This document shows positions 1 through 64,000 of a stretch of DNA of 64,000 bases, one piece after another. Source of the stretch: Planctomycetia bacterium (GTDB lineage Bacteria > Planctomycetota > Planctomycetia > Pirellulales > UBA1268); contig BJHK01000004.1 of the NCBI GenBank assembly GCA_014192425.1, positions 1-64,000 on the forward strand, in the 5' to 3' direction. How positions within the stretch are numbered: position 1 is the stretch's first letter; every line of letters begins with the position of its first letter. A model generated the notes under the pieces. It was not told the DNA's origin, made no database searches, and saw only the letters and a program-made list of their open reading frames with translations. Position numbers and translations under genes: made by a program.

Positions 1-586
1 GCAAGGTGCAGGTCAGCAAGGTGCAGGCCAGCAAGGTGCAGGTCAGCAAGGCGCAGGTCAGCAAGGCGCAGGTCAGCAAGGCGCAGGTCAGCAAGGTGAC
101 AGCGAGACCGGAAGCGGTGATTCCTCGTCGGGCCAAAACGGCAAGGGACAACTCGGCGGCGCCCCTGGACAGGCCGCAGACGGCCAGCCTGCGGAGGATC
201 GTGCCAAACGCGACGTCGAGTGGGGCGAGCAGGATCTCGCCGATGCCCGCAACGCCACCGATCTCGCCATCAAGCACCTCCGCGACGACCTCGATGCCGG
301 CAGGAACGACGTCCTCGACCAGCTCGGCTGGACGCCCGAGCAGGCGCGGCAGTTCCTCGACCGCTGGGAGACGATGCGGCGGCAGGCGAACACCGGCGAC
401 CCGCGCAAGAAGATCGAGTTCGAACGTGCCGTGAGGAGCCTCGGACTCCGCCCGGACGGCGTGCGCAGCTCACGCGCCGCGCCGACCGAGGCCCGTGGTG
501 GCCAGACGGAGGGGCGGCGCAGTCGGCCGCCGAGCGAATACCGCGAGCAGTTGAAGGCCTACCTCCAGAGCACCGACGGCCAATGA
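1..586 (+). CDS. C-terminal part of a conserved planctomycete-type protein (5' end outside the window)
   Basis: The reading frame is open from base 2 and stops with TGA at 584-586, so only the last 194 residues are visible. It starts inside a QGAGQ tandem repeat, passes through a Gly/Ser/Gln-rich linker, and ends in a charged, probably helical domain (DLADARNATDLAIKHLRDDL, then LGWTPEQARQFLDRWE) and a basic tail. From memory, similar C-terminal domains close long hypothetical proteins of planctomycetes; I do not know the function. The stop overlaps the nadB start (ATGA at 583-586), so the two are probably co-transcribed and translationally coupled. The reading frame is certain; the role is unknown. 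Confidence 0.7.
   Translation, partial: QGAGQQGAGQQGAGQQGAGQQGAGQQGAGQQGDSETGSGDSSSGQNGKGQLGGAPGQAADGQPAEDRAKRDVEWGEQDLADARNATDLAIKHLRDDLDAGRNDVLDQLGWTPEQARQFLDRWETMRRQANTGDPRKKIEFERAVRSLGLRPDGVRSSRAAPTEARGGQTEGRRSRPPSEYREQLKAYLQSTDGQ
2..97 (+). repeat. 15-bp tandem repeat encoding QGAGQ
   Basis: Six in-frame copies of a 15-bp unit (caaggtgcaggtcag and close variants), with a partial seventh, encode (QGAGQ)n in the truncated gene. The array continues off the left edge, so its full length is unknown. Copies differ only at synonymous positions (ggt/ggc), which suggests recent expansion. Confidence 0.85.
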
Positions 587-2304
587 TCCCGCCGTTCATC
601 GGCCCGCGGCACCTCGTGGCCTTCAGCCCGAAGCGGATCCCGCACTGCTTCACCGACGTGCTCATCCTCGGCGGCGGCCTGGCCGGGCTGCGGGCGGCGC
701 TGGCGGTCGATCCGCGGCTCACCGTGACCGTGGTGACGAAGGACGACCTGCAGGGCTCGTCGAGCCAGTGGGCCCAGGGGGGCATCGCCGGCGTCGTTGA
801 TCCCGAGGATCGCTTCGACAACCACGTCGCCGACACGCTCAGCGCCGGGGGCGGCCTGTGCCACGCGGACGTCGTCGACGCGGTCATCCGCGAGGCCCCG
901 ACGCGGATCGCCGAACTGATCGCCTGGGGCACCCGGTTCGACGCCACGAACGGCGCCCTGGAGCTGGGCCGCGAGGGGGGGCACAGCCACCGGCGGATCG
1001 TCCACGCGCTCGGCGACGCGACGGGCCGCGAGGTGATGCGGGCCGTCATCGAACGGACCCGCGGCCTGGCCAACCTCGAGGTCTGGCCCGACACCTTCAC
1101 CATCGACCTCGTGACCCACGAGGGTGCCTGCCGCGGGGCGATCGTCTGGCACCCGGCCCACGGCAAGACGATCGTCTGGGCCCGGCGCACGATCCTCGCC
1201 ACCGGCGGCGCGGGTCAGCTCTACCGGGAATCGACGAACCCGCCCGGCGCCAGCGGCGACGGTCTGGCACTGGCGTGGCGGGCGGGCGCGGAACTCCGCG
1301 ACATGGAGTTCATGCAGTTTCATCCGACCGTGCTCTACATCGCCGGCGGCTCGCGCAGCCTGATCACGGAGGCGGTTCGCGGGGCCGGCGCCCACCTCGT
1401 CGATCGCGACGGCCGGCGGTTCATGCCCGACTTCGACCCGCGGGCGGAGTTGGCGCCGCGGGACGTGGTCTCGCGGGCGATCACCGTCGTCATGCACCGC
1501 ACGCACCATGCCAACGTCTACCTCGACCTCTCGCACCTCGACGCGGACCTGGTCCGCCGCCAGTTTCCGGGGATGGCGGCGGTGTGCGCCAAGTTCGGTC
1601 TCGACCTCGCCCGCGACCGGATTCCTGTCCGCCCCGGCGCCCATTACATGATCGGCGGCGTGACGGTGGACGCCGACGGCCGGACGACGGTGCCCGGTCT
1701 GCTCGCGGCCGGCGAGGTCACCTCCAGCGGCCTCCATGGCGCCAATCGGCTGGCGAGCAACAGCCTGCTGGAGGGGCTGGTCTACGGCGGCCGTGCGGGC
1801 GCCGCCGCTTCCGCCGACGCATTGGCAGTCGCGGCAAGTGGCGCGGAGGAGTTTCGCCTGCCGCCGATCTCGTTCCCGCGCGCCGCCGACGTCGGCGGCG
1901 ACGCCCAGGGGGCCCTCGACCTCGCCGACATCCGCAACTCGCTGCGGGCGCTGATGTGGCGCCAGGTCGGCGTGGAGCGGGCCGAGGAGCCGCTGGCGGA
2001 GGCGCTGGAGACGGTCGAGGGCTGGTGCCGCTACGTGCTGCCGCGGCAGTTCGCCGATCCGCAGGGCTGGCAGCTGCAGAACATGCTCGAAGTGGCGCGG
2101 CTCATGATCCGCAGCGGCCTGGTGCGGCGCGAGACCCGCGGCGTCCACTTCCGCTCCGACCATCCCCGGGCGGACGACGCCTGGCGGTCGCACATCGTCT
2201 GGCGCCGGGACGTGACGGAGCCGTTCCTGGAGCCGATCCCGCCGGCGCCGGTCGCCGCGGCCGGCGAGTTGCTCGGCCATCATGGTCCCCGACCCCTCCG
2301 TTAG
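583..2304 (+). CDS. nadB: L-aspartate oxidase (NadB)
   Basis: This enzyme oxidises L-aspartate to iminoaspartate with FAD, the first step of de novo NAD synthesis in the cytoplasm. The 573-residue product has the FAD dinucleotide motif LILGGGLAG at residues 27-35, the SSQWAQGGIAGV segment typical of NadB, the EGGHSHRRIVHA substrate-loop motif, and the late GLHGANRLASNSLLEGLVYG signature that separates NadB and SdhA from other flavoproteins. The C-terminal helical domain is present. The ATG at 583 overlaps the upstream stop; the frame is open further upstream, but that sequence is not NadB-like. Length is slightly above the usual 530-550. Neither nadA nor nadC is in the window. Confidence 0.93.
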   Translation: MIPPFIGPRHLVAFSPKRIPHCFTDVLILGGGLAGLRAALAVDPRLTVTVVTKDDLQGSSSQWAQGGIAGVVDPEDRFDNHVADTLSAGGGLCHADVVDAVIREAPTRIAELIAWGTRFDATNGALELGREGGHSHRRIVHALGDATGREVMRAVIERTRGLANLEVWPDTFTIDLVTHEGACRGAIVWHPAHGKTIVWARRTILATGGAGQLYRESTNPPGASGDGLALAWRAGAELRDMEFMQFHPTVLYIAGGSRSLITEAVRGAGAHLVDRDGRRFMPDFDPRAELAPRDVVSRAITVVMHRTHHANVYLDLSHLDADLVRRQFPGMAAVCAKFGLDLARDRIPVRPGAHYMIGGVTVDADGRTTVPGLLAAGEVTSSGLHGANRLASNSLLEGLVYGGRAGAAASADALAVAASGAEEFRLPPISFPRAADVGGDAQGALDLADIRNSLRALMWRQVGVERAEEPLAEALETVEGWCRYVLPRQFADPQGWQLQNMLEVARLMIRSGLVRRETRGVHFRSDHPRADDAWRSHIVWRRDVTEPFLEPIPPAPVAAAGELLGHHGPRPLR

Positions 2305-2313
2305 CGGCAGCAG

Positions 2314-3294
2314 TCAGCCGCTGACGGCCGGGCCATCTGCGGCCGCCAGGGGCGTTTTCCACGGGGGGTGATCGACCATCGCGACCCGATTGCGTCCCCC
2401 TTGCTTCGCCGCGTAGAGGCCGGAGTCCGCCAGATCCAGCAGCGCGTTCGCCGAGCCCGATGCCTCGGGTGGCAGCACCGCGACACCGGCCGACACCGTG
2501 ACGACACCCCCGGCCCGCGGCGCGGCGGAAGGCAGGCGGGCGGCGCTGACGGCATGCACGATCCGCTCCGCCACAGCTCGCGCATCATCCGTGTCGGCGC
2601 CGGGTAGGATGATCAGGAACTCCTCCCCTCCCCAGCGGCCCAACACGGCCTCAGGGCCGCTGCACGCGGCGCGAATCAGGCCCGCAACCGTGGCCAAGCA
2701 GGTGTCGCCAGCGAGGTGCCCCGAGGAATCGTTGTAGCCCTTGAAGTGGTCGATGTCGGCCAGCACGACCGCCAAGGATCGACCCTGCTGCCGGGAAAGC
2801 GTCCAGGCGTCGTGGAGCGCGGCGTCGAGGTGGCGCCGGTTGGCCAGGCCCGTGAGCGGATCCGTACTCGCCAGGGCATGCAGATCGCGGACGGCAGCCG
2901 AGTCGTGGGCATGCTTCGCGAGCGCCAGTTCGATCGCCACCCTGAGGTCCCGGGCGCGGAACGGCTTGATGAGGAATCCGAACGGGCACACCTCCAGCGC
3001 CCGCTCGAGCGTGGCCTCGTCGGCCTGACCGGTGAGGAACACGATCGCCGTGTCGTGCCGCCGCGCGATCTCCCTGGCTGTGTCGATGCCATCGCCACCG
3101 TCGGCCAGCCGCACGTCCACCAGCACCACGTCCGGCCGCGTCTCCATCGCCAGGCGCACGGCCTCGGCCGAGGTGTCGACGACGCCGCAGACGTCGTAGC
3201 CCAGACCCGCCAGTTCCCGGGACAGGTCGAGGGCCGTGACCGCCTCAACTTCGACGATCAGCACCCGGCGGCATGAAGCGGCTGCGGTCGTCAT
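2314..3294 (-). CDS. Response regulator with GGDEF diguanylate cyclase domain
   Basis: The 326-residue protein has an N-terminal receiver domain (about 9-125) and a GGDEF domain (about 140-315), so it probably makes cyclic di-GMP under two-component control. The receiver has the phospho-acceptor Asp60 (VLVDVRL) and Lys110 (FLIKPF). The acidic pair that binds Mg is incomplete: the usual E-D after the first strand reads Glu15-Val16. The cyclase domain keeps the active motif GGEEF (222-226) and the metal/GTP segment DIDHFKGYND. The RxxD inhibitory site expected five residues before GGEEF reads GPEA, so product inhibition is probably absent. No histidine kinase is adjacent. A small ORF ends 3 bp upstream. 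Confidence 0.9.
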   Translation of the reverse strand: MTTAAASCRRVLIVEVEAVTALDLSRELAGLGYDVCGVVDTSAEAVRLAMETRPDVVLVDVRLADGGDGIDTAREIARRHDTAIVFLTGQADEATLERALEVCPFGFLIKPFRARDLRVAIELALAKHAHDSAAVRDLHALASTDPLTGLANRRHLDAALHDAWTLSRQQGRSLAVVLADIDHFKGYNDSSGHLAGDTCLATVAGLIRAACSGPEAVLGRWGGEEFLIILPGADTDDARAVAERIVHAVSAARLPSAAPRAGGVVTVSAGVAVLPPEASGSANALLDLADSGLYAAKQGGRNRVAMVDHPPWKTPLAAADGPAVSG

Positions 3295-3297
3295 GGC

Positions 3298-3456
3298 TCA
3301 CACCGCACGACGGGGCCTCTCGAGACGCCATCCCGGGAAACTCCCTGGGCCGGCCGGGCGCTCCTCATGGCCGACCGGTTCCCGGGCGACATCGTGCAGC
3401 CGCAGGACACATTCCATGCCGAGGAGACGGCGAATGCTGTGCCGCTCGTTCTTCAT
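3298..3456 (-). CDS. Possible 52-residue protein upstream of the REC-GGDEF gene
   Basis: A short ORF on the same strand as the response regulator ends 3 bp before its start codon. It begins MKNERHSIRRLLGMECVLRL and becomes Pro/Arg-rich towards the end. A purine-rich GGGAGG lies about 12 nt before the ATG, and a TATACT box on the same strand sits at 3525-3530. I do not recognise the family. It may be a small partner of the cyclase or a translated leader. Support is position plus ribosome-binding site only. Confidence 0.4.
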   Translation of the reverse strand: MKNERHSIRRLLGMECVLRLHDVAREPVGHEERPAGPGSFPGWRLERPRRAV

Positions 3457-3524
3457 CTTCACTCGTATCCTCCCTGCCGCGGGCCGGCCGCGGGTCCTAC
3501 CGCCGCTCCAGACCCGGTTCCCGG

Positions 3525-3530
3525 AGTATA
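3525..3530 (-). promoter_or_regulatory. Candidate -10 box for the REC-GGDEF operon
   Basis: On the minus strand the sequence reads TATACT, about 70 nt before the 52-residue ORF. No convincing -35 box stands 16-18 nt upstream. The same bases read TATAGA on the plus strand one position later, so the element could serve divergent transcription. Confidence 0.3.
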
Positions 3531-3564
3531 GAGCGGCTCGTGGAGCGGTCCGAAAAGGAGATTC

Positions 3565-3612
3565 ATGAGCAGCAGCGACACATCCCCGTCGCGATGCGAC
3601 GGCAGACGATGA
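3565..3612 (+). other. 15-codon minicistron with strong ribosome-binding site, overlapped by an AT-rich dyad
   Basis: The 430-nt gap between the 52-residue ORF and the gene at 3886 has no clear full gene. It does hold AAAAGGAG followed five bases later by ATG at 3565, opening a 15-codon frame that stops at 3612. The stop overlaps a dyad, ATGAAT-N5-ATTCAT (3609-3625), which is unusually AT-rich here. This could be a leader peptide or an operator for the gene at 3886, whose own start lacks a Shine-Dalgarno sequence. The rest of the gap is GC-rich with nothing recognised. Confidence 0.3.
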
Positions 3613-3885
3613 ATGGTTTATTCATGCCTCAATAAAGCCGGTGGAGCGACTCGCGCGACCAGGCCCGATTGCGGCTGCCGAAACTGCCGCCGCGCCCTCC
3701 CTGCCGGCAGCCGGGCCCACGGCTCCAGCAGCCCCATGTGGAATGCCGATCTCCCCGGAGCGGCCCGCCGGCATCGTCGTCGGCACGCCCTTCCCGACCC
3801 GCAGGGTCCGCCACCGGTCCGGAGCCGATCGCCCGCGAAGGATCGCAGCGCCACGAGACTGCCGCCCCTGCACGCATCCCCCTCC

Positions 3886-5361
3886 ATGCGCTCCCAGACG
3901 CAGCCACTCCCATCGTGGATCGAACGGGTCGTCGCCAGTCGGACGGTGCGGTCGGGCTACGCCAGTGCGCTGGCCCACCTCGCCCTGCTCATCGCCCTCG
4001 CCCTGCTGGTGCCGCGCGGTGAGCGACCGCCGCGGCCGCGGACGATCGGGCTCGAATTCAACGCGCCGGGCGCGGGCGATGCCGACGTCGATGGGATGGC
4101 GATTGAGATCGCCGCAGCCGCCCCGCCTGCACCGGCCGCCGCCCCGGCTGTCGCCGACCTCGCCATCGCCCCCGAGATTTCCCCCGTCGACCCGAGCGCC
4201 GTCGAGCCGGTGGCGGAACCGACGCCGGACAGGCAATCGGCGCCGAGTGACACCGTCGTCAAAGCGGTCTCGGCCGCGCTCAAGCGGTCGACGCCGGCCG
4301 TCACGGACGGCATCGCGGGCACGACCAACGTGATGGACGGCCGGACCGCGGGCCGCGGGGCGGCGGTTCGGGGGCGGGGAGGCAGCCCGGCCAGCGAAGC
4401 GGCCGTCGAGCGGGGGTTGGCCTGGCTCTCCGCGCACCAGGCGGAGGACGGCTCGTGGCGATTCGATCTGTCCGGCTGCCGCTGCAACGGCGCCTGCCCA
4501 GACCCGGGCACGGTGGCGAGCACCACGGCGAGCACGGGCATCGCCCTCCTCCCCTTCCTCGGCGCCGGCCACACTCACGTCGATGGCCAGTACAGCCAGA
4601 CGGTCGCCAGGGGCCTGGCCTATCTCGACAGCCGGTTGCGGCCCACGCCGCGCGGCGGCGACCTCGGCGAGGGAACGATGTACGGCCAGGGCGTCGCCAC
4701 GCTCGCGCTGGCCGAGGCGTATTGCATGACGCGGGCCGACTTCCTCGCGGGCCCGGTCCGCGATTCAGTCCGCTTCATCGTGGCGGCCCAGGACTCCTAC
4801 GGCGGTGGCTGGCGGTACCTGCCCGGCCAGCCCGGCGACGTCACCGTGACGGCCTGGCAGGTGGCGGCGCTCAAGAGCGCCGCGGTCGGCGGCATCGAGG
4901 TGCCCGGGACGGCGCTCGATGGCGCCGGCCGGTTTCTCGACCGGGTCCAGGCGCGGGGCGGCGCCGCCTACGGCTACCAGGGGCCGCGGGCCAAGCCCTG
5001 CACGTCGGCGATCGGCCTGCTCTGCCGGATGTACACCGGCTGGCACGAGGCCGACGTGATCGATCGCGGGCTCGCCGAACTTGCCCGGCCCGGGCCGGAC
5101 CCGGCGGCGATCTACCAGAACTTCTACCTCGCCCAGGCGCTCCTGCAGCGCGACCATCCCGCCTGGCCGCGCTGGAACGCGAGGAATCGCGACCAGATCG
5201 TGGCCCAGCAGGCGCGGATCGGCCACGAGGCCGGCAGCTGGTTCTTCGCCGATCCCGACTCGGCGCCGGGGGGCCGCCTCGCCCATACCGCGCTCGCCGT
5301 CCTGACCCTCGAGGTCTACTACCGGATGCTGCCGATCTACGGCCCCCGGGCGGTGGAGTGA
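3886..5361 (+). CDS. Membrane-anchored prenyltransferase/squalene-cyclase-fold repeat protein
   Basis: The 491-residue product has one N-terminal membrane segment (about 25-43, rich in Ala/Leu), a long Ala/Pro-rich linker (about 50-160), and a C-terminal alpha-toroid domain of the terpenoid-cyclase type. Supporting motifs are HQAEDGSWRFD, STGIALLPFLGAGHTH, YGGGWRYLPGQPGD and YQNFYLAQALLQR, the recurring Q-x-DGSW and GGWRY elements of squalene-cyclase-like repeats. No DxDD cyclase acid motif is visible, so it is probably a binding or scaffold protein, not a hopene synthase. The frame is open back to 3613, but the first 91 codons look non-coding in composition, so I place the start at 3886, which gives a normal membrane anchor. 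Confidence 0.75.
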   Translation: MRSQTQPLPSWIERVVASRTVRSGYASALAHLALLIALALLVPRGERPPRPRTIGLEFNAPGAGDADVDGMAIEIAAAAPPAPAAAPAVADLAIAPEISPVDPSAVEPVAEPTPDRQSAPSDTVVKAVSAALKRSTPAVTDGIAGTTNVMDGRTAGRGAAVRGRGGSPASEAAVERGLAWLSAHQAEDGSWRFDLSGCRCNGACPDPGTVASTTASTGIALLPFLGAGHTHVDGQYSQTVARGLAYLDSRLRPTPRGGDLGEGTMYGQGVATLALAEAYCMTRADFLAGPVRDSVRFIVAAQDSYGGGWRYLPGQPGDVTVTAWQVAALKSAAVGGIEVPGTALDGAGRFLDRVQARGGAAYGYQGPRAKPCTSAIGLLCRMYTGWHEADVIDRGLAELARPGPDPAAIYQNFYLAQALLQRDHPAWPRWNARNRDQIVAQQARIGHEAGSWFFADPDSAPGGRLAHTALAVLTLEVYYRMLPIYGPRAVE

Positions 5362-5390
5362 CCGCAGCCGGCCCTCCCCCGCCGGCGGCC

Positions 5391-5396
5391 TATACT
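5391..5396 (+). promoter_or_regulatory. Candidate -10 box upstream of the 5448 membrane protein
   Basis: TATACT follows a GC-rich run, 52 nt before the ATG at 5448 and 30 nt after the preceding stop. No -35 match is visible. The same TATACTT word occurs at 34062, also about 50 nt before a start codon. Confidence 0.35.
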
Positions 5397-5447
5397 TCGT
5401 TTCGTCCGGAGCCTTGACGGCGCCGGCACGACGAAGAGTCCGGTGCA

Positions 5448-5948
5448 ATGCGGCTCGTGACCTACTCGTGGTTGGCGGTGGTGCTGGCCGTGGCCAGCGC
5501 GGCGATCGGCTGGCTCGGCATCGCCGGCTGGATGGCGGCCGCCGTGCTCGTCGCCAGCATCGGCATGCACGTCGCGGGCAACGCCATCGGCACGCGGTTG
5601 CGGGACGACACCGACCGGGATCTCGATCGCCTCGGGGTCCGGCCGGGGGCCAAGGTGGACGTGCCCGTCGCGCAGCCGGGACACCTGCAGCGGACCACCC
5701 ACCTCGGCCTGCTGATCCCGGTCTCGGCGGGGATCGGCGGCCTGTGCGGCGGCGCGATCGGCGCCGGCTGCCTGCTGACGCTGACTACCTGCTCGACCGC
5801 GGGCGCCGTCATCGGCGGGACGTCGGCGGCCGTCATCGGCGGCCTCGCCGGGTTTCTCACGGCCAGTTTCGTGGCGATCGTTCGCCACAGCCTCCGCGAG
5901 GCGATCGCGGCGGAACGGACGACCGCGCCGCGCGACCGTTCGGCCTGA
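5448..5948 (+). CDS. Conserved-looking integral membrane protein, function unknown
   Basis: The 166-residue protein has two closely spaced N-terminal membrane helices (about 5-45), a polar middle (about 46-80, with RLRDDTDRDLDRLGV), and a Gly/Ala-rich hydrophobic hairpin (about 85-145) with repeated GG and AG pairs that suggests tight helix packing. It ends in a basic tail. I do not recognise the family. It stands alone between a cyclase-fold protein and the 32-residue basic protein. Confidence 0.65.
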   Translation: MRLVTYSWLAVVLAVASAAIGWLGIAGWMAAAVLVASIGMHVAGNAIGTRLRDDTDRDLDRLGVRPGAKVDVPVAQPGHLQRTTHLGLLIPVSAGIGGLCGGAIGAGCLLTLTTCSTAGAVIGGTSAAVIGGLAGFLTASFVAIVRHSLREAIAAERTTAPRDRSA

Positions 5949-6037
5949 GACGGGCCCCGTGGATCGCCCGGGCCGTCCGTGGTACAACCGCGACACGGCG
6001 TCGCTCAGCGGCTGCCGCCCCCCCGGAGCGACCAGTC

Positions 6038-6136
6038 ATGGCCAAGCCCCACCGCGGCCTCAAGAAGGCGAATCACGGCGCGCGTCCCGCCAACAGCAAG
6101 GCCCGCAAGGCCAAGCGGAAGCACATCCGCACATAA
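6038..6136 (+). CDS. Very small basic protein (32 residues)
   Basis: The product starts MAKPHRGLKKANHGARPANS and has 13 Lys/Arg, three His and no acidic residues. A GGAG sequence lies about 8 nt upstream of ATG 6038, and a weak TACAAC -10-like word is at 5983-5988. The extreme charge and Gly/Ala/Asn/Pro composition resemble small ribosome- or nucleic-acid-binding proteins. I believe near-identical short ORFs occur in other planctomycetes but cannot check. It is 45 nt upstream of the FabZ-like gene on the same strand and may share its transcript. The frame is also open upstream, but the ribosome-binding site and MAKPHRG start favour this call. Confidence 0.6.
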   Translation: MAKPHRGLKKANHGARPANSKARKAKRKHIRT

Positions 6137-6181
6137 CAGCCCTCGACACCCCCTTCCCCGCCGATCGCAGGAACGACCACC

Positions 6182-6712
6182 GTGGCCCCGCGCGACTACA
6201 TCATCCACCCCGACGAGTACGACGTCGACCGGGTGATCGCCGACATCCACGAGATCCGCCGCTGGAACATGCAGCGGTTCGAGATGGAGCAACTGACGGC
6301 GATCATCCACGAGGACCATGAGCGGTGCCTGTGCGTCGGCTACAAGGACGTGACCCAGGATGAGTTCTGGGTCCGCGGGCATTTTCCCAGCGTTGCCCTG
6401 ATGCCCGGGGTCATGATGTGCGAGGCGGCGGCCCAGTTGTCCAGTTACTTCACGCGTCGCTACGACCTGCTCCAGGCGAAGGTCATCGGCTTCGGCGGGC
6501 TGGAGGAGGTGCGGTTCCGCGAGCCCGTGGTTCCGGGCGATCGGCTCGTGATCGCCGTCGAGAAGATCCGCGTCCGGCCCAAGGCGATGATCGTCTGTCG
6601 CTTCCAGGGCCTCGTTCGCGACCGGATCGTCGTCGATGGGATGATCAAGGGCGTGCCGCTGCCACTCGAGGTGCTGGTGCCGGCGGCGGGCGGCCCGGAA
6701 GCCGGCGGCTGA
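6182..6712 (+). CDS. FabZ-like 3-hydroxyacyl-ACP dehydratase (hotdog fold)
   Basis: The 176-residue product carries the FabZ core GHFPSVALMPGVMMCEAAAQ, with catalytic His and Glu in the usual places, followed by GFGGLEEVRFREPVVPGD, the strand that lines the acyl tunnel. It is expected to dehydrate 3-hydroxyacyl-ACP in type II fatty acid synthesis. The N-terminal 60 residues (YIIHPDEYDVDRVIADIHEI) extend the usual 145-residue FabZ. The start is GTG at 6182. Two more hotdog dehydratase-like genes occur at 56445 and 57615, so this is one of three paralogues here and may serve a separate acyl pathway. Confidence 0.85.
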   Translation: MAPRDYIIHPDEYDVDRVIADIHEIRRWNMQRFEMEQLTAIIHEDHERCLCVGYKDVTQDEFWVRGHFPSVALMPGVMMCEAAAQLSSYFTRRYDLLQAKVIGFGGLEEVRFREPVVPGDRLVIAVEKIRVRPKAMIVCRFQGLVRDRIVVDGMIKGVPLPLEVLVPAAGGPEAGG

Positions 6713-6747
6713 ACGCGTCGATCGACCCCTGGCCAGCCCTCACGCCC

Positions 6748-7461
6748 ATGCCACGCCGCCCCCCCAAAAAGCCTGACCCCGCGGTCGACCTGTCGGCACA
6801 CCTGCTCCCGTTGGGCGGCCTGCCCGTCCCCTGCGATCCGGCGACGCTGTTCGCCGGCGACGCTCCGCTGGAGCTCGAGGTCGGGAGCGGCAAGGGGCTG
6901 TTCATCGCGGCGGCGGCCGCCGCCCGCCCCGACCGCAACTTCCTCGGCGTGGAGATCAGCGCCGGCTACGCCCGGCTCTGCGCCGGCCGCCTGGCTGCGG
7001 GCGGGGCGGCCAACGCCCGGATCGTTCATGGCGACGCCACGTTCCTCGTGCGCAGCCTGCTGCCAGACCGGTGCCTGGCCGCGGTCCACGTCTACTTTCC
7101 CGACCCGTGGTGGAAGGCCCGGCACCGCAAGCGCCGCGTCCTGTCGGAGCCGTTCCTGACGCACGTCGGACGCACGCTCGTCAGCGGGGGCGAATTGCAC
7201 GTCTGGACCGACGTCGAGGAGTACTTCCTGGAGGCGATGGCGGCGGCCCGGGCCACGGGTCTGTTCGCCTCCCCACGGGATGAGCAAGCCGCCGAGCCGC
7301 GGCACGACCTCGACTACCGCACCCACTTCGAACGCCGCACGCGGCTGGCCGGCATGCCGGTGTGGCGGGCGGCGCTGGTTCGCACCGACGCGGCGGCCGG
7401 GTGCGCGAGGGTTCCGCCACCGCTTCTCCAGGCGACGGGCCCGGACGCGAACCCGGCCTGA
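6748..7461 (+). CDS. trmB: tRNA (guanine-N7-)-methyltransferase (TrmB)
   Basis: The 237-residue protein methylates N7 of G46 in the tRNA variable loop using S-adenosylmethionine. It has the SAM-binding motif LELEVGSGKGLFI, the acidic end of strand 2 in FLGVEIS, and the family signature VYFPDPWWKARHRKRRVL. The late TxFE-type motif YRTHFERR is also present. The ATG at 6748 gives the normal length; the open frame upstream overlaps the FabZ-like gene and is not TrmB-like. The gap to the FabZ-like gene is only 35 nt, so the two are probably in one transcript. Confidence 0.93.
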   Translation: MPRRPPKKPDPAVDLSAHLLPLGGLPVPCDPATLFAGDAPLELEVGSGKGLFIAAAAAARPDRNFLGVEISAGYARLCAGRLAAGGAANARIVHGDATFLVRSLLPDRCLAAVHVYFPDPWWKARHRKRRVLSEPFLTHVGRTLVSGGELHVWTDVEEYFLEAMAAARATGLFASPRDEQAAEPRHDLDYRTHFERRTRLAGMPVWRAALVRTDAAAGCARVPPPLLQATGPDANPA

Positions 7462-7488
7462 ACCGCGCGGCACGTCATCCGCGGCACA

Positions 7489-9063
7489 TCAGCCGGCCGG
7501 GATCGCCTCGTAGGTCCGCCCCGAGCCGCCCCGCGCCGTCTGGCCGAGGGCGATCTGGTAGAGCCGTTCTCCGGCCGGCGTCGGATAGTGGCCCGTCAGG
7601 CAGGCCTGGCAGAGCTCGTCGGCGGCGAAACCGATCGACCGGGCGACCGCCTCGACGGGCAGGTAGCGGAGCGAATCGGCGCCGAGGCGGGCGGCCATCG
7701 CCCCCTGCGCCTCCTCGGTAAGCGGGCCGCCGCCGAGGAATTCCGGGGCAAACAGTTCGTCGATCGTCGACATGTCGATGCCGTAGAAGCAGGGGGCGAC
7801 GATCGGCGGACAGGCCACGCGGACGTGGATTTCTCGGGCCAGGCCGAGCGACCGCATCCGGCCGAGCAGGACCTTCATCGTCGTGCTGCGCACGATCGAG
7901 TCCTCGACGAGGATCACCCGCTTCCCTTCCAGCACCTCGCGGAGCGGCGTGTACTTCGTCTCCGCCTTCTGCCGCCGGCTGGCGGCGCCGTCGATGAACG
8001 TCCGGCCGGTGTAGCGGTTGCGGATCAGGCCCTCGACCGACGGAATGCGCAGCTGGTAGGCCATCGAGTCGGCGGCGGCCTTGCTCGTGTCGGGCACCGG
8101 GACCACGACCGTGTCGTCGTCGATCGGCATCGTCTCCAGACGGGCCAGTTCCTCACCCAGCCGCTTGCGGGTCAGGTACACGCTGCGGTCATCCATCGTG
8201 CTGGCGACGTTCGCGAAGTACACCCACTCGAAGAAGCAGTGGGCACGGCGCGGGCTGGCCGCGAACCGTTCCACGCGCGCGTTCTCGCCGTCCACGAGCA
8301 GGGCCGTGCCCGGCTCCAGGGAGCGGATCGACTCTGCGGGAAAGCCGAGGTTGAGCAGGGCGACGCTCTCGCTGGCGGCCGCCACGAGCGGCCCGAGCTG
8401 GGCATGCACCAGCGGTCGGATGCCGAGCGGATCGCGGGCCACGATCAGCCGTCCGCAGGCGTCGAGGAGGGCGATGTTCCAGGCGCCGTCGAAGCGGGAC
8501 GAGATCGCCGCCAGCATCTGCACGGGGTCGGGATCCGCGTCGCCGGCGAGCTCGTGGCCGATAGCGTGCATGATCACCTCGGTGTCGTTGTCGCGGGCGA
8601 GGTGGTTGTCGTCGGCGGCGAGGATCTCGCCGCGGAGCGCGGGGTAGTTCGCCAGCTGGCCATTGAACCCGAAGGCGAACCACTTCCGCTTCTGGATGTG
8701 GGGCCGCTCCAGCGGCTGGGCGTAGCCGCGGTCGTCGGCCCCGCAGGTGGCGTAGCGGACGTGGCCGATCGCGGCCCGGCCCGCATGCTGCTCCATGAGG
8801 CTTTCGTACTTGCCCCGATGGCTCATGCGAAACACCTCGCTGACGCTGCCCACATCCTTGTAGGTGGCGAGCAGTTGGGCCCGGGCGGGGTTCCAGACCG
8901 TCATGCCGGCCGAGAGCTGGCCGCGGTTCTGGATGTCGAGGAGCATCCGCGGCACCAGCCGCGACACCTCCTCCTGCCCCTGGAGCGGACAGAGCGGCGA
9001 CTGCTCCGCGGTCCGCAGGTGGTAGATGGCAACCAGGCCGCACTCGTGCTGGAGGTCGCTCAT
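7489..9063 (-). CDS. purF: Amidophosphoribosyltransferase (PurF), iron-sulfur type
   Basis: This is the first committed enzyme of purine synthesis, making phosphoribosylamine from PRPP and glutamine. The start at 9063 puts the glutaminase nucleophile at Cys8 after a short propeptide (MSDLQHE). The N-terminal Ntn domain and C-terminal PRPP-binding motif [13 protein letters not shown] are both clear. The four cysteines that bind the [4Fe-4S] cluster in Bacillus-type enzymes appear present: RAHCFFEW, the Cys of PCFYGID, and CQAC near the end. Length (524 aa) is slightly above the usual 470-510. An in-frame start 18 codons upstream would bury the catalytic Cys, so I reject it. It stands alone, convergent with trmB. 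Confidence 0.93.
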
Positions 9064-9302
9064 CTGCGGGCTTCCGGGCGGGTCGGCGGCGGGACCAGGG
9101 GCCGCGCCGGCGGCCACGTGGCCGAGTGCGACCCCGCATCAGCGAATATACGGGCCGCCTCGTCCGCCGCTCAACATGCGCCGGCCGGACGGCGGATTTC
9201 CGCACCTGTTCCGGTGGTCACGCCGACTGCGGAGCGGGTAGGATTCCGTCTCGTGATCCCGAAATCCCCGGGACGGGCGCCTCCGCGGCCATGGTTTCCC
9301 CG

Positions 9303-10460
9303 ATGACCGACTCCCTGCGTCACGAGTTCGTCGCCGCGGCGCGGATGATCGTCGTGAAGGTCGGCACCCGCGTGCTCACCGGACCCGACGGCCTGCTCGA
9401 CGCCGCTCGAATCGAGTCCCTCGGCCGCCAGTTCGACGCCGTCCTCGCGGGCGGCCGGCAGGTCGTGCTCGTCAGTTCGGGGGCCGTGGGGGCCGGCATG
9501 GGGCGGATGGGGCTCGCCCGCCGCCCGGAGGAATTGGCCGGGCTGCAGGCGGTTGCGGCGATCGGCCAGAGCTGCCTGATCGAGGCCTACGAACGGGCGC
9601 TGCGCGGCCGCGGCCGCCACGTCGGGCAGGTGCTCCTCGTGGCCGATGATTTCCAGGACCGGACCCGCTATCTCAACATCCGCAACACGCTCCGCGCCCT
9701 GCTCGACTACGGTGCCATCCCGGTCATCAACGAGAACGACACGGTGAGCGTCGAGGAGCTACGGACGTCGTTCGGCGACAACGACCGGCTCGCGGCCCTC
9801 GTGGCCACGCTCCTCGGGGCACCGCTCTTGGTCCTTCTTTCCGACGTCGAGGGACTGTTCGACCGGCATCCTGCCGAGCCAGGCGCGCGGATCCTCGGCC
9901 ATGTCTCCAGGATCGACGCCGCCGTGGAGGGGCTGGCCCGCGACCGGCTCGGCGGTCTTTCCAAGGGGGGAATGGCGAGCAAGATCGCCGCCGCCCGGAT
10001 CGTCACCGAGTCGGGTAGCGGTTGCATCATCGCCTCGGGCCGCGACGACCGAGTGCTGGAGAGAATCTGCGCCGGCGAGCCGGTGGGGACCCTGTTCACC
10101 GGGCGGACGGAGACGATGCCCGCCTGGAAGCGGTGGCTCGGCTGGTCTACCGACGTCCGCGGCGCGGTCGTGGTCGATGCCGGGGCCCGCGACGCCGTCG
10201 TCGCCGGGGGACGAAGCCTGCTGGCCGCCGGCATCACGGCGGTCCGGGGTGATTTCGCCGCCGGCGACGCCGTCGCCCTGGAGACGGCGGGGGACCGGCC
10301 GTTCGCCCGCGGCTTGGTCAATTATCCCGCCACCGACCTGCGCAGGATCGTCGGGCTGAAGACCGACGCGATCGCCGCCGTGCTCGGCTACTGCCCGTAC
10401 CAGGAGGTGATTCACCGCGACAACCTGGCGGTCACCTGCCGCGAGACGGCCTCATGCTGA
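9303..10460 (+). CDS. proB: Glutamate 5-kinase (ProB)
   Basis: ProB phosphorylates glutamate in the first step of proline synthesis. The 385-residue product has the amino-acid-kinase domain (IVVKVGTRVLTGPDG at the start, LVSSGAVGAGMGRMGL, INENDTVSVEELRTSFGDND and GGMASKIAAARI) followed by a C-terminal PUA domain (from about residue 285) that ends in IVGLKTDAIAAVLGY. An in-frame ATG at 9291 is an alternative start; neither has an obvious ribosome-binding site. proA is not adjacent. The next gene on the same strand starts 70 nt downstream. Confidence 0.93.
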   Translation: MTDSLRHEFVAAARMIVVKVGTRVLTGPDGLLDAARIESLGRQFDAVLAGGRQVVLVSSGAVGAGMGRMGLARRPEELAGLQAVAAIGQSCLIEAYERALRGRGRHVGQVLLVADDFQDRTRYLNIRNTLRALLDYGAIPVINENDTVSVEELRTSFGDNDRLAALVATLLGAPLLVLLSDVEGLFDRHPAEPGARILGHVSRIDAAVEGLARDRLGGLSKGGMASKIAAARIVTESGSGCIIASGRDDRVLERICAGEPVGTLFTGRTETMPAWKRWLGWSTDVRGAVVVDAGARDAVVAGGRSLLAAGITAVRGDFAAGDAVALETAGDRPFARGLVNYPATDLRRIVGLKTDAIAAVLGYCPYQEVIHRDNLAVTCRETASC

Positions 10461-10530
10461 CCGCCACGGAACTTTCCCGGCCATGCCTCCGGCGCGGCCA
10501 CGCCTCCGGAACGGAGTCGCCGCACCAGCG

Positions 10531-11817
10531 ATGATCATCGAACTGCTGATCGTCCTCGCCTTGATCCTCGCCAACGGATTCTTTTCGGGGGCGGAGATGG
10601 CGATCGTCGCCAGCCGCCGCGGCAGGCTCCGGCAACTGGCCGCCGACGGCGACGCGGCCGCGCGGACCGCGCTCGAGCTCGCGAGCAGCCCCGACCGCTT
10701 CCTGCCCACGGTCCAGATCGGCATCACGCTCGTGGGCACCCTGGCGGCGGCCTACGGCGGCGACCGGCTGGTGAGCGACCTGGCCCGCTGGATCAAGGAA
10801 CATGCCCCGGCTTGGCTGGCGGACTGGGCCCAGCCGATCGCGCTGGTCGTGTTCGTGGCCCTGCTGTCGTTCGTCACGCTGCTCCTCGGTGAACTGGTGC
10901 CGAAGCGGCTCGCCCTGCGCCGTGCCGAGTCGTTCGCCCGGCTGGTGGCCCCGGCGATGCACTGGTTCTCGCGGGTCACGCGGCCGCTGGTGTGGGTGAT
11001 GAGCCGCGCGACGTCAGCCGTGCTCTTCCTGCTCGGCGTCCGGGCCGAGCACGAGCCGAGCGTCTCGGTGGACGACATCGAGCACCTCCTGGAGGCGGGC
11101 AGGGCCGAGGGGGTGCTGGAGGCCGTGGAGCAGGCGGTGGCTGCCGAGGCGCTGCGGCTCGGCGAGCGGACCGTCCGCGACATCATGCGGCCGCGGATCG
11201 ACCTCGACGCCCTCGACATCGAGACGCCGGGGGGCGAGATCCTCGGCGCCATCGCCATGGCCGGCTATTCCCGGCTCCCGGTCTACGAGGGCTCGCTCGA
11301 CCACATCCTCGGCTACGTGTTGCTCAAGGACGTGCTCCGGCACACCTGGATGGGCTGGCCGCTGGAGCTGCGCAAGATGCTTCACCGCGCCCTGTTCGTG
11401 CCCGAGACGATGCCGCTCGACCGGCTCCTCGGGCTGTTCCAGCGCGAAAAGAACCAGCTCGCCATCGTCCTCGACGAGTACGGCGGGACGGAGGGGCTGG
11501 TGACGCTGGAGGACGTGCTCGAGGAACTCGTCGGCGAGATCCACGACGAGCACCGCACGGAGACCGCGGACTTCGTGCAGCGGGCGGACGGCTCGTGGCT
11601 GGTGGACGGTGGGGCCAGCATCGAGGAGCTGGTGCGCCGGCTGGAGGTGCGTCCCGACGGCCTGCCCCGCGATTACTCCACGGTGTCGGGCCTCGTGCTC
11701 GCGGAACTGGAGCGGATTCCGGCGACCGGGGACCAGGTCGAGTGGCGCGGCGTGGTGCTGGAGGTCGTCGACATGGACGGGCGGCGGATCGACAAGCTCC
11801 TCGTCCGCCGCGCCTGA
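10531..11817 (+). CDS. CNNM/CorC-HlyC type membrane transporter with CBS pair
   Basis: The 428-residue protein belongs to the HlyC/CorC (TlyC) group, linked to Mg/Co efflux and membrane homeostasis. It has an N-terminal DUF21/CNNM membrane domain (helices at about 1-22, 60-80, 95-125 and 140-160, with the motif NGFFSGAEMAIVASRR), two CBS motifs (TVRDIMRPRIDLDALDI and VPETMPLDRLLGLFQ), and the CorC-HlyC domain at the C-terminus. DEYGGTEGLVTLEDVLEELV is diagnostic of the family. The start at ATG 10531 begins directly with the first helix. Confidence 0.9.
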   Translation: MIIELLIVLALILANGFFSGAEMAIVASRRGRLRQLAADGDAAARTALELASSPDRFLPTVQIGITLVGTLAAAYGGDRLVSDLARWIKEHAPAWLADWAQPIALVVFVALLSFVTLLLGELVPKRLALRRAESFARLVAPAMHWFSRVTRPLVWVMSRATSAVLFLLGVRAEHEPSVSVDDIEHLLEAGRAEGVLEAVEQAVAAEALRLGERTVRDIMRPRIDLDALDIETPGGEILGAIAMAGYSRLPVYEGSLDHILGYVLLKDVLRHTWMGWPLELRKMLHRALFVPETMPLDRLLGLFQREKNQLAIVLDEYGGTEGLVTLEDVLEELVGEIHDEHRTETADFVQRADGSWLVDGGASIEELVRRLEVRPDGLPRDYSTVSGLVLAELERIPATGDQVEWRGVVLEVVDMDGRRIDKLLVRRA

Positions 11818-11822
11818 GACAT

Positions 11823-13373
11823 CTAGCCGCGGCTCGCCTTGGCGAGGTCGAGGACGTCCTGGAGCACGAACGGCATGGGCAGCGGCTCGCCGAAATGCCG
11901 GTCGAGCAGGCTCCGGTAGCGGTCGATCTCGTCGGCCATCTCCTCGGCGGTCCGCTCGTCCCGGCGCAGGACGGGAGACGCGTCGAGCACCTCGCGCCAG
12001 GCGGCGAACGCCTCCTCGTAGGCCGTGCGGGCCGCCTGGAGGTCGGCTTTCCGATCCGCCTCGTGGGCCTGCCAGAGCCGTTCCCGGGCCCGCAGGGCCG
12101 GCGCCGTGGCCTCGGCGATCGCGCACGCCCGCCAGAAATCGAAGCTCACGATCTCCCGGTAGCGTTCGATGATCTCGGCCGTCTTCAGCGCCTCGTCGTG
12201 GAGCCGGGCCAGTTCGCGGGCCCGGTCACGAACGGAATCCGGCGCCTCGCGGGCCACCAGCGGCCAGGTCGGTGTCGAGGCCAGGTAGGCCTCCGCCGCC
12301 ACCTGCTGCTGGGCCGGCGTGCGCGATGCCGGCGGGGTCTCGACGGCCAGCCGCTGCTCCGCGGGCAGCGTCTCGTGAAGGCGGCGTTCCAGGGCGGCGA
12401 ATCGTCCCGGGAGCAGGGCCTCGAGCTCCTTCGCCAGCCGCGCGGCCTTGGCCTCCTGCTCCTCCTTGAGCGCCAGCCGGATCGGCACGCGCCAGCTCGT
12501 GGGGATCTCGCGGCTGGCGTACGCGGCGAGGTCCTTCTGTGCCCGGGCCCAGGCGTCGCCCGCGGCGCTGCCGAACGTCCCTTCGGACTCCAGTGCCCGG
12601 GCGTAGTTGATCGACCACTTCATGACGTGGCTGTGGAAGACGAGCGGATTCGGCACCGGATACCCGGCATCGACGATCGCCTGCGCGGCGCGGTACTTCT
12701 CCCTGCCGACCAGCCAATTGTCCCGCTCTGGCCTGGTCCGCTCAGGGTCGTCGCGGAGATGGAAATCGTCATCGTCGCGGAACAGGCGACGAAACTGCCG
12801 CTTCTCGTCCGCCGTGCCGATCTTGTGGCCGATGAACCAGCCCATCTGCCCGGGGAGCCGCGGCTCGGTCCGGTTCATGCGCATGCCCTGACGGAGGAAC
12901 TCGATGCCCTTGATGACCCAGGCATACCGGTGGCGGTAGTCGTCGAACTCCATCGAGATGTTGTAGGACAGGTTGTGGGCCTGGAAGTCCCAGACGCTGA
13001 AAAAGTGCGGCTGGAGCTTGGTCATCTGCTCGAGCGCGGCGGACAGGCTCGTCCAGTCCTTGACCATCTTGTAATGGTTGATCCGGTCCCAGAGGAGCGC
13101 GACGGCGACGTTCTTCAGCCCCAGCGTGGCCAGGCGCAGCGTCTCACCGGTGGCGTCGACGTCCCCCAGCCCCGCCTGCGCCAGCCCGCTGGCCGACCGC
13201 ATCCGCGCCAGCGTGCCCCCGGCGGTCTTCTGGTCCGCCGGCTGGCTCAACGCCGACAACGGCACGAGGAGGGCCGCGATCACCACCAGTGCCACCACGG
13301 TCTCCGTCCGCATGCCGAGCAGCGGCCCAGCGGAGCCGCTCGGCTGTCCCACCACGAAGTCTCGGTCGTTCAT
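11823..13373 (-). CDS. Conserved-looking membrane-anchored protein in an ABC transporter operon
   Basis: The 516-residue product has one N-terminal membrane helix (about 22-40) and a long soluble, helix-rich region with many Trp/Tyr and charged residues, for example VALLWDRINHYKMVKDW and WDFQAHNLSYNIS. The middle resembles tetratricopeptide-like helical pairs, but I cannot assign a named domain. From memory, planctomycetes carry a similar protein behind an ABC-2 permease. The ATG at 13373 overlaps the permease stop (ATGA), so it is the third gene of the operon ATPase-permease-this protein. A role in the same export process is inference from the operon. Confidence 0.75.
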   Translation of the reverse strand: MNDRDFVVGQPSGSAGPLLGMRTETVVALVVIAALLVPLSALSQPADQKTAGGTLARMRSASGLAQAGLGDVDATGETLRLATLGLKNVAVALLWDRINHYKMVKDWTSLSAALEQMTKLQPHFFSVWDFQAHNLSYNISMEFDDYRHRYAWVIKGIEFLRQGMRMNRTEPRLPGQMGWFIGHKIGTADEKRQFRRLFRDDDDFHLRDDPERTRPERDNWLVGREKYRAAQAIVDAGYPVPNPLVFHSHVMKWSINYARALESEGTFGSAAGDAWARAQKDLAAYASREIPTSWRVPIRLALKEEQEAKAARLAKELEALLPGRFAALERRLHETLPAEQRLAVETPPASRTPAQQQVAAEAYLASTPTWPLVAREAPDSVRDRARELARLHDEALKTAEIIERYREIVSFDFWRACAIAEATAPALRARERLWQAHEADRKADLQAARTAYEEAFAAWREVLDASPVLRRDERTAEEMADEIDRYRSLLDRHFGEPLPMPFVLQDVLDLAKASRG

Positions 13374-15190
13374 GTCGATCCCACCTCCCGACTGCGAAGA
13401 AAGAACGCCCCGGCGACGACCAGCACGGCGAGATACCCGAGCGTCTCCGCGGCGTCCATGGCGACGCGGTCGAGGGGAATGTCGAAGCCGCCGGCCACGA
13501 AGTCGGACGTGCCCAGGGCCGAGAGCGACGGAAACAGGCCCGCCGCCAGGCGGAGCGGCGCGAGCAGGGCCGTGTCGATCCACTTCATCCAGCGGACCGC
13601 CGCCGTATCGGCCAGTTCCGCCATGATGCTCGCCTGGGTCACGATCCGGTAGAACGATTCGATCGGCCCGCCCCCCGGCGCCTGCAGCGTGTCGCCCGTG
13701 ACCTGGCTGGTGAAGAGTTTGAAGATGAAGTCGCGGAACTGGCCGACGAGCAGGATCGACAGCGTGCCAAACAGGGCGACCGGCCCGGCGACGACGGTGC
13801 TGAACACGACGCCGAGGGCCGTCAGCAGGAGCATCTGGAACCAGATGCCGAGGCAGCTCTTGGCGTAGTTGAGGACGAACGACCCGTCGCCGGCACGCAG
13901 GTAGCAATCGGCCTGCGCGACTCCGAAATACTGCCCCGGCTCGAGGCACTGGATGACGATCTCCACGCGGCCGTCCGCGACCAGTTCCTCGAACAGATCG
14001 ACCTCGCGGCGCCCCCCGTCGGCCGCCGCGACCGCGAGCCGGCGTGGAATCGGATGCCGGTCGGGCGTCGCCTCCTTGGCGATGAACACGATCGGATCGC
14101 TCTGCAGCCGGGTGACGGGATTGCGGACGCGGATGCTACCGCTGATCCCCCTGTCGATCTGCCCCTTGTGGGTGCGGAACACGTGGACCTCGAGTTCCAG
14201 GGGCAGGCCGTCGGGAAACTCCTGCTCCCGGACCGCTGCGAACGACCAGATCGCGGCCGCCAGCGTGCCTCCCTCGATGTAGGACCGGTAGGCCCATTCG
14301 TCCCCGACGCTGATTCCCTTCGCCATCGGCACGCCGTTGCGACCGAGAAAAGAGAGCCGGCCCCGCAGCGGTCGTCGGGCCTCGAGGATTCCCTCGGGCG
14401 CCTCCACGACGTGCCTGCCGCCCCCCGCAGCGCGGACGCGGTGGGTATGCCCCTGCTCCAGTTCCGCGACCCCCGTACCCGCGGCATCGAGCCGGACGCG
14501 GTGCCTGTGGCCGTGGTCGAGGCTCGTCTGCCCCGCGGACCCGATCGGGTCGCCCGCGTCGTTGCGGATCTCGACGAGACTGCCGGCCTCGACGGTGTGG
14601 GAGTGGGCGACGCCACGCGCGACGAACACCCAGCCGGCGAGTCCCATGATCGCGAGCAGGCCGGTGCCCACCAGCGCGAACCCGAGAATCCGGCCGAGCA
14701 CGATTTCGCCGCTGCGTGCCGGCTTGGTGGTCACGGTCTGGATCGCCTTGGCCTTGAAGTCCGCCGGCAGGCTGAAGACGGCCAGCAGCAGCGTCACCGC
14801 GCAGACGAGAAAGTTGGTGGACCCGAGGATGAATTCGACCCGCAGCCGTCCCGGGTTGACGCTCGCCGGATCGAGGAACCAGCCGGCGAAGACGACGATC
14901 AGGGCGAACAGGCCGAGGACCACGAGGACGTGCCGGCGCAGCGACTCCTGCACCGCCAGCCGGGCCAGGGCCCAGGTCCGCCGCCACGAGGTCGCGGCCA
15001 GGTCACGGCCGACGCCCACGAGGCCGCGGTACACCCGGTCGCCGGCGCTGACCGGGCCGACGACGAGCGTATGCAGCAGCCAGCAGCCGGCCGCGACCAT
15101 GACGGCGAGGATGGCCACGCTCACCAGGTAGCCGCCGACCGCCGGGCCGAGCCATGTCAGGAACGGGGGAATGTCCTCTTCGAGCACCAT
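13370..15190 (-). CDS. ABC-2 type permease with large extracytoplasmic insertion
   Basis: The 606-residue membrane protein follows its ATPase by 8 nt. Helices lie at about 15-45, 85-105, 120-145 and 170-190, and again at about 420-470 and 560-585. The segment VTTKPARSGEIVLGRILGFAL is typical of ABC-2 permeases, where this loop contacts the ATPase. Between the helix groups lies a soluble domain of about 220 residues rich in His and charged residues (for example DHGHRHRVRLD and EQGHTHRVRA), which could bind metal. The substrate is unknown. The stop overlaps the start of the next gene. Confidence 0.85.
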   Translation of the reverse strand: MVLEEDIPPFLTWLGPAVGGYLVSVAILAVMVAAGCWLLHTLVVGPVSAGDRVYRGLVGVGRDLAATSWRRTWALARLAVQESLRRHVLVVLGLFALIVVFAGWFLDPASVNPGRLRVEFILGSTNFLVCAVTLLLAVFSLPADFKAKAIQTVTTKPARSGEIVLGRILGFALVGTGLLAIMGLAGWVFVARGVAHSHTVEAGSLVEIRNDAGDPIGSAGQTSLDHGHRHRVRLDAAGTGVAELEQGHTHRVRAAGGGRHVVEAPEGILEARRPLRGRLSFLGRNGVPMAKGISVGDEWAYRSYIEGGTLAAAIWSFAAVREQEFPDGLPLELEVHVFRTHKGQIDRGISGSIRVRNPVTRLQSDPIVFIAKEATPDRHPIPRRLAVAAADGGRREVDLFEELVADGRVEIVIQCLEPGQYFGVAQADCYLRAGDGSFVLNYAKSCLGIWFQMLLLTALGVVFSTVVAGPVALFGTLSILLVGQFRDFIFKLFTSQVTGDTLQAPGGGPIESFYRIVTQASIMAELADTAAVRWMKWIDTALLAPLRLAAGLFPSLSALGTSDFVAGGFDIPLDRVAMDAAETLGYLAVLVVAGAFFLRSREVGST

Positions 15191-15198
15191 GCCGCCAC

Positions 15199-16164
15199 CT
15201 ACAGGCGCCCGTCCCGATCCGCGGGGGCATCCCGCCGGGCGCGGCGACCGGGCCGCGCCTCCGTGTCGCGAACCACCTCCAGGAACAGGTCCTCGAGCGT
15301 GGTTGTCGGGTTGCCGATCTCGATGCCCGAGACGCCGTGTCGTTCGAGCACCGACCGGACCTCCGCCACCGCGGCGGCCGGCAGATTGCGGGCCCGGATC
15401 TGCGTCACGTCGGTGACCCGGAGCAGGTCCTCGACGCGGCCGAGTTCCTTGAGCTCTCCCTGGTGCAGGACGGCGATCCGGTCGCAGACGTCCTCGACGT
15501 CGGCGAGCAGGTGGGAGGACATGATCACCGTCTTGCCCCGGGCCTTGAGGTCGAGGATCAGATCCTTCATCTCGCGGGTGCCGATCGGGTCGAGGCCGCT
15601 GGTCGGCTCGTCGAGGACGACGAGCTCGGGGTCGTTGATCAACGCCTGGGCGACGCCGATCCGCCGCGTCATCCCCTTGGAGTATTCCTTGAGCTGGCGG
15701 TTCTTGTCCCGACCGAGCCCGACCATCTCGATGAGTACGTCGGCCCGGCGCTTCCGTTCGGCCGGCGGCATGTCGAACAGCCGTCCGTAGAAGTCGAGCG
15801 TCTCCTCGGCGTCGAGGAACTTGTAGAGGTAGGACTCCTCGGGCAGATACCCGATGCGTTCGTTCTTGCCGACGTCACCGGCATCGCGACCGAAGACGAA
15901 GGCCGCCCCCGACGTGGGAAAGAGCAGGCCGAGGATGAGTTTGATCGTCGTGGTCTTGCCCGATCCGTTGGGCCCGAGCAGGCCGAAGATCTCGCCACGG
16001 CGGATCGTCAGGTCGAGCGGCTTGAGGGCCACCTTCTTGCTGCGGCCCCAGAAGTCGCGGTAGGTCTTGGAAAGGTTCCTGGTCTCGACGACCAGCTCGC
16101 CGCCAGACGCGGCCCCCGCCCGGGGAGCGGGATCCCCTTCTTTCCCGGAATCGCTCATCGGCAT
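15199..16164 (-). CDS. ABC transporter ATP-binding protein
   Basis: The 321-residue ATPase has Walker [10 protein letters not shown] (residues 64-72), Walker [13 protein letters not shown] and the switch His in [10 protein letters not shown]. The signature motif is degenerate, reading [10 protein letters not shown] instead of LSGGQ, a form common in ABC-2 drug/polysaccharide-type exporters. A C-terminal extension of about 70 residues resembles the DUF4162-like regulatory tail. It heads the three-gene operon ATPase-permease-anchored protein. The first ATG (16164) and a second one two codons later are both possible. Confidence 0.92.
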
Positions 16165-16280
16165 CGCCTCCGCACGCTGCAGACGCTCCGTCGGGAACGC
16201 CTTCTTCGGTTGTACCTCATCGACGCTCCAGCGCCGTGCAGATCCCGTGAACGGCCTGCAATCTTCGGCAACCGCGCCGG

Positions 16281-16309
16281 TTGACAGGGCGACACCAGAA
16301 GCCTACACT
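16281..16309 (+). promoter_or_regulatory. Near-consensus sigma-70 promoter
   Basis: TTGACA (16281-16286) and TACACT (16304-16309) are separated by exactly 17 bp, the best match to the housekeeping promoter consensus in the window. Transcription would begin near 16316, about 55 nt before the DUF1559 start codon, inside or next to the Fur-like operator described below. Confidence 0.7.
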
Positions 16310-16318
16310 GCTGCTGTT

Positions 16319-16331
16319 GAGAATGATTCTC
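16319..16331 (+). promoter_or_regulatory. Fur-like operator (6-1-6 inverted repeat)
   Basis: The sequence GAGAAT-G-ATTCTC is a perfect 6-1-6 palindrome. With the next six bases (GTTATT, 16332-16337) it matches about 14 of 19 positions of the classical Fur box. It begins about 10 bp after the -10 element, so a bound repressor would cover the transcription start. This suggests iron- or metal-responsive control of the DUF1559 gene. Confidence 0.55.
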
Positions 16332-16371
16332 GTTATTCGAAACGCATTTTTCAAGCCCCTGAGTTGCAAAA

Positions 16372-17469
16372 ATGGCTGCAGCACTGGTCAAGATGCCCGC
16401 CCTGTCGATCGGCCAATTTCGTCGGCGGTTTCCGCACCGCCCGTCCGCTCGCCAGGCGGGTTTCACCCTCGTCGAACTGCTCGTCGTGATCGCGATCATC
16501 GCCGTGCTGATCGGCCTGACGATTCCGGCGGTGCAGAGCGCCCGCGAGTCGGTCCGACGGGCGTCCTGCCAGAACAATCTCAGGCAGCTCGGGCTGGCGG
16601 TCGCCAACTACGAGCATTCGAAACGCTGCTTTCCGGCCTCGGCGCTGGCCGTTGCCAGCGGCACAGAGTCCCCGTGGTCCGGCCAGGCCCAGCTCCTTCC
16701 CTTCCTCGAAGGCGACGTGGTCTTCCGGCGGATCGATTTCTCGAAGCCCTACGGCAATGATGCCAACAAGGCGCTGTTCCCCCCGAACGGCGTCGCGGCG
16801 ACACGGGTGGACGTGCTGGTCTGCCCGAGCGAGAAACGCGCCGAGCCGGTTCTCGACGGGTCCGGAGCAGCCAAGCATTTTCCGCTCAACTACGGCCTCA
16901 ACACCGGGGCGTATCTCGTCTTCGACCCCGCGACCGGGGCCGACGGTGGCGGCGCCTTCGCACCGTTCAGGCAGGTGCGGCCCAGCCAGTTCACGGACGG
17001 ACTGAGCAACACGCTGGCGTTCGCCGAGGTCAAGGCCTTCACGCCCCGCTGGCAGGACGTTTCCTCCATGCCCGTGACGCCGCCGACGGACGGCGCTGCC
17101 GCCGCGGCACTCGCGACCGGCGGCAGTTTCTCCACCGAGGCCGGCCACACCGAGTGGGTCTGTGGCCGCACTGTGCACATCGGCTTCACGACCGCCCTGC
17201 CACCGAATACGCGGGTTGCCTACCGGCACTCGGACGGCAAGGAGTATGACGTCGACCTGACGTCTCCCCGGGAGACGGGCCCCACGAAGGCCTCGAACAT
17301 GCAGCCCGATGCGACCCGCGCCGTGGTCACCTCCCGCAGCCATCACAGCGGCGGTGTGAACGTCAGCTTCATGGACGGCTCGGTCCGCTTCATGCAGTCG
17401 GACATCGACGGCTTCACATGGCGGGCCCTCGGGACGAGGGCCGGCGGCGACGTCCCCACGGGGCTGTGA
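16372..17469 (+). CDS. DUF1559 protein with type IV pilin-like N-terminal methylation motif
   Basis: The 365-residue product has a basic leader (about 1-28), then [20 protein letters not shown], the prepilin cleavage motif (G/FTLVE) with its hydrophobic helix. The DUF1559 domain follows, including the N-terminal [16 protein letters not shown] and the C-terminal [17 protein letters not shown] signature. DUF1559 proteins are hugely expanded in planctomycetes and are thought to form secreted pseudopilin-like surface structures; individual roles are unknown. This copy is monocistronic and has its own strong promoter and a Fur-like operator. Confidence 0.93.
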
Positions 17470-17505
17470 TCCACAGCCAAACCCATCTCCGGCCGGCCAG
17501 CGGCC

Positions 17506-18555
17506 TCAGCGGGTCGCTTGGGTCGCCGAAGCGGACGTCGGGCTCCCGGCCGTCATCTTGGTCGCCGCTTCGACGACACGAAACGCCGCCTGGAGTTCCC
17601 AGGGGGCGAAAAACGGCTCGTCGGGGTCGCCACCAGCGTGGTCGATCTTCTCCGCTGCCAGCCGTTCCCAGGTGAGACCGTTGGCGAGGTGCCAGGCGGC
17701 CGCCTGGGCGACCTTCTGCGGGATCTCGCCGCGGCCGAGCGCCTCGAGCACCACTGCCACCTTCGGATCCTTGGAGTGCGACTCGAGGGCCACGAGCTTG
17801 TAGGTGACCCGCTGCGAGGGCTCCGGCTTGCCATGCTCGAGGCAGACCGTGGGCACGCGGATGGTCCGCATCTTGCCCGGCATCACGGTCAGGCCGGCGG
17901 CGACGTCAGCCAGCCGCAGTTGACCACCCGCCTCTTGATCCCCGGCATCGAAGTCGGCGATGGCGAGGTCCATCACCTGCCGCAGCGACCACTTCGCCAC
18001 GGGCTTGTCATGGAGCCAGGCGGCCGCGTCCGCGCCGTGGGCGACGTACGCGTCGAGGAGCCACGCCGGGGCCTGGAAGCGCATCCAGCCGCGAAACCGC
18101 ACCCAGCGCGGATCGTGCGCGCCGTACACTTCACGGGCGACCCAGCAGAACATGCCGCCGTTGCCGGGGGCGCCACCGATCCCCATGCCCGCCTGGTTCA
18201 CGCCGCCGCCGGTCACCTGGGGCGACCCTGCTTGGCCGAAGCCGGCCATGTTGCCGTTGGCCCCGATGCCTCCCTGGTTTCCCATGCCCACCTGCGCCAG
18301 CACCGGCACCCCGGCGAACGTCGCCGGCATCTTCAATGTCAGCGGCCGATCGGCCTTGTTGGTGACGACGATCTGCGCCGACCGCGAATCATTCTGGACG
18401 AGTTTCACCTCGGCGAGGCCGTCGGTCGCGGCCGCGAGGAGTTCCCGAACCTCCGTTTCGGCGGCCAACGAACGGCCGCCCTTCGTCGGGCCGTCGGCCG
18501 CGCCGACCTGGGCGACGAGCGATGCGAGAATGCAGAGGAAGGCAGGCCGCAACAT
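17506..18555 (-). CDS. Secreted protein with Gly-rich insert, function unknown
   Basis: The start at ATG 18555 gives a 349-residue product with a Sec signal peptide (about 1-20, cleavage near AQVGAADG). Residues about 90-150 are a Gly/Met/Asn-rich insert (GNQGGIGANGNMAGFG). After it comes a domain with many Trp (FCWVAREVYGAHDPRWVRFR, FQAPAWLLDAYVAHG) that I have seen in other planctomycete secreted proteins but cannot name. The C-terminal half has helical features (RGEIPQKVAQAAAWHLANGL). The 195-nt gap to rpsI downstream shows no gene. Open sequence upstream of 18555 is unlikely to be coding. Confidence 0.7.
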   Translation of the reverse strand: MLRPAFLCILASLVAQVGAADGPTKGGRSLAAETEVRELLAAATDGLAEVKLVQNDSRSAQIVVTNKADRPLTLKMPATFAGVPVLAQVGMGNQGGIGANGNMAGFGQAGSPQVTGGGVNQAGMGIGGAPGNGGMFCWVAREVYGAHDPRWVRFRGWMRFQAPAWLLDAYVAHGADAAAWLHDKPVAKWSLRQVMDLAIADFDAGDQEAGGQLRLADVAAGLTVMPGKMRTIRVPTVCLEHGKPEPSQRVTYKLVALESHSKDPKVAVVLEALGRGEIPQKVAQAAAWHLANGLTWERLAAEKIDHAGGDPDEPFFAPWELQAAFRVVEAATKMTAGSPTSASATQATR

Positions 18556-18750
18556 GGCAGAGGTCTCCGGGAAGAACCGCGCGAACCGGGGGCTGTGGCG
18601 GAACTCTCCAAGAATAGCATCGTCCACTAAGGCAGAACAAAGAATTGCCCCGGCGGAACGGGCCGGCGACACCGGTCGTAGCGGTCGCGCCGCCGCGCCG
18701 GCAGGCCCTGCCGGGCATGCTGTCTGCAGCAAAAGCCCCGGTTCCTGCGA

Positions 18751-19173
18751 CTAACGCTTGCTGAACTGCGTGCCGCGCCGGGCACCCCGTAGGCCGTACT
18801 TCTTGCGTTCCTTCATCCGGCCGTCGCGGGTCAGCAGACCGCTCTGGCGGAGCGGTTCGGCCAGATCGGTCTCCAGGGCCTTGAGGGCTCGGGCAATGCC
18901 CAGCCGGCAGGCGCCCGCCTGGCCCGTGAGACCGCCGCCGTCGACCGTGATGTCCACGGTCACGGCTCCCTGCTTGCCGACCTGCTCGAGGACGCCAGCC
19001 ACGAGCACCCGGTCCTTGATGGCTGGAAAGTAGGCATCGAGTTCACGACCGTTGACCGTGATCGCACCCGACCCGGGACGGAGACGCACCCGGGCCACGG
19101 CCGTCTTGCGCCGGCCCGTCGCCGTGATGTGATCCCCGGTCCGTGCCGATCTGACGCCCTGCTCAACAGCCAT
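18751..19173 (-). CDS. rpsI: 30S ribosomal protein S9
   Basis: The 140-residue product has the S9 core: RRKTAVARVRLRPGSGAITV, the GQAGACRLGIARAL segment, and the conserved C-terminal tail ending GTQFSKR that reaches the ribosomal P site. The usual final residues (KKARR/PQFSKR) are present as expected. It follows rplM on the same strand with a 90-nt spacer, the standard rplM-rpsI pair. Confidence 0.97.
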   Translation of the reverse strand: MAVEQGVRSARTGDHITATGRRKTAVARVRLRPGSGAITVNGRELDAYFPAIKDRVLVAGVLEQVGKQGAVTVDITVDGGGLTGQAGACRLGIARALKALETDLAEPLRQSGLLTRDGRMKERKKYGLRGARRGTQFSKR

Positions 19174-19263
19174 GATGATGCCTCTCTTTGTCTGTCCGTG
19201 TTGCCGCGGCTCGATGCACCGCGGTGGAATGTCGTGTCGTGTCCGCTCTTCGGTTCGAGGACG

Positions 19264-19698
19264 TCACTTCGCGCCGACCACGAGCGGCTCGGGCTGCTGC
19301 GCCTGATGGGGGTGATCCGCGCCGGCATAGACCTTCAGTTTGTCGAGCATCTGCCGGCCGAGCCGCGTCTTGGGAAGCATCCTGCGGACAGCCTCCTCGA
19401 TGATCAGTTCCGGGCGACGATCCCGGCGGTGCTCGGCCGTCTCCGACCGCAGACCCTGGTAGCCGGTGTACCAGCGGTAGGTCTTCTGTTGCCACTTCTT
19501 GCCGGTGAACTGCACCTTGTCGGCGTTGATCACGACGACAAAGTCGCCGGTGTCGACGTGGGGAGTGTAGGTGGGACGGTGCTTGCCCATCAGCACCATG
19601 GCCAGTTCGCTCGCCAGCCGGCCGACGATCCGATCACTGGCATCCACGACCCACCAGCGCTGTTCCACTTCGCCCGGCTTGGCCATGTAGGTTTTCAT
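19264..19698 (-). CDS. rplM: 50S ribosomal protein L13
   Basis: The 144-residue product shows the L13 hallmarks: [17 protein letters not shown], the [19 protein letters not shown] strand, and the [21 protein letters not shown]-terminal motif. The ATG at 19698 gives the normal length. The open frame extends about 55 codons further upstream, but that part runs through the promoter and is Pro/Gly-rich, so I reject it. First gene of the rplM-rpsI operon. Confidence 0.97.
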
Positions 19699-19802
19699 CG
19701 CGTCGCGCTGCCTGTCCTGTTGCTCGTGTGGGGGGATTCGGACCGTGCCCGGGTTCGCCGGCGGGGGTCCGGGGCGGGAGTCCGACCCGCCGGGAGCCCC
19801 GA

Positions 19803-19831
19803 AGAGTAGCACTGGCTTCCCGGGCAGACAA
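19803..19831 (-). promoter_or_regulatory. Promoter of the rplM-rpsI operon
   Basis: On the minus strand TTGTCT (19826-19831) and TACTCT (19803-19808) stand 17 bp apart, about 100 nt upstream of the rplM ATG. The -10 word GCTACTCTT is shared with the rpsL promoter at 59909. The rest of the 302-nt gap between rplM and the divergent pntAA is GC-rich with nothing else recognised. Confidence 0.5.
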
Positions 19832-20000
19832 GCGGCAGTGACGAGGCCGCAGAACGGGGGCATTCGGGGGGACAGGCCTGCCTCCGACCGGGCCGCGGCC
19901 TGCCGCGGGTTGCGTGATCCCCGTCCGCACAGGAGACTTTGCGACCGTCCCGCGGCGGTTCGCGGGGCGTCTCGTCCACCCCCGCCACCGGTCGTCCCCG

Positions 20001-21179
20001 ATGAAGGTTGCCGTCGTCAAAGAAACGTTTCCCGGCGAGCGGCGCGTGGCGCTCGTGCCGGCCGCGATCCCGCCCCTCGTCAAGTCGGGGCTGGAGATCC
20101 TCGTCGAGTCATCCGCCGGTTCGGCGGCTGGCTTCGCCGACGACGACTACCGGGCCGCCGGTGCAACGGTCGTGTCGCGCGACGAGGCGTTCGCCGCCGA
20201 CTGCGTGCTCTTCGTGCGAACCTGCGGCGCCTGTGGCGACGGCTGGCACGCCGACCGAGACCGTCTCCGGCCCGGGGTCATCCTCATCGGCCTCTGCGAC
20301 CCCCTCTCGTCGGCCGACGCCTGCCGCGAGGCCGCCGACCGCGGTGCCACGCTCTTTTCGCTCGAACTCGTGCCGCGGATCACGCGGGCCCAGAGCATGG
20401 ACGTCCTCTCCAGCCAGGCCAACATCGCCGGCTACCGGGCCGTGCTCCTCGCGGCCACCTCCCTGCCGCGCATCCTGCCGATGATGACCACGGCCGCCGG
20501 CACGCTCACGCCCGCCAAGGTCCTGGTGCTCGGGGCCGGCGTCGCCGGTCTGCAGGCGATCGCCACCGCCAAGCGGCTCGGGGCGCAGGTCAGCGCCTAC
20601 GACGTCCGCCCCGCGGTCAAGGAGCAGGTGCAGAGCCTCGGTGCCAAGTTCGTCGAACTGCCGCTGGAGACCGGCGCGAGCGAGACCGCCGGCGGCTATG
20701 CCAAGGCGATGGGGGAGGAGTTTTACGCCAAGCAGCGCGAACTCCTCGGCAAGGTGGTGGCCGAGAGCGATGCCGTGATCTGCACCGCGCTCATACCCGG
20801 CCAGAAGGCACCGGTCCTCGTGACCCGCGAGATGGTGGCGCGGATGAGGCCCGGCAGCGTGATCGTGGACATGGCCGCCGAGCGCGGCGGCAACTGCGAG
20901 GGCTCGCGGCCGGACGAGACGCTGGTCATCGACGGCGTCACCATCCTCGGGCCGACGAACCTGCCGGCCGACGTGCCCGCGCACACCAGCCAGCTCTACG
21001 CCCGCAACGTGGCCACGTTCCTCGCCCACCTCGTGAAGAGCGGCCTGCCGAACGTCTCCGCCGACGACGAGATCTGCCGCGACACGCTCGTCGCCCGCGG
21101 CGGCCAGCTCGTTCACCCGAAGGTCCGCGAGCGGGCCGGCCTGCCGCCGCTCGCGGCCCCCGCGCCGGCCGCCGGCTGA
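20001..21179 (+). CDS. pntAA: NAD(P) transhydrogenase alpha subunit, part 1 (NAD-binding domain I)
   Basis: The 392-residue soluble subunit binds NAD(H) in the proton-translocating transhydrogenase, which drives NADPH formation with the proton gradient. Clear features are the N-terminal [17 protein letters not shown], the [20 protein letters not shown] segment, and the dinucleotide motif [18 protein letters not shown] followed by the acidic YDVR. The gene is split from its membrane part, as in Rhodospirillum and many planctomycetes. The ATG at 20001 starts the conserved N-terminus. It is the first of three genes, 71 nt before pntAB. Confidence 0.95.
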
Positions 21180-21250
21180 CGCCGCCGGCGTTCCCCGCAC
21201 GCCCAGCACGCGAACCCCGAATCCCAGCCCCGAGCCCCGGAATCCCAGCC

Positions 21251-21616
21251 ATGCCGCTCGCCCAGATCGCCATCCTCCTCGCCGATGCCGCCACGCCCGA
21301 CGCCACCGCGACCGGGGACGCCGCCGCGAAGTTCATCCGCCTGCTCACCGTCTTCCTGCTGGCGATGTGGGTCGGCTTCGAGGTGATCATGAAGGTCCCG
21401 CAGCGGCTGCACACGCCGCTGACGAGCGGCTCCAACGCGATCTCCGGGATCACGGCCGTCGGGGCGATCATCGTCGCCGCGAGCGTCGCCGCCTCGGGCT
21501 TCAGCTTCGGCAACTGGCTCGGCCTGTTCGCGGTCGTGCTCGCGATGATCAACGTGGCCGGAGGGTTCGTGGTCACCCACCGGATGCTCGCCATGTTCAA
21601 TCCCAAAAAGAAGTAG
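21251..21616 (+). CDS. pntAB: NAD(P) transhydrogenase alpha subunit, part 2 (membrane domain)
   Basis: The 121-residue protein has a short N-terminal helix (about 3-12) and three membrane helices (about 28-45, 58-80 and 88-108). The central segment HTPLTSGSNAISGITAVGAI is the strongly conserved membrane motif of the alpha2 subunit. It ends with the basic NPKKK tail. The ATG follows a spacer with tandem GAATCCC-type words (see findings) and pntB follows after 6 nt. Confidence 0.95.
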   Translation: MPLAQIAILLADAATPDATATGDAAAKFIRLLTVFLLAMWVGFEVIMKVPQRLHTPLTSGSNAISGITAVGAIIVAASVAASGFSFGNWLGLFAVVLAMINVAGGFVVTHRMLAMFNPKKK

Positions 21617-21622
21617 GCCGTC

Positions 21623-23056
21623 ATGACGACCCAAGCCTGGATCAATCTCGCCTACCTCGCCGCGTCGATGCTGTTCATCGTGGCCTTCAAGCTCATGACC
21701 GGCCCGCGAACGGCCGTCCGCGGCAACTACCTCGGCGCCGCCGGCATGGCCATCGCCCTACTGGCCGCCTGCTGCGAGCCCGAAGTCGGCAAAACGCTCG
21801 CTGCCCGGGGAGGATGGCCGCTCGGGCTCGTCGCCGTGGCCGCCGTGATCGGCGCGGTGATCGGCGCCGTGATGGCCGTCAAGTATCCGATGACGGGCAT
21901 GCCGCAGATGGTGGCCCTGCTCAACGGCTTCGGCGGCGCGGCCTCGACGCTCGTGGCCGGGGCCGAACTGTGGAACAAGCCGCTCGCCGCGGAGGGAGCG
22001 CGGGACCTCGAATCCTGGACCCAGTTCGCGATCGCCACGGCCCTCACCGGGCTGATCGGCGCCGTCACCTTCTGGGGCAGTCTCGTGGCCTTCGGCAAGC
22101 TCGAGGAACTGCCGCAGTTCAAGAAGGCCTGGACCGATCCGAACCGCCACTGGATCAACCTCGGCCTGGCGATCGCCACGCTCCTGCTGGTCATCGGCGT
22201 CTGCGTGTATCCGAGATCGATTCTCCTCTACTGGCTGCTGGTGATCGTCGGCAGCGTCCTCGGCTGCACGCTCACGATGCCGATCGGCGGGGCCGACATG
22301 CCGGTCGTGATCTGCCTGCTCAACAGTTATTCGGGACTGGCCGCGGCGGCGGCCGGGTTCGTGATCGACAACTCGGTGCTGGTGATCGCCGGGTCGCTCG
22401 TCGGCGCCTCGGGGCTGATCCTCACGGCGATCATGTGCCAGGCGATGAACCGTTCGCTCGTCGGCGTGCTCTTCGGCGGCCTGGGGACGACGGCCGCGGC
22501 GAACGCCGACGACGTCTACGCCGGCAAGGTGAAGAGCGTGAGCGCCGAGGAGATCGCCATGCTCCTCGAGGGGGCGAGCCGGGTGGTGATCGTGCCCGGC
22601 TACGGACTGGCGGTCGCCCAGGCCCAGCACGCGGTCCGGGAGCTGGCCAACGCCCTGGAGAAGCGCGGCGTGACGGTCGAGTATGCGATCCATCCCGTTG
22701 CCGGGCGGATGCCGGGGCACATGAACGTGCTCCTCGCCGAGGCCGACATCCCCTACGAAAAGCTCCGGGAGATGGACGACATCAATCCGACGTTCCCGGA
22801 GACCGACGTGGCGATCGTGATCGGGGCCAACGACGTGGTGAACCCGGCGGCGCGGACCGACCCGAAGAGCCCGATCGCGGGGATGCCGATTCTCGACGTG
22901 GACAAGGCGCGGACGGTGGTCGTGGTGAAGCGGTCGCTGTCGCCCGGCTTCGCCGGCATCCCCAACCCGCTGTTCGCGGCCGACAACACGCTGATGTACT
23001 TCGCCGACGGCAAGAAGGCGATACTTGATCTTACGGCGGCTGTTCAGCGGAGCTGA
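21623..23056 (+). CDS. pntB: NAD(P) transhydrogenase beta subunit (PntB)
   Basis: The 477-residue subunit has eight to nine membrane helices in the first 270 residues and the NADP-binding domain III after about 300. Visible motifs include MTGMPQMVALLNGFGGAAS, GCTLTMPIGGADMPVVICLLNSYSG (written here in two overlapping parts, GCTLTMPIGGADMPV and VICLLNSYSG), the nucleotide motif GYGLAVAQAQHAVREL, the HPVAGRMPGHMNVLLAEA loop, and GANDVVNPAARTDPKSPIAG. With pntAA and pntAB it forms a complete enzyme. Confidence 0.95.
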   Translation: MTTQAWINLAYLAASMLFIVAFKLMTGPRTAVRGNYLGAAGMAIALLAACCEPEVGKTLAARGGWPLGLVAVAAVIGAVIGAVMAVKYPMTGMPQMVALLNGFGGAASTLVAGAELWNKPLAAEGARDLESWTQFAIATALTGLIGAVTFWGSLVAFGKLEELPQFKKAWTDPNRHWINLGLAIATLLLVIGVCVYPRSILLYWLLVIVGSVLGCTLTMPIGGADMPVVICLLNSYSGLAAAAAGFVIDNSVLVIAGSLVGASGLILTAIMCQAMNRSLVGVLFGGLGTTAAANADDVYAGKVKSVSAEEIAMLLEGASRVVIVPGYGLAVAQAQHAVRELANALEKRGVTVEYAIHPVAGRMPGHMNVLLAEADIPYEKLREMDDINPTFPETDVAIVIGANDVVNPAARTDPKSPIAGMPILDVDKARTVVVVKRSLSPGFAGIPNPLFAADNTLMYFADGKKAILDLTAAVQRS

Positions 23057-23073
23057 CTGGCTTCATCGCGGCG

Positions 23074-23354
23074 CCGGGCTCCGCCCGGCGACCGCAAGCC
23101 GGAGCAGACGCCGTGTCGGCTGCGACGGCGCGAAAGGATGACACGCATTCACGCCCAAGCCGCCGGAGGACGGCAGAAGTCTCGTCGCTGAGGCAGGATA
23201 GCCTCACGCTCCTCGAGCTTCCGCCGATCCTCCGGCTGCAGTCAAGTGCGGCGTGGGAGCCGGGCCTCGCCCGGCGACCGTAAGCCGGAGCAGACGCCGT
23301 GTCGGCTGCGACGGCGCGAAAGCCAGACGCTTTGTCGGCTGCGACGGCGCGAAA
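23074..23354. repeat. Dispersed direct repeats between pntB and hemW
   Basis: This 313-nt convergent gap holds two copies of a ~55-60 bp unit (23074-23135 and 23270-23321) that starts with CCGGGC-N3-GCCCGG-type hairpins and ends in gtcggctgcgacggcgcgaa. A third partial copy of the last 22 bp is at 23333-23354. A separate large hairpin lies between copies 1 and 2. No gene is visible. Confidence 0.75.
23163..23235. repeat. Large two-tier hairpin (REP/MITE-like)
   Basis: Outer arms 23163-23184 and 23214-23235 pair over about 20 of 22 positions (CCGGAGGA...CTCG). Inside, TGAGGC-N6-GCCTCA (23189-23206) forms a second perfect stem. The nested structure, flanked by direct repeats, looks like a non-autonomous repetitive element. 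A terminator role for pntB or hemW is also possible, though there is no T-run. Confidence 0.6.
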
Positions 23355-23369
23355 AAACCAGCCAGCCAG

Positions 23370-24512
23370 TCACTTCACCAGCACCGCGCTCCACAGTCCG
23401 TCCGACACCAGCATCCCGGCCCGCGTGAGCCGGATCTGGTCACCGTCGTCGGTCGCCAGGCCCTGGGCGACCCAGTCCGCGATCGCAACGCCGGCCAGCA
23501 CGTCCACGTCATGACCGCTCGCCGCCCGGAATGCCTGCCGGTGAATCCCGTCACGGCGCCGCAATCCGACCACGAGCCGCTCCCGGGCCGCATCCTCGGC
23601 CGTCATCGCATCGATGTCGCCGCTCGCGTCGGCGCCGGCGAGCACCCGGGTCATCCACGTCGTCGGACTGCGATGATTGGTGATCCTCGTCCGGCCGTCG
23701 AAGCGGGCCGCGCCGGGGCCAAACGCCTCCCACGGCCGGCAGTCCCAGTAGGCCTCGTTGTGCCGGCATCGTGCTCCCGGCCGGGCGAAGTTGGAGACCT
23801 CGTAGTGGGCGAACCCCGCGGCCTCCAGACGCTCGATCGCTGCAAGAAACATGTCTCGCTCCAGGTCCTCGGCGGCAGCCACGAGGCGGCCGGACCGGCG
23901 GGCCGACTCGAACGCCGTCCCCTTCTCCCAGGTCAGGCAGTAGACGGAGACGTGCCCGACGCCGAGCGCGGCGACCGCGTCGAGGTCCCGCTCCACGTCG
24001 GCGAGCGACTGGCCCGGCGCCGCCGTCATCAGGTCGACGTTGACGGCCAGGCCTTCCGCCTGGAGCAGGGCCACGGCCCGATGGACGTCGTCCGGCGAAT
24101 GGTCGCGGTCGAGGGCCCGCAGGGTCTTCGCATCGAGCGACTGGGCGCCCAGGCTCACCCGGGTGACGCCGCAGTCGGCGGCGGCCGCGACCCAGGCCGC
24201 CGAGACGTCGTTCGGGTTCGCCTCGGCCGTGACCTCGGCCCCGCGGCCGAGACAGAGCAGCGGCGTCAGCAGGTCGAACAGCCGGCGCAGCCCGGCGGGG
24301 CCGAGGTGCGAGGGCGTGCCGCCGCCGAGGTACAGCGTGTCGATGTCGAGCGGCCGCTCGAGCCGCCCGAGTTCGCGGTCCAGGGCCGTGAAGAATCGCT
24401 CGACGAGTTCGTCGCGGCCGGCCACGAGCGCGAAGTCGCAGTAGCCGCAGCGCCGGCGGCAGAACGGGACATGCACGTAGGCGTGCCGCGGGACCGGCGC
24501 TGGCTCGTTCAT
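23370..24512 (-). CDS. hemW: HemW-like radical SAM protein (coproporphyrinogen-oxidase-like)
   Basis: The start at 24512 gives 380 residues. The radical-SAM cluster motif is Cys18-x3-Cys22-x2-Cys25 (PFCRRRCGYCDF), followed by the family elements LYLGGGTPSHL, ANPNDVSAAWVAA, GVTRVSLGAQSLDAKTL and the HYEVSNFARPGARCRHNEAY signature. HemW proteins bind heme and act in heme trafficking to respiratory enzymes; true HemN oxidases are longer and have extra N-terminal residues not seen here. The C-terminal HemN domain (GLRRRDGIHRQAF) is present. Another start 21 codons upstream is possible but not HemW-like. Confidence 0.92.
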   Translation of the reverse strand: MNEPAPVPRHAYVHVPFCRRRCGYCDFALVAGRDELVERFFTALDRELGRLERPLDIDTLYLGGGTPSHLGPAGLRRLFDLLTPLLCLGRGAEVTAEANPNDVSAAWVAAAADCGVTRVSLGAQSLDAKTLRALDRDHSPDDVHRAVALLQAEGLAVNVDLMTAAPGQSLADVERDLDAVAALGVGHVSVYCLTWEKGTAFESARRSGRLVAAAEDLERDMFLAAIERLEAAGFAHYEVSNFARPGARCRHNEAYWDCRPWEAFGPGAARFDGRTRITNHRSPTTWMTRVLAGADASGDIDAMTAEDAARERLVVGLRRRDGIHRQAFRAASGHDVDVLAGVAIADWVAQGLATDDGDQIRLTRAGMLVSDGLWSAVLVK

Positions 24513-24717
24513 CTCAGCATCGTACTCCGCCCGCGGAAGCCCGCCCGGCTCGGTTCCTAGGCTCACGAGCCGCACATGCGCCGAAACATGGTGGTGACCG
24601 CGCCAGTGAAGGGCTGGCCCTGGTTCGCTGGTTGCGAAGTTTCGTCGCCTGTTCTACCCTTCCACCCGACCGGTCGGTCGTGATTGTCTGGAGACTCTGC
24701 GGGGAGCCTCGCTCGTT

Positions 24718-27330
24718 ATGACGTGTCGGCACATCACCGGCTGGCTGGTTCTCGCGGCCGGCTTGATCGCGTGTCAGGCTCGCGCCTCCGACGGCGAGAC
24801 GAAGCGGGCGGATGCCCGGCCGGCGCTGGTCCTGCGGGACGTCATGTGGCAGATGCTGCCGAACGAAGTCCGCGGTGTGAGCGTCGGCCCCGATGACCGG
24901 CTCTGGATCGAGGTGGACGGGCCCGAGGTCGAGCTGGCCGGGGCCAAGGAGACCATCGCCCGCGAATTCGCGCGACCGTCGCCGCAGCTGGCCGGGGTGC
25001 GGCCGGTGTTGTTCGAACCCGGAGGGCGGGTGTGGTTCCGGGGGCGAAGCAACCGGTTCCTTCTCGGCTACGACGGGCGCGAGTGGATCGAGAAGCAGCT
25101 CGAATCGGGGCACCTGTTCATCGGGGACTGCCCCGGGAATTGCCGCGAGGATCACCAGCCGACGAACCAGTTCGCCGCGGACCGGGCATTCTTTCCCGAG
25201 ACCCATGGCGTGCATGCCTTCGACGGGCAGGCATGGACCTGGCTCGAGACCGTCACGCCGGGCTCGTCGTTCGGCTTCCTGCGCTTGATCCGTGAGCCGG
25301 ACGGCGCGGGGCTGCTGATGACGAAAGCGACCACACCGCCCGAGCTCTGGCGGTTTCGGGACGGGAACTGGTCGCAGATGTCGTGCGTCATGGAGGGCGT
25401 GGCAGAGGTGTGCCCGGCGCCGGACGGGCAGGTCTGGCTGTTTCGCCATGACGGTCGGGTCGAAACCGTGGCGGGCCGCAGTCCCGCCGACGCGGACCGG
25501 GCAGCAAACGCGCGGAAGATGGGCGATCGACTGCGTGCCGCGACGACCGCCGATGAACGCCGCGCCGCCGCCCAGGACCTCGCCACCGCGGCCAGTCCGG
25601 CGCTGCTCGAGGAGATGCTGTCCACCAGCTACGACCCCGACTTTCTCGCCGCGCTCGCCCGGGCCATCAAGGGGAAGCGGCAGCCGGCTGCGAGCCGGCT
25701 GGGGGAATACACCGCGGCGGCGGCGACCCTCATCGGGCACGACGACGCCGGCCAGAGCACGCTCCTCCTGGTGCGCGGCGCGGCGCGCGGGGAAACCCCG
25801 CTCGGCGACGGGCTGCTCGTCGCGTCGAACCGGCAGGAGCCGCGGTTCATCGCCGCGCCACAGGTCCTCGATGCCTGGAGGCGGGTCGAGTCTCGACCGC
25901 GGGTGATCTTCACCCGGGATGGCCGGGCAGCCTGGGTCGGCAGGACGAACTACGGGACGGCCGCGTTTTGCATCGACCTCGAAACAGGCGGCGTGTCGGA
26001 TCGGGTTCCCGAGCCGCTCTTCGGCACGCTGCATGCCGTGCGTGCCGACGGCACGCTCTTCGTTTCCCATGTCCCCTCTTCCATGCCCGACTGCACGGTC
26101 GCCGCCTTTCGGCCGGGACGGCCCGACGACTACGTGCCGCTTCCGACCGAGTCGTGGCCGCTTCGGGGGGACGGGGCGGGATTGCTGGGGCTCGACGCCG
26201 CCGGCGGCATCTGGGCCAACCTCGCCGACCGCGGCCTGGCCCGGTTTCACGAGGGCGAATGGCAGCCCGTGAATGCGGGAGACCTCGGCACGATCCGGGG
26301 AATCATCGCCGGCAGTCGCGACGACGTGATCCTGATCGGGTCGCGGTACGGATACTGGCGGGGCGGGGAGATCGCCGCGGCGGCGACCATGCAGGAACTG
26401 CTCGCGGCCAACCGGGCCGCGATCGCCGCGTCGTTCGGCACCGCGCAGCGGCCGCGGGATCTTTCCAACTGGTTCGCCGTGGCGGCGGACGAGGCGGGGC
26501 ATCTGTGGCTGCTCGACGTCGCCGCCGGCGGGCTTTCGGTACTTGTCGGCGATCGATGGATCGACGCCCGGCCCCCCCTCGTGCAGGCCGGGGCGCGCAA
26601 CGGCTTGGTGCAACTGCTGGCGGCAGCGGGGGGGGGACGGGTGTACGTGTCGAACATTTCGTCCGCGCACGGCGGCGGCCGCGGGTTCTTCGGCGACGTG
26701 GAGGCGGGGCGTCCGGTGTTCCGCGACGCGCCGGCCACCTACCTGGATATTCCCCTCATGAAACCGGTGCGTGATCACGGCGGCGCGGTCTGGCTCCCAA
26801 CGAGCAAGAGGACCAGCGCGGGCAGTTCCGACTGGATCCACGGCCAACTCGCGATCCGCATCGTCGATGGCCGGGTCGGCACGGCACTCGAAAACAAGGG
26901 CTGGGCGGCCGGAGCCGATGCCGGCGGCGTGGTCTGGCTCACGAACCCGCAGGGACGCCCGTCGAGCACCATCAACCTTTGGCGGAATGGCGAACTGGCT
27001 GGAACGCTCGGCATCCCGGGGCGGTGCAACGGCCTGGGAGACCATGCGGAATCACTGTTCTCGGACCGGCCGGGGTCGGTCGTCGTCCGCACCGCCCGCG
27101 GGCTGACCCATTTCGTGGCCGCCGGCAAACCGGCCAACTACCGCGTGGCCGCACGGTACGCCCTCACGGGGGTGGAGGGAGTGTTCACGTCGTATGCCTG
27201 CTCGCGGTCAGGGGTGATCGTGGGCACGACCAGGCGCGGACTGGTCGGACCCAGCCGCAGCCAGAGTCTGGTGATCATGCGGCTGCCTCCGGCTTCGGAT
27301 CTCGACCCCCTGCCCGCCGGAAAGCCCTGA
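24718..27330 (+). CDS. Large lipoprotein with beta-propeller-like repeats
   Basis: The 870-residue product starts with a lipoprotein signal peptide; the lipobox is LIAC with Cys19. The rest is a repeating pattern of short strands with G-x-x-W-x-x (for example DDRLWIEVDG, GGRVWFRGRSN, DGQVWLFRHDG, AGGIWANLADRG, AGHLWLLDVA, GGVVWLTNPQG). That is the pattern of two-component-regulator-type propeller blades. A helical Ala/Arg-rich insert lies at about 255-330. It is probably an extracytoplasmic sensor or binding platform anchored in a membrane. The next gene, 1 nt downstream, encodes a related protein, so the pair is one operon and likely an old duplication. Confidence 0.7.
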   Translation: MTCRHITGWLVLAAGLIACQARASDGETKRADARPALVLRDVMWQMLPNEVRGVSVGPDDRLWIEVDGPEVELAGAKETIAREFARPSPQLAGVRPVLFEPGGRVWFRGRSNRFLLGYDGREWIEKQLESGHLFIGDCPGNCREDHQPTNQFAADRAFFPETHGVHAFDGQAWTWLETVTPGSSFGFLRLIREPDGAGLLMTKATTPPELWRFRDGNWSQMSCVMEGVAEVCPAPDGQVWLFRHDGRVETVAGRSPADADRAANARKMGDRLRAATTADERRAAAQDLATAASPALLEEMLSTSYDPDFLAALARAIKGKRQPAASRLGEYTAAAATLIGHDDAGQSTLLLVRGAARGETPLGDGLLVASNRQEPRFIAAPQVLDAWRRVESRPRVIFTRDGRAAWVGRTNYGTAAFCIDLETGGVSDRVPEPLFGTLHAVRADGTLFVSHVPSSMPDCTVAAFRPGRPDDYVPLPTESWPLRGDGAGLLGLDAAGGIWANLADRGLARFHEGEWQPVNAGDLGTIRGIIAGSRDDVILIGSRYGYWRGGEIAAAATMQELLAANRAAIAASFGTAQRPRDLSNWFAVAADEAGHLWLLDVAAGGLSVLVGDRWIDARPPLVQAGARNGLVQLLAAAGGGRVYVSNISSAHGGGRGFFGDVEAGRPVFRDAPATYLDIPLMKPVRDHGGAVWLPTSKRTSAGSSDWIHGQLAIRIVDGRVGTALENKGWAAGADAGGVVWLTNPQGRPSSTINLWRNGELAGTLGIPGRCNGLGDHAESLFSDRPGSVVVRTARGLTHFVAAGKPANYRVAARYALTGVEGVFTSYACSRSGVIVGTTRRGLVGPSRSQSLVIMRLPPASDLDPLPAGKP

Positions 27331-27331
27331 C

Positions 27332-30259
27332 ATGCGATCTCTTCGAGCCGTCGTTCCGCGGTCGCTGCCCTTTGCCATCGCCTGCCTGTGGCTCGCGGCG
27401 CTCGCCGCCGCGGAGCCGGAACCGGGCAGAACCCTCGACGACGCGGCGTTGCACCGCCTGCTCGTGTCGGAACTGGCGGCCGCGCTCGACGGGAGTCGCC
27501 GGCTCGTGCCGCTGCCGCGCAACGTGTCCGGTGTCGTGATCGGGCCGGGCGGCGAGCCCTGCTTCATGGTTCCCCCCGTTCATGCAGCGCAACAGGATGC
27601 CCTGACCGCAGCCGTGGCCCGGGCGGCACGCGAGGAGCCCGGCTTCCGCGTTCTCTGGGGCACACAGTTTCTCGGCCAAGACGGCGACCGCTCGCTGGTG
27701 ATGAACGTGGGCCCCGATGCCACCGTGGCGGTGATCGAAGACGGGGCGTCGCGGACCGTCTCCCTGCCGCGGGGCCGTCAGCCCGCCCAGGCCTTCCGCC
27801 TCGGCAAGCGCTGGGTGTTCCTGACATCCGCGGGGATCGTCTCGGAGGGAGAGGGGGAGGCCTGGGAGGGCTCCGACGTGTTCACGTCCTCGAGGTGGAC
27901 CCGCATGCTGCGATCGGGAGACGACGGCCTCGTGGTCCTCGACATGCAGTCGCGTCAGCAGGCCGCAGGCACCGTGACGCGGGGCATCCTGGCGGGCGAT
28001 ACATGGACGATCGACACGCTCACGGTTCCGGACGCCGATGCCTGTCAGACGATCGTGCGGCTGGCGGACGGCCGCTGGTTGGCCATCGGTCAGCGCATCG
28101 CCGAGGTTCAAGGGAAACGGCCCCAACGGCCGACCGAGCAGCAGGTCACCCTGGCGGTCGAGGCGGCCCGGGTGGGCGACTGGCCGACGCTCGAATCCCT
28201 GCTCGAGAAGATCACCGCGCAACCGTCCACCGAGACCCAGGGCCTGGCCAACCTGCTCCAGCAGCTTCCGGACCGCAGCCTCGCGCTGCGCAGCCTGACC
28301 ATGCGGCTCGAAAGCACGCGGCGCGATCTGGCCCGTTCCCAGGCGACCGAGGGGCTCACGCCAGGGCAGGCGGCCCGCGTCAGTGAACTGCTGGCCGCCT
28401 GCGACGCGCAGCTGCGGGCGACGGCCACGGGCCTGGCGGAGGCGGCACCGGACGTCTTCTCGCGTTCGCCCGGGGTGATCGCCGCGATGCTGCGGTCGGG
28501 CATGCAGTTCTATCGCGGCCAGTGGATCAAGGTCGTGGAAGTCCTGAGGCAGGAGAACGTCGACTCCGCACTGCTGCGGGTCATGCTCGGCGACGACAGC
28601 CGTGGGGGCGGCACCACGGCAGTGGCCCGCCTCGAGCCAAACGGTAATCTGCGGATCGTGGCGGAACTTTTCGAGGACGCGATCACCGCGCACAGCATCG
28701 CGGGGCAGCAGTCGACGTTCTTCGCCTCCGGCGCGGACACCGCCTACGCCGCTGTCGGCGGCCGCGGCCTGGCACGCCTTTCCGCAGCGGGCACGACGTG
28801 GCTCGAAACCGGCGGGCTGCCCGCGGGGCTCGTGCAGGTGCTCGCTGTCGATCGCCGTGGCCGCGTCTTCCTCCGGCAGATGGTGAACAAGCCTCGCGAC
28901 CGACAGATGACGGATCCCGGCGTGTTGTGGGTGCTCACCCCCGATGCGGCCGCCGCGGAGCCGGAGCCGGTCGTGGGGTGGCCCGTGGCCGGGCAGCCGG
29001 TCGTCGGTGCCGACGGCAGCATCTGGTTTCTGCGACAGAGAGTCTTCTCTTCTCCCACCGTTCCCGGCGGGCCCGTCGTCCCCGCAGACCCCGCGCGGCC
29101 CGGCGTCGAGGTCCGGAGGATCGAGCTGAAATCCGCCGCCGACGCGGAGCAGACCGCGGGCCAACCGGTCCGCTCCGCCGAGGACCAGGTGACCGCTCCG
29201 CGGCTCTGTCGGCTGGAGAGCCCCACGCTGCTGGCCGAGTACGCGCTCCCCCTCTCGCCGGCAGTCCCGGCCCTCGTCGCCGGGCGAGACGCAGTGTGCA
29301 TCGAGGGCCAGCGCGGGCGGGGTGACGCTCAGGTCGTCGTCGCAGGCGACTCCATGCTGCGCGGCAGGGATCTGCACGCCCTGGCCGAGACGGCCTTCGA
29401 CACGCTCTTGAACGCCGCCCCGGAGTCGGTACTGCCCGGCCCATGGTGCGGCGTCCTGCACTCCGAGGCACCGAATGTCGGCCCGCAGATCCTGCGGACG
29501 AAGGAACTGCTGTGGGTCAACGCCGAAGGCCGCGTCGAGGTGTATGCCAAAGGGCGGCCGCTCGCGGTCAACGACCGGTTGGCCCTGCGAAATGTGCGCC
29601 TCAACGCGCCCCGAATCATCGGCCCGCTCCGCGCGGCAGACGGCCGGCCGCGGGTGCTTCTGGGCGCCATGAATGCGAACGTCGAACAGTTCGTGTGGCT
29701 CACGGCTGGCGAGCGGGGGCTGGAGATCGAGCAGGCGGGGCCGTGTCCCGCCTGGCCGGAGAACGCGGTGCGCGATGGCGTGACCGATGGGCTGCCCCTC
29801 GTGGCCGAGGACCGCTCGACGGTCTTCGTAAACCATCGCGGAGGCCGGGTCTGGCAGATCCTCGGTCCGCGCGACTACCGGCCCTTCGCGGATGCCGGTG
29901 CCCCGATTCTTGCCGTTCCCGGCGGCGGGTTTCTAGCCTGGCGGCCGCTGCACGCCCGATCAGGGGTGCGGGTGTGCACGGCAGGCGGCCGGCACGACGT
30001 GCCCGTGCTTTTCACCCGGCACCTCGACCCGGTCGCCTTCGTGGCCGATGGAAGGCTGCTCTGCCTGGCACCCGATGGACTGGCCCTGCTCGCGCCCGAT
30101 CCACGTCAGGGCTACGTCCTGGAAACAACCCGTCGCCTGCCGGATGGCTTCTCGCCGACGGGCTACCTGGGTCGGCTGGGCGATGCCGACGTGATCACGG
30201 CGGAAGACCGACGGCAACAGCCGCACGTGCTGGTGCTGCGGCCGACGACGCGCCGGTAA
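27332..30259 (+). CDS. Secreted propeller-like protein, paralogue of the preceding gene
   Basis: The 975-residue product has a Sec signal peptide (about 1-28, ending AALAAAEP). Near residue 60 it has LPRNVSGVVIGPGGEPCFMV, matching LPNEVRGVSVGPDDRLWIEV in the upstream lipoprotein. The order of propeller-like strands, a helical insert (about 265-385 here) and more strands is the same, so I take them as divergent paralogues. Late segments (ELLWVNAEGRVEVYAKG, GGRVWQILGPRDYRPF, DGLALLAPDPRQGYVL) continue the blade pattern. There is no lipobox, so this copy may be free in the periplasm. Function is unknown. Confidence 0.65.
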   Translation: MRSLRAVVPRSLPFAIACLWLAALAAAEPEPGRTLDDAALHRLLVSELAAALDGSRRLVPLPRNVSGVVIGPGGEPCFMVPPVHAAQQDALTAAVARAAREEPGFRVLWGTQFLGQDGDRSLVMNVGPDATVAVIEDGASRTVSLPRGRQPAQAFRLGKRWVFLTSAGIVSEGEGEAWEGSDVFTSSRWTRMLRSGDDGLVVLDMQSRQQAAGTVTRGILAGDTWTIDTLTVPDADACQTIVRLADGRWLAIGQRIAEVQGKRPQRPTEQQVTLAVEAARVGDWPTLESLLEKITAQPSTETQGLANLLQQLPDRSLALRSLTMRLESTRRDLARSQATEGLTPGQAARVSELLAACDAQLRATATGLAEAAPDVFSRSPGVIAAMLRSGMQFYRGQWIKVVEVLRQENVDSALLRVMLGDDSRGGGTTAVARLEPNGNLRIVAELFEDAITAHSIAGQQSTFFASGADTAYAAVGGRGLARLSAAGTTWLETGGLPAGLVQVLAVDRRGRVFLRQMVNKPRDRQMTDPGVLWVLTPDAAAAEPEPVVGWPVAGQPVVGADGSIWFLRQRVFSSPTVPGGPVVPADPARPGVEVRRIELKSAADAEQTAGQPVRSAEDQVTAPRLCRLESPTLLAEYALPLSPAVPALVAGRDAVCIEGQRGRGDAQVVVAGDSMLRGRDLHALAETAFDTLLNAAPESVLPGPWCGVLHSEAPNVGPQILRTKELLWVNAEGRVEVYAKGRPLAVNDRLALRNVRLNAPRIIGPLRAADGRPRVLLGAMNANVEQFVWLTAGERGLEIEQAGPCPAWPENAVRDGVTDGLPLVAEDRSTVFVNHRGGRVWQILGPRDYRPFADAGAPILAVPGGGFLAWRPLHARSGVRVCTAGGRHDVPVLFTRHLDPVAFVADGRLLCLAPDGLALLAPDPRQGYVLETTRRLPDGFSPTGYLGRLGDADVITAEDRRQQPHVLVLRPTTRR

Positions 30260-30278
30260 ACGAAGCACGGCGTCCCGA

Positions 30279-30629
30279 GGCCGGCGCGCATGCCGCCCCC
30301 ACCCGCCGGCGGAGGAGGCCGCGGGATCGGTGCGAGGATCACGAGCCTCAGGCCGCTCGGGGCCGCAGCGAGTGAACTCGTACCGTCCCCTGGCCGGCGC
30401 GCATGCCACCCTCACCCACCGGCGGAGGAGGCCACGGGATCGGTGCGAGGATCACGAGCATCAGGCCGCTCGGCGGCCGTAGCGAGTGAACTCGTACCGT
30501 CCCGTGGCCGGCGCGCATGCCGCCCCCACCCACCGGCGGAGGAGGCCACGGGATCGGTGCGAGGATCACGAGCATCAGGCCGCTCGGGGCCGTAGCGAGT
30601 GAACTCGTACCGTCCCGTGGCCGGCGCGC
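30279..30629. repeat. Three tandem copies of a ~113-bp unit between convergent genes
   Basis: Copies start at 30279, 30392 and 30506, with the first 11 bases of a fourth at 30619. They are over 90% identical by eye. Each contains a dyad, CCCGTGGCC ... GGCCACGGG, around a C-rich loop and a second shorter dyad, ACGAG ... CTCGT. The array nearly fills the 377-nt gap between the propeller gene and the metallo-beta-lactamase gene, which converge here. It reads open in several frames only because of its base composition; I see no gene. Confidence 0.85.
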
Positions 30630-30636
30630 GTTCCGC

Positions 30637-31476
30637 TCACAGCCATACGTGCAGCCGGCCCCCGAGCATGTCGGGCATTTTCTTGGCGATGATCCGCCGG
30701 ATGCGGTCGTCCGTGTACCTGGTCGAGAAGTGCGCGGCGATCACCAGCTCGTTGCGGAACCGGTCAGCGCGGGCGATCAGGTCGTCGAGGTGCGTGTGAC
30801 CGAACTTGTGGATTTTTTCCTTGCGGTGACCATGGGCGACGAACGTCATCTCGGTGATCAGGATCTGGGCTTCGAACATCGCCGGGCAGCGGTCGAGCCC
30901 CTCGGGCGCGCTGTCGCCGAGATAGGCCACCAGCGGCGTCCGCACCTCCTGCGTGACGTCCACGCCCGAAAGCCGCAGGTCGCGGATCTTGTCCCCTGGA
31001 AGCCCCGTGTATTCGTGCCGGAGCTTGCGACGCCGCTCCCAGACCACGAAGCCGACGCTCGGCAGCGTGTGGCAGGTGGCCGAGACGGTGACGACGTGCT
31101 CGCGGGAGAGTTCGATCTCGTCCCCCGGACGCGCCGGCAGGAGCGTGCACGGGAGCCGCCCCCGGTCGAGCCGCGACACGGCCTTGAGGAGCCGCTCGAT
31201 CGGCTCGATCGCATCCTCCGGCACGTAGATCACGGGCGGCTCCATCTTCATCATCCGCCGCCGCGCCACGTACACCGGCAGCGCAGCGATATGGTCGAGG
31301 TGGGTGTGCGTAACGAACCACGTGGCCGTCGCCATGAAGCCCCACGGCTGGGCGCCGAGATCGAAGCCGAGCTTGAGTTCGGGAATCCGCCAGCAGCTCT
31401 GCACGGCGGCCCGCGAGTAGCCCTCGACCGTCAGTCCCTTGTGGGAGAGCGTGCGAAAGGGAGCGTTGTCGATCAT
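30637..31476 (-). CDS. RNase Z-like metallo-beta-lactamase-fold protein
   Basis: The 279-residue product has the metal motif [20 protein letters not shown] (His56, His58, Asp61 and His62 in the range), a central [13 protein letters not shown] segment, the phosphodiesterase-like [12 protein letters not shown] strand, and a late [15 protein letters not shown] and [13 protein letters not shown]. These are the features of short tRNase Z-type nucleases and related phosphodiesterases. It is more divergent than canonical ElaC, so a 3'-tRNA processing role is likely but not certain. The ATG overlaps the scpA stop (ATGA), so it is the second gene of that operon. Confidence 0.8.
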
Positions 31477-32237
31477 GCGGGTTCCTGGTCCGGGGGCGGG
31501 CCGTGGTCCGGGGGCGGGCCGGGCCGAGGCGGCTCCAGCCAGATCTCGTCGAACAGCCGATCCTGGCGGGCGGCGAGCCGGCCGCGCCGGACGAGTTCCA
31601 GCACGGCAAGGAAGATTCCGACCAGCCGCGGCCGGGACATATCGTCGTCGAACAGGTCCGAGAACGCCACCCTCCCCCGCTCGCTGACGAGCGATTCCAC
31701 CCGCTCGATGTGCCGCTCGATCGGCGTGTCGTCGTGGACGATCTGCCGCGGCTTCCGCTTCTCACGCCGGGCGAGGACCCGCGACATCGCGCCGACGAGA
31801 TCCCAGACGTGGACGTCGCCGATCAACGCCGGCGGCGGCGCGGTGTCCGCGCCGGTCGGTTCATCGACGGCGTGCCGCGGGAACCGGGATTCCTGCCGGC
31901 GGGCCCGATCCTCGAGCAGCGACGCGGCATCGCGGTACTGCTTGTATTCCAGCAGTCGGCGGACGAGGTCCTCGCGGGGCAGGTCGAGCGGTTCCTCGAT
32001 CTCCTCCGGCCGCGGCACGAGCGCCCGGGCCTTGATCTCGAGCAGCACGCTGGCGAGTTCCACGAATTCGCCGACCTCGTCGAGCGCCAGGGCCTCGAGG
32101 ACATCGATGTGGGCCACGAATTCCGCCGCGACCGTGGCCAGCGGCACGGCTGCCACGTCCACCTCGTGCTTCTTCACGAGGTACAGGAGCAGGTCGAGCG
32201 GACCGGAGAAGACGTCGAGTTCGACCTTGAATTCCAC
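31473..32237 (-). CDS. scpA: Segregation and condensation protein A (ScpA)
   Basis: ScpA is the kleisin that links SMC heads in bacterial chromosome condensation. The 254-residue product begins [20 protein letters not shown], the defining N-terminal helix of the family, followed by [19 protein letters not shown] and, at the C-terminus, the winged-helix segment [25 protein letters not shown] (quoted here in part: [16 protein letters not shown]). A GTG at 32237 directly before EFKVELD is the most likely start; a GGGAAA lies about 5 nt upstream. scpB and smc are not in the window. Confidence 0.9.
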
Positions 32238-32325
32238 ACGTGTTTCCCGCAGGCCCGACGGCGACGCTCGACGCCAATCATACGGCCGGCCGGCGCCGGC
32301 CGCAGCGCGAACCGGCCCGGTCGGG

Positions 32326-32331
32326 TAGTCT
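32326..32331 (+). promoter_or_regulatory. -10-like box seven bases before the HIT gene ATG
   Basis: GGGTAGTCT ends 7 nt before the ATG at 32339, the distance at which transcription would start at or next to the start codon. This fits a leaderless or near-leaderless mRNA. No -35 is evident. Confidence 0.3.
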
Positions 32332-32338
32332 GGCGACC

Positions 32339-32905
32339 ATGGACGAGCGGGACAGGCCGACACTCTGGGCGCCGTGGCGGATCGGCTACGTGCAGGGGGG
32401 CGACGACACGCCGCCGCCGCCGGATATCCCGGCGCACCACTGGCGGGGTGGCGCCGACCACGGCTGCTTCCTGTGCCGGGCGGCGGCCGCCGACGCGGAG
32501 CACGACCGCGTCCTCGGCGTGCTGGAGCGGACGGCCGACAGCGTCGTGGTCGTGAACCGGTTCCCGTATGCCAACGGCCACCTGCTGATCGCGCCGCTCG
32601 ATCATCGGGCCGGCCTCGCCGACCTCGCCGACCCGCAGCTGCTCGACCTGCAACGCTGCCTCGCCCGCTGGTGCGGGACGCTGGCCCGCAGCCTGCAGGC
32701 CCAGGGCTTCAACGTCGGCCTGAACCTCGGCCGCGTGGCCGGCGCCGGCGTCCCCGGCCACCTCCACTGGCACGTGGTGCCGCGCTGGAGCGGCGACGTC
32801 AACTTCATGCCCGCGATCGCCGGCGTCCGCGTCCTGCCCCAGGCGCTCGACGCGCTCTGGGAGCAGCTCCGCGAGGCCACCCCGTCTCCGGGCACGACGC
32901 CATGA
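32339..32905 (+). CDS. HIT-family nucleotide hydrolase/phosphorylase
   Basis: The 188-residue product has the histidine triad HLHWHVVPRW (His141, His143, His145), a possible zinc pair CFLC at 43-46, and the family segments VVNRFPYANGHLLIAPLDH and NVGLNLGRVAGAGVPGH. Such proteins cleave diadenosine polyphosphates or related AMP conjugates. The long form with the N-terminal zinc knuckle resembles the mycobacterial Ap4A phosphorylase type. The ATG at 32339 matches the family start (RPTLWAPWRIGYV). The stop overlaps the dgt start (ATGA), so they form an operon with a shared nucleotide-cleaning theme. Confidence 0.88.
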   Translation: MDERDRPTLWAPWRIGYVQGGDDTPPPPDIPAHHWRGGADHGCFLCRAAAADAEHDRVLGVLERTADSVVVVNRFPYANGHLLIAPLDHRAGLADLADPQLLDLQRCLARWCGTLARSLQAQGFNVGLNLGRVAGAGVPGHLHWHVVPRWSGDVNFMPAIAGVRVLPQALDALWEQLREATPSPGTTP

Positions 32906-34038
32906 CGCCGCTCGACTGGCGCGAACGGGAGGGGGCGATCCTCGCCCCGTGGGCGATGCACGCCGCCGACACGGCCGGCCGCGTCCATCCCGAGCCGCCG
33001 CATCCGGTCCGCAGCCCCTACCAGCGCGACCGCGACCGGATCGTCCACTCCGCCGCCTTCCGCCGGCTCGCCCACAAGACGCAGGTCTTCACGGGATACC
33101 ATGGCGACTATCACCGCAGCCGGCTGACGCACACGCTGGAGGTGACGAGCATCGCGCGGACGCTGGCCCGTGCGCTCGGCCTCAACGAGGACCTCGTCGA
33201 GACGCTCGCCCTGGCGCACGACATCGGGCATCCACCGCTCGGTCATGCCGGCGAGGACACGCTGGCCGAATTGCTCCGCGACGAGGGGGGCTTCAATCAC
33301 AATGGCCAAGCCCTGCGGATCATGGAGCTCTTGGAGTGCCGCTACCCGGACTTCCCGGGCCTGAACCTGTCCCGCGAGGTGCTCGAAGCCCAGGCCAGCC
33401 GGCTCCGCGACGGCTCGGCGCCGGCGCCGCTCCTGGAGACGCAGGTGGTCGATGCCGCCGACTCGATCGCCTACGACACCCACGACGCCGACGACGCCGT
33501 CGAGCTCGGACTCGTCCGCATGGAGGAGCTGCTGGAACTGCCGATCGTGGCCGCCGCAGCCGGCCGGGCCGCCGATCGCTACGGACCGCTGCAGGGCGCC
33601 GAGCGACGTCACGCCGTGCTCCACGAGCTCGTCGACATCCAGGTGGTGGAACTGGTGAACCGCGCCCGTGAGACGCTGGCCGCGGAAGGCATCGACTCGG
33701 TGGCGGCCGTGCGCCGCGCGTTCATCGGCGCCGACGGGCGGCCCGGCCGGCGGCTGCTCGCCCACGATCCCGGGGTGGCCGCCGGCAAGCGGGCGCTGGA
33801 ACGCTTCCTCTTCGAACGCGTCTACCGCAGCCCGCGGGTCCTCGCGGTCCGGGTGCCGGCCCAGCACCGTCTCACCACCCTGTTCCGCTGGTACTGCGAC
33901 CATCCGCTGGAACTCCCCGCCGGGTTCCGTCTCCGGGCGGAGTCGATCGGCGTGCCGCGCAGCATCGGCGACTACCTCGCCGGCATGACAGACCGCTTCC
34001 TGGAGCACGACCACGAGCGCCGGCTGGGGCACGGCTGA
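32902..34038 (+). CDS. dgt: dGTPase-like deoxynucleotide triphosphohydrolase (HD domain)
   Basis: The 378-residue enzyme has the HD metal site: His77 in SRLTHTLEVTSIAR, His106-Asp107 in ALAHDIGHPPLGHAGED, and the NHNGQALRI motif. QVVDAADSIAYDTHDADDA supplies the later Asp. It belongs to the dgt-type family that hydrolyses dNTP to nucleoside and triphosphate; length and the missing N-terminal extension place it with the short type 2 group. The C-terminal wing (FRWYCDHPLELPAGFR) is also typical. It overlaps the HIT gene by 4 nt. Confidence 0.92.
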   Translation: MTPLDWREREGAILAPWAMHAADTAGRVHPEPPHPVRSPYQRDRDRIVHSAAFRRLAHKTQVFTGYHGDYHRSRLTHTLEVTSIARTLARALGLNEDLVETLALAHDIGHPPLGHAGEDTLAELLRDEGGFNHNGQALRIMELLECRYPDFPGLNLSREVLEAQASRLRDGSAPAPLLETQVVDAADSIAYDTHDADDAVELGLVRMEELLELPIVAAAAGRAADRYGPLQGAERRHAVLHELVDIQVVELVNRARETLAAEGIDSVAAVRRAFIGADGRPGRRLLAHDPGVAAGKRALERFLFERVYRSPRVLAVRVPAQHRLTTLFRWYCDHPLELPAGFRLRAESIGVPRSIGDYLAGMTDRFLEHDHERRLGHG

Positions 34039-34061
34039 CCGCCTCCGCCGGGTGGCCTTGC

Positions 34062-34067
34062 TATACT
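34062..34067 (+). promoter_or_regulatory. Candidate -10 box upstream of the PIN-TRAM gene
   Basis: TATACT 48 nt before ATG 34116, in the short gap after dgt. Same TATACTT context as at 5391. No clear -35. Confidence 0.35.
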
Positions 34068-34115
34068 TGAAGTCCTGCCCTCCCGCTCATCGGCTCACAA
34101 CCGGCTGTCGATTCC

Positions 34116-35141
34116 ATGGCCCTTATCGTCCTGCGCGCCCTGTTCGTGATGGTCTCGGTCGGGATCGCCGTGTCGATCTTCGGCTCCGACGCCATGCGGC
34201 ATGCCCCCCAGTGGCTGCCGTGGGGCGTGTTGGCGGCGATGATCGCGCTGCCGCTGACGGTGATGGGGATCGATGCCGGCATCAAGCGCAAGAACCTGAC
34301 CACGATCACCGCCGTCTACTTCGGCCTCCTCGTGGGCGTGCTCCTGACCTACGTCTCGATGCTGGCGCTGTCGCCGATCCTCCCGCCCGACCGCGACGGC
34401 CCGGTCTGGGCGTGGCTGCCCGTCATCCTCGGCTCCGTTCTGTGCTACTTCTGCACGAGCCTGCTCCTCCAGACCCGCGACGACTTCCGCTTCCTCATTC
34501 CCTACGTCGAGTTCGCCCGGGACGTCCGTGGGCTCCGCCCCAACGTCCTCGATGCCGCCTCGATCGTCGACGGACGGATCGCCGACCTCGCCGAGGCGGG
34601 CCTGTTCGAGAGCCGGTTCGTGATCCCGTCGTTCGTGCTCGACGAACTCCAGGCCTCGGCCGACGCGTCCGACCGGACGCTGCGGACCCGGACCCGGCGC
34701 GGGCTCGACATGCTCTCGCGCATGCGGGCCAACCCCCGGATCGACATCGACGTCCTCGCTCCGGGCGACGAGGATGACGACGCCATGGCCACGGACTCGC
34801 GGGTCGTGTCGATGGCCCGCCGGCTCGGCGGCCGCGTGGTGACCGCGGACGCCAACGTCATGAAGGTCGCCGGACTGCATGACGTGGCGGCGATCAACGT
34901 CAACGACGTCGCCCTGTCGCTCAAGCCGGCGTTCGTCCCCGGCGACGCCCTTGCCGTGCGGCTGGTGAAGCAGGGGGATGAGCCCGACCAGGGCGTCGGC
35001 TACCTCGACGACGGCACGATGGTCGTCGTGCAAAACGGCCGCGAACAGATCGGCCGGACCGTCCGGGTCAGCGTCACCAGCACGCTACAGACGACGGCCG
35101 GCCGCCTCGTCTTCGCCCGCCCCGAGGCGTCGCGGGCCTGA
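34116..35141 (+). CDS. Membrane-anchored PIN domain nuclease with TRAM domain (YacL-like)
   Basis: The 341-residue protein has four N-terminal membrane helices (about 3-22, 32-52, 66-90 and 98-118), a cytoplasmic PIN domain (about 145-265; acidic residues in LDAASIVDGRIADL, SFVLDELQ and VTADANVMKVAG), and a C-terminal TRAM domain (about 280-335; QGVGYLDDGTMVVVQNGRE). This layout matches Bacillus YacL and its relatives in many phyla, whose RNA target is unsettled. It stands alone between dgt and the DUF1080 gene. Confidence 0.92.
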   Translation: MALIVLRALFVMVSVGIAVSIFGSDAMRHAPQWLPWGVLAAMIALPLTVMGIDAGIKRKNLTTITAVYFGLLVGVLLTYVSMLALSPILPPDRDGPVWAWLPVILGSVLCYFCTSLLLQTRDDFRFLIPYVEFARDVRGLRPNVLDAASIVDGRIADLAEAGLFESRFVIPSFVLDELQASADASDRTLRTRTRRGLDMLSRMRANPRIDIDVLAPGDEDDDAMATDSRVVSMARRLGGRVVTADANVMKVAGLHDVAAINVNDVALSLKPAFVPGDALAVRLVKQGDEPDQGVGYLDDGTMVVVQNGREQIGRTVRVSVTSTLQTTAGRLVFARPEASRA

Positions 35142-35253
35142 GCAGCAGGGCTGGACCGCAGCGTCCGCCAGGTCGGCCCGGGCATTTGCCGGCTCACCGC
35201 CGGAAGACGATACTCCGTGGGCGAAACCGCTGCGATCCCCGGAGACTCCAGCC

Positions 35254-36288
35254 ATGCAATGCCGCCGTCCCGCGCCGACCCGCGCGGCCATGCTCGTGAT
35301 GCTCGTGGCCTGCGGCCCGACCCCGTCCCTCTCCTTCGCAGCCGACCCCGCCGACACGCCGGCCACCGACGACGACTTCGCCCTGCAGGGAGAGTACGTG
35401 GGCGAGGCCACGGTGAACGGCGAGAAGATGAAGATCGGCATCCAGGTGATCGCCCAGGGCAAGGGCAAGTTCGCCGCCGTCGCCTATCCCGGCGGCCTTC
35501 CCGGCGCCGGCTGGATGCCCCCGAACAAACTCAAGGGCTCCGGCGTCCGCGCGGGAACGGGAGCCGATGCGCGGGTGACGCTCGAGGGCGTCGATTGGGG
35601 GGGCGTCGCCCGCAAGGGGGAGGTGCGCAAGGGGGAGGTCGTGGCCCTCGCCGACGACGGATCGGTGACGGCCAGATTTTCCAGGGTCGAGCGGACGAGC
35701 CCGACGCTCGGCCAGAAGCCTCCCGCCGGGGCCGTCGTGATCTGCGACGGCAGCGGGCCGGTGGACGAGACGAAGACTTTTGACAAGGGCGCCCGGTTCA
35801 CCGCGGACGGGCTGCTGATGGAAGGCGCGACCGTGACGCAGCCCTTCGGCGATGCCACCTGGCACATCGAGTTCCGCACGCCCTACCAGTCCGACCGGTC
35901 CGGACAGGGCCGCGGCAACAGTGGCGTCTATGTCAACGGCGGCTACGAGGTGCAGGTCCTCGACAGCTTCGGGCTCGAGGGCCGGGACAACGAATGCGGC
36001 GGCATCTACGGCAACGGCCCCCCCGCGGTGAACATGTGCCTGCCGCCGCTCACCTGGCAGACCTACGACATCGACTTCACCGCCCCGCGATTCACCGACG
36101 GCAGGAAGGTCGCCAACGCCAGGATCACGGTCCGGCACAACGGCGTGGTGATCCATGATGACCGGGAGTTGCGCGGCATGACCGCCGGTCATCAGGCAAA
36201 GCAGGAGGAGCCGACCGGGAAGCTCCATCTGCAGAACCACAACGAGCCGGTGCGGTTCCGCAACATCTGGGTGCTTCCCAAGCCGTGA
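35254..36288 (+). CDS. Secreted DUF1080 (3-keto-disaccharide hydrolase-like) protein
   Basis: The 344-residue product has a signal peptide (about 1-29, ending SLSFAADP). A beta-rich N-terminal part (about 40-165) is followed by a DUF1080 lectin-like domain (about 175-344), with SGVYVNGGYEVQVLDSFG, CGGIYGNGPPAVNMCLPP, WQTYDIDFTAPRF and the closing LHLQNHNEPVRFRNIWV typical of the family. DUF1080 proteins bind or cleave sugars, and planctomycetes carry dozens. GGAG stands 13 nt before ATG. The stop overlaps the GTG start of fhcB; with different roles this may just be compact packing. Confidence 0.88.
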   Translation: MQCRRPAPTRAAMLVMLVACGPTPSLSFAADPADTPATDDDFALQGEYVGEATVNGEKMKIGIQVIAQGKGKFAAVAYPGGLPGAGWMPPNKLKGSGVRAGTGADARVTLEGVDWGGVARKGEVRKGEVVALADDGSVTARFSRVERTSPTLGQKPPAGAVVICDGSGPVDETKTFDKGARFTADGLLMEGATVTQPFGDATWHIEFRTPYQSDRSGQGRGNSGVYVNGGYEVQVLDSFGLEGRDNECGGIYGNGPPAVNMCLPPLTWQTYDIDFTAPRFTDGRKVANARITVRHNGVVIHDDRELRGMTAGHQAKQEEPTGKLHLQNHNEPVRFRNIWVLPKP

Positions 36289-37556
36289 TCGAGCCCGGCT
36301 CCAGCGTCGCCGCGGTGTCGGTAATGGACGCGGTCTGCACGGCCTGCCCCCTGCTCTGCGACGACATCGTCCCGGGCCGGCGACAGCGGGCCTGTGAATT
36401 CGGCGCCGCGGCGTTCGTGGCGGCGGACGGGGGGGCTGTGCACGACGTGCCGGAGGCCACGATCTCCCATGCCGCGACGCGCGCCCGCGCCGCCCGGCGC
36501 GTTCTCGTCACCGGGCTCGTCGGCGCGACGAACGAGGCAATCCTCGCGGCCTGCGACCTCGCCGAGACGCTCGGCGCCGCGGTCGACTCCGGCGGACCGG
36601 AGACGGCCCGAATCGCGGGGCCGACGATCGCGCGGATCGGCGCCGTCACGGCCGACTGGGAGGAACTCCGCGACCGGGCCGACCTCGTGATCTTCTGGTT
36701 CTGCGATCCGGCGACCAGCCACCCGCGGTTTATCGAACGCTTCGTCGCGCCGCCGACCGGCACCGGCCGCAGCCGGCGCACGGTCGCCGTCGGCCCGGCG
36801 GCCGTGCTCGAGCCCGGCTCGCTGCACGTTCATTGCCAGCTGCCGGGCGACGCAGCGGTCGTCGGCGCCCGCCTGCTCGAGGCCGCGATCGCGGGCATCG
36901 ATCCGGGCCCGGCCGCGGCCGACAACGTCGCCGCCGTGGCGACGCTCTCCTGCGCCGTCAGCGCCGCCGGATGCGTGGCGCTTGTCGCCGGGCATGCCGA
37001 CGATCGGGTCGGCATCGAGCCGTGGGCCGTGGCCAGCCTCGTCCGCAGGATCGCCCACGTCCGGCCCGCCTTCGCGGTTCCACTGGGAGCGGGAATTACC
37101 GGCCACGGCGCCCATGCCGCCGGTGCTGCCGCGATCTGCACCTGGCGGTACGGCGCCGCGGGGGCGATCGCCCGGGCCGACCGCGGCGGCGCCGCGTTCC
37201 TGCCGGCCGAGGCGGATGCGATGCGGCTCGTCGCCCGCGGCGAGGTCGACTGCCTGATCGCCGTCGGCGGGCTGCCGGCGCCGCTCGACGCGGCGATCGG
37301 CGGTCACCCCGACCTGGACGTGATCCGCATCGCCGATCCCGCCACGCTGTCCGCTGCCCCGCGCCGGGACGCGGTCCGCGAAATCCATCTTCCCTGCGCG
37401 AGCCTGTTCACCCGGCCCTCTGGCACGATGCTGCGCGGAGACGGGCGCCGGATCGTCCTCGGACCGGAAACCGGCGGCGCCGACTCGATGGCCGCGGTCG
37501 TCGCCCGGTTGCATGCCCGTGTTCGTGACCTGCCGGCGCCCGGAGGAAGGCCATGA
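36285..37556 (+). CDS. fhcB: Formylmethanofuran hydrolase/dehydrogenase-like subunit B (FhcB)
   Basis: The 423-residue protein matches subunit B of the formyltransferase/hydrolase complex that takes formate off the C1 carrier in the methanofuran-H4MPT pathway of methylotrophs and planctomycetes. It keeps the N-terminal CTACPLLCDDI and a fourth Cys at residue 37, the cluster-binding pattern of the FwdB/molybdopterin-oxidoreductase ancestor. The dehydrogenase cofactor is thought to be absent in bacterial FhcB. DLVIFWFCDPATSHPRF and SGTMLRGDGRRIVL are also family-like. The start GTG 36285 overlaps the previous stop; ATG 36324 is an alternative. It overlaps fhcA by 4 nt. Confidence 0.82.
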   Translation: MIEPGSSVAAVSVMDAVCTACPLLCDDIVPGRRQRACEFGAAAFVAADGGAVHDVPEATISHAATRARAARRVLVTGLVGATNEAILAACDLAETLGAAVDSGGPETARIAGPTIARIGAVTADWEELRDRADLVIFWFCDPATSHPRFIERFVAPPTGTGRSRRTVAVGPAAVLEPGSLHVHCQLPGDAAVVGARLLEAAIAGIDPGPAAADNVAAVATLSCAVSAAGCVALVAGHADDRVGIEPWAVASLVRRIAHVRPAFAVPLGAGITGHGAHAAGAAAICTWRYGAAGAIARADRGGAAFLPAEADAMRLVARGEVDCLIAVGGLPAPLDAAIGGHPDLDVIRIADPATLSAAPRRDAVREIHLPCASLFTRPSGTMLRGDGRRIVLGPETGGADSMAAVVARLHARVRDLPAPGGRP

Positions 37557-39082
37557 TGCAGGCCGATCGCGCCGCCTCCGCGCCGGGCCGGTTCGTCCTC
37601 GTGGGGGGGCGGATCCACGATCCCGCGCACGGCCGGGACGGCGTCGTGGCCGACATCTGGATCGACGGGGGAAAAATCGTCGCGGCCCCCGCCGCATCGA
37701 CCGGCTTCCGGCGCATCGATGCCACGGGGCTGGTCGTCATGCCGGGCGGCGTCGATCTCCACAGCCACGTCGCGGGGCCGAAGGTCAACGCCGGCCGGCA
37801 GATCGCCCCCCATCTGGCCCGGCGCCGTGAAGGCGTCGCTGCCGTGCCGACGATCCACGCCACGGGGGCCCTCTACGCCGCCCTCGGCTACACGACCGTG
37901 TTCGATGCGGCGATCCCCACGGCCGCCGCGGCGCTCGCCCATCTCGAACTCGCCGATCTGCCGATCCTCGACAAGGGCATCTACCTGCTCGCGGCCGACG
38001 AGGCGGCGGTTCTCGACGCCCTCGCGCGGCATGATGCCCGCCAGACCGCCCGCCTGGTCGGGGCCGCGATCACGGCCGGCGCCGGCTGGGCCGTGAAGGT
38101 CGCCAACCCCGGCGGTGCCGCCTTCTGGAAGCACGGCCGGCGCGGCGACCACCACGACCTCGACACGCCCCTGCCCGATCGTCCCGGCCTCTCGCCGCGG
38201 CTGATCCTCGAACGGCTCGCCGATGCGGTGGCAGCGGTCGGGCTCCCGCATCCGCTCCACGTCCACACGGCCAACCTCGGCCTGCCCGGCAACTGGCGGA
38301 CGACGCTGGAGACGATGCGGTCGCTCGCCGGCCGCCGGGCGCACCTCGCCCACGTGCAGTTTCACAGCTACTCGGGTGGCGGCCTCGACGAAGGGGGCTT
38401 CGGGTCGGGCGTCGCCCCGCTCGTCGAGTTCTTCAATGACCACGACACGCTCACGCTCGACGTTGGCCAGATCCTCTTCGGGGAGACGGTGGCGATGACG
38501 GGAGACGCGGCCGCGGCGGAGCATCTCGCCCATGCCACGGGCGTGCCCTGGATGGCCCACGACCTGCACCTCGAGGGGGGCTGCGGTGTGCTTCCGATCG
38601 CCTACCGGGAGAAGAGCCTCGTGCATGCCTGGCAGTGGGCGATCGGCCTTGAATGGTTCCTGACCGCGACCGATCCGTGGCGCATCGCCCTCTCCACCGA
38701 TCACCCCAACGGCGCCCACTTCACCGCCTATCCGCACCTCATGCGGCTGCTCGGCGACGCGGCCTTCCGCCGCGAGGCGCTGGGCCGCATTCACCCCCGC
38801 GTCAGGAGCCGCACGCCCCTCGCCGGCCTCGACCGCGAATACACGCTGCAAGAACTGTGCATCGTGACCCGCGCCGCCCCCGCGCGAATCGCCGGCCTGC
38901 CCGACAAGGGGCACCTCGGCCCCGGAGCGGACGCCGACATCGCCCTCTACCGGCCCGATGCCGATTTGGCACGAATGTTTTCCATGCCCGCGAAGGTCTT
39001 CAAGGCCGGGCTGCTCGTGGCCGAGGACGGGCAGGTCCGGTCCTCCCCCGTCGGGCGCACGCTGGCTGCCCGGACGACCTGA
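37553..39082 (+). CDS. fhcA: Formylmethanofuran hydrolase subunit A (FhcA)
   Basis: The 509-residue amidohydrolase-fold subunit hydrolyses the formyl group. It carries the metal motif GGVDLHSHVAGPKVNAGR, further ligand regions HVHTANLGLPGNW and HLAHVQFHSYSGGG, the late ALSTDHPNGAHFTAYPHLM, and the family end motif KGHLGPGADADIALY. Length is near the usual 530. It overlaps fhcB by 4 nt. fhcD does not follow: the next gene is the repeat protein at 39274, and fhcC lies at 59023, so the complex is encoded in scattered pieces. Confidence 0.92.
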   Translation: MMQADRAASAPGRFVLVGGRIHDPAHGRDGVVADIWIDGGKIVAAPAASTGFRRIDATGLVVMPGGVDLHSHVAGPKVNAGRQIAPHLARRREGVAAVPTIHATGALYAALGYTTVFDAAIPTAAAALAHLELADLPILDKGIYLLAADEAAVLDALARHDARQTARLVGAAITAGAGWAVKVANPGGAAFWKHGRRGDHHDLDTPLPDRPGLSPRLILERLADAVAAVGLPHPLHVHTANLGLPGNWRTTLETMRSLAGRRAHLAHVQFHSYSGGGLDEGGFGSGVAPLVEFFNDHDTLTLDVGQILFGETVAMTGDAAAAEHLAHATGVPWMAHDLHLEGGCGVLPIAYREKSLVHAWQWAIGLEWFLTATDPWRIALSTDHPNGAHFTAYPHLMRLLGDAAFRREALGRIHPRVRSRTPLAGLDREYTLQELCIVTRAAPARIAGLPDKGHLGPGADADIALYRPDADLARMFSMPAKVFKAGLLVAEDGQVRSSPVGRTLAARTT

Positions 39083-39217
39083 GGGAGCCGGGATTTCCGG
39101 GTATTTCGCCGGCCGCGGGAGCGTTGGGAACGAATTCCGGCCCGCCGGCGTCGAAGGATCGTCCCCGGCCCAACCGCTGCAACCGGCGATCGCGAGACGT
39201 GCGGTCCGCGGCCCCGC

Positions 39218-39247
39218 TTGGTACGTCCACCGGGACCGTGGTACAGT
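39218..39247 (+). promoter_or_regulatory. Candidate sigma-70 promoter of the repeat protein gene
   Basis: TTGGTA (39218-39223) and TACAGT (39242-39247) with 18 bp between, 26 nt before ATG 39274. It gives the repeat protein its own transcript instead of read-through from fhcBA. Confidence 0.45.
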
Positions 39248-39273
39248 TTCGTCATCTCCCGCGGACCGACCTC

Positions 39274-40656
39274 ATGATGATGCGATTCGGCTCGTCGCTG
39301 CTGCTAGCCGTGGCCCTGTTCGCAGGGTCCGGATCGCCCGTCGCGGCGGGCGACGAGGCGCCGGCCGGATCCGCCACCGATCTTGTCTTTCGCGCGGAAC
39401 TCTCCGTCGCCGAGGCCAAGGAAGTCATCCGCGAATTGGTGCAGCGGCAGAAGGCGTGGGACATCCTCCTGCCGAACCTGACCACGCTCTCTCCCGAAGT
39501 CGCCGAGGCGATCGCCCGGCCCGGTGGCTTCTACCGGATCTCGCTGCCGGCGCTTGCGTGGCTGTCGCCGGAATCCGCACGGGCGCTCGCGCTGCGGACG
39601 GGCGACCTCGATCTGCCCGGCATCGCGACGCTCGCGCCGGACACGGCTGCCGCCTTCGCCGGTCACAAGGGGCACCTCGAACTGTCCGGGCTGAAGTCCC
39701 TCGACGTCGAGGTCGCGGCCGCGCTCGCCAGGCATTCCGGACACCTCTGCCTCTCCGGGCTCACGGAGCTGAATCCGGCGGCCGCCGCGGCGCTCGCCAA
39801 ACAAGCGAAGCACCTGTCGCTTCCCGGCCTGACCGCGATCTCCGTGGACACGGCGCGGGTGTTGTCGCTGCATCGGGGCAGGAGCCTGACGCTCGCAGGC
39901 CTGACGGAAATCCCGGCCGCCGTCGCCGAGGCATTCGCGTCCCACGAGGGGGAACTGGTGCTGCCCCGGATCGCCGCATGCTCCGCCGCGGCCGCCGCCG
40001 CGCTCGCCCGGCACGTCGGTCCCCTGACCCTCGATGGTTCCTTCGTGCTGACAGCCGAGATCGCCGCGCTCCTCGCCGGGCACCGCTCGACGCTCACGCT
40101 GCCCGGCCGGTCGCACCTCTCCGCGGACGTCGCGCTGGCGCTCGCGGACCACGAGGGCGCGCTGTCGCTGCCCGGAATCGGCATGCTGGACGACGACGTG
40201 GCGGCCGTGCTCTCGCTCCATCGCGGCGTGCTCTGCCTTCCGGCGCTGGTGTCGTTGACCGCCACGGCGGCCGAGGCGCTCTCCATCCACCAGGGGACCC
40301 TCGTGCTCTCGGGCCTGACGATGCTGGAGCCGGGCGCGGCTGCCGCCCTGCTGCGTCATGCGGGAGACATCGACCTCTACCAGCTCACGCAGACGTCGCG
40401 GCTCGATTCGGCGGAGATCGCCGCCCTGCTGGCGGGCAAGACGCCGCTGCTCACGCTCCCCAACGTGCAGCGGCTCGAAACCCTCGCTTCGGCCGCCGTT
40501 GCCGGGGCCCTCGTCGATGCTGGCGGCGCGGTGTCGATTCCCAACCTCCGGGCGGCGACGGCGGAGACGATGGCGATCCTCCTGTCCCGCGGAAACGTGT
40601 CGATCCCGGCGCTCGACACCGTCGATCTCCTGCCCGAGCCTCTGCTGGAACGATGA
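39274..40656 (+). CDS. Secreted solenoid protein of about 17 tandem 23-residue leucine-rich repeats
   Basis: After a signal peptide (about 1-25) and a short helical lead-in, the 460-residue protein is almost entirely a repeat with consensus LPGLTxLxxxxAAALAxHxG followed by two or three residues. I count 16-17 units, mostly 23 residues, with two slightly longer ones near the end (27 residues). Each has a strand (LxLPGL) and a helix (AAALAxH), an LRR-like right-handed solenoid. Such repeats occur in other planctomycetes and Verrucomicrobia; they are generally thought to bind proteins outside the cell. Three consecutive ATG codons (39274, 39277, 39280) make the exact start uncertain. Confidence 0.8.
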   Translation: MMMRFGSSLLLAVALFAGSGSPVAAGDEAPAGSATDLVFRAELSVAEAKEVIRELVQRQKAWDILLPNLTTLSPEVAEAIARPGGFYRISLPALAWLSPESARALALRTGDLDLPGIATLAPDTAAAFAGHKGHLELSGLKSLDVEVAAALARHSGHLCLSGLTELNPAAAAALAKQAKHLSLPGLTAISVDTARVLSLHRGRSLTLAGLTEIPAAVAEAFASHEGELVLPRIAACSAAAAAALARHVGPLTLDGSFVLTAEIAALLAGHRSTLTLPGRSHLSADVALALADHEGALSLPGIGMLDDDVAAVLSLHRGVLCLPALVSLTATAAEALSIHQGTLVLSGLTMLEPGAAAALLRHAGDIDLYQLTQTSRLDSAEIAALLAGKTPLLTLPNVQRLETLASAAVAGALVDAGGAVSIPNLRAATAETMAILLSRGNVSIPALDTVDLLPEPLLER

Positions 40657-40680
40657 GCGGCCGCCTGACGTAACCGCCCC

Positions 40681-41769
40681 TCAGGCGAGGCGTGCGCAGG
40701 CGGCGATCTGGGCCGTGAGCATCGACTGCAGGGGAAACAGGGCCGCGGCCCGGTGCCGCGCCGCGACGGCGAAGCGGGCCGCCAAGGCCTCATCCTCGAT
40801 GAGTTCGAACGCCCGTCGCGGCAGTTCGCTCTCCGGCACAACCGGGACGAGCCGGCCCGTCTCGCCGTCGGCGATCAGCTGCCGGGCGGCGTCGTCGGCC
40901 ACGGCCACGGCCGGTACCCCGGCGTCGAGGGCATCGGCCAACGCGCCGCCGAGCGCGACGGATCCCGACTGCCAGACGAGGCGAACCTGACGCAGCAGGT
41001 CGGGCAATAGGTCGCAGTCCGGCGGCATGACGAGCCGGTCGGCGATCTCCTGGGCCCGCGCCCGCCGCTCCAGCTGCCGGCGGAGCGGGCCCGCACCAAC
41101 GACCACGTGCTCGACGTCCCGGTTCACGACCCGCAGCTGATCGATCGCCCACCACAGCCTGTCGAGCCGGCTCGCGGCCACGAGCGGCGCCACCGCCAGC
41201 GTCCAGGACCGCGCCGGGTCGAGACCGATCGTGCGCGCGATGGCGGACCGGTCGAGGCCCCGCGGCGGCGCCGCGCAGGCGGCGGGCGGGATGCACGCCG
41301 CGCGCGGATCGCGGCCCGGGTCCCAGGGCCCGCTGGCAGCAACGGCGGGCGTCGTCGCGATCAGGCCATCGAGCACCGACACCAGCCTGCGTTCCACGCT
41401 GCCGCGCAGCGGCTTGGCAACCTGGACGACGACCGGCGCGGTTCGACAGCCGCACTTCAGCGCGACCGCCGCCGGCAGGTGGCCGCGGCCCCAGATGACC
41501 ACCGGCCGCGGCCGCAGCCGTCGCGCCAGCCGGACGAGCCGCAGCACGGCGCCACCGTCGCAGACGGGCCGCATGCCGATTCGATGGACGGTGACGCCGG
41601 CGGCGGCGAGCCGGGCGGGGAGGCTGCCGCCCCGGGTCGTGAGGGCGACGTGGACGTCGGCTCCGGCCGCGACCAGTCCGCCGGCGACGAGCTCGATCTG
41701 CCGGCCACTGCCGATCGGATCAAGGCCGCGGCAGACCAGCAACACGGGTCGTGGGAACGTGGGCGGCAT
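40681..41769 (-). CDS. GT-B-fold glycosyltransferase (family 4-like)
   Basis: The 362-residue product has two Rossmann-like halves. The N-terminal half has CRGLDPIGSGRQIELVAGGL and WGRGHLPAAVAL. The C-terminal half has AVAPLVAASRLDRLWWAI, VVVGAGPLRRQLERRA and a donor-binding region, SGSVALGGALADALDAGVPA, followed by DGETGRLVPV, where family 4 enzymes place the E-x7-E motif. The first Glu is replaced by Gly/Ala-rich sequence here, so the donor site is divergent. The ATG at 41769 lies inside hpt, a 50-nt overlap that implies coupling. Probably transfers sugars to lipid or LPS; specificity is unknown. Confidence 0.75.
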   Translation of the reverse strand: MPPTFPRPVLLVCRGLDPIGSGRQIELVAGGLVAAGADVHVALTTRGGSLPARLAAAGVTVHRIGMRPVCDGGAVLRLVRLARRLRPRPVVIWGRGHLPAAVALKCGCRTAPVVVQVAKPLRGSVERRLVSVLDGLIATTPAVAASGPWDPGRDPRAACIPPAACAAPPRGLDRSAIARTIGLDPARSWTLAVAPLVAASRLDRLWWAIDQLRVVNRDVEHVVVGAGPLRRQLERRARAQEIADRLVMPPDCDLLPDLLRQVRLVWQSGSVALGGALADALDAGVPAVAVADDAARQLIADGETGRLVPVVPESELPRRAFELIEDEALAARFAVAARHRAAALFPLQSMLTAQIAACARLA

Positions 41770-42316
41770 CGTGCGGTGGCCTACCGGCGCGGATGGCGGC
41801 GATGTCTTCCGGATCGAGGGCTGCGATGTGCGGCAGGTGCCGCCAGCCCCCGTCGAAGTCGAGACCATACCCGACCACGAACAGGTCGGGAATGTCGAAA
41901 CCGACGAAATCGGGCTCGATCCCCACCTCGGCTCGCCCCCGCTTGCGCAACAGGACGAGCGATCGGACCCGGTCGGCGCCGCGGCCGCGCAGTTCGCCGA
42001 GCAGGGCCTGGAGCGTGCGGCCGCTGTCGAAGATGTCGTCCACCACGAGCACCTCGTGCCCGGTCAGGTCGGGCAACTGGTCGAGATGCAGTTCGAGCCC
42101 GCCGGGTGTCGTGGCCGCGCCCCGATAGCTGCTTGCCCAGACCATGCCCAGCCGGATCGGCCCCTCGAGCCGGCGGATCAGGTCGGCGACGACCACGATG
42201 CTGCCGGTGAGCACCGCGACGATAGTCAGCGGCCGCCCGCCGCCGGCATCGCGCACCGCGGCCGCGAGCCGGTCGATGCCGGCGCCGATCTCCGCGGCGG
42301 TGAGCAGGACGTGCAT
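41720..42316 (-). CDS. hpt: Hypoxanthine(-guanine) phosphoribosyltransferase
   Basis: The 198-residue enzyme salvages hypoxanthine and guanine with PRPP. It has the PRPP-binding motif EVLVVDDIFDSGRTLQALL, the flexible-loop region WASSYRGAATTPGG (with the S-Y dipeptide), and the purine-contact region DFVGFDIPDLFVVGYGLDF. ATG 42316 (MHVLLTAAEI) is a better start than the GTG nine codons upstream. The last about 25 residues (HDAAHVPTTRVAGLPRP) are not conserved and overlap the glycosyltransferase start. Confidence 0.92.
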   Translation of the reverse strand: MHVLLTAAEIGAGIDRLAAAVRDAGGGRPLTIVAVLTGSIVVVADLIRRLEGPIRLGMVWASSYRGAATTPGGLELHLDQLPDLTGHEVLVVDDIFDSGRTLQALLGELRGRGADRVRSLVLLRKRGRAEVGIEPDFVGFDIPDLFVVGYGLDFDGGWRHLPHIAALDPEDIAAIRAGRPPHDAAHVPTTRVAGLPRP

Positions 42317-42358
42317 CGGGGTGCGAGCGGGACGGAACTTCACCGCAGCCTAGCAGGC

Positions 42359-42364
42359 TACACT
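42359..42364 (+). promoter_or_regulatory. -10-like box six bases before the esterase-like GTG start
   Basis: GGCTACACTGAC places TACACT 6 nt before GTG 42371, so transcription would start at the start codon. No Shine-Dalgarno sequence could exist on such an mRNA. A -35 is not evident. Confidence 0.35.
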
Positions 42365-42370
42365 GACGTC

Positions 42371-43174
42371 GTGAACGCCCACCCCCGCGCCCCGCACTGG
42401 TCCACGATCGCCGTCGGCGGCCATGCCTGCGAACTGTTCAGCCCGCCCGACCCGGCCCCCGGCCGGGCGCTCATCTACCTCCACGACCTGCAGGGCCGCG
42501 GCCTGCGCGAGACGCCCGACCTGTGCGGCCTCCTCGAGGCGGCCCGGCTGCCCGTCATTGCCCCACACACGGGCCGCTGCTGGTGGATCGACCGCGTCGT
42601 GCCCGGCTTCGATTCGACGACGACGCCGGAGCGATTCGTGGTCGATGCGGTCCGCGCCGCGATCGCCGGCCGGTTCGGCGTCCAGCCGCCGGGCATCGCG
42701 ATTCTCGGCACCGGCATGGGGGGGCAGGGGGCACTGCGGCTCGCCTATCGCCATCCGGCCCTGTTCCCGGTGGTCGCGGCGGTCGCACCGGCGATCGATT
42801 TTCACCGCGCGATGCGCGAGGCCGCCGACCGCGTTGACGGCGCGCTCTTCGACACGCTCTGGCAGGTGTATGGCGACGTCGAGCGGGCCCGCCAGGACAC
42901 GGCGATCCTTCACGTCCATCCGCTCAACTGGCCGCGGCACCAGTTCTTCGCCAGCGGCCCGGATGACGTCCACTGGCACGACGGCGCCGCCCGGCTGCGC
43001 GAGAAGCTCGTGGCCTTGGGCATTCCGCACGTCGCCCTGCTCGATCCGCGGGCGGGAAGCGACGCCCCGGCGACGCATGCCGCGGCCGCCGCCGAGGCAC
43101 TGGCATTCGTGCAGGCCGCGCTCGACCAGGAATCCCGGCGACTTCCCCCCGCACCGCGGCCGGGCGGCGGGTGA
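42371..43174 (+). CDS. Esterase-fold (alpha/beta hydrolase) protein lacking the nucleophile serine
   Basis: The 267-residue protein matches the planctomycete esterase group related to esterase D: RALIYLHDLQGRGLRETPDL, CWWIDRVVPGFDSTTTPERF, IAILGTGMGGQGALRLAYRH and VAPAIDFHRAMREAADRV. The nucleophile elbow should read G-x-S-M-G-G but reads G113-T-G115-M-G-G, so Ser is Gly. The GGH that normally supplies the catalytic His near the C-terminus reads GSD. Both changes are clear in the DNA (ggcaccggcatgggg). It is therefore probably catalytically inactive, a binding pseudoenzyme or decaying gene. The start is GTG 42371. It runs divergent from hpt and convergent with the lpt-like gene. Confidence 0.75.
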   Translation: MNAHPRAPHWSTIAVGGHACELFSPPDPAPGRALIYLHDLQGRGLRETPDLCGLLEAARLPVIAPHTGRCWWIDRVVPGFDSTTTPERFVVDAVRAAIAGRFGVQPPGIAILGTGMGGQGALRLAYRHPALFPVVAAVAPAIDFHRAMREAADRVDGALFDTLWQVYGDVERARQDTAILHVHPLNWPRHQFFASGPDDVHWHDGAARLREKLVALGIPHVALLDPRAGSDAPATHAAAAAEALAFVQAALDQESRRLPPAPRPGGG

Positions 43175-43183
43175 CCAGCCCGC

Positions 43184-46100
43184 TCACGTGCCGGGCAGGC
43201 CGGGGGGTGCGACGGGCAGCGGCACGGGCACGGCCTTGCGCGCCGCCGGTCCCGGCGCGGACGCACGCGGGTTTGGCGGAGGCACGGACGGACCGGTCGG
43301 GGCCGCGGGGAGTTGGTAGTCGAAGTGCCGTATGCCCCCCATTTCCACGGTGTTGAGTCCGCGCCAATAGAGGATCTTTTCGCCGGCCAGCGCCTGTTCC
43401 GGCCCGCCGTTCTTCCCCTGCCTGAAGATCCGCGCGTCGGCGAGTCCGTTGCCCTCGAACACGATCAGGTCCTTGGCCTCGCTCCAGGTGAGCCGGCTGC
43501 TCACGCCGCTGAACGATTCCGCCTCGACCTCCACATTGCCCCCCGCCTGCACGTCGATCTGCCCGCGGGCCTGCCCCGGCTGCCGCGGTCCCTGGGCGAC
43601 GCTCAACTGGCTGGCCTTGATCAGCACCTCGTCCTTCCCCGGCCCCCGGGGAGCGCGCGGGTCGAGGGTGTCGTTCCAGGCCGCGACCGGCCCATGGATG
43701 GCCTCGACCCGCTGGTGAAACTCGAGCATCTGCCGGTTCATGTTGCCGCGCACGTCGCGCTGGAAATCGACGCCCAGATAGGTGAGCCCGGCCGCCGCGA
43801 CGGGGGCCGCGACGGGGCGGACGGGAGCCGGGGCCCCGGGTAGCGCGAGGCCGCCGGGTGCCGCCAGCGCCGGCGCCGCCCCGCTGCGCAGGATGCTGAG
43901 CCGGCCCGGCCCATGACCGACGAAGTCTCCGCTCTGCCTTTCGAAGATGAAGTCGCGCAGGTGGAGGCGTTGCAACGATCGCGAGTCGCCGTCCCGGGAT
44001 TCATTCTCGATCCGCACGGCGCCGTTGCCGGCGAACCGAGTCAGCTGCGGCGGAGCGGCCCGTGCGGACGGATTGTCGAGGCTGAAGGGCCGGTCGAGGA
44101 CGGCCTCCAGGACGTCGGCCGACACCCGCGTGTCTCCCGTCTCGGCGACGGCCGCCTCGTGAAATTGTGCCGTGCGGCCGTCGAAGTCCATGCGGCCGCG
44201 CCACGTCAGGCTGATGCGGTCCGCTCCCGCTGCCGGCCGCCGCGCGGCCGGCCCGGCAAGGGCGAAGCCGTCGAGCCCTCCCGCACCCAGCGGCCCCGAC
44301 AGCCGGCCGCTACCGTCCACCTTCATCCGGTTCAAGCCCCGGTCGACCTCGACGAGCGGCCCCTGCAGTTCGACCCCGCGGCCCGCGACCCGCGCCGGCT
44401 TGCCCCAGACGATGGCATGCGTGTCGAACTGCTGCGGCCGCAGCACCTCGAGTTCGTCTCCCTCGATGCAAACTCCCTGGTCGGCCGCGGGCTGCTGATC
44501 GGCGATCACAGCCGGCTGCTCGACGAGCCGCACCTGGCCCTTGAGCGACAGCCTGGCGACCTGCTCGATGCGGACCCCCTCAGGATCGAGGCTGATCTCG
44601 CCCACGATGAGGGCCGCGGACGCCGTCAGCGGGCCGCGATTCGCAGGCGCGGACGCCGGCCGGGGGTCTGCCGTGGGCTGCGGCGCGGGCCCCGTGGCCA
44701 CGGCTGCGGTGCCGCCCCCCGGCGCCTCGACCGGTCGCGGCGCCGGCCGCACGAAGTAGAGTCGCAGCTCGTCGGTCCGCACGGAGGCCCGGGCCGCCGG
44801 CGACTCCGCCTCGACGGTGCCGCGCACCTGGAGCCGGAGCGGGCGAATGCGTGACATGTCCGGCGCGGCCGCCGGCCGCGGCGTCGCGGCGCCGGTGCCG
44901 GACACGGAACCCGTCGTGGCCAGCCAGAGGTGCATCTCCGCCCCACGCAGCCCCCCCTGCCCCTCCATCGTCACCCGCGCGTCACCGATGACCGAGGCAA
45001 CCTGCTCGCGCGGGTGCTTTTGGTCGGGCCTGACGAGCAGCGATTTCTCCCAGGCGATCGCGATCGGAGCGCCGCCCGCTTCGCCGTGCAGCCGTGCCCA
45101 GCCCGGCCCGGCGGCATCGAGCCGGCCGATTTCGCCCGACGCGGCAGCGCGATACTCGATGCCCCGGGCCACGACCTCGTTGCCGCGGAACTTCACCGCC
45201 ACCGGATCGTTGCCGGAGAGCACGATCCGCGCGTGCTTCAGGTCGTAGCCGAGCGTCGCCGCGCACGCTTCCAACCCCTCCGCCGTGCTCCGTGCCACCA
45301 CGGGCTTGCCACTGGCGATGACCTGCACCGGCTCCAGCCTGCCCTGCCCGCCGTTTCGCGCCAGGTAGATGGTGAGCAGGTCGCAGGCGATGTGATCGCG
45401 GTTGCGGTCGGGCAGGTCGCGGACGATGTCGACGTTCTCCTCGAGCGTGATGACCTTCGCCGGCTCGTTGAGGCACAGGGCGCCGCGGCAGGTCACGAGC
45501 ACCGGTGTGGTGTCGGCAGCCCGCGCCGCGTCGGCGTCGCGTTGCCCGCCGCCGGCCGCGTCCGTGCCGGGCACGAAGCCGCCCGTGAAGCCCTCCAGCC
45601 GCATGCGCACGTCGCGATCGATGCGAATCGAGTCGACGCCGCCGATGTTCGGTCCCTGTCCTGGATGGGCCGGGGGTACGGCCGCGGCCTGCCGCGGCCG
45701 GAGGACGGCCACCAGGCCGCGCCCCTCGCCGCGGGAGCGGCCGTAGCGGAACTGCACGGCGGCGTTGCTGCGCACCTCGAGTTCGGAGAGCTCGATGTCG
45801 CGGGTCACGATCTCCACGTCGTCCTCACGGCCCGGCGCCGTCGCGGTGCCCCGAATCGTCACCTGCCCGCGCAGGCTGCCGCCGATGAGCCGGGGCAGGC
45901 TGGTGATGCGCTTCAGGTCCGGTGGCGCGTCGAACTCGAGGATCGCGCCCTGCGGCGCCCGCAGCACGTAGGTGCGGCCCGGATCCCGCTCCCCGGCGGC
46001 GGACCGCCGCTCCGGCAGCACGAGGATCGTGCACTGCTCGAGACGGACGCGGCCATCGGGGAGGATGTCGCCGTCCTTGCAGAGCAGCTGCATCTGCCTC

Positions 46101-46345
46101 CCCATCTCGAAGACCAGTGGGGCCGACAGTTCCCATGCGCCCGGCGGAAACAGGTCGCTGAAGGCCGCGAACCGGGCGGTGTCCGCCGCCCGGATCGCCC
46201 GCTCCTGCTCGGCGCTCATCTCCACGCCGGCGCCCGCCGCCCGCGACCGCGGCTCGACCAACGGCACCACCGTGAGCCGGTACAGGCCGGCGGCGGCGAG
46301 GATCGCGAGAAACACCCGCACCGTCCGGCCGAGCCGATGTTCCAT
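43184..46345 (-). CDS. Very large LptC/LptA (OstA)-like protein
   Basis: The 1053-residue protein has one N-terminal membrane helix (about 9-25) like LptC, then a long beta-rich region with several repeats of OstA-type strands: APQGAILEFDAP, LTIYLARNGGQGRLEPVQVI, IASGKPVVARSTAEGLEA, GYDLKHARIVLSGNDPVAV and AEMHLWLATTG. The later part has WGKPARVAGRGVELQGPLVE, and a final ARIFRQGKNGGPEQALAGEK module ending with IFEGNG-like OstA features. Normal LptC and LptA are about 190 residues each, so this looks like several lipopolysaccharide-bridge domains in one chain. It follows kdsC by 24 nt, exactly where lptC and lptA lie in enterobacteria. Proline/alanine-rich linkers separate the modules. Confidence 0.72.
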   Translation of the reverse strand: MEHRLGRTVRVFLAILAAAGLYRLTVVPLVEPRSRAAGAGVEMSAEQERAIRAADTARFAAFSDLFPPGAWELSAPLVFEMGRQMQLLCKDGDILPDGRVRLEQCTILVLPERRSAAGERDPGRTYVLRAPQGAILEFDAPPDLKRITSLPRLIGGSLRGQVTIRGTATAPGREDDVEIVTRDIELSELEVRSNAAVQFRYGRSRGEGRGLVAVLRPRQAAAVPPAHPGQGPNIGGVDSIRIDRDVRMRLEGFTGGFVPGTDAAGGGQRDADAARAADTTPVLVTCRGALCLNEPAKVITLEENVDIVRDLPDRNRDHIACDLLTIYLARNGGQGRLEPVQVIASGKPVVARSTAEGLEACAATLGYDLKHARIVLSGNDPVAVKFRGNEVVARGIEYRAAASGEIGRLDAAGPGWARLHGEAGGAPIAIAWEKSLLVRPDQKHPREQVASVIGDARVTMEGQGGLRGAEMHLWLATTGSVSGTGAATPRPAAAPDMSRIRPLRLQVRGTVEAESPAARASVRTDELRLYFVRPAPRPVEAPGGGTAAVATGPAPQPTADPRPASAPANRGPLTASAALIVGEISLDPEGVRIEQVARLSLKGQVRLVEQPAVIADQQPAADQGVCIEGDELEVLRPQQFDTHAIVWGKPARVAGRGVELQGPLVEVDRGLNRMKVDGSGRLSGPLGAGGLDGFALAGPAARRPAAGADRISLTWRGRMDFDGRTAQFHEAAVAETGDTRVSADVLEAVLDRPFSLDNPSARAAPPQLTRFAGNGAVRIENESRDGDSRSLQRLHLRDFIFERQSGDFVGHGPGRLSILRSGAAPALAAPGGLALPGAPAPVRPVAAPVAAAGLTYLGVDFQRDVRGNMNRQMLEFHQRVEAIHGPVAAWNDTLDPRAPRGPGKDEVLIKASQLSVAQGPRQPGQARGQIDVQAGGNVEVEAESFSGVSSRLTWSEAKDLIVFEGNGLADARIFRQGKNGGPEQALAGEKILYWRGLNTVEMGGIRHFDYQLPAAPTGPSVPPPNPRASAPGPAARKAVPVPLPVAPPGLPGT

Positions 46346-46369
46346 GGCGATGTCCGTGACAACTTCGTC

Positions 46370-46912
46370 TCAGGGGCGTCCCGACGCGTAGCGGGCGACG
46401 ATCGACTGCCAGGCTCCGCGGGCCGAGAGCATCTGTTCGATCACCTCCCGGACCGCTCCCCGGCCAGCGCCGGCCTGCGTGACGACGGCGGCCGCGGCCC
46501 GCAGTTCGGTGCAGGCATCGGCGACGGCCACGCCCAGTCCGCAGCGGAGTACGACCGGCAGGTCCGGCAGGTCGTCTCCGATGAAGGCGAGCTGATCCCA
46601 TCCCAGCCCGCACTCGGCCAGAATCGCCGCCGTGGTCTCGAGCTTGTCCTCGACCCCCTGGCGGACGATGCCGATGCCGAGCTCGTGGGCCCGCACCTGC
46701 ACGACCCGGCTCGCCCGCCCGGTGACGATGCCGGAGCGGAACCCGGCCCGCTGCCAGAGGCGAATCCCGAGGCCGTCCTTGATGCTGAACGTCTTCTGCT
46801 CGATGCCCTCGTTGTCCCAGGTGATGCCGCCGTCGGTGAGCACACCATCCACGTCGAGCAGCAGCAGCTGCACGGCGGCAAGGCGACGGTCGAGGTCCGT
46901 GGAATCGGGCAT
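46370..46912 (-). CDS. kdsC: 3-deoxy-D-manno-octulosonate-8-phosphate phosphatase (KdsC)
   Basis: The 180-residue HAD phosphatase removes the phosphate from Kdo-8-phosphate. The motifs are LLLLDVDGVLTDGGI (Asp20 and Asp22), IVTGRASRVVQ, the Lys-containing GVEDKLETTAAI, and FIGDDLPDLPVV. There is no cap domain, as expected for the tetrameric KdsC type. The start at ATG 46912 gives normal length. It lies 46 nt downstream of kdsD and 24 nt upstream of the lpt-like gene. Confidence 0.93.
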   Translation of the reverse strand: MPDSTDLDRRLAAVQLLLLDVDGVLTDGGITWDNEGIEQKTFSIKDGLGIRLWQRAGFRSGIVTGRASRVVQVRAHELGIGIVRQGVEDKLETTAAILAECGLGWDQLAFIGDDLPDLPVVLRCGLGVAVADACTELRAAAAVVTQAGAGRGAVREVIEQMLSARGAWQSIVARYASGRP

Positions 46913-46958
46913 GCGATGGCGGGCGGTTGATGAAGCGGGTGGCGGCCCCGGACGGCGG

Positions 46959-47993
46959 TCAGGCGGCGACGCTTCCCGACTGCCGCAGGGAGGAGGATTC
47001 GGCGCCGGGCACGAGGCCGACCAGGTCAACGACGTCGAGCAGGCCGCAGGGGTGGCCCTGGGGATCGATCACCGGCAGTTCGCTCAGCCGGCGCTGCTCG
47101 AGCATGGCGACGGCGTCCCGCAGCCGCGTCCCCACGGCGATGGTCGCGGGCCGAGATGTCATGACGCGGCCGATCGGCTCGTCGATCGCGGCGTCGTTGC
47201 GGCGCTCGAAGAGCCGGGCCAGGTCGCTGTCGGTGAAGATGCCGACCAGCAGGCCCGCCGCGTCGATGATCATCACCGCCCCGGTCCGGCGCGTTGGCAG
47301 CGGCCGCATGAACACCGACCGCACCGTCTCGTCGGGGGCGGCCCGCCGGCACTCGGCCAGCGGCCGCATCGCCTCCTCCACGGGCATCAGCTCGCGGCCC
47401 AGGTTGCCCCCGGGGTGCCGGGCCGCGAAGTCGGCGGCCGTGAACCGGCGCAGCCGACTGGTCACCAGCGCCACGGCGTCGCCCACGGCGAGCATCAGGG
47501 CCGTGCTCGTGCTCGGGGCGAGCCCGAGCAGGCAGGCCTCGCGCACGGTGCCGGTGGCGATCACGACCCGGGCCGCCCGGCCGAGCGTGCTCTCGGGGCG
47601 GCCGGTGATCGCGACCAGACCGATGCCGCGGGCGGTCACGTGCGGCAGCAGGCGGACGATCTCCTCCGACTCTCCCGACTGGGAGAGGGCGAGCACGAGA
47701 TCGTCACGCCGCAGCATGCCGAGGTCGCCATGCACCGCCTCCGCCGGATGGAGGAAGTGGCTCGGCGTGCCGGTCGAGGCGAGCGTCGCCGACACCTTGC
47801 GGGCCACGATCCCCGCCTTGCCGATCCCGGTGACGACGACGCTGCCCGTGCAGCCCTCGACGAGCCGCACGGCGCGGACGAAGTCGCCACCGAGCGCATC
47901 CGCAGCCTGGAGCACCGCCTCGGCCTCGGCCCTGAGGATGGCACGTCCGTGCGTCAGCACGTCGGCGTCGGTCGTGTCGCGGATGTCATCCAT
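46959..47993 (-). CDS. kdsD: Arabinose-5-phosphate isomerase (KdsD), SIS and CBS domains
   Basis: KdsD makes D-arabinose 5-phosphate, the precursor of Kdo. The 344-residue product has the SIS domain (about 45-180; VVVTGIGKAGIVARKVSATL, SQSGESEEIVRLLPH, PSTSTALMLAVGDAVAL), the linker ARHPGGNLGRELM, and two CBS motifs (RSVFMRPLPTRRTGAVMIID and IGRVMTSRPATIAVGTRLRD). ATG 47993 is preferred to the start eight codons upstream because the region before it is Gly/Pro-rich. First gene of kdsD-kdsC-lpt. Confidence 0.93.
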   Translation of the reverse strand: MDDIRDTTDADVLTHGRAILRAEAEAVLQAADALGGDFVRAVRLVEGCTGSVVVTGIGKAGIVARKVSATLASTGTPSHFLHPAEAVHGDLGMLRRDDLVLALSQSGESEEIVRLLPHVTARGIGLVAITGRPESTLGRAARVVIATGTVREACLLGLAPSTSTALMLAVGDAVALVTSRLRRFTAADFAARHPGGNLGRELMPVEEAMRPLAECRRAAPDETVRSVFMRPLPTRRTGAVMIIDAAGLLVGIFTDSDLARLFERRNDAAIDEPIGRVMTSRPATIAVGTRLRDAVAMLEQRRLSELPVIDPQGHPCGLLDVVDLVGLVPGAESSSLRQSGSVAA

Positions 47994-48153
47994 GGCTGGC
48001 CCGGCCCTCGCCCGCACGGCCGCGCGGGGGAGGGACTATAGGCCCGAGCACGCCGGTGCCGCAACGGGGTTTTCCGGCCCTGCCAGGCCCTTCGGAGGGT
48101 CTTGGGGGCGACTCTCACGCATGACCTGGGGCCGCTCCGGTGTCACCGGGCTT

Positions 48154-48210
48154 CTTGAACGGAGGATTTGAGGTTCGGCTTCGCGAACTCAAATCCTTAG
48201 AAGGTTCGGC
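48154..48210 (-). other. attC-like site 3 (end of the DUF6883-DUF4926 cassette)
   Basis: Read on the minus strand, GCCGAAC (R'' box) lies 4 nt after the DUF4926 stop. It is followed by the arms AGGATTTGAGTTCG and CGAACCTCAAATCCT, which pair with one unpaired base, then GTTCAAG (R' box). Length is 57 bp. The spacers are unequal (6 and 2 nt) and the extra base is on the opposite arm from sites 1 and 2, so a plain terminator hairpin is the main alternative. Confidence 0.45.
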
Positions 48211-48213
48211 CAG

Positions 48214-48438
48214 CTACGCCGTCCGCCGAGCATGCAGCAACTCGCCCGCCGCAATTGGGCGTACATCGTCCGCGTTGACAGTGATCAGGGCCACAGTGCG
48301 CCCGCTGCCGTCCACAAACTCGACTTCATAGGCCCGACCGCCTTCGTAGATGTGCACGATCGTTCCAACATCACCACGATTGAGCCTTTCGTGGGGCGGT
48401 TCACAATCAAGCACGACGAGAGAATGTTCGACAATCAT
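48214..48438 (-). CDS. DUF4926 domain protein
   Basis: The 74-residue protein reads as a full DUF4926: the start HSLVVLDCEPPHERLNRGDV, then GTIVHIYEGGRAYEVEFVDG, then a strand and VNADDVRPI at the end. The fold is a small SH3-like barrel. DUF4926 genes often sit beside DUF6883 genes and the pair behaves like other two-gene toxin-immunity or toxin-antitoxin modules, although I know of no experiment. The ATG overlaps the DUF6883 stop (ATGA). Second gene of the third cassette. Confidence 0.82.
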   Translation of the reverse strand: MIVEHSLVVLDCEPPHERLNRGDVGTIVHIYEGGRAYEVEFVDGSGRTVALITVNADDVRPIAAGELLHARRTA

Positions 48439-48773
48439 GGCTCCTCATCCGGGTACGCGGTTACGAGTCGTGCAGGACGATCGGCCTCGACTATCCACAC
48501 AGCCAATACGCTTGCAGAGCGATGGGATCCACGACCGACTGTACCCTTCACGACGTATTTTACGCCGAACGGCGTCCGGACGGTAGCGAACTGCTTGCAT
48601 GTGGCGGCAAGGGCCAAGAGATCACTCGCCAGCTCCTGCCAACGGTCACGGGCGCAGCCGAGCGACTGGAACCATGCCGCCTTGGAGCCGCCGTCGGGAT
48701 GCTCAGGATTGAGCAGGTAGTCGCGAACCTTTTCGGTTGCGACGGTTGCCTCGGTTGCGTTTGGAATCGGCAT
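48435..48773 (-). CDS. DUF6883 domain protein
   Basis: The 112-residue product has the family pattern VRDYLLNPEHPDGGSKAAWF, then FGVKYVVKGTVGRG and the closing VLAVWIVEADRPARLVTAYP. DUF6883 occurs alone, fused to larger proteins, or next to DUF4926. A toxin or effector role is inference. The ATG at 48773 stands 13 nt from the attC1 core, the spacing seen for the M50 cassette gene. The open frame upstream runs into attC1 and is not part of the protein. Confidence 0.82.
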   Translation of the reverse strand: MPIPNATEATVATEKVRDYLLNPEHPDGGSKAAWFQSLGCARDRWQELASDLLALAATCKQFATVRTPFGVKYVVKGTVGRGSHRSASVLAVWIVEADRPARLVTAYPDEEP

Positions 48774-48786
48774 CGGGCTTAAGGCA

Positions 48787-48874
48787 GCAGAACGCTGGCG
48801 ATCAGCGGCTCGCGGCCTTGGACGATCCATTCCGACTGATTTTATCGCGAGTCCGCTGCATTGCGTTGTTCGGC
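48787..48874 (-). other. attC site 1 (end of the M50 metallopeptidase cassette)
   Basis: Read on the minus strand: R'' GCCGAAC, spacer, CAGCGG-A-CTCGCG, a loop of about 35 nt, CGCGAGCCGCTG, spacer, R' GTTCTGC. The stem is 12 bp with one extrahelical A, the feature that sets attC strand choice. The M50 stop codon is 3 nt before R''. Length is 88 bp, as for site 2. Confidence 0.75.
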
Positions 48875-48877
48875 CTG

Positions 48878-49447
48878 CTAATTGCCCCCAACCGACAACC
48901 CGAGCACCAGCAGCGCCAGGCACGCTACAAGGCTGCCATACGCCACGCCACGGCTTACCTGCCCGTTGGCGGCCCCCAGGCCGAAGTGAGCCCCTTGATG
49001 GTGCCACAGCCACAACCCCGCTGGGGCGATGACAGCACCAAACAACCACAACTGCCACAGTTCCGATCCGTGCCGGAGCATGTCGCCGCAATCGCCAACG
49101 CGGCCAAGCGACCCCACCCCGACGTACAGGCCGTTCGCCAGCAGGCAAAACCCAGCGAAGAATCGCAAAACAAAGGCGCAGGACGCTCCGGCCGCAGCCG
49201 CCGCACCCCAGAGGATGAGCGGGACTGCAACGCCTATGACTGGGCCCGCCCACACGACGACCAACGGCCGTGGGTTGTCGGCCAAGTCCGTGCGGGAAAT
49301 CGTCAGCGGGTGCAGAACCACACGGGCGACGCGGCCACCGGTCAGCCACGCCCCGAGGACGTGGCCGGACTCGTGGATCGCCTGCATCCCCAGCCACGAG
49401 CCGAGAATCACCGAGCAGATCAGCACGACTTGATGCACGCGATGCAC
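48878..49447 (-). CDS. M50-like membrane zinc metallopeptidase (cassette gene)
   Basis: The 189-residue integral membrane protein has the zinc motif HESGH at about residues 25-29, inside the first helix region (MQAIHESGHVLGAWLTGGRV). It also has the segment RVVLHPLTISRTDLADNPRP and a possible third ligand in GRVGDCGDMLRHGSELWQL. Four to five helices are predicted. Short M50-like proteins of this type occur in planctomycetes; the substrate is unknown, though intramembrane cleavage is the family activity. The GTG start at 49447 is 13 nt from the attC2 core; no better start is in frame. Confidence 0.78.
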   Translation of the reverse strand: MHRVHQVVLICSVILGSWLGMQAIHESGHVLGAWLTGGRVARVVLHPLTISRTDLADNPRPLVVVWAGPVIGVAVPLILWGAAAAAGASCAFVLRFFAGFCLLANGLYVGVGSLGRVGDCGDMLRHGSELWQLWLFGAVIAPAGLWLWHHQGAHFGLGAANGQVSRGVAYGSLVACLALLVLGLSVGGN

Positions 49448-49460
49448 TGTGCCCTCCGGT

Positions 49461-49548
49461 GCCTAACGGTTGCGATCAGCGGCTCGCGACCTTCGACAAA
49501 CCACACCGCCGGATTTTATCGCGAGTCCGCTGCATCGCTTGGTTCCAT
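49461..49548 (-). other. attC site 2 (end of the GspG-like cassette)
   Basis: On the minus strand: R'' ATGGAAC, CAGCGG-A-CTCGCGA, loop, TCGCGAGCCGCTG, R' GTTAGGC. GTTAGGC is a perfect match to the integron core GTTRRRY. The same stem and the same extrahelical A as in site 1; 88 bp. The GspG-like ORF reads into it and stops inside the loop at 49516. Confidence 0.8.
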
Positions 49549-50109
49549 GGCTGCTGCCGTTGCGGGCGACGCACGAGGGGTACTCGCACCTACGATAGCA
49601 AAGACGAACAAGCAGGCGACTCCAAAGAACATGGCGAACGTGAACACTTCGGAAACAGCAATGCGCCACCTATAGAAGGACGTCGGGTGCGGTGCCCACG
49701 TATTGATGTCGTCGCTGTCGTTTCCCTCGGAGTCTGACTTTCGATCTTCGCCGAGAGAGTAAATCCCAAACATATGGCCGCTGGCATTTGTGCTTGAGAT
49801 CTTCACGCAACGATAAGCGCTACCCCAGCCATCAGTCTTCCAGTCTCCCACTTCTCCGAACTTGTGCGTAGTCGGATGCCCATCGGCCGATGCGCCGCTT
49901 AGCCAGGAGTTGATAGCGCGGACACTCTCATCGGTTACCGGGATGGGGTCACCTGAGGAGATCAGGCCATAATTCAACTGCTGAGCGATCATTGCAGTAG
50001 CTGAGCGCGTCACATCATGCTTGTAGAGAATGCATGATGTGTGGCTCGCGACCCAAGCCAACACAGCCAGAACAAAAGCGATTAGCAGAGCGGCAAAGTG
50101 GCGAAACAC
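49516..50109 (-). CDS. GspG-like membrane protein (cassette gene), C-terminus encoded by attC
   Basis: The 197-residue product has an N-terminal membrane helix (about 5-22) and a second helix near the C-terminus (about 152-172). Between them is a GspG-type pseudopilin motif: AINSWLSG, TDGWGSAYRC, FGIYSLGEDRKSDSEGNDSD and DINTW, resembling the Ca-binding C-terminal half of major pseudopilins. The prepilin methylation motif is missing, so it is not a normal pseudopilin. The last ten residues (MEPSDAADSR) are encoded by attC2. The start GTG 50109 lies 21 nt from the core of site 4. The coding sequence is clearly AT-richer than the chromosome around it. Confidence 0.68.
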   Translation of the reverse strand: MFRHFAALLIAFVLAVLAWVASHTSCILYKHDVTRSATAMIAQQLNYGLISSGDPIPVTDESVRAINSWLSGASADGHPTTHKFGEVGDWKTDGWGSAYRCVKISSTNASGHMFGIYSLGEDRKSDSEGNDSDDINTWAPHPTSFYRWRIAVSEVFTFAMFFGVACLFVFAIVGASTPRASPATAAAMEPSDAADSR

Positions 50110-50130
50110 GCCGAGACCCTCTCGCTATTC

Positions 50131-50180
50131 ATGGAACAATCTAATTCAGCCGTACTGAGTCGGCTTGAATACGGTTATTA
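50131..50180 (-). other. attC-like site 4 next to intI
   Basis: On the minus strand: TAATAAC, then ATTCA-A-GCCG, an 8-nt loop, CGGCTGAAT, spacer, GTTCCAT. The stem has one extrahelical A on the same arm as sites 1 and 2. The R' GTTCCAT is the exact complement of the R'' ATGGAAC in attC2, as expected if both belong to the same excised cassette. Because it is the site next to intI it may be an attI/attC hybrid left after decay; I see no clear separate attI. Confidence 0.5.
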
Positions 50181-50298
50181 CCGGAATTATTCCAACGGCC
50201 GGGCGGGGGTGTCAATCGAGGCCGGCCGCAGATTCACGGCACCCAACCGCACGAACACACCCCCGAAAAGGACGGGTCTTGTCGCGGGTAGGCAAAGA

Positions 50299-50313
50299 GT
50301 GTACACATGTTCC
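50299..50313 (+). promoter_or_regulatory. LexA-box-like palindrome upstream of the intI remnant
   Basis: The sequence GTGTACACATGTTCC includes GTACACATGTTC (50301-50312). It agrees at about 11 of 14 positions with the Gram-positive-type SOS box (CGAACRNRYGTTCG). Integron integrases are commonly SOS-controlled, and lexA begins at the right end of this window. The lexA leader itself shows no obvious copy, so the box of this organism's LexA is not known from the window. Confidence 0.4.
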
Positions 50314-50362
50314 TATACGGGCGAGCACAGGCTGGAGTGAACGTCGCTGTGCGGGGTGTGGC

Positions 50363-50775
50363 ATGAGTGTTGACCAGTATTGAACGCGATTGCGGCAAGG
50401 CTCGCTTGGGCGGAATGATCAACAGTGGTTTCCCGCATGGTTCCGTCGATATGCCGAAGCAGTGCAGGTTGAGAGGGGCGCATTGCCCGTTACACGGGAA
50501 ACTGTGATCGATTTGTTGAGGGGCTTTCGTAGCGGAGGCACGCCGGCGTGGCAACGCCTCCAGACAACGCGAGCCATCGAGGCCTACCAAAGCGTGGGTT
50601 CTCGAGACCGATCAGCCTTCTTTGCAAGACATACGAAGCATTCTCGGCCGGCGTCTCAGTCAGCGCGCGGATCAGGAGTGCACTGCCGCGCGTGGCGATG
50701 CCGTCCGCGGCCACGATGATGAACGGCCCCTCGTCGGCATCATCGACTCGAAGAAACCGGCCATCATTCAGCAGG
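50363..50775 (+). pseudogene. Integron integrase (intI) pseudogene, N-terminal third
   Basis: A frame with start ATG 50363 stops at TGA 50381. After that the frame reads RQGSLGRNDQQWFPAWFRRY, VERGALPVTRETVIDLLRGF, GGTPAWQRLQTTRAIEAYQ, which is the N-terminal SAM-like DNA-binding domain of planctomycete/environmental IntI. Near 50590 the frame shifts by one and continues as VLETDQPSLQDIRSILGRRL and DERPLVGIIDSKKPAIIQQ, the linker before the catalytic domain in many IntI proteins. Nothing matching the catalytic Arg/His/Tyr domain follows. With one nonsense codon, one frameshift and a truncation, it cannot make a working recombinase. Confidence 0.68.
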
Positions 50776-51118
50776 CCATGTGCCGAGTTGTTTTCGGAGT
50801 CTCGAACACCTGCTGCGGTACTCTGCGACTGTCCCCCTTCGCGCTTCGTCGGCTCTCCGTGATCCGCGGTGGAGACAGCCAGATCACACGCGTCCTCTGC
50901 GTGCTCGTGCGACACGAAGCAGCGAACCGAGTCGGCCCAGGGCGTCGGCGGAAGTCTGGGCGGCAGTCCACGCGGCCGGGGGACACGGGCGTCGTCGAAC
51001 TTTCGCCGTTCGAGTTCCTCGATCGGCTCGCGAATCGAGAGGCTTGGCCCGCGTGAAGCCAGCCCCTCACACACCTCGGTGAACCGCTCGAGCCGCCGGA
51101 GAGTCTCGCCGGCCCGCG
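50776..51118. other. Gap between intI remnant and fba, nothing recognised
   Basis: About 340 bases without a supported gene. It may be the decayed remainder of intI, since it lies downstream in the same direction, but no integrase motif can be read in any frame. The open frame on the other strand has no start outside fba. Confidence 0.5.
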
Positions 51119-52162
51119 TCAGGACTTTCCGTAGCGCTCGGCCATCTGGGCGAGCGTCAGCAGCGGCACCTTCGTGGCGTTGCCCGCCTGGCCGAACTGC
51201 ACCATGCGCTCGGCGCAGACCTTCTTCATCGCCTCGCGGGAGGGCTTCAGGTAGTCCCGCGGATCGAACTTCTCCGGCGCCTCGGCGAGGACCTTGCGGA
51301 TCGCACCCGTGATCGCCATCCGGCAGTCGGTGTCGACGTTGATCTTGCGGACGCCGTGCTTGATGCCGCGCTGGATCTCCTCCACCGGCACGCCCCACGT
51401 CTGCGGCATCTTTCCGCCGTACCGGTTGATGACGTCCTGCAGCTCCTGCGGGACGCTCGACGAGCCGTGCATCACGAGATGACAGTTGGGCAGCTTGGCG
51501 TGGATCTCCTCGATCCGCTTCATCGCCAGCACCTCGCCGTCCGGCTTGCGGGTGAACTTGTAGGCCCCGTGGCTGGTGCCGATCGCCACGGCCAGCGCGT
51601 CGACGCCGGTCGCGGCGACGAACCGGGCCGCCTCGTCCGGATCGGTCAGCAGCTGGTCGTGCGACAGCTGCCCCTCGGCACCGTGGCCGTCCTCGGCCTC
51701 GCCGTGCCCGCTCTCCAGCGACCCGAGGCAGCCGAGCTCCCCCTCCACCGAGACGCCCTGCCGATGGGCGAGGCTGACGACGTCCCGCGTGACCTTGACG
51801 TTGTAGTCGAAGTCAGCCGGCGACTTGCCGTCCTCCTTGAGCGAGCCGTCCATCATCACGCTCGTGAACCCGTTGTCGATCGCGCTCTGGCAGGTGGCCG
51901 GGGAGTTGCCATGGTCCTGGTGCATGGCGATCGGAATCTGCGGATAGAGCTCCGCGGCGGCGAGCATCAGGTGCCGCAGGTAGTTGTCCTGGCTGTAGCT
52001 GCGGGCGCCGCGCGAGGCCTGCACGATGACGGGCGACTCGGTCTCCCGGGCGGCCTCCATGATCGCCTGGATCTGCTCCATGTTGTTGACGTTGAAGGCG
52101 GCCAGGCCGTAGCCGTGCTCGGCAGCGTGGTCGAGGAGGATGCGCAAGGGAACGAGGGGCAT
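51119..52162 (-). CDS. fba: Class II fructose-bisphosphate aldolase
   Basis: The 347-residue zinc enzyme cleaves fructose 1,6-bisphosphate in glycolysis. It shows [20 protein letters not shown], the zinc-His motif [20 protein letters not shown], the catalytic-Glu region [34 protein letters not shown] with a second zinc His, and [14 protein letters not shown]. The long insert with [20 protein letters not shown] is typical of the larger class IIB group found in planctomycetes and cyanobacteria. It is monocistronic. Confidence 0.96.
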
Positions 52163-52245
52163 GGGTCGTCTCCGGCACGAGGGCGATGGGGCGGGAGCCG
52201 CGGCAATCCGCGACTGCGACGATCATACGGCATGGGCGAGCGTGA

Positions 52246-52251
52246 TAGAAT
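52246..52251 (+). promoter_or_regulatory. Candidate -10 box of the DUF454 gene
   Basis: GTGATAGAATCC contains TAGAAT 40 nt before ATG 52292, in the short divergent gap with fba. No clear -35. Confidence 0.3.
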
Positions 52252-52291
52252 CCCCTTTGCCGGCTGTTCCGCCGCCCCGAGAGCCACCGCG

Positions 52292-52717
52292 ATGGACCTC
52301 CGTCCCACCTCCGCACCACTCACGAGTTTCCTGTTCGTGGTCGGCGGCTGGGCATGCCTCGGGCTGGCGGTCATCGGGGCCGTGCTGCCGTTCGTGCCCT
52401 GCACGCCGTTCGTGCTCCTGGCGAGTTTCTGCTTCTACCGCGGTTCCCCGCGGATCCATGCCTGGCTGCACCGGTCGAGGACGTTCGGCCCCACGCTCGA
52501 CGACTGGCAGCACTACCGGGGCATCCGCCGCGGACTCAAGCACCGGGCCGTGCTCATGGTGCTGGCCGTCGTGACACTGAGCCTGCTGCTCAGCGGCATG
52601 CAGTGGTGGCTGCGCTACGCCTTCTTCGCCGCCGTCACCATCGGGCTGTACGTGATCTGGACCGTCCCCACGCTCCCCGACGACGCACCGAAGGCCCCGC
52701 GGACGCTCCCCGAGTGA
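52292..52717 (+). CDS. DUF454 (YbaN-like) inner membrane protein
   Basis: The 141-residue protein has two helices at about 10-50 that carry the family motif GAVLPFVPCTPFVLLASFCF, the segment FYRGSPRIHAWLHRSRTFG with the conserved R-x-H and S-R-x-F/G, the acidic/aromatic LDDWQHYRGIRRGLKHRA, and two C-terminal helices. This matches DUF454/YbaN. Its function is unknown, though it is often linked to heme or peroxide-related genes. None of these is adjacent here. Confidence 0.88.
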   Translation: MDLRPTSAPLTSFLFVVGGWACLGLAVIGAVLPFVPCTPFVLLASFCFYRGSPRIHAWLHRSRTFGPTLDDWQHYRGIRRGLKHRAVLMVLAVVTLSLLLSGMQWWLRYAFFAAVTIGLYVIWTVPTLPDDAPKAPRTLPE

Positions 52718-52743
52718 CCGGCCCGCTCCCCGCGTGACCCAAG

Positions 52744-54279
52744 TCAGTGCTCCAGCGTTGCATCCGGCTCGGGCAGCCAGTGCGTGAGGATCGCGCCGAC
52801 GAGCGCGTAGCACCCCGCCACCGCGGCGCCCATGAGGGCGATCCGCACCGGGTCGGGGGGCGTCGCCGCGGACAGCGTCAGCGTCAGCCAGGCGGCGGCC
52901 GTGCCGAGCACGCGACCGCCGATGTTTGCCGCGAAGCTCTCCCCCGTGCCGCGCAGGTGGGTGGGGAAGACGTGCGGGATGTAGTTGCCCCAGAAGCTGA
53001 ACTGCGCGACCGTGAACAGGCCGGCCACGAAGATCCCCGCCTTGATCCAGGGCAGCGACGCCGCGTCGCCGAGCTGCGTCGAGATCCACCAGAAGACCGC
53101 GGGCACGACCACCAGCGCCGGCCACTGGAAGATCCGGAGCAGCGTCCGCCGGCTCGCGATGCGCACGGCCGCGAAGGCGAGCAGGACGCGGCCCACGAGG
53201 CCGCCGATCTCCTGGAAGATGGTCACCGTGGCCACGGCCTCGTCGGTGGCGTTGCCGGCGATGGCCTTGAGATTCGGCGGTTTCGGTTCCGCCCGTCCCG
53301 CGTCGGCCGCCTCCTTCAGCGCCTGCTGGTGCCCCGCTGCCGCCCGCTCCTGCGCCCCCTTGGCGGTCTCGAGGATCGCCGCATGCCCCTTGGGCCCGCC
53401 GAGGATCTGCGGGAGTTGCTGGATCGCCCCGAAGGCGATGCCGTAGCTCGCCGCGAACACGAGCGTGGTCACGACCGTGGTGCGGACCAGTTCGGGGCTG
53501 AAGAGTTCGCGAATGCTCGGCCGCCGCAGCGTGCCAGCCCGCTTCTTTTCGGCCCACACCGGGCTCTCCGGCAGGAAGGGACGGATGAGGATCAGCGGCA
53601 GGGCGGGGATGACGCCGGAGACGAGCGTGTACCGCCAGGCATCGTGCCCCCCGTGGATCGCCGGCAGCAGGTCGGCGAAGCGGGCCGCCAGCACGTTGGC
53701 CGCCCCCACGAGCAGGCCGCCCAGCGACGAGAAGGCCTGCGTCCAGCCGAGAACCCGCTCGCGCTGCTCGCGGTCGGGAAACAGTTCAGCCAGCCAGGCG
53801 ACCGCCGCCACGAACTCCACGCACACGCCGATGAACACCAGGCAGCGAAAAAAGAGCAGTTGCGGCAGCGACGTGGCGAAGCCGGCCGCCAGCGCGGCGA
53901 GGGCGTAGAGCAGAATGCTGAAGGTCAGCACCCGGCGCCGGCCGAGGAGGTCGGTGAGGTAGCCGCCGATCAGGCCGAACACCCCCCCGGCGATCGCGGG
54001 CACGAAGAACAGCGTCCGCGCCCAGCCCACGTAGCTCTTCCCGCCCGGGCTCCACAGCGCGGCGGCGTCGGCCGGCGACATCCCCCCCTGCACGAGCGCG
54101 TCCACCAGCGGCCGGCTCAGGTCGCGAATCGCCGGCTTGATCACCAGCGGCAGCATCAGCAGTTCGTAGATGTCGAACGCGAACCCGATGGCCGCGATCG
54201 CGCACACCAGCCAGCCGGTGAACGAGAGTCTGCCCGCGGCGGTCATGCCCGACGACCCGTTGCCTGATGCACCTGCCAT
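52744..54279 (-). CDS. Major facilitator superfamily transporter
   Basis: The 511-residue protein has twelve helices in two bundles of six. The MFS signature between helices 2 and 3 reads GLIGGYLTDLLGRRRVLTFS (G-x3-D-x2-GRR). Helix 1 has GFAFDIYELLMLPLVI, with the D-x2-E pattern of the sugar/acid-H+ symporter group. A cytoplasmic loop of about 55 residues, rich in Ala, Gln and Lys, lies between the two halves. The start at 54279 has GGAG about 8 nt upstream; an earlier start (54321) adds 14 Pro/Gly-rich residues. The substrate is unknown; the whole resembles metabolite:H+ symporters. Confidence 0.85.
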   Translation of the reverse strand: MAGASGNGSSGMTAAGRLSFTGWLVCAIAAIGFAFDIYELLMLPLVIKPAIRDLSRPLVDALVQGGMSPADAAALWSPGGKSYVGWARTLFFVPAIAGGVFGLIGGYLTDLLGRRRVLTFSILLYALAALAAGFATSLPQLLFFRCLVFIGVCVEFVAAVAWLAELFPDREQRERVLGWTQAFSSLGGLLVGAANVLAARFADLLPAIHGGHDAWRYTLVSGVIPALPLILIRPFLPESPVWAEKKRAGTLRRPSIRELFSPELVRTTVVTTLVFAASYGIAFGAIQQLPQILGGPKGHAAILETAKGAQERAAAGHQQALKEAADAGRAEPKPPNLKAIAGNATDEAVATVTIFQEIGGLVGRVLLAFAAVRIASRRTLLRIFQWPALVVVPAVFWWISTQLGDAASLPWIKAGIFVAGLFTVAQFSFWGNYIPHVFPTHLRGTGESFAANIGGRVLGTAAAWLTLTLSAATPPDPVRIALMGAAVAGCYALVGAILTHWLPEPDATLEH

Positions 54280-54397
54280 GCCTGCGGCTCCTCGAGGCTG
54301 CGCGGACGGCTCATGCCGCACGCGCCGCCGGACAGCCTACCGGCCTGAGGGCAGCGCGGGAACGCGCACCACCGGCCGGCGGCTCTCGCCGCGGACC

Positions 54398-54823
54398 CTA
54401 CTGCGGCCCGATCGACGGCGGGCACTTGGCGAGGAAATCCCGCGGGCCGCGGGTCGTGTAGTACGGATAGGCCACCGCGCCGGTCGGCGGCCCGGCCGGG
54501 CCGAGCGCACCATGATCGGAGGCCGCCAGGGCCGCCTTCTCCTCGGGCGAAAGGTGATGCTTGGCGAGACCGCCGTAGCGGCCCGCGTGCGGCATGCGGC
54601 AGGCGCCCCCCTCGCAGTCCCGGCAGCCGCCGGTGGGGCAGGTGCCATCCTCGCACTCGCCGGGCGGACCACTGCCTTGCCGGCCGCCCACGTGCTGGGC
54701 GTGGTGGGAATAGGGGCCGTCCGTGTTCAGGAGAAACAGGCGGTCGATGATCGAGCAACCGCTCGACGTGACGATCAGGGTGGCCACGGCGGCCAGACCG
54801 AGCATGCGCTGCAAGGTGGACAT
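54398..54823 (-). CDS. Cys-rich lipoprotein, function unknown
   Basis: The 141-residue product has a lipoprotein signal ending TLIVTSSGCS, with Cys23. A Gly/Cys-rich stretch, CEDGTCPTGGCRDCEGGACR (about 57-76), holds five cysteines in a spacing that could bind metal or form disulfides. The rest is Gly/Pro/His-rich. I do not recognise the family. It lies between the MFS gene and fabF on the same strand, without overlap. Confidence 0.7.
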   Translation of the reverse strand: MSTLQRMLGLAAVATLIVTSSGCSIIDRLFLLNTDGPYSHHAQHVGGRQGSGPPGECEDGTCPTGGCRDCEGGACRMPHAGRYGGLAKHHLSPEEKAALAASDHGALGPAGPPTGAVAYPYYTTRGPRDFLAKCPPSIGPQ

Positions 54824-55108
54824 GGGCGAGATTCCCCGCTGGGCGGCCCCGAGCGGCCGGCGGCGAACCACCGCCACGCACGCTCCTCCGCGATCACCGC
54901 TGGTATCGGTCGTGACGCGGACGCCGATTGAGGAAACCCTGCGGTCGGCAAGCTGGGCAAGCCGGTGAGGCCGGGGTGCGGGCCCCACTGACTCCGCCGC
55001 CGGAATGAATGGTCCTCAACGCCGGGCGACCGCCCCGCGAGGCGAGGGGCACCTTGGCTGCCCCTCCGCCGAGCAAGGTCCGCCCGGGCCATGGAGGGCC
55101 GGGCGGAC

Positions 55109-56404
55109 CTACGGCTGGAACCGCCCGACGATCAGCGCGATGTTCTGGCCGCCGAATCCGAAGCTGTTGGAGAGCGCCCGTTCGCACCGCGCCTCGCGGG
55201 CTTTGTTCGGCACGTAGTCGAGGTCGCAGTTCGGGTCGGGCGTCTCGTAGTTGATCGTCGGCGGCAGGATGCCGTCGCGGATCGCCAGCAGGCAGACGAT
55301 CAGTTCGGTCGCACCCGCGGCGGCGATGAGGTGGCCCATCATGCTCTTGGTGCTCGACACCGGGAGCTTGGAGGCCCGGTCGCCGAACACCTTCTTGATC
55401 GCCAGCGTCTCCACCTTGTCGTTGACGTCGGTGCTCGTGCCGTGGGCGTTGACGTAATCGATGTCGCCTGCGTCGAGGCCCGCGTCCGCCAGGGCCATGT
55501 TGATGCAGGCCGCCGCGCCGCGCCCCTCGGGATGGGTGTCGGTGATCCGGTAGGCGTCGGCCGTCGAGCCGTAGCCGAGCAGTTCGCCGTGGATCGTCGC
55601 TCCGCGCCGCCGGGCGTGCTCCAGTTCCTCGAGCACGACCATCGCCGCCCCCTCGCCGAGCACGAAGCCGTCCCGGTCGTTGTCGAACGGCCGGCTGGCC
55701 CGCGTCGGCTCGTCGTTGCGGGTGGAGAGCGCGGTGAGGAGGTTGAACCCCGTGACGCCGAAGGGATGGATCATGCTGTGTGTGCCCCCCGAGAGCATCA
55801 CGTCGGCCTCGCCGCGCCGGACGATCTCGGCCGCCTCGCCGATCGCCTGGCTGGAGGCGGCGCAGGCCGTGAGGCAGTTGAGGTTCGGCCCCTGGGCGTC
55901 GAACATCCCGGCCAGGTGACCGGCCGGCATGTTCGGCTCCTGTTCGACCTCGGCGAGCGGATGGAGCGTCTCCAGCCCCAGTTTGGTGAACTTCGCCACG
56001 TCGAGGGTCTCCCCCTCGATCGCCGCCACCATCATGTTGGTGAACGCCTCGAAGTCCTGCTGCCCCTCGCCACTCCCCAGGTAGACGCCGAGCCTGGTCG
56101 GATCGGCAGGCAGCCCGTCCGGCAGGCCGGCGGCCCGCATCGCCTGCAGGGCGGCTCCGGCGGCGAATCGGGTGTGTCGGCCGCAGAACCGCCACAGTTT
56201 TTCGTCCTGCCCCTCGGCGGTGATGTCCCAGTCACGGACCTCGGCCGAGATCTTCGTCGGGAACCGGGAGGCGTCGAAGACGGTCGTCAGCCCGACGCCC
56301 GACCGGCCGGCGACCAGATTCTTCCACAGCGACTCCACCGTCACACCCAGCGGCGTGATGCAGCCCATCCCCGTGATCACGACCCTGCGCCTGCCGCCCG
56401 CCAT
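55109..56404 (-). CDS. fabF: 3-oxoacyl-ACP synthase II-like condensing enzyme (FabF)
   Basis: The 431-residue enzyme condenses malonyl-ACP with acyl chains. It has RVVITGMGCITPLG, the catalytic Cys181 in LTACAASSQAIGEAAE, the two active-site histidines in VNAHGTSTDVNDKVE and KSMMGHLIAAAGATELI, and the closing SNSFGFGGQNIALIVGRF. The length is slightly over the usual 412. It is the last gene of a cluster with two dehydratase-like genes and a long ACP on the same strand. A separate fatty acid or polyene pathway is possible; no fabD, fabH or fabG is here. Confidence 0.93.
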   Translation of the reverse strand: MAGGRRRVVITGMGCITPLGVTVESLWKNLVAGRSGVGLTTVFDASRFPTKISAEVRDWDITAEGQDEKLWRFCGRHTRFAAGAALQAMRAAGLPDGLPADPTRLGVYLGSGEGQQDFEAFTNMMVAAIEGETLDVAKFTKLGLETLHPLAEVEQEPNMPAGHLAGMFDAQGPNLNCLTACAASSQAIGEAAEIVRRGEADVMLSGGTHSMIHPFGVTGFNLLTALSTRNDEPTRASRPFDNDRDGFVLGEGAAMVVLEELEHARRRGATIHGELLGYGSTADAYRITDTHPEGRGAAACINMALADAGLDAGDIDYVNAHGTSTDVNDKVETLAIKKVFGDRASKLPVSSTKSMMGHLIAAAGATELIVCLLAIRDGILPPTINYETPDPNCDLDYVPNKAREARCERALSNSFGFGGQNIALIVGRFQP

Positions 56405-56444
56405 CGCTTGCCCTCTCCTCTTCGTGCCGTCTCCCGGCGCCGGC

Positions 56445-56945
56445 TCACCAGTCCGGCCGCGCCAGCGGCTGGCCCGCCGCGTCCCTGCCCACGTCGTAGA
56501 TGTGCATCTGGTCGAGCCAGCGGAGCAGTTCGTGTGGTTCGAAGAGCTTCGGCACGCCCTCCCCCGGTTCGAGGTGGGCGAAGAACAGCTCCGCCTCCCC
56601 CTGCACCCGCTCCCCCACGGTGCTCCGCACCCGGGTCAGCGAACCGGTCGGCTTCAGGTCGAGCACCTCGGCCTGGAAGCGGATCGTGTCCCCCGGCACC
56701 GCGTCGAAGTGAAACTCCGCCGCCGCGACCTTGGCGAGCACGACCCGGCGATTGAATTCGATCGCGTCGGCGACGAGCAGGCCCGCCGTCTGGGCCATCC
56801 CCTCGACGACCAGCGAATTGGGCATCAGCGCCGCCCCGGGAAAATGATCGTGGAGGTGCTCCTCGGCCAACGACACGTTCTTCACGGCGGTGGCGGACCG
56901 GCCCCTCACGAACTCCTCGAAACGATCGACCCAGAACCAGCGCAT
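56445..56945 (-). CDS. FabA/FabZ-like hotdog dehydratase
   Basis: The 166-residue protein has HDHFPGAALMPNSLVVEGMA, the FabA/FabZ active-site block in which the HFP motif supplies His. The usual Glu after the proline loop is Glu in VVEGMAQT. This is followed by VVLAKVAAAEFHFDAVPGD. It starts WFWVDRFEEFVRGRSATAVK, an unusual aromatic-rich N-terminus. It lies 40 nt upstream of fabF. Confidence 0.85.
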   Translation of the reverse strand: MRWFWVDRFEEFVRGRSATAVKNVSLAEEHLHDHFPGAALMPNSLVVEGMAQTAGLLVADAIEFNRRVVLAKVAAAEFHFDAVPGDTIRFQAEVLDLKPTGSLTRVRSTVGERVQGEAELFFAHLEPGEGVPKLFEPHELLRWLDQMHIYDVGRDAAGQPLARPDW

Positions 56946-57037
56946 GCGTCGCTCGCGGCCCGTGGCCGCCCCCGCGTGGATGCAAGAAACGTGTCCGACG
57001 GCCCGCGGCGTCGCCGGCGATCGACGGGCCGCCGCGG

Positions 57038-57424
57038 TCAGGTGGCCAACTTGCTCTGCACGTAGCGGACCATGTCCTCGACCGTGAGCGTGTTGGCGAA
57101 GTTCTGCACGCCGGGATTCGCCTCGAACTTCGCCAGGTCGGCGAACGGCATCCGCGCCTTGAGGGCTGCGATGCCGGCCGCGTTGACCTTGCCGTTCGTC
57201 ACGAACTCGGTGCTGGAGAGGACGTCCTCCGGAAACAGTTCCCCGCGAGAGATCTTGATGCCGAACGCCTTCTCCAGCCGGAAGACGATGTCGAGGAAGT
57301 CGATCGACTCCGCACCGAGATCCCCGACCATGGTCGCGGCCGGGGCCACATCCTCCTCGTCCACGCCGAGGGCGTCGACGAGGGCGGATTTCACCTTCTC
57401 AAAAATTTCATCGCGGGACGGCAT
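57038..57424 (-). CDS. Long acyl carrier protein-like protein
   Basis: The 128-residue product has a full ACP fold in its first about 85 residues: EIFEKVKSALVDALGVDEED, then DLGAESIDFLDIVFRLEKAF. The phosphopantetheine Ser40 is in GAES-I-D instead of the usual DSLD. A C-terminal part of about 45 residues (from AGIAALKARM) ends with LTVEDMVRYVQSKL, a repeat-like helix typical of planctomycete ACPs. The ATG has no clear alternatives. It is the second gene of the fab-like cluster, 191 nt from the upstream dehydratase gene. Confidence 0.88.
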   Translation of the reverse strand: MPSRDEIFEKVKSALVDALGVDEEDVAPAATMVGDLGAESIDFLDIVFRLEKAFGIKISRGELFPEDVLSSTEFVTNGKVNAAGIAALKARMPFADLAKFEANPGVQNFANTLTVEDMVRYVQSKLAT

Positions 57425-57614
57425 CGACTGTGCACCCTTCGATCGAGGAAGAAACCGGAAGTCACACCCGTGGGGCGGAACGACACAGGTTGTAATCGCG
57501 ACCGGGGCGGATTGGAACCCGAACTGGCGATTTTTCCGGGCCCATCCATGCGCATGCGGGAAAAACAGGCCGCCGCGGCTCCACGGCGACTGCCGCGGCG
57601 GAACCCGGACCCGC

Positions 57615-58151
57615 TCAGCCCGCCTCGACCGGAACGGCCTTGGGGGCCGTGGGGCCGGACGCCATGACCGCCGCCGGTCGGCCGGCCGGATGGAGAATCG
57701 CCCACAGGCGGCGCATCTCCGCCCGCACCCGGGCGTCGAGCGCGGCGCCGTGGAGTTGCCTGTCGGCGAGGTTGTAGCGCTCCAGCACCAGCCTGGCCGT
57801 CAGGCTGGTGCGACCGCCGATCGAGCCGCTGGCCTTGATGCGGGTCGTGGTTGCGTCCTGATCGAGAACCTCCGCGCTGACAGTCAGCACCCGACCCGGC
57901 TCGGCGAAGTCGCCGTATTTCACGTTCTTCGCCGACCGGAGGACGACGATCGAGTGGGCGAAGTCCTCCCCCAGCCGGATTGTCCAGGCGGCGGCCTGTG
58001 TCATCGCCTCCAGCATCATCACCCCCGGCAGGACGGGAAAGCGGGGGAAGTGGTCGGCGAGATATTCCTCGGAGAGCGCGACGGTCTTGACCGCCGTGAT
58101 GCTTCGGCCCGGGTCGATCGCCAGCACGCGGTCTATCAATGTGAAACGCAT
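57615..58151 (-). CDS. FabZ-like 3-hydroxyacyl-ACP dehydratase, first gene of the cluster
   Basis: The 178-residue protein starts MRFTLIDRVLAIDPG, a typical FabZ start, and has DHFPRFPVLPGVMMLEAMTQ and the later KYGDFAEPGRVLTV strand. The catalytic His and Glu are present. A C-terminal tail of about 45 residues (RRLWAILHPAGRPAAV) is extra. It heads the cluster dehydratase-ACP-dehydratase-FabF. Confidence 0.87.
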   Translation of the reverse strand: MRFTLIDRVLAIDPGRSITAVKTVALSEEYLADHFPRFPVLPGVMMLEAMTQAAAWTIRLGEDFAHSIVVLRSAKNVKYGDFAEPGRVLTVSAEVLDQDATTTRIKASGSIGGRTSLTARLVLERYNLADRQLHGAALDARVRAEMRRLWAILHPAGRPAAVMASGPTAPKAVPVEAG

Positions 58152-58371
58152 GAGAGATCCTTCCGTGAACGGGCGGCAGTATAGGGAACGGACGCCGGCC
58201 CACAACCGTCCGGCAGCCCAATGGCCCCGGCACAACACCGAACTGCCACGCTGGCAGCCGTTGCGACCGGCACTACCCGGCAGGTTTGCCGCGGCTGCCC
58301 CGCGCACGGGGGCTGTTTTGGCCGTTTCGCGCGGGTTCACCCGGGTGGCCGCCCGGTCAGAACGGTTCGGC

Positions 58372-58782
58372 ATGGTGTTTGCTTTTTTCTCCCCGTCGGC
58401 CGGGACGTTTGTTTTTCGGTGGGCGACCGAGGGCCTGTTTCCCGCCGTCAACGTCCGCGAGACCGACGCCGCGTTCCTGATCGAGGCCGAACTGCCCGGA
58501 CTCGATGCGGCCGACGTCGACATCTCCGCCTCGGGCGCGGAGGTCGTGCTCAAGGGCTGCCGCCCCGACGTCACTGCGGGGACGCGGACCGGCAACGGCG
58601 AGCAGCAGGTGACCTGGCATCGCCGCGAGCGCGGCACCGGCGTGTTCGAGCGCCGGCTCACGCTCCCGACGGCGATCGACGCCGGCGGCGTCGAGGCGGC
58701 GCTCGTCAACGGCGTGCTCACCGTCACCTGCCCGAAGGCCCCCGAGTGCCGGCCGCGGAAGATCGACGTCCGCGCCGGCTGA
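58372..58782 (+). CDS. Small heat shock protein (Hsp20 family)
   Basis: The 136-residue product is an alpha-crystallin-domain chaperone: PAVNVRETDAAFLIEAELPG starts the domain, VDISASGAEVVLKG continues it, and the conserved C-terminal strand is ALVNGVLTVTCPKAPE. ATG 58372 follows a 220-nt gap with no recognised gene. A relic of a second Hsp20 gene lies 70 nt downstream (see below). Confidence 0.88.
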   Translation: MVFAFFSPSAGTFVFRWATEGLFPAVNVRETDAAFLIEAELPGLDAADVDISASGAEVVLKGCRPDVTAGTRTGNGEQQVTWHRRERGTGVFERRLTLPTAIDAGGVEAALVNGVLTVTCPKAPECRPRKIDVRAG

Positions 58783-58838
58783 CCGCGGCCGGCCGTCGAT
58801 CCCCGCATCGCGTCGCGGCCCGTCGTCGCGCGTCTGAA

Positions 58839-58936
58839 CGTTTCGTTTCCACACCAACGACAAGGGCGTCCTCACGGTGGAGCTCACCAAGTCACCCGCC
58901 AGCGCCTCGCGGAAGGTGCCGGTGCTCGCCAGCTGA
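58839..58936 (+). pseudogene. 3' relic of a second hsp20 gene
   Basis: Just after the intact gene, one frame reads RFHTNDKGVLTVELTKSPAS followed by a few residues and a stop at 58934-58936. It aligns with the last strand and tail of an Hsp20 (GVLTVTCPKAPECRPRKIDV in the upstream gene). Upstream of this the frame has a stop, and no start codon or alpha-crystallin domain is left. This is the remnant of a tandem duplicate or of an old deletion. Confidence 0.65.
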
Positions 58937-59022
58937 CGGGCGGCGCAGCGCGGCGGCGGATATGCTCTGGGCCGCGGGGCGCGAGTGCCCCGCGGCCCAG
59001 TCGTTTTCTCCCGGTCGTCGGC

Positions 59023-59859
59023 ATGGCCGTCATCGTCGTTCCAGCGAACTCACGCGTCGTGCCTCCGCTCGCCGTCGACCTCGGCGGGATCCTGCCCGAG
59101 CGCCTGGCCGGCCTCGACGCCGCGGCGATCGCCCGCCTGCCGATCGAGGCCGACGGCCGGCGCTGCCTGCTTGGCGACCTGTTCGCCGTCAGCGGGGACG
59201 CCGCCGACGAACGCCTCGAGTTCCGCGGCGATTTTTCCCGCGTCCACCGGATCGGTGCGGAGATGGGAGCGGGGCGGATCGAAGTCGCCGGCGATGTCGG
59301 CCGACATGCGGGCGAACGGATGACCGGCGGCAGCCTCGCCGTCGCAGGTCGGGCCGGCGACTGGCTGGCTGCGGAGATGGCGGGCGGAAGCGTGAACGTC
59401 GGCGGCGACGCCGGTGACAACGTGGCGGCGTCACTGCCGGGGAGCGACGTCGGCATGCGCGGGGGGATGGTGATCGTTGGCGGCAGCGTCGGCGGGCTCG
59501 CCGGAGCGCGGATGCGGCGCGGGATCCTCGCGGTCTCCGGCGGGTGCGGCCCGGCGACCGCCCTGGAGATGCGGGCGGGAAGCGTCGTGGCCGGCTCCGG
59601 CGTGGGCCCCGACTCGGCCCTCGGCATGCGGCGCGGCTCCCTGATCGTGCTCGGCGGTTCCTGCCCGATCCCCGCGGGATTCAAACCCGGGGCGACCTGG
59701 TCGCCCCCGTTCCTTTCCGTCCTCCTGCGCCGGCTCGCGGCCGCGGGATATGGGCCGGCGACCGCCATCCCGCCTGGCAGCGCCTGGCAGCACTGGCACG
59801 GGGACGCGCTCGCGGGCGGCCGGGGGGAGATTTTCCGTCATCCAGGAGCCGGCGGCTGA
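59023..59859 (+). CDS. fhcC: Formylmethanofuran hydrolase subunit C (FhcC)
   Basis: The 278-residue product is dominated by a right-handed beta-helix of the GXGXG type: repeated [53 protein letters not shown] and [17 protein letters not shown], the pattern of FwdC/FhcC and the C-terminal glutamate synthase domain. A glutamate synthase origin is unlikely because the other domains are missing. It lies 20 kb from fhcB-fhcA, between hsp20 and rpsL. Confidence 0.87.
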
Positions 59860-59885
59860 ATTCAGGCCGTTTTTCTGGAGGAGGC

Positions 59886-59914
59886 TTTCTTCCGGGCCGA
59901 GTTTGGGCTACTCT
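59886..59914 (+). promoter_or_regulatory. Candidate promoter of rpsL-rpsG
   Basis: TTTCTT (59886-59891) and TACTCT (59909-59914) are 17 bp apart, 38 nt before the rpsL ATG. The -10 context GCTACTCTT is the same as in the rplM-rpsI promoter. Confidence 0.45.
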
Positions 59915-59951
59915 TTCGTCCTTCCCGACCCCGCCCCCTACGCACCATTCC

Positions 59952-60320
59952 ATGCCCACGATCAGCCAACTCGTCCGCAGCCGTCGGCGCCCGAAGCGGA
60001 AGTTTTCCAAGTCTCCGGTGCTCGACCGCTGCCCACAGAAGCGCGGTGTCTGCCTGCAGGTCCGGACGATGACCCCGAAGAAGCCGAACTCGGCCCTGCG
60101 GAAGATCGCCCGCGTCCGGCTCTCGAACCAGAAGGAAGTTACGGTCTACATTCCGGGCGAGGGTCACAACCTCCAGGAGCACTCGATCGTGCTCATCCGT
60201 GGCGGCCGCGTTCGCGACCTTCCGGGTGTCCGGTATCACGTTATCCGCGGTGCTCTCGACACCCTCGGCGTGTCGGGCCGCAAGCAGTCGCGCAGCCTGT
60301 ACGGCGCGAAGAAGGGTTGA
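59952..60320 (+). CDS. rpsL: 30S ribosomal protein S12
   Basis: The 122-residue product has the full S12 sequence signature: [20 protein letters not shown], the [18 protein letters not shown] loop that contacts the decoding centre, [20 protein letters not shown], and the C-terminal [20 protein letters not shown]. The streptomycin-binding Lys43-equivalent in PKKPNS is present, so nothing suggests streptomycin resistance. Start ATG 59952. rpsG follows after 19 nt. Confidence 0.97.
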
Positions 60321-60339
60321 GGCGTAGGAACGACGAACC

Positions 60340-60810
60340 ATGGGAAACATCACTGCCAGCCGCGAACAGCTCCGTCCCGACCCGCGTTACGGGTCGCTTC
60401 TGGCGAGCAAGTTCATCAACTGCCTGATGGTCGACGGCAAGAAGAGCGTCGCCCAAAACGTCTTCTACGACGCGATGGACATCGTCGCCAAGAAGATCGG
60501 CGACGTGGAGCCGATCGAGGTCTTCAACCGGGCCCTCGAGAACGTCAAGCCGGCCGTCGAAGTCCGCTCGAAGCGGGTCGGTGGTGCCGCCTACCAGGTG
60601 CCGATGCAGGTCAATCGCAACCGGCAGCAGTCGCTGGCGATCCGCTGGATCCTCCAGGCGGTGCGCGAGAAGAAGGGCCGTGGCACCTACGAGAAACTCG
60701 CCGAGGAGATCATCGCCGCCTACAAGCGCGAGGGTGCCGCGGTGACCAAGCGCGACAACGTGCATCGGATGGCCGACGCCAACAAGGCGTTCGCCCACTT
60801 CGCCTGGTGA
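60340..60810 (+). CDS. rpsG: 30S ribosomal protein S7
   Basis: The 156-residue product starts near [20 protein letters not shown] and has the S7 motif [20 protein letters not shown], then [20 protein letters not shown] and [20 protein letters not shown] at the end. fusA and tuf, which usually follow in the str operon, are absent here: the next gene encodes a PPOX-fold protein. Confidence 0.97.
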
Positions 60811-60874
60811 GCACCGGTCGCGGCCCAGGTCGACCGCCGATCAGCGCGGCCGGCCACGGGACCGATCCGGCAAC

Positions 60875-61381
60875 GTGCACGGAGCAGCGCCCGTGGATGC
60901 CGATCTCGCGGTCGTTCTCGCCTCGCTGATTCATGGCCGGTCGGTCGCGGCCCTTGCCACGCTCCACGACGGCGGCCCGTTCGCCTCGATGATTCCCTAT
61001 GCCACGGTCGTCACGGGCGCGCCGCCGCGGCTGCGGTTCGTGACCCATGTCAGCGGGCTGTCCGCCCACACCCGCGACATGCGGGCAGACCCCCGGGTCT
61101 GCCTGCTCGTCATGGCGGCGGAGTCGGGGGCGGTGCCGCCGCAGGCCATGCCGCGCGTCTCCCTGCCCTGCACGGTCGAGTTCGTGCCGCCCGGGCATCC
61201 CGAGCATGACCTGCTCCGTGACACGTACCTGGCCCGGTTTCCACACGCGGCCGATTATTTCGCGCTCGGCGATTTCTCTCTCGTCGCGCTCGTGCCGCAG
61301 TCGGCCCGGCTGATCGCCGGCTTCGCCCGGGCGCTGACGGTGTCGGCCGCCGATTTGGCCGCCGCTCTCGGGGCCGCCTGA
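60875..61381 (+). CDS. Pyridoxamine 5'-phosphate oxidase-fold (HugZ-like) protein
   Basis: The 168-residue product has ALATLHDGGPFASMIPYATV, the N-terminal strand of FMN-binding split-barrel proteins. It continues with FVTHVSGLSAHTRDMRADPR and VCLLVMA, then the strand GDFSLVALVPQSARLIAGFA, which resembles HugZ/heme-utilisation proteins. Heme or flavin binding is likely but not proven. Start GTG 60875 is the first in frame; a later GTG about 6 codons on is possible. Confidence 0.75.
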   Translation: MHGAAPVDADLAVVLASLIHGRSVAALATLHDGGPFASMIPYATVVTGAPPRLRFVTHVSGLSAHTRDMRADPRVCLLVMAAESGAVPPQAMPRVSLPCTVEFVPPGHPEHDLLRDTYLARFPHAADYFALGDFSLVALVPQSARLIAGFARALTVSAADLAAALGAA

Positions 61382-61393
61382 GCGGGCCGGCCG

Positions 61394-61421
61394 CGTTCCG
61401 GCCGCGGCCGCGGCCGGAACG
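61394..61421. terminator. 28-bp perfect palindrome between convergent genes
   Basis: The sequence CGTTCCGGCCGCGG followed directly by its reverse complement is a perfect 28-bp palindrome, in the 60-nt gap between the PPOX-fold gene and sppA, which converge. It would form a very stable hairpin with almost no loop. A bidirectional terminator is the simplest role, although there is no T-run on either side. Confidence 0.55.
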
Positions 61422-61441
61422 ACGTGCCTCGGCCCGGAGGG

Positions 61442-63307
61442 TCAGCGCAGGTCGATCCGCAGCGGCAGCATGAACAGCGGCCGGCCCGAGCCGATCAGGG
61501 CCAGCGATTCGCCGTCGCGCACCAGGCCGGCGAGGCCCGGGATGGCGGCGATCCGCGCCGTGATCGCCGCGCGCAGCGCGGCCAGCGGGTCAGCGGCAAC
61601 CGCCGCGACAGCCGGCAAGCCGCCTCCTTCCGTGGCCCCAAACAGATCATCGAACAGGCCGCGCGGCTCGGGGAGCAGGATCCGCTCCAGCGGCTCGCCC
61701 GCCGGCAGGCCGGCGAGCGTCCGCGCCTCGTCGATCGCGTCGTCCAGCGTTCCCAGCCGATCGACGAGCCCCGCCTCCTTCGCCATCCGTCCGGTGAAGA
61801 CGCGCCCCTCGGCGAGGGTCGCCACCTTCTCGATGTCGAGTTTGCGGCCGGCTGCGACCTTGGCGGTGAACAGCCGGTAGACGTCCTTCATCGTGCCGAG
61901 GAACGCCTCCTTCTCCCCGGCGCTGAACGGCTCCCGGCCGGAGAGCCAGCCGGCGTTCCGCCCCTTGCTGACGACGTCGGTGTGGACGCCGATCTTTTCC
62001 AGGCCCTTGCCGACGACCATCTTGCCACCGACCACGCCGATCGAGCCGGTGAGGGTGCCCGGCGCGGCCACCACCCGGTCGGCCGCGACGGCGATGTAGT
62101 AGCCGCCGCTGGCGGCGATGTCGGACAGGCTCGCCACCACCGGCTTGCGGGCCCGCTCGGCCTCGCGCCAGATCAGGTCGCTGGCCAGCGCCGATCCGCC
62201 GGGGGAGTCGATCCGCAGCACGATCGCCACGACGTCGTCGTTCTTCTCCGCCTCGCGGATCGCCTCGATCACGGTGTCGGAGCCGGCCGCACCGCCGCCG
62301 AGCAGGTCGTCCTTCCCCTTGCCCCCCTGGATGGCGCCGCTGACGTGCACCACTGCGACCCGCTTTCCCTTGCCGCCGGCCTTGTCCTGGCGCTGCCCGG
62401 AGAGCATCTCCACCAGCTTCACGAGACCGCCGACGCCGGAAAAGTCCTTGTCAAGCTTCCGCTCGCCATAGTCGCGCACCAGCCGCGGGCCCTCGACCTT
62501 GGCCCGCCGGGCGAGGGCGTCGAACGCCTCGTCTTCGTAGGCAACGGCGTCGATCAGTTTCGCCTCGACGGCCGCCGCGGGCGTGAACACACCGGTGTCG
62601 ACCAGTTCGCGGACCCGGGCGACGGGCAGGCCCCGGCCGACCGCAATCCCCTCGACGAGCTGCTCGTAGAGGTCGCCGATCCAGCGCTCGTACTGCTGCC
62701 GCAGCTGCGGGCTCATGCCGTCGCGGGTCAGCGGCTCGGCCGCTCCCTTGAACTCTCCCACCTGGAGGATCTCCGCCTGCAATCCAAGCCGGTCGAGCAT
62801 CGACTTGAAGAACGTCATCTCGGCCCGCACGCCGGTGATCTCCAGCGTCGCCGCCGGCGGCATGGCGATCGAGTCGCAGGCCAAGGCCACGGCATAATGC
62901 ACCGGATCAGCGCTGACGAGGTGGGCGGCCACGGGCTTGCCCGCCTTGCGAACGCGGCCGATCGCCGCGCGGATCTCGTCCCCCCGCGCCCGCCCCAGGT
63001 CCGGGCCGTCGATGGAGAGCAGGAGCCCCTGCACCCGCTCGTCCTTGGCGACCTTCTCGATTCGCTCCACAATGCGGTGGAGGTGCGGCCTGACGTCGGC
63101 CAGCATGCCCCCCTGCCCGACGCCCTCGGGCATGCGTCCGGCGAGGCTGATGTGGGCGATCGAGCTGGTGGGCTTGCGCCGCTGCGGCTCGGCGGTCGTG
63201 ACGGGCGATTCCCGGTCGGCGACGGCAGCCGGTGCATCCGCCCCCGGGGCGACCTGCCAGCAGGGGGCGACCACAATCGCGACGAGGACCAGGGTGCGGA
63301 TCGACAT
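61442..63307 (-). CDS. sppA: Signal peptide peptidase SppA (long, tandem-domain type)
   Basis: The 621-residue protease has an N-terminal signal or membrane anchor (about 1-22) and two ClpP-like domains. The catalytic Lys187 is in GEFKGAAEPLTRDGMS in the first domain and the nucleophile Ser400 in SLSDIAASGGYYIAVAADRV in the second, the E. coli SppA arrangement. LRIDSPGGSALASDLIW and TGSIGVVGGKMV are also family motifs. The protein removes cleaved signal peptides from the membrane. Adjacent to lexA but in the opposite direction. Confidence 0.93.
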   Translation of the reverse strand: MSIRTLVLVAIVVAPCWQVAPGADAPAAVADRESPVTTAEPQRRKPTSSIAHISLAGRMPEGVGQGGMLADVRPHLHRIVERIEKVAKDERVQGLLLSIDGPDLGRARGDEIRAAIGRVRKAGKPVAAHLVSADPVHYAVALACDSIAMPPAATLEITGVRAEMTFFKSMLDRLGLQAEILQVGEFKGAAEPLTRDGMSPQLRQQYERWIGDLYEQLVEGIAVGRGLPVARVRELVDTGVFTPAAAVEAKLIDAVAYEDEAFDALARRAKVEGPRLVRDYGERKLDKDFSGVGGLVKLVEMLSGQRQDKAGGKGKRVAVVHVSGAIQGGKGKDDLLGGGAAGSDTVIEAIREAEKNDDVVAIVLRIDSPGGSALASDLIWREAERARKPVVASLSDIAASGGYYIAVAADRVVAAPGTLTGSIGVVGGKMVVGKGLEKIGVHTDVVSKGRNAGWLSGREPFSAGEKEAFLGTMKDVYRLFTAKVAAGRKLDIEKVATLAEGRVFTGRMAKEAGLVDRLGTLDDAIDEARTLAGLPAGEPLERILLPEPRGLFDDLFGATEGGGLPAVAAVAADPLAALRAAITARIAAIPGLAGLVRDGESLALIGSGRPLFMLPLRIDLR

Positions 63308-63459
63308 GGTGACTCCGTGACGGCGGGGGGAAAGGCGGTGGCAACCAGACGGGACTTCGGTAACCGGACTCTGTCAGGCTACTCCCGCGTCGCGATCGCG
63401 TTCAACCCGGGGGGCCCGGCAGCGACATGTGCCGGGCCGGAAAATTCTCGCCGCCCCTC

Positions 63460-63487
63460 TTGAAAATGAACGGCCGTATAGTAAGAT
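63460..63487 (+). promoter_or_regulatory. Candidate lexA promoter
   Basis: TTGAAA (63460-63465) and TAAGAT (63482-63487) are 16 bp apart in the 300-nt divergent gap with sppA. The leader between 63500 and 63560 has tandem GAATCC words (see findings), and AAGGAG (63591-63596) is 18 nt before the first ATG, farther than normal. No LexA-box palindrome could be recognised in this leader. Confidence 0.45.
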
Positions 63488-63614
63488 ACCGACGTCCAGA
63501 ATCAGTTCGCGGCCGCTCCCGAGCCCCTGAATCCAAGCCCCTGAATCCACGAATCCCCAACCCCCCCGACCCATCTAGTCCCCGTATCCCAAGGAGTGCG
63601 GATTTTCCGCAGAC

Positions 63615-64000
63615 ATGATCATGGTCAAGCGAAAGGCATCGCCTCGTACCAGTTCCCACCGCGCCAGCTCCAGCAGTTCCGCCCCCCGTGGTCGGTCCGG
63701 GAAGGGCCGGCCCGGACCGGCTCGGACGGCGGCCGCACTGGCCGCCATTCGCCGCGATCCGTTCGGGCTCCAGGTGACGAAGGATGCCAACGACGGCGAC
63801 GCTCCCACGGAGCGACAGATGGAGATTTACGCCTTCATCCGCGACAAGATCCACTCCCGTGGCTATGGACCAACGGTCCGCGAGATCGGCCAGGCATTCA
63901 AGATCAAGTCACCCAACGGCGTCGTCTGCCACCTCAAGGCCCTGGAGCGCAAAGGGCTGATCACCCGCGGCAAGAACATCTCCCGGGCGATCGAACTGGT
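63615..64000 (+). CDS. lexA: LexA repressor, N-terminal part (3' end outside the window)
   Basis: The visible 128 residues end in the winged-helix DNA-binding domain: TERQMEIYAFIRDKIHSRGY, GPTVREIGQAFKIKSPNGVV and CHLKALERKGLITRGKNISR. This is the LexA N-terminal domain with the standard spacing. If the ATG at 63615 is used, an unusual basic Ser/Arg/Gly-rich extension of about 64 residues precedes it. An in-frame GTG at 63774 (VTKDANDGDAPTERQ) would give a normal-sized LexA and should be weighed. The protease domain is outside the window. Confidence 0.9.
   Translation, partial: MIMVKRKASPRTSSHRASSSSSAPRGRSGKGRPGPARTAAALAAIRRDPFGLQVTKDANDGDAPTERQMEIYAFIRDKIHSRGYGPTVREIGQAFKIKSPNGVVCHLKALERKGLITRGKNISRAIEL

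Follow-up and report, generated by a model that had tools for sequence, protein, structure and literature searches.

The classical Fur consensus of proteobacteria and Bacillus (TGATAATnATTATCA) is a 7-1-7 inverted repeat, a layout that PerR and Fur boxes have in common. The site described here, TGAGAAT-G-ATTCTCg, is likewise of odd length, has the same register and lies over a promoter; the same motif also precedes feoAB in the genome to which it belongs. Compared with the classical operator, the consensus of this lineage (TTGAGAnTnAnTCTCAA) contains a G at the fourth position, while position 7 is variable. A second system for comparison is formed by the hemP/hmuP haem-uptake loci under Fur control, such as the hemP operon of Stenotrophomonas (PMC9241770). 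Planctomycete relatives of our organism also contain hemP genes led by an iron box, with the box shared between hemP and a divergent gene. However, the planctomycete partner is often a prepilin-like DUF1559 protein or another putative surface protein, few being TonB receptors, and in the genome of our window no hemP was detectable.

The gene behind the site belongs to the DUF1559 / SBP_bac_10 family (PF07596). Planctopirus limnophila has no larger paralogue family than this one, with 68 copies of which two are essential (PMC10632474), and Rhodopirellula baltica has 74 members (PMC2754498). Papers on the family cover copy number, two essential members and responses to stress; a function for it was not found in them. 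Our protein has in common with this planctomycete family a type IV prepilin-like amino-terminus, a PF07596 domain scoring above the cut-off and a carboxy-terminal H-X9-DG motif. With type IV pilins and pseudopilins it shares the amino-terminal cleavage and methylation motif and the long helix, and the nearest fold match is PilA4 of Thermus, although this match is weak and for the carboxy-terminal domain, about 280 residues long, no solved structure is matched at E ≤ 0.001.

Promoter and probable operator in front of the DUF1559 gene

The features of the locus are listed in Table 1, with positions in the window, i.e. the whole 64-kb stretch of DNA that was analysed.

Table 1. Features of the DUF1559 locus, with their positions in the window and the evidence for each.
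Feature	Position	Strand	Evidence
ABC transporter ATPase gene, divergent	15199–16164	-	PF00005; conserved neighbour by synteny
Sigma-70-type promoter, TTGACA-N17-TACACT	16281–16309	+	sequence; geometry kept in relatives
Fur-type operator TTGAGAATGATTCTCGT (core 16319–16331)	16314–16336	.	24.2 bits against the feoA-leader matrix
DUF1559 (PF07596) gene, 365 amino acids	16372–17469	+	PF07596, E = 1.1e-48; N_methyl, E = 4e-8
Codons of signature GHTEWVCGR (residues 258–266)	17143–17169	+	(almost) unchanged across 57 aligned rows

The -35 box TTGACA (16281–16286) is separated by a 17-nucleotide spacer from the -10 box TACACT (16304–16309), and the pair matches the promoter consensus at 10 of 12 positions. 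In the surrounding 9 kb two promoter-like sites are present, with 0.3 expected. The original prediction considered this the best promoter of the window, which is nearly true; a site on the minus strand at 50215 (TTGACA-N18-AATAAT) scores higher, matching at 11 of 12 positions. The palindromic core GAGAATGATTCTC is located about 40 bp upstream of the DUF1559 gene. As had been predicted, both promoter and Fur-like palindrome are present in front of this gene, with GAGAAT-G-ATTCTC starting 10 nucleotides after the -10 box. The complete operator overlaps the predicted transcription start and extends from about +1 to +17, where the start is inferred from the -10 box. Such a position would permit repression, as the operator overlaps the promoter and start region, and relatives show the same layout.

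Perfect 6-1-6 palindromes are common in the GC-rich window, which contains 54 of them, so that a palindrome of this kind by itself proves nothing. What takes the site beyond chance is its match to the motif of feoA leaders from the same lineage, together with its conservation in relatives. Leaders of feoA were collected from relatives and 30 of them were searched de novo for palindromes of the form w-Nk-rc(w). Allowing up to two mismatches, TTGAGA-N5-TCTCAA is present in 24 of the 30 leaders; TGAGAC-N3-GTCTCA, which overlaps it, is present in 25. Shuffled leaders gave at most nine. Many of the feoA leaders also share the layout seen in the window, with some 8 to 20 bases between a TACACT-like -10 box and the palindrome behind it, and TACACT likewise precedes the box in the feoA leader of our own genome. 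A position weight matrix was built from 25 of the feoA-leader sites of relatives, leaving out the genome of the window. The original prediction would have been refuted by a lack of match to the Fur motif of the lineage; scored against this matrix, the site reaches 24.2 bits, which is of feoA-like strength: the feoA sites score between 16.9 and 33.6 bits when each is left out in turn, and the feoA site of our genome scores 25.6 bits. The second-best site of the window has 11.7 bits, and the top scores of 20 shuffled windows range from 2.9 to 14.1 bits.

The 3.98-Mb genome was searched by patterns, by which more divergent sites could be missed. Two strong sites were found, the one in the window and the one in the feoA-feoB leader (FeoA, at C6:43514-43723, was confirmed by Pfam), and a control with the pattern written backwards gave no matches. 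Weaker sites in this genome score at most 15.0 bits, and the best two have unconvincing contexts. The site at C2:102231 (15.0 bits) lies upstream of a short open reading frame, read as AbiEi-like, and that at C29:26726 (13.4 bits) falls in the start codons of a response regulator resembling NtrC; both were rejected. The other DUF1559 loci of the genome do not have the box, none of them scoring above 9.8 bits.

Conservation of the probable operator in relatives

All five relatives that have an orthologue of the DUF1559 protein at 54–67% sequence identity carry the box in its leader, with the promoter geometry mostly kept, and boxed DUF1559 leaders of relatives generally retain TTGAC(A)-N16/17-TA..(A)T. 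Among more distant members, at 41–50% identity, boxed and unboxed genes are mixed, and some are boxed out to the level of the order. When 43 sequences are arranged in a tree, the boxed genes cluster strongly, needing four changes compared to 14.6 when the labels are shuffled. The boxed proteins share the sequence GHTEWV[DC][GA], while the unboxed sister clade has GHTEWPDGRVHH; GHTEWV goes with the box and GHTEWP with its absence. In this closest sister subfamily the box is present in none of the 12 members examined. A paralogue from our own genome (L113, G000:C29:23940-24971) belongs to it and falls in a separate, supported clade of the tree. When DUF1559 subfamilies are compared, the boxed one is distinguished by the GHTEWV[DC][GA] signature and the Fur-type operator, the latter being mostly absent from the others examined. 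Leaving out loci selected by pattern or by hemP, 36 of 45 GHTEWV genes are boxed (nine are not), against two of 36 other DUF1559 genes (34 are not); the Fisher probability of 6e-12 is indicative only, as the rows are related by descent.

Scanning GTDB genomes with a profile of the boxed members yielded 80 planctomycete loci, 77 of them with a readable leader. In these named planctomycete genomes, members of the GHTEWV subfamily have a box of more than 14.5 bits in 71 of the 77 leaders, compared to 0.4% of shuffled leaders; the scan used an HTEWV pattern and so tests the box rather than the signature. Stieleria sedimenti (L243) and Ca. Laterigemmans baculatus (L249) are among the species with a boxed member. 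Class-wide, subfamily members were found in 130 of 149 genomes. The leaders of 69 high-scoring members were examined, and most of those from the order of the window contain the box. Its frequency varies by family: 19 of 23 leaders are boxed in f22, a family outside this order, but 7 of 20 in f23 and none of eight in f21. The operator is a conserved feature of the subfamily as a whole, and the original prediction, which envisaged a single iron-responsive copy, understated the case.

Among the loci of the GTDB scan there are 17 at which hemP (PF10636) and a DUF1559 gene are divergently arranged; the box is found in 15 of these intergenic regions. Such pairs include L185, L189, L192, L193, L199, L202, L208, L218, L226, L231, L232, L233 and L242, with one Fur-type box per pair, except for L231 and L233, which have two. 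Some of the DUF1559 partners of hemP fall outside the GHTEWV subfamily. Generally, most hemP leaders of relatives are boxed, and the genes divergent from them encode DUF1559, PEP-CTERM-looking or DUF4198-like proteins. The PEP-CTERM-looking (or DUF4198-like) partners, seen in L253, L258, L259, L264, L269, L272 and L274, suggest that planctomycete iron regulons contain further putative surface proteins. Two relatives from the order have a gene for a TonB-dependent receptor near hemP, in one case with a box.

Our own genome is about 96% complete, and neither a TonB-dependent receptor (PF00593) nor hemP was found in it, so that their absence is likely rather than certain. Without detectable TonB receptors and hemP, its only clear candidate targets of Fur are feoAB and the DUF1559 gene. 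TonB-dependent receptors were found in one of 37 genomes of the family to which the window belongs (f1, G000–G036), compared to 16 of 23 relatives from the same order but outside the family; hemP is likewise scarce in f1.

The probable regulator and its target

The site is very probably a Fur operator that covers the start of transcription from a promoter of housekeeping type and by which iron would repress the DUF1559 gene. The match to the feoA motif supports this reading, as do the orthologues, which keep the box at an equal place relative to the promoter. The boxless members in families f21 and f23 speak against it. The genome contains two Fur-family genes above the Pfam cut-off, and the operator might instead be bound by another protein of this family, Zur or PerR, and respond to zinc or peroxide. 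Such an assignment agrees with the presence of a second Fur-family gene, which has a weaker resemblance to solved Fur proteins, and with the 7-1-7 layout that PerR and Fur boxes share. NCBIfam gives no confident Fur, Zur or PerR label to the first gene, its scores not separating Fur from PerR. However, the closest solved relatives of this first regulator are Fur proteins, and the genes led by the motif are those of iron and haem uptake, i.e. about 25 of the 30 feoA genes, hemP in most relatives that possess it and a TonB receptor gene, which makes control by Zur or PerR unlikely.

The operator could also serve the ABC transporter operon on the minus strand (15199–16164 and 13370–15190), its proximity to the DUF1559 gene being incidental. 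The box is about 150 bp from the start of the ATPase gene, and the divergent arrangement is kept in many genomes of the family. In family f1 it is part of a fixed block, in which the divergent ATPase gene and a gene for a protein of about 606 amino acids are accompanied by a convergent gene of unknown function and then by what we take, from reading the sequences, to be rpsI and rplM. Grouping of the ABC genes in one block with these two points to chromosomal synteny, and the block looks like ordinary synteny. In relatives the box is located directly downstream of the -10 box of the DUF1559 gene, and it stays with this gene in genomes that have the ABC genes elsewhere or not at all as its neighbours (G012, G033, L189 and L249 are examples). 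The ATPase gene is probably not the target of the operator, and we consider it very improbable that the site serves the operon. Other genes recur beside boxed DUF1559 genes, namely PSCyt1-DUF1549-DUF1553 and DUF1501 genes (L249, 1-3644 and 4970-8854; L140, L178, L231 and L244). The idea that a palindrome came to lie beside a promoter by chance, for which the 54 palindromes of the window might speak, can practically be dismissed, since the score is far above those of shuffled windows, the site is one of two strong ones found in the genome, and conservation in orthologues and throughout the class refutes it.

With the site taken as a Fur operator, Fur-Fe2+ would bind TTGAGAATGATTCTCGT when iron is sufficient and keep the DUF1559 gene from being transcribed. 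Under iron shortage, Fur would release the operator and the gene would be expressed together with feoAB.

The DUF1559 protein and its possible role

Apart from PF07596, the NCBIfam models TIGR02532 and TIGR04294 exceed their cut-offs for the DUF1559 protein. In the alignment of 57 rows, residues His259, Glu261, His325 and Asp335 are invariant, without a fold match that would support a metal or haem site. The AlphaFold2 model has a pLDDT of 88.7 and a pTM of 0.84. When this model is compared with solved structures, it matches through the pilin helix only, which lends no support to a pocket for iron or haem; the sequence search likewise gives matches to the pilin helix only. For this reason, no ligand is named here. 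The product would be a surface protein of prepilin type that most likely assists in acquiring iron or haem. As such a surface protein appears to be controlled together with Feo, it may help to supply the cell with iron or haem, and it may take part in their capture at the cell surface. More tentatively, the class-wide subfamily might be a surface component of a planctomycete iron or haem route, replacing TonB receptors in lineages like that of the window, where the Fur regulon appears to consist of little more than feoAB and the DUF1559 gene; at present this is a possible but rather doubtful extension.

The literature searched, which takes in few subscription journals, yielded no Fur regulon for a planctomycete. 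With the lineage motif such a regulon becomes predictable, and the GHTEWV signature is a means of finding the subfamily elsewhere. The operator is the same putative iron-responsive switch as that of the ferrous-iron importer feoAB, and gives DUF1559 proteins their first testable link to iron. For one DUF1559 subfamily, a conserved putative iron operator provides a physiological context and a growth condition in which it can be studied.
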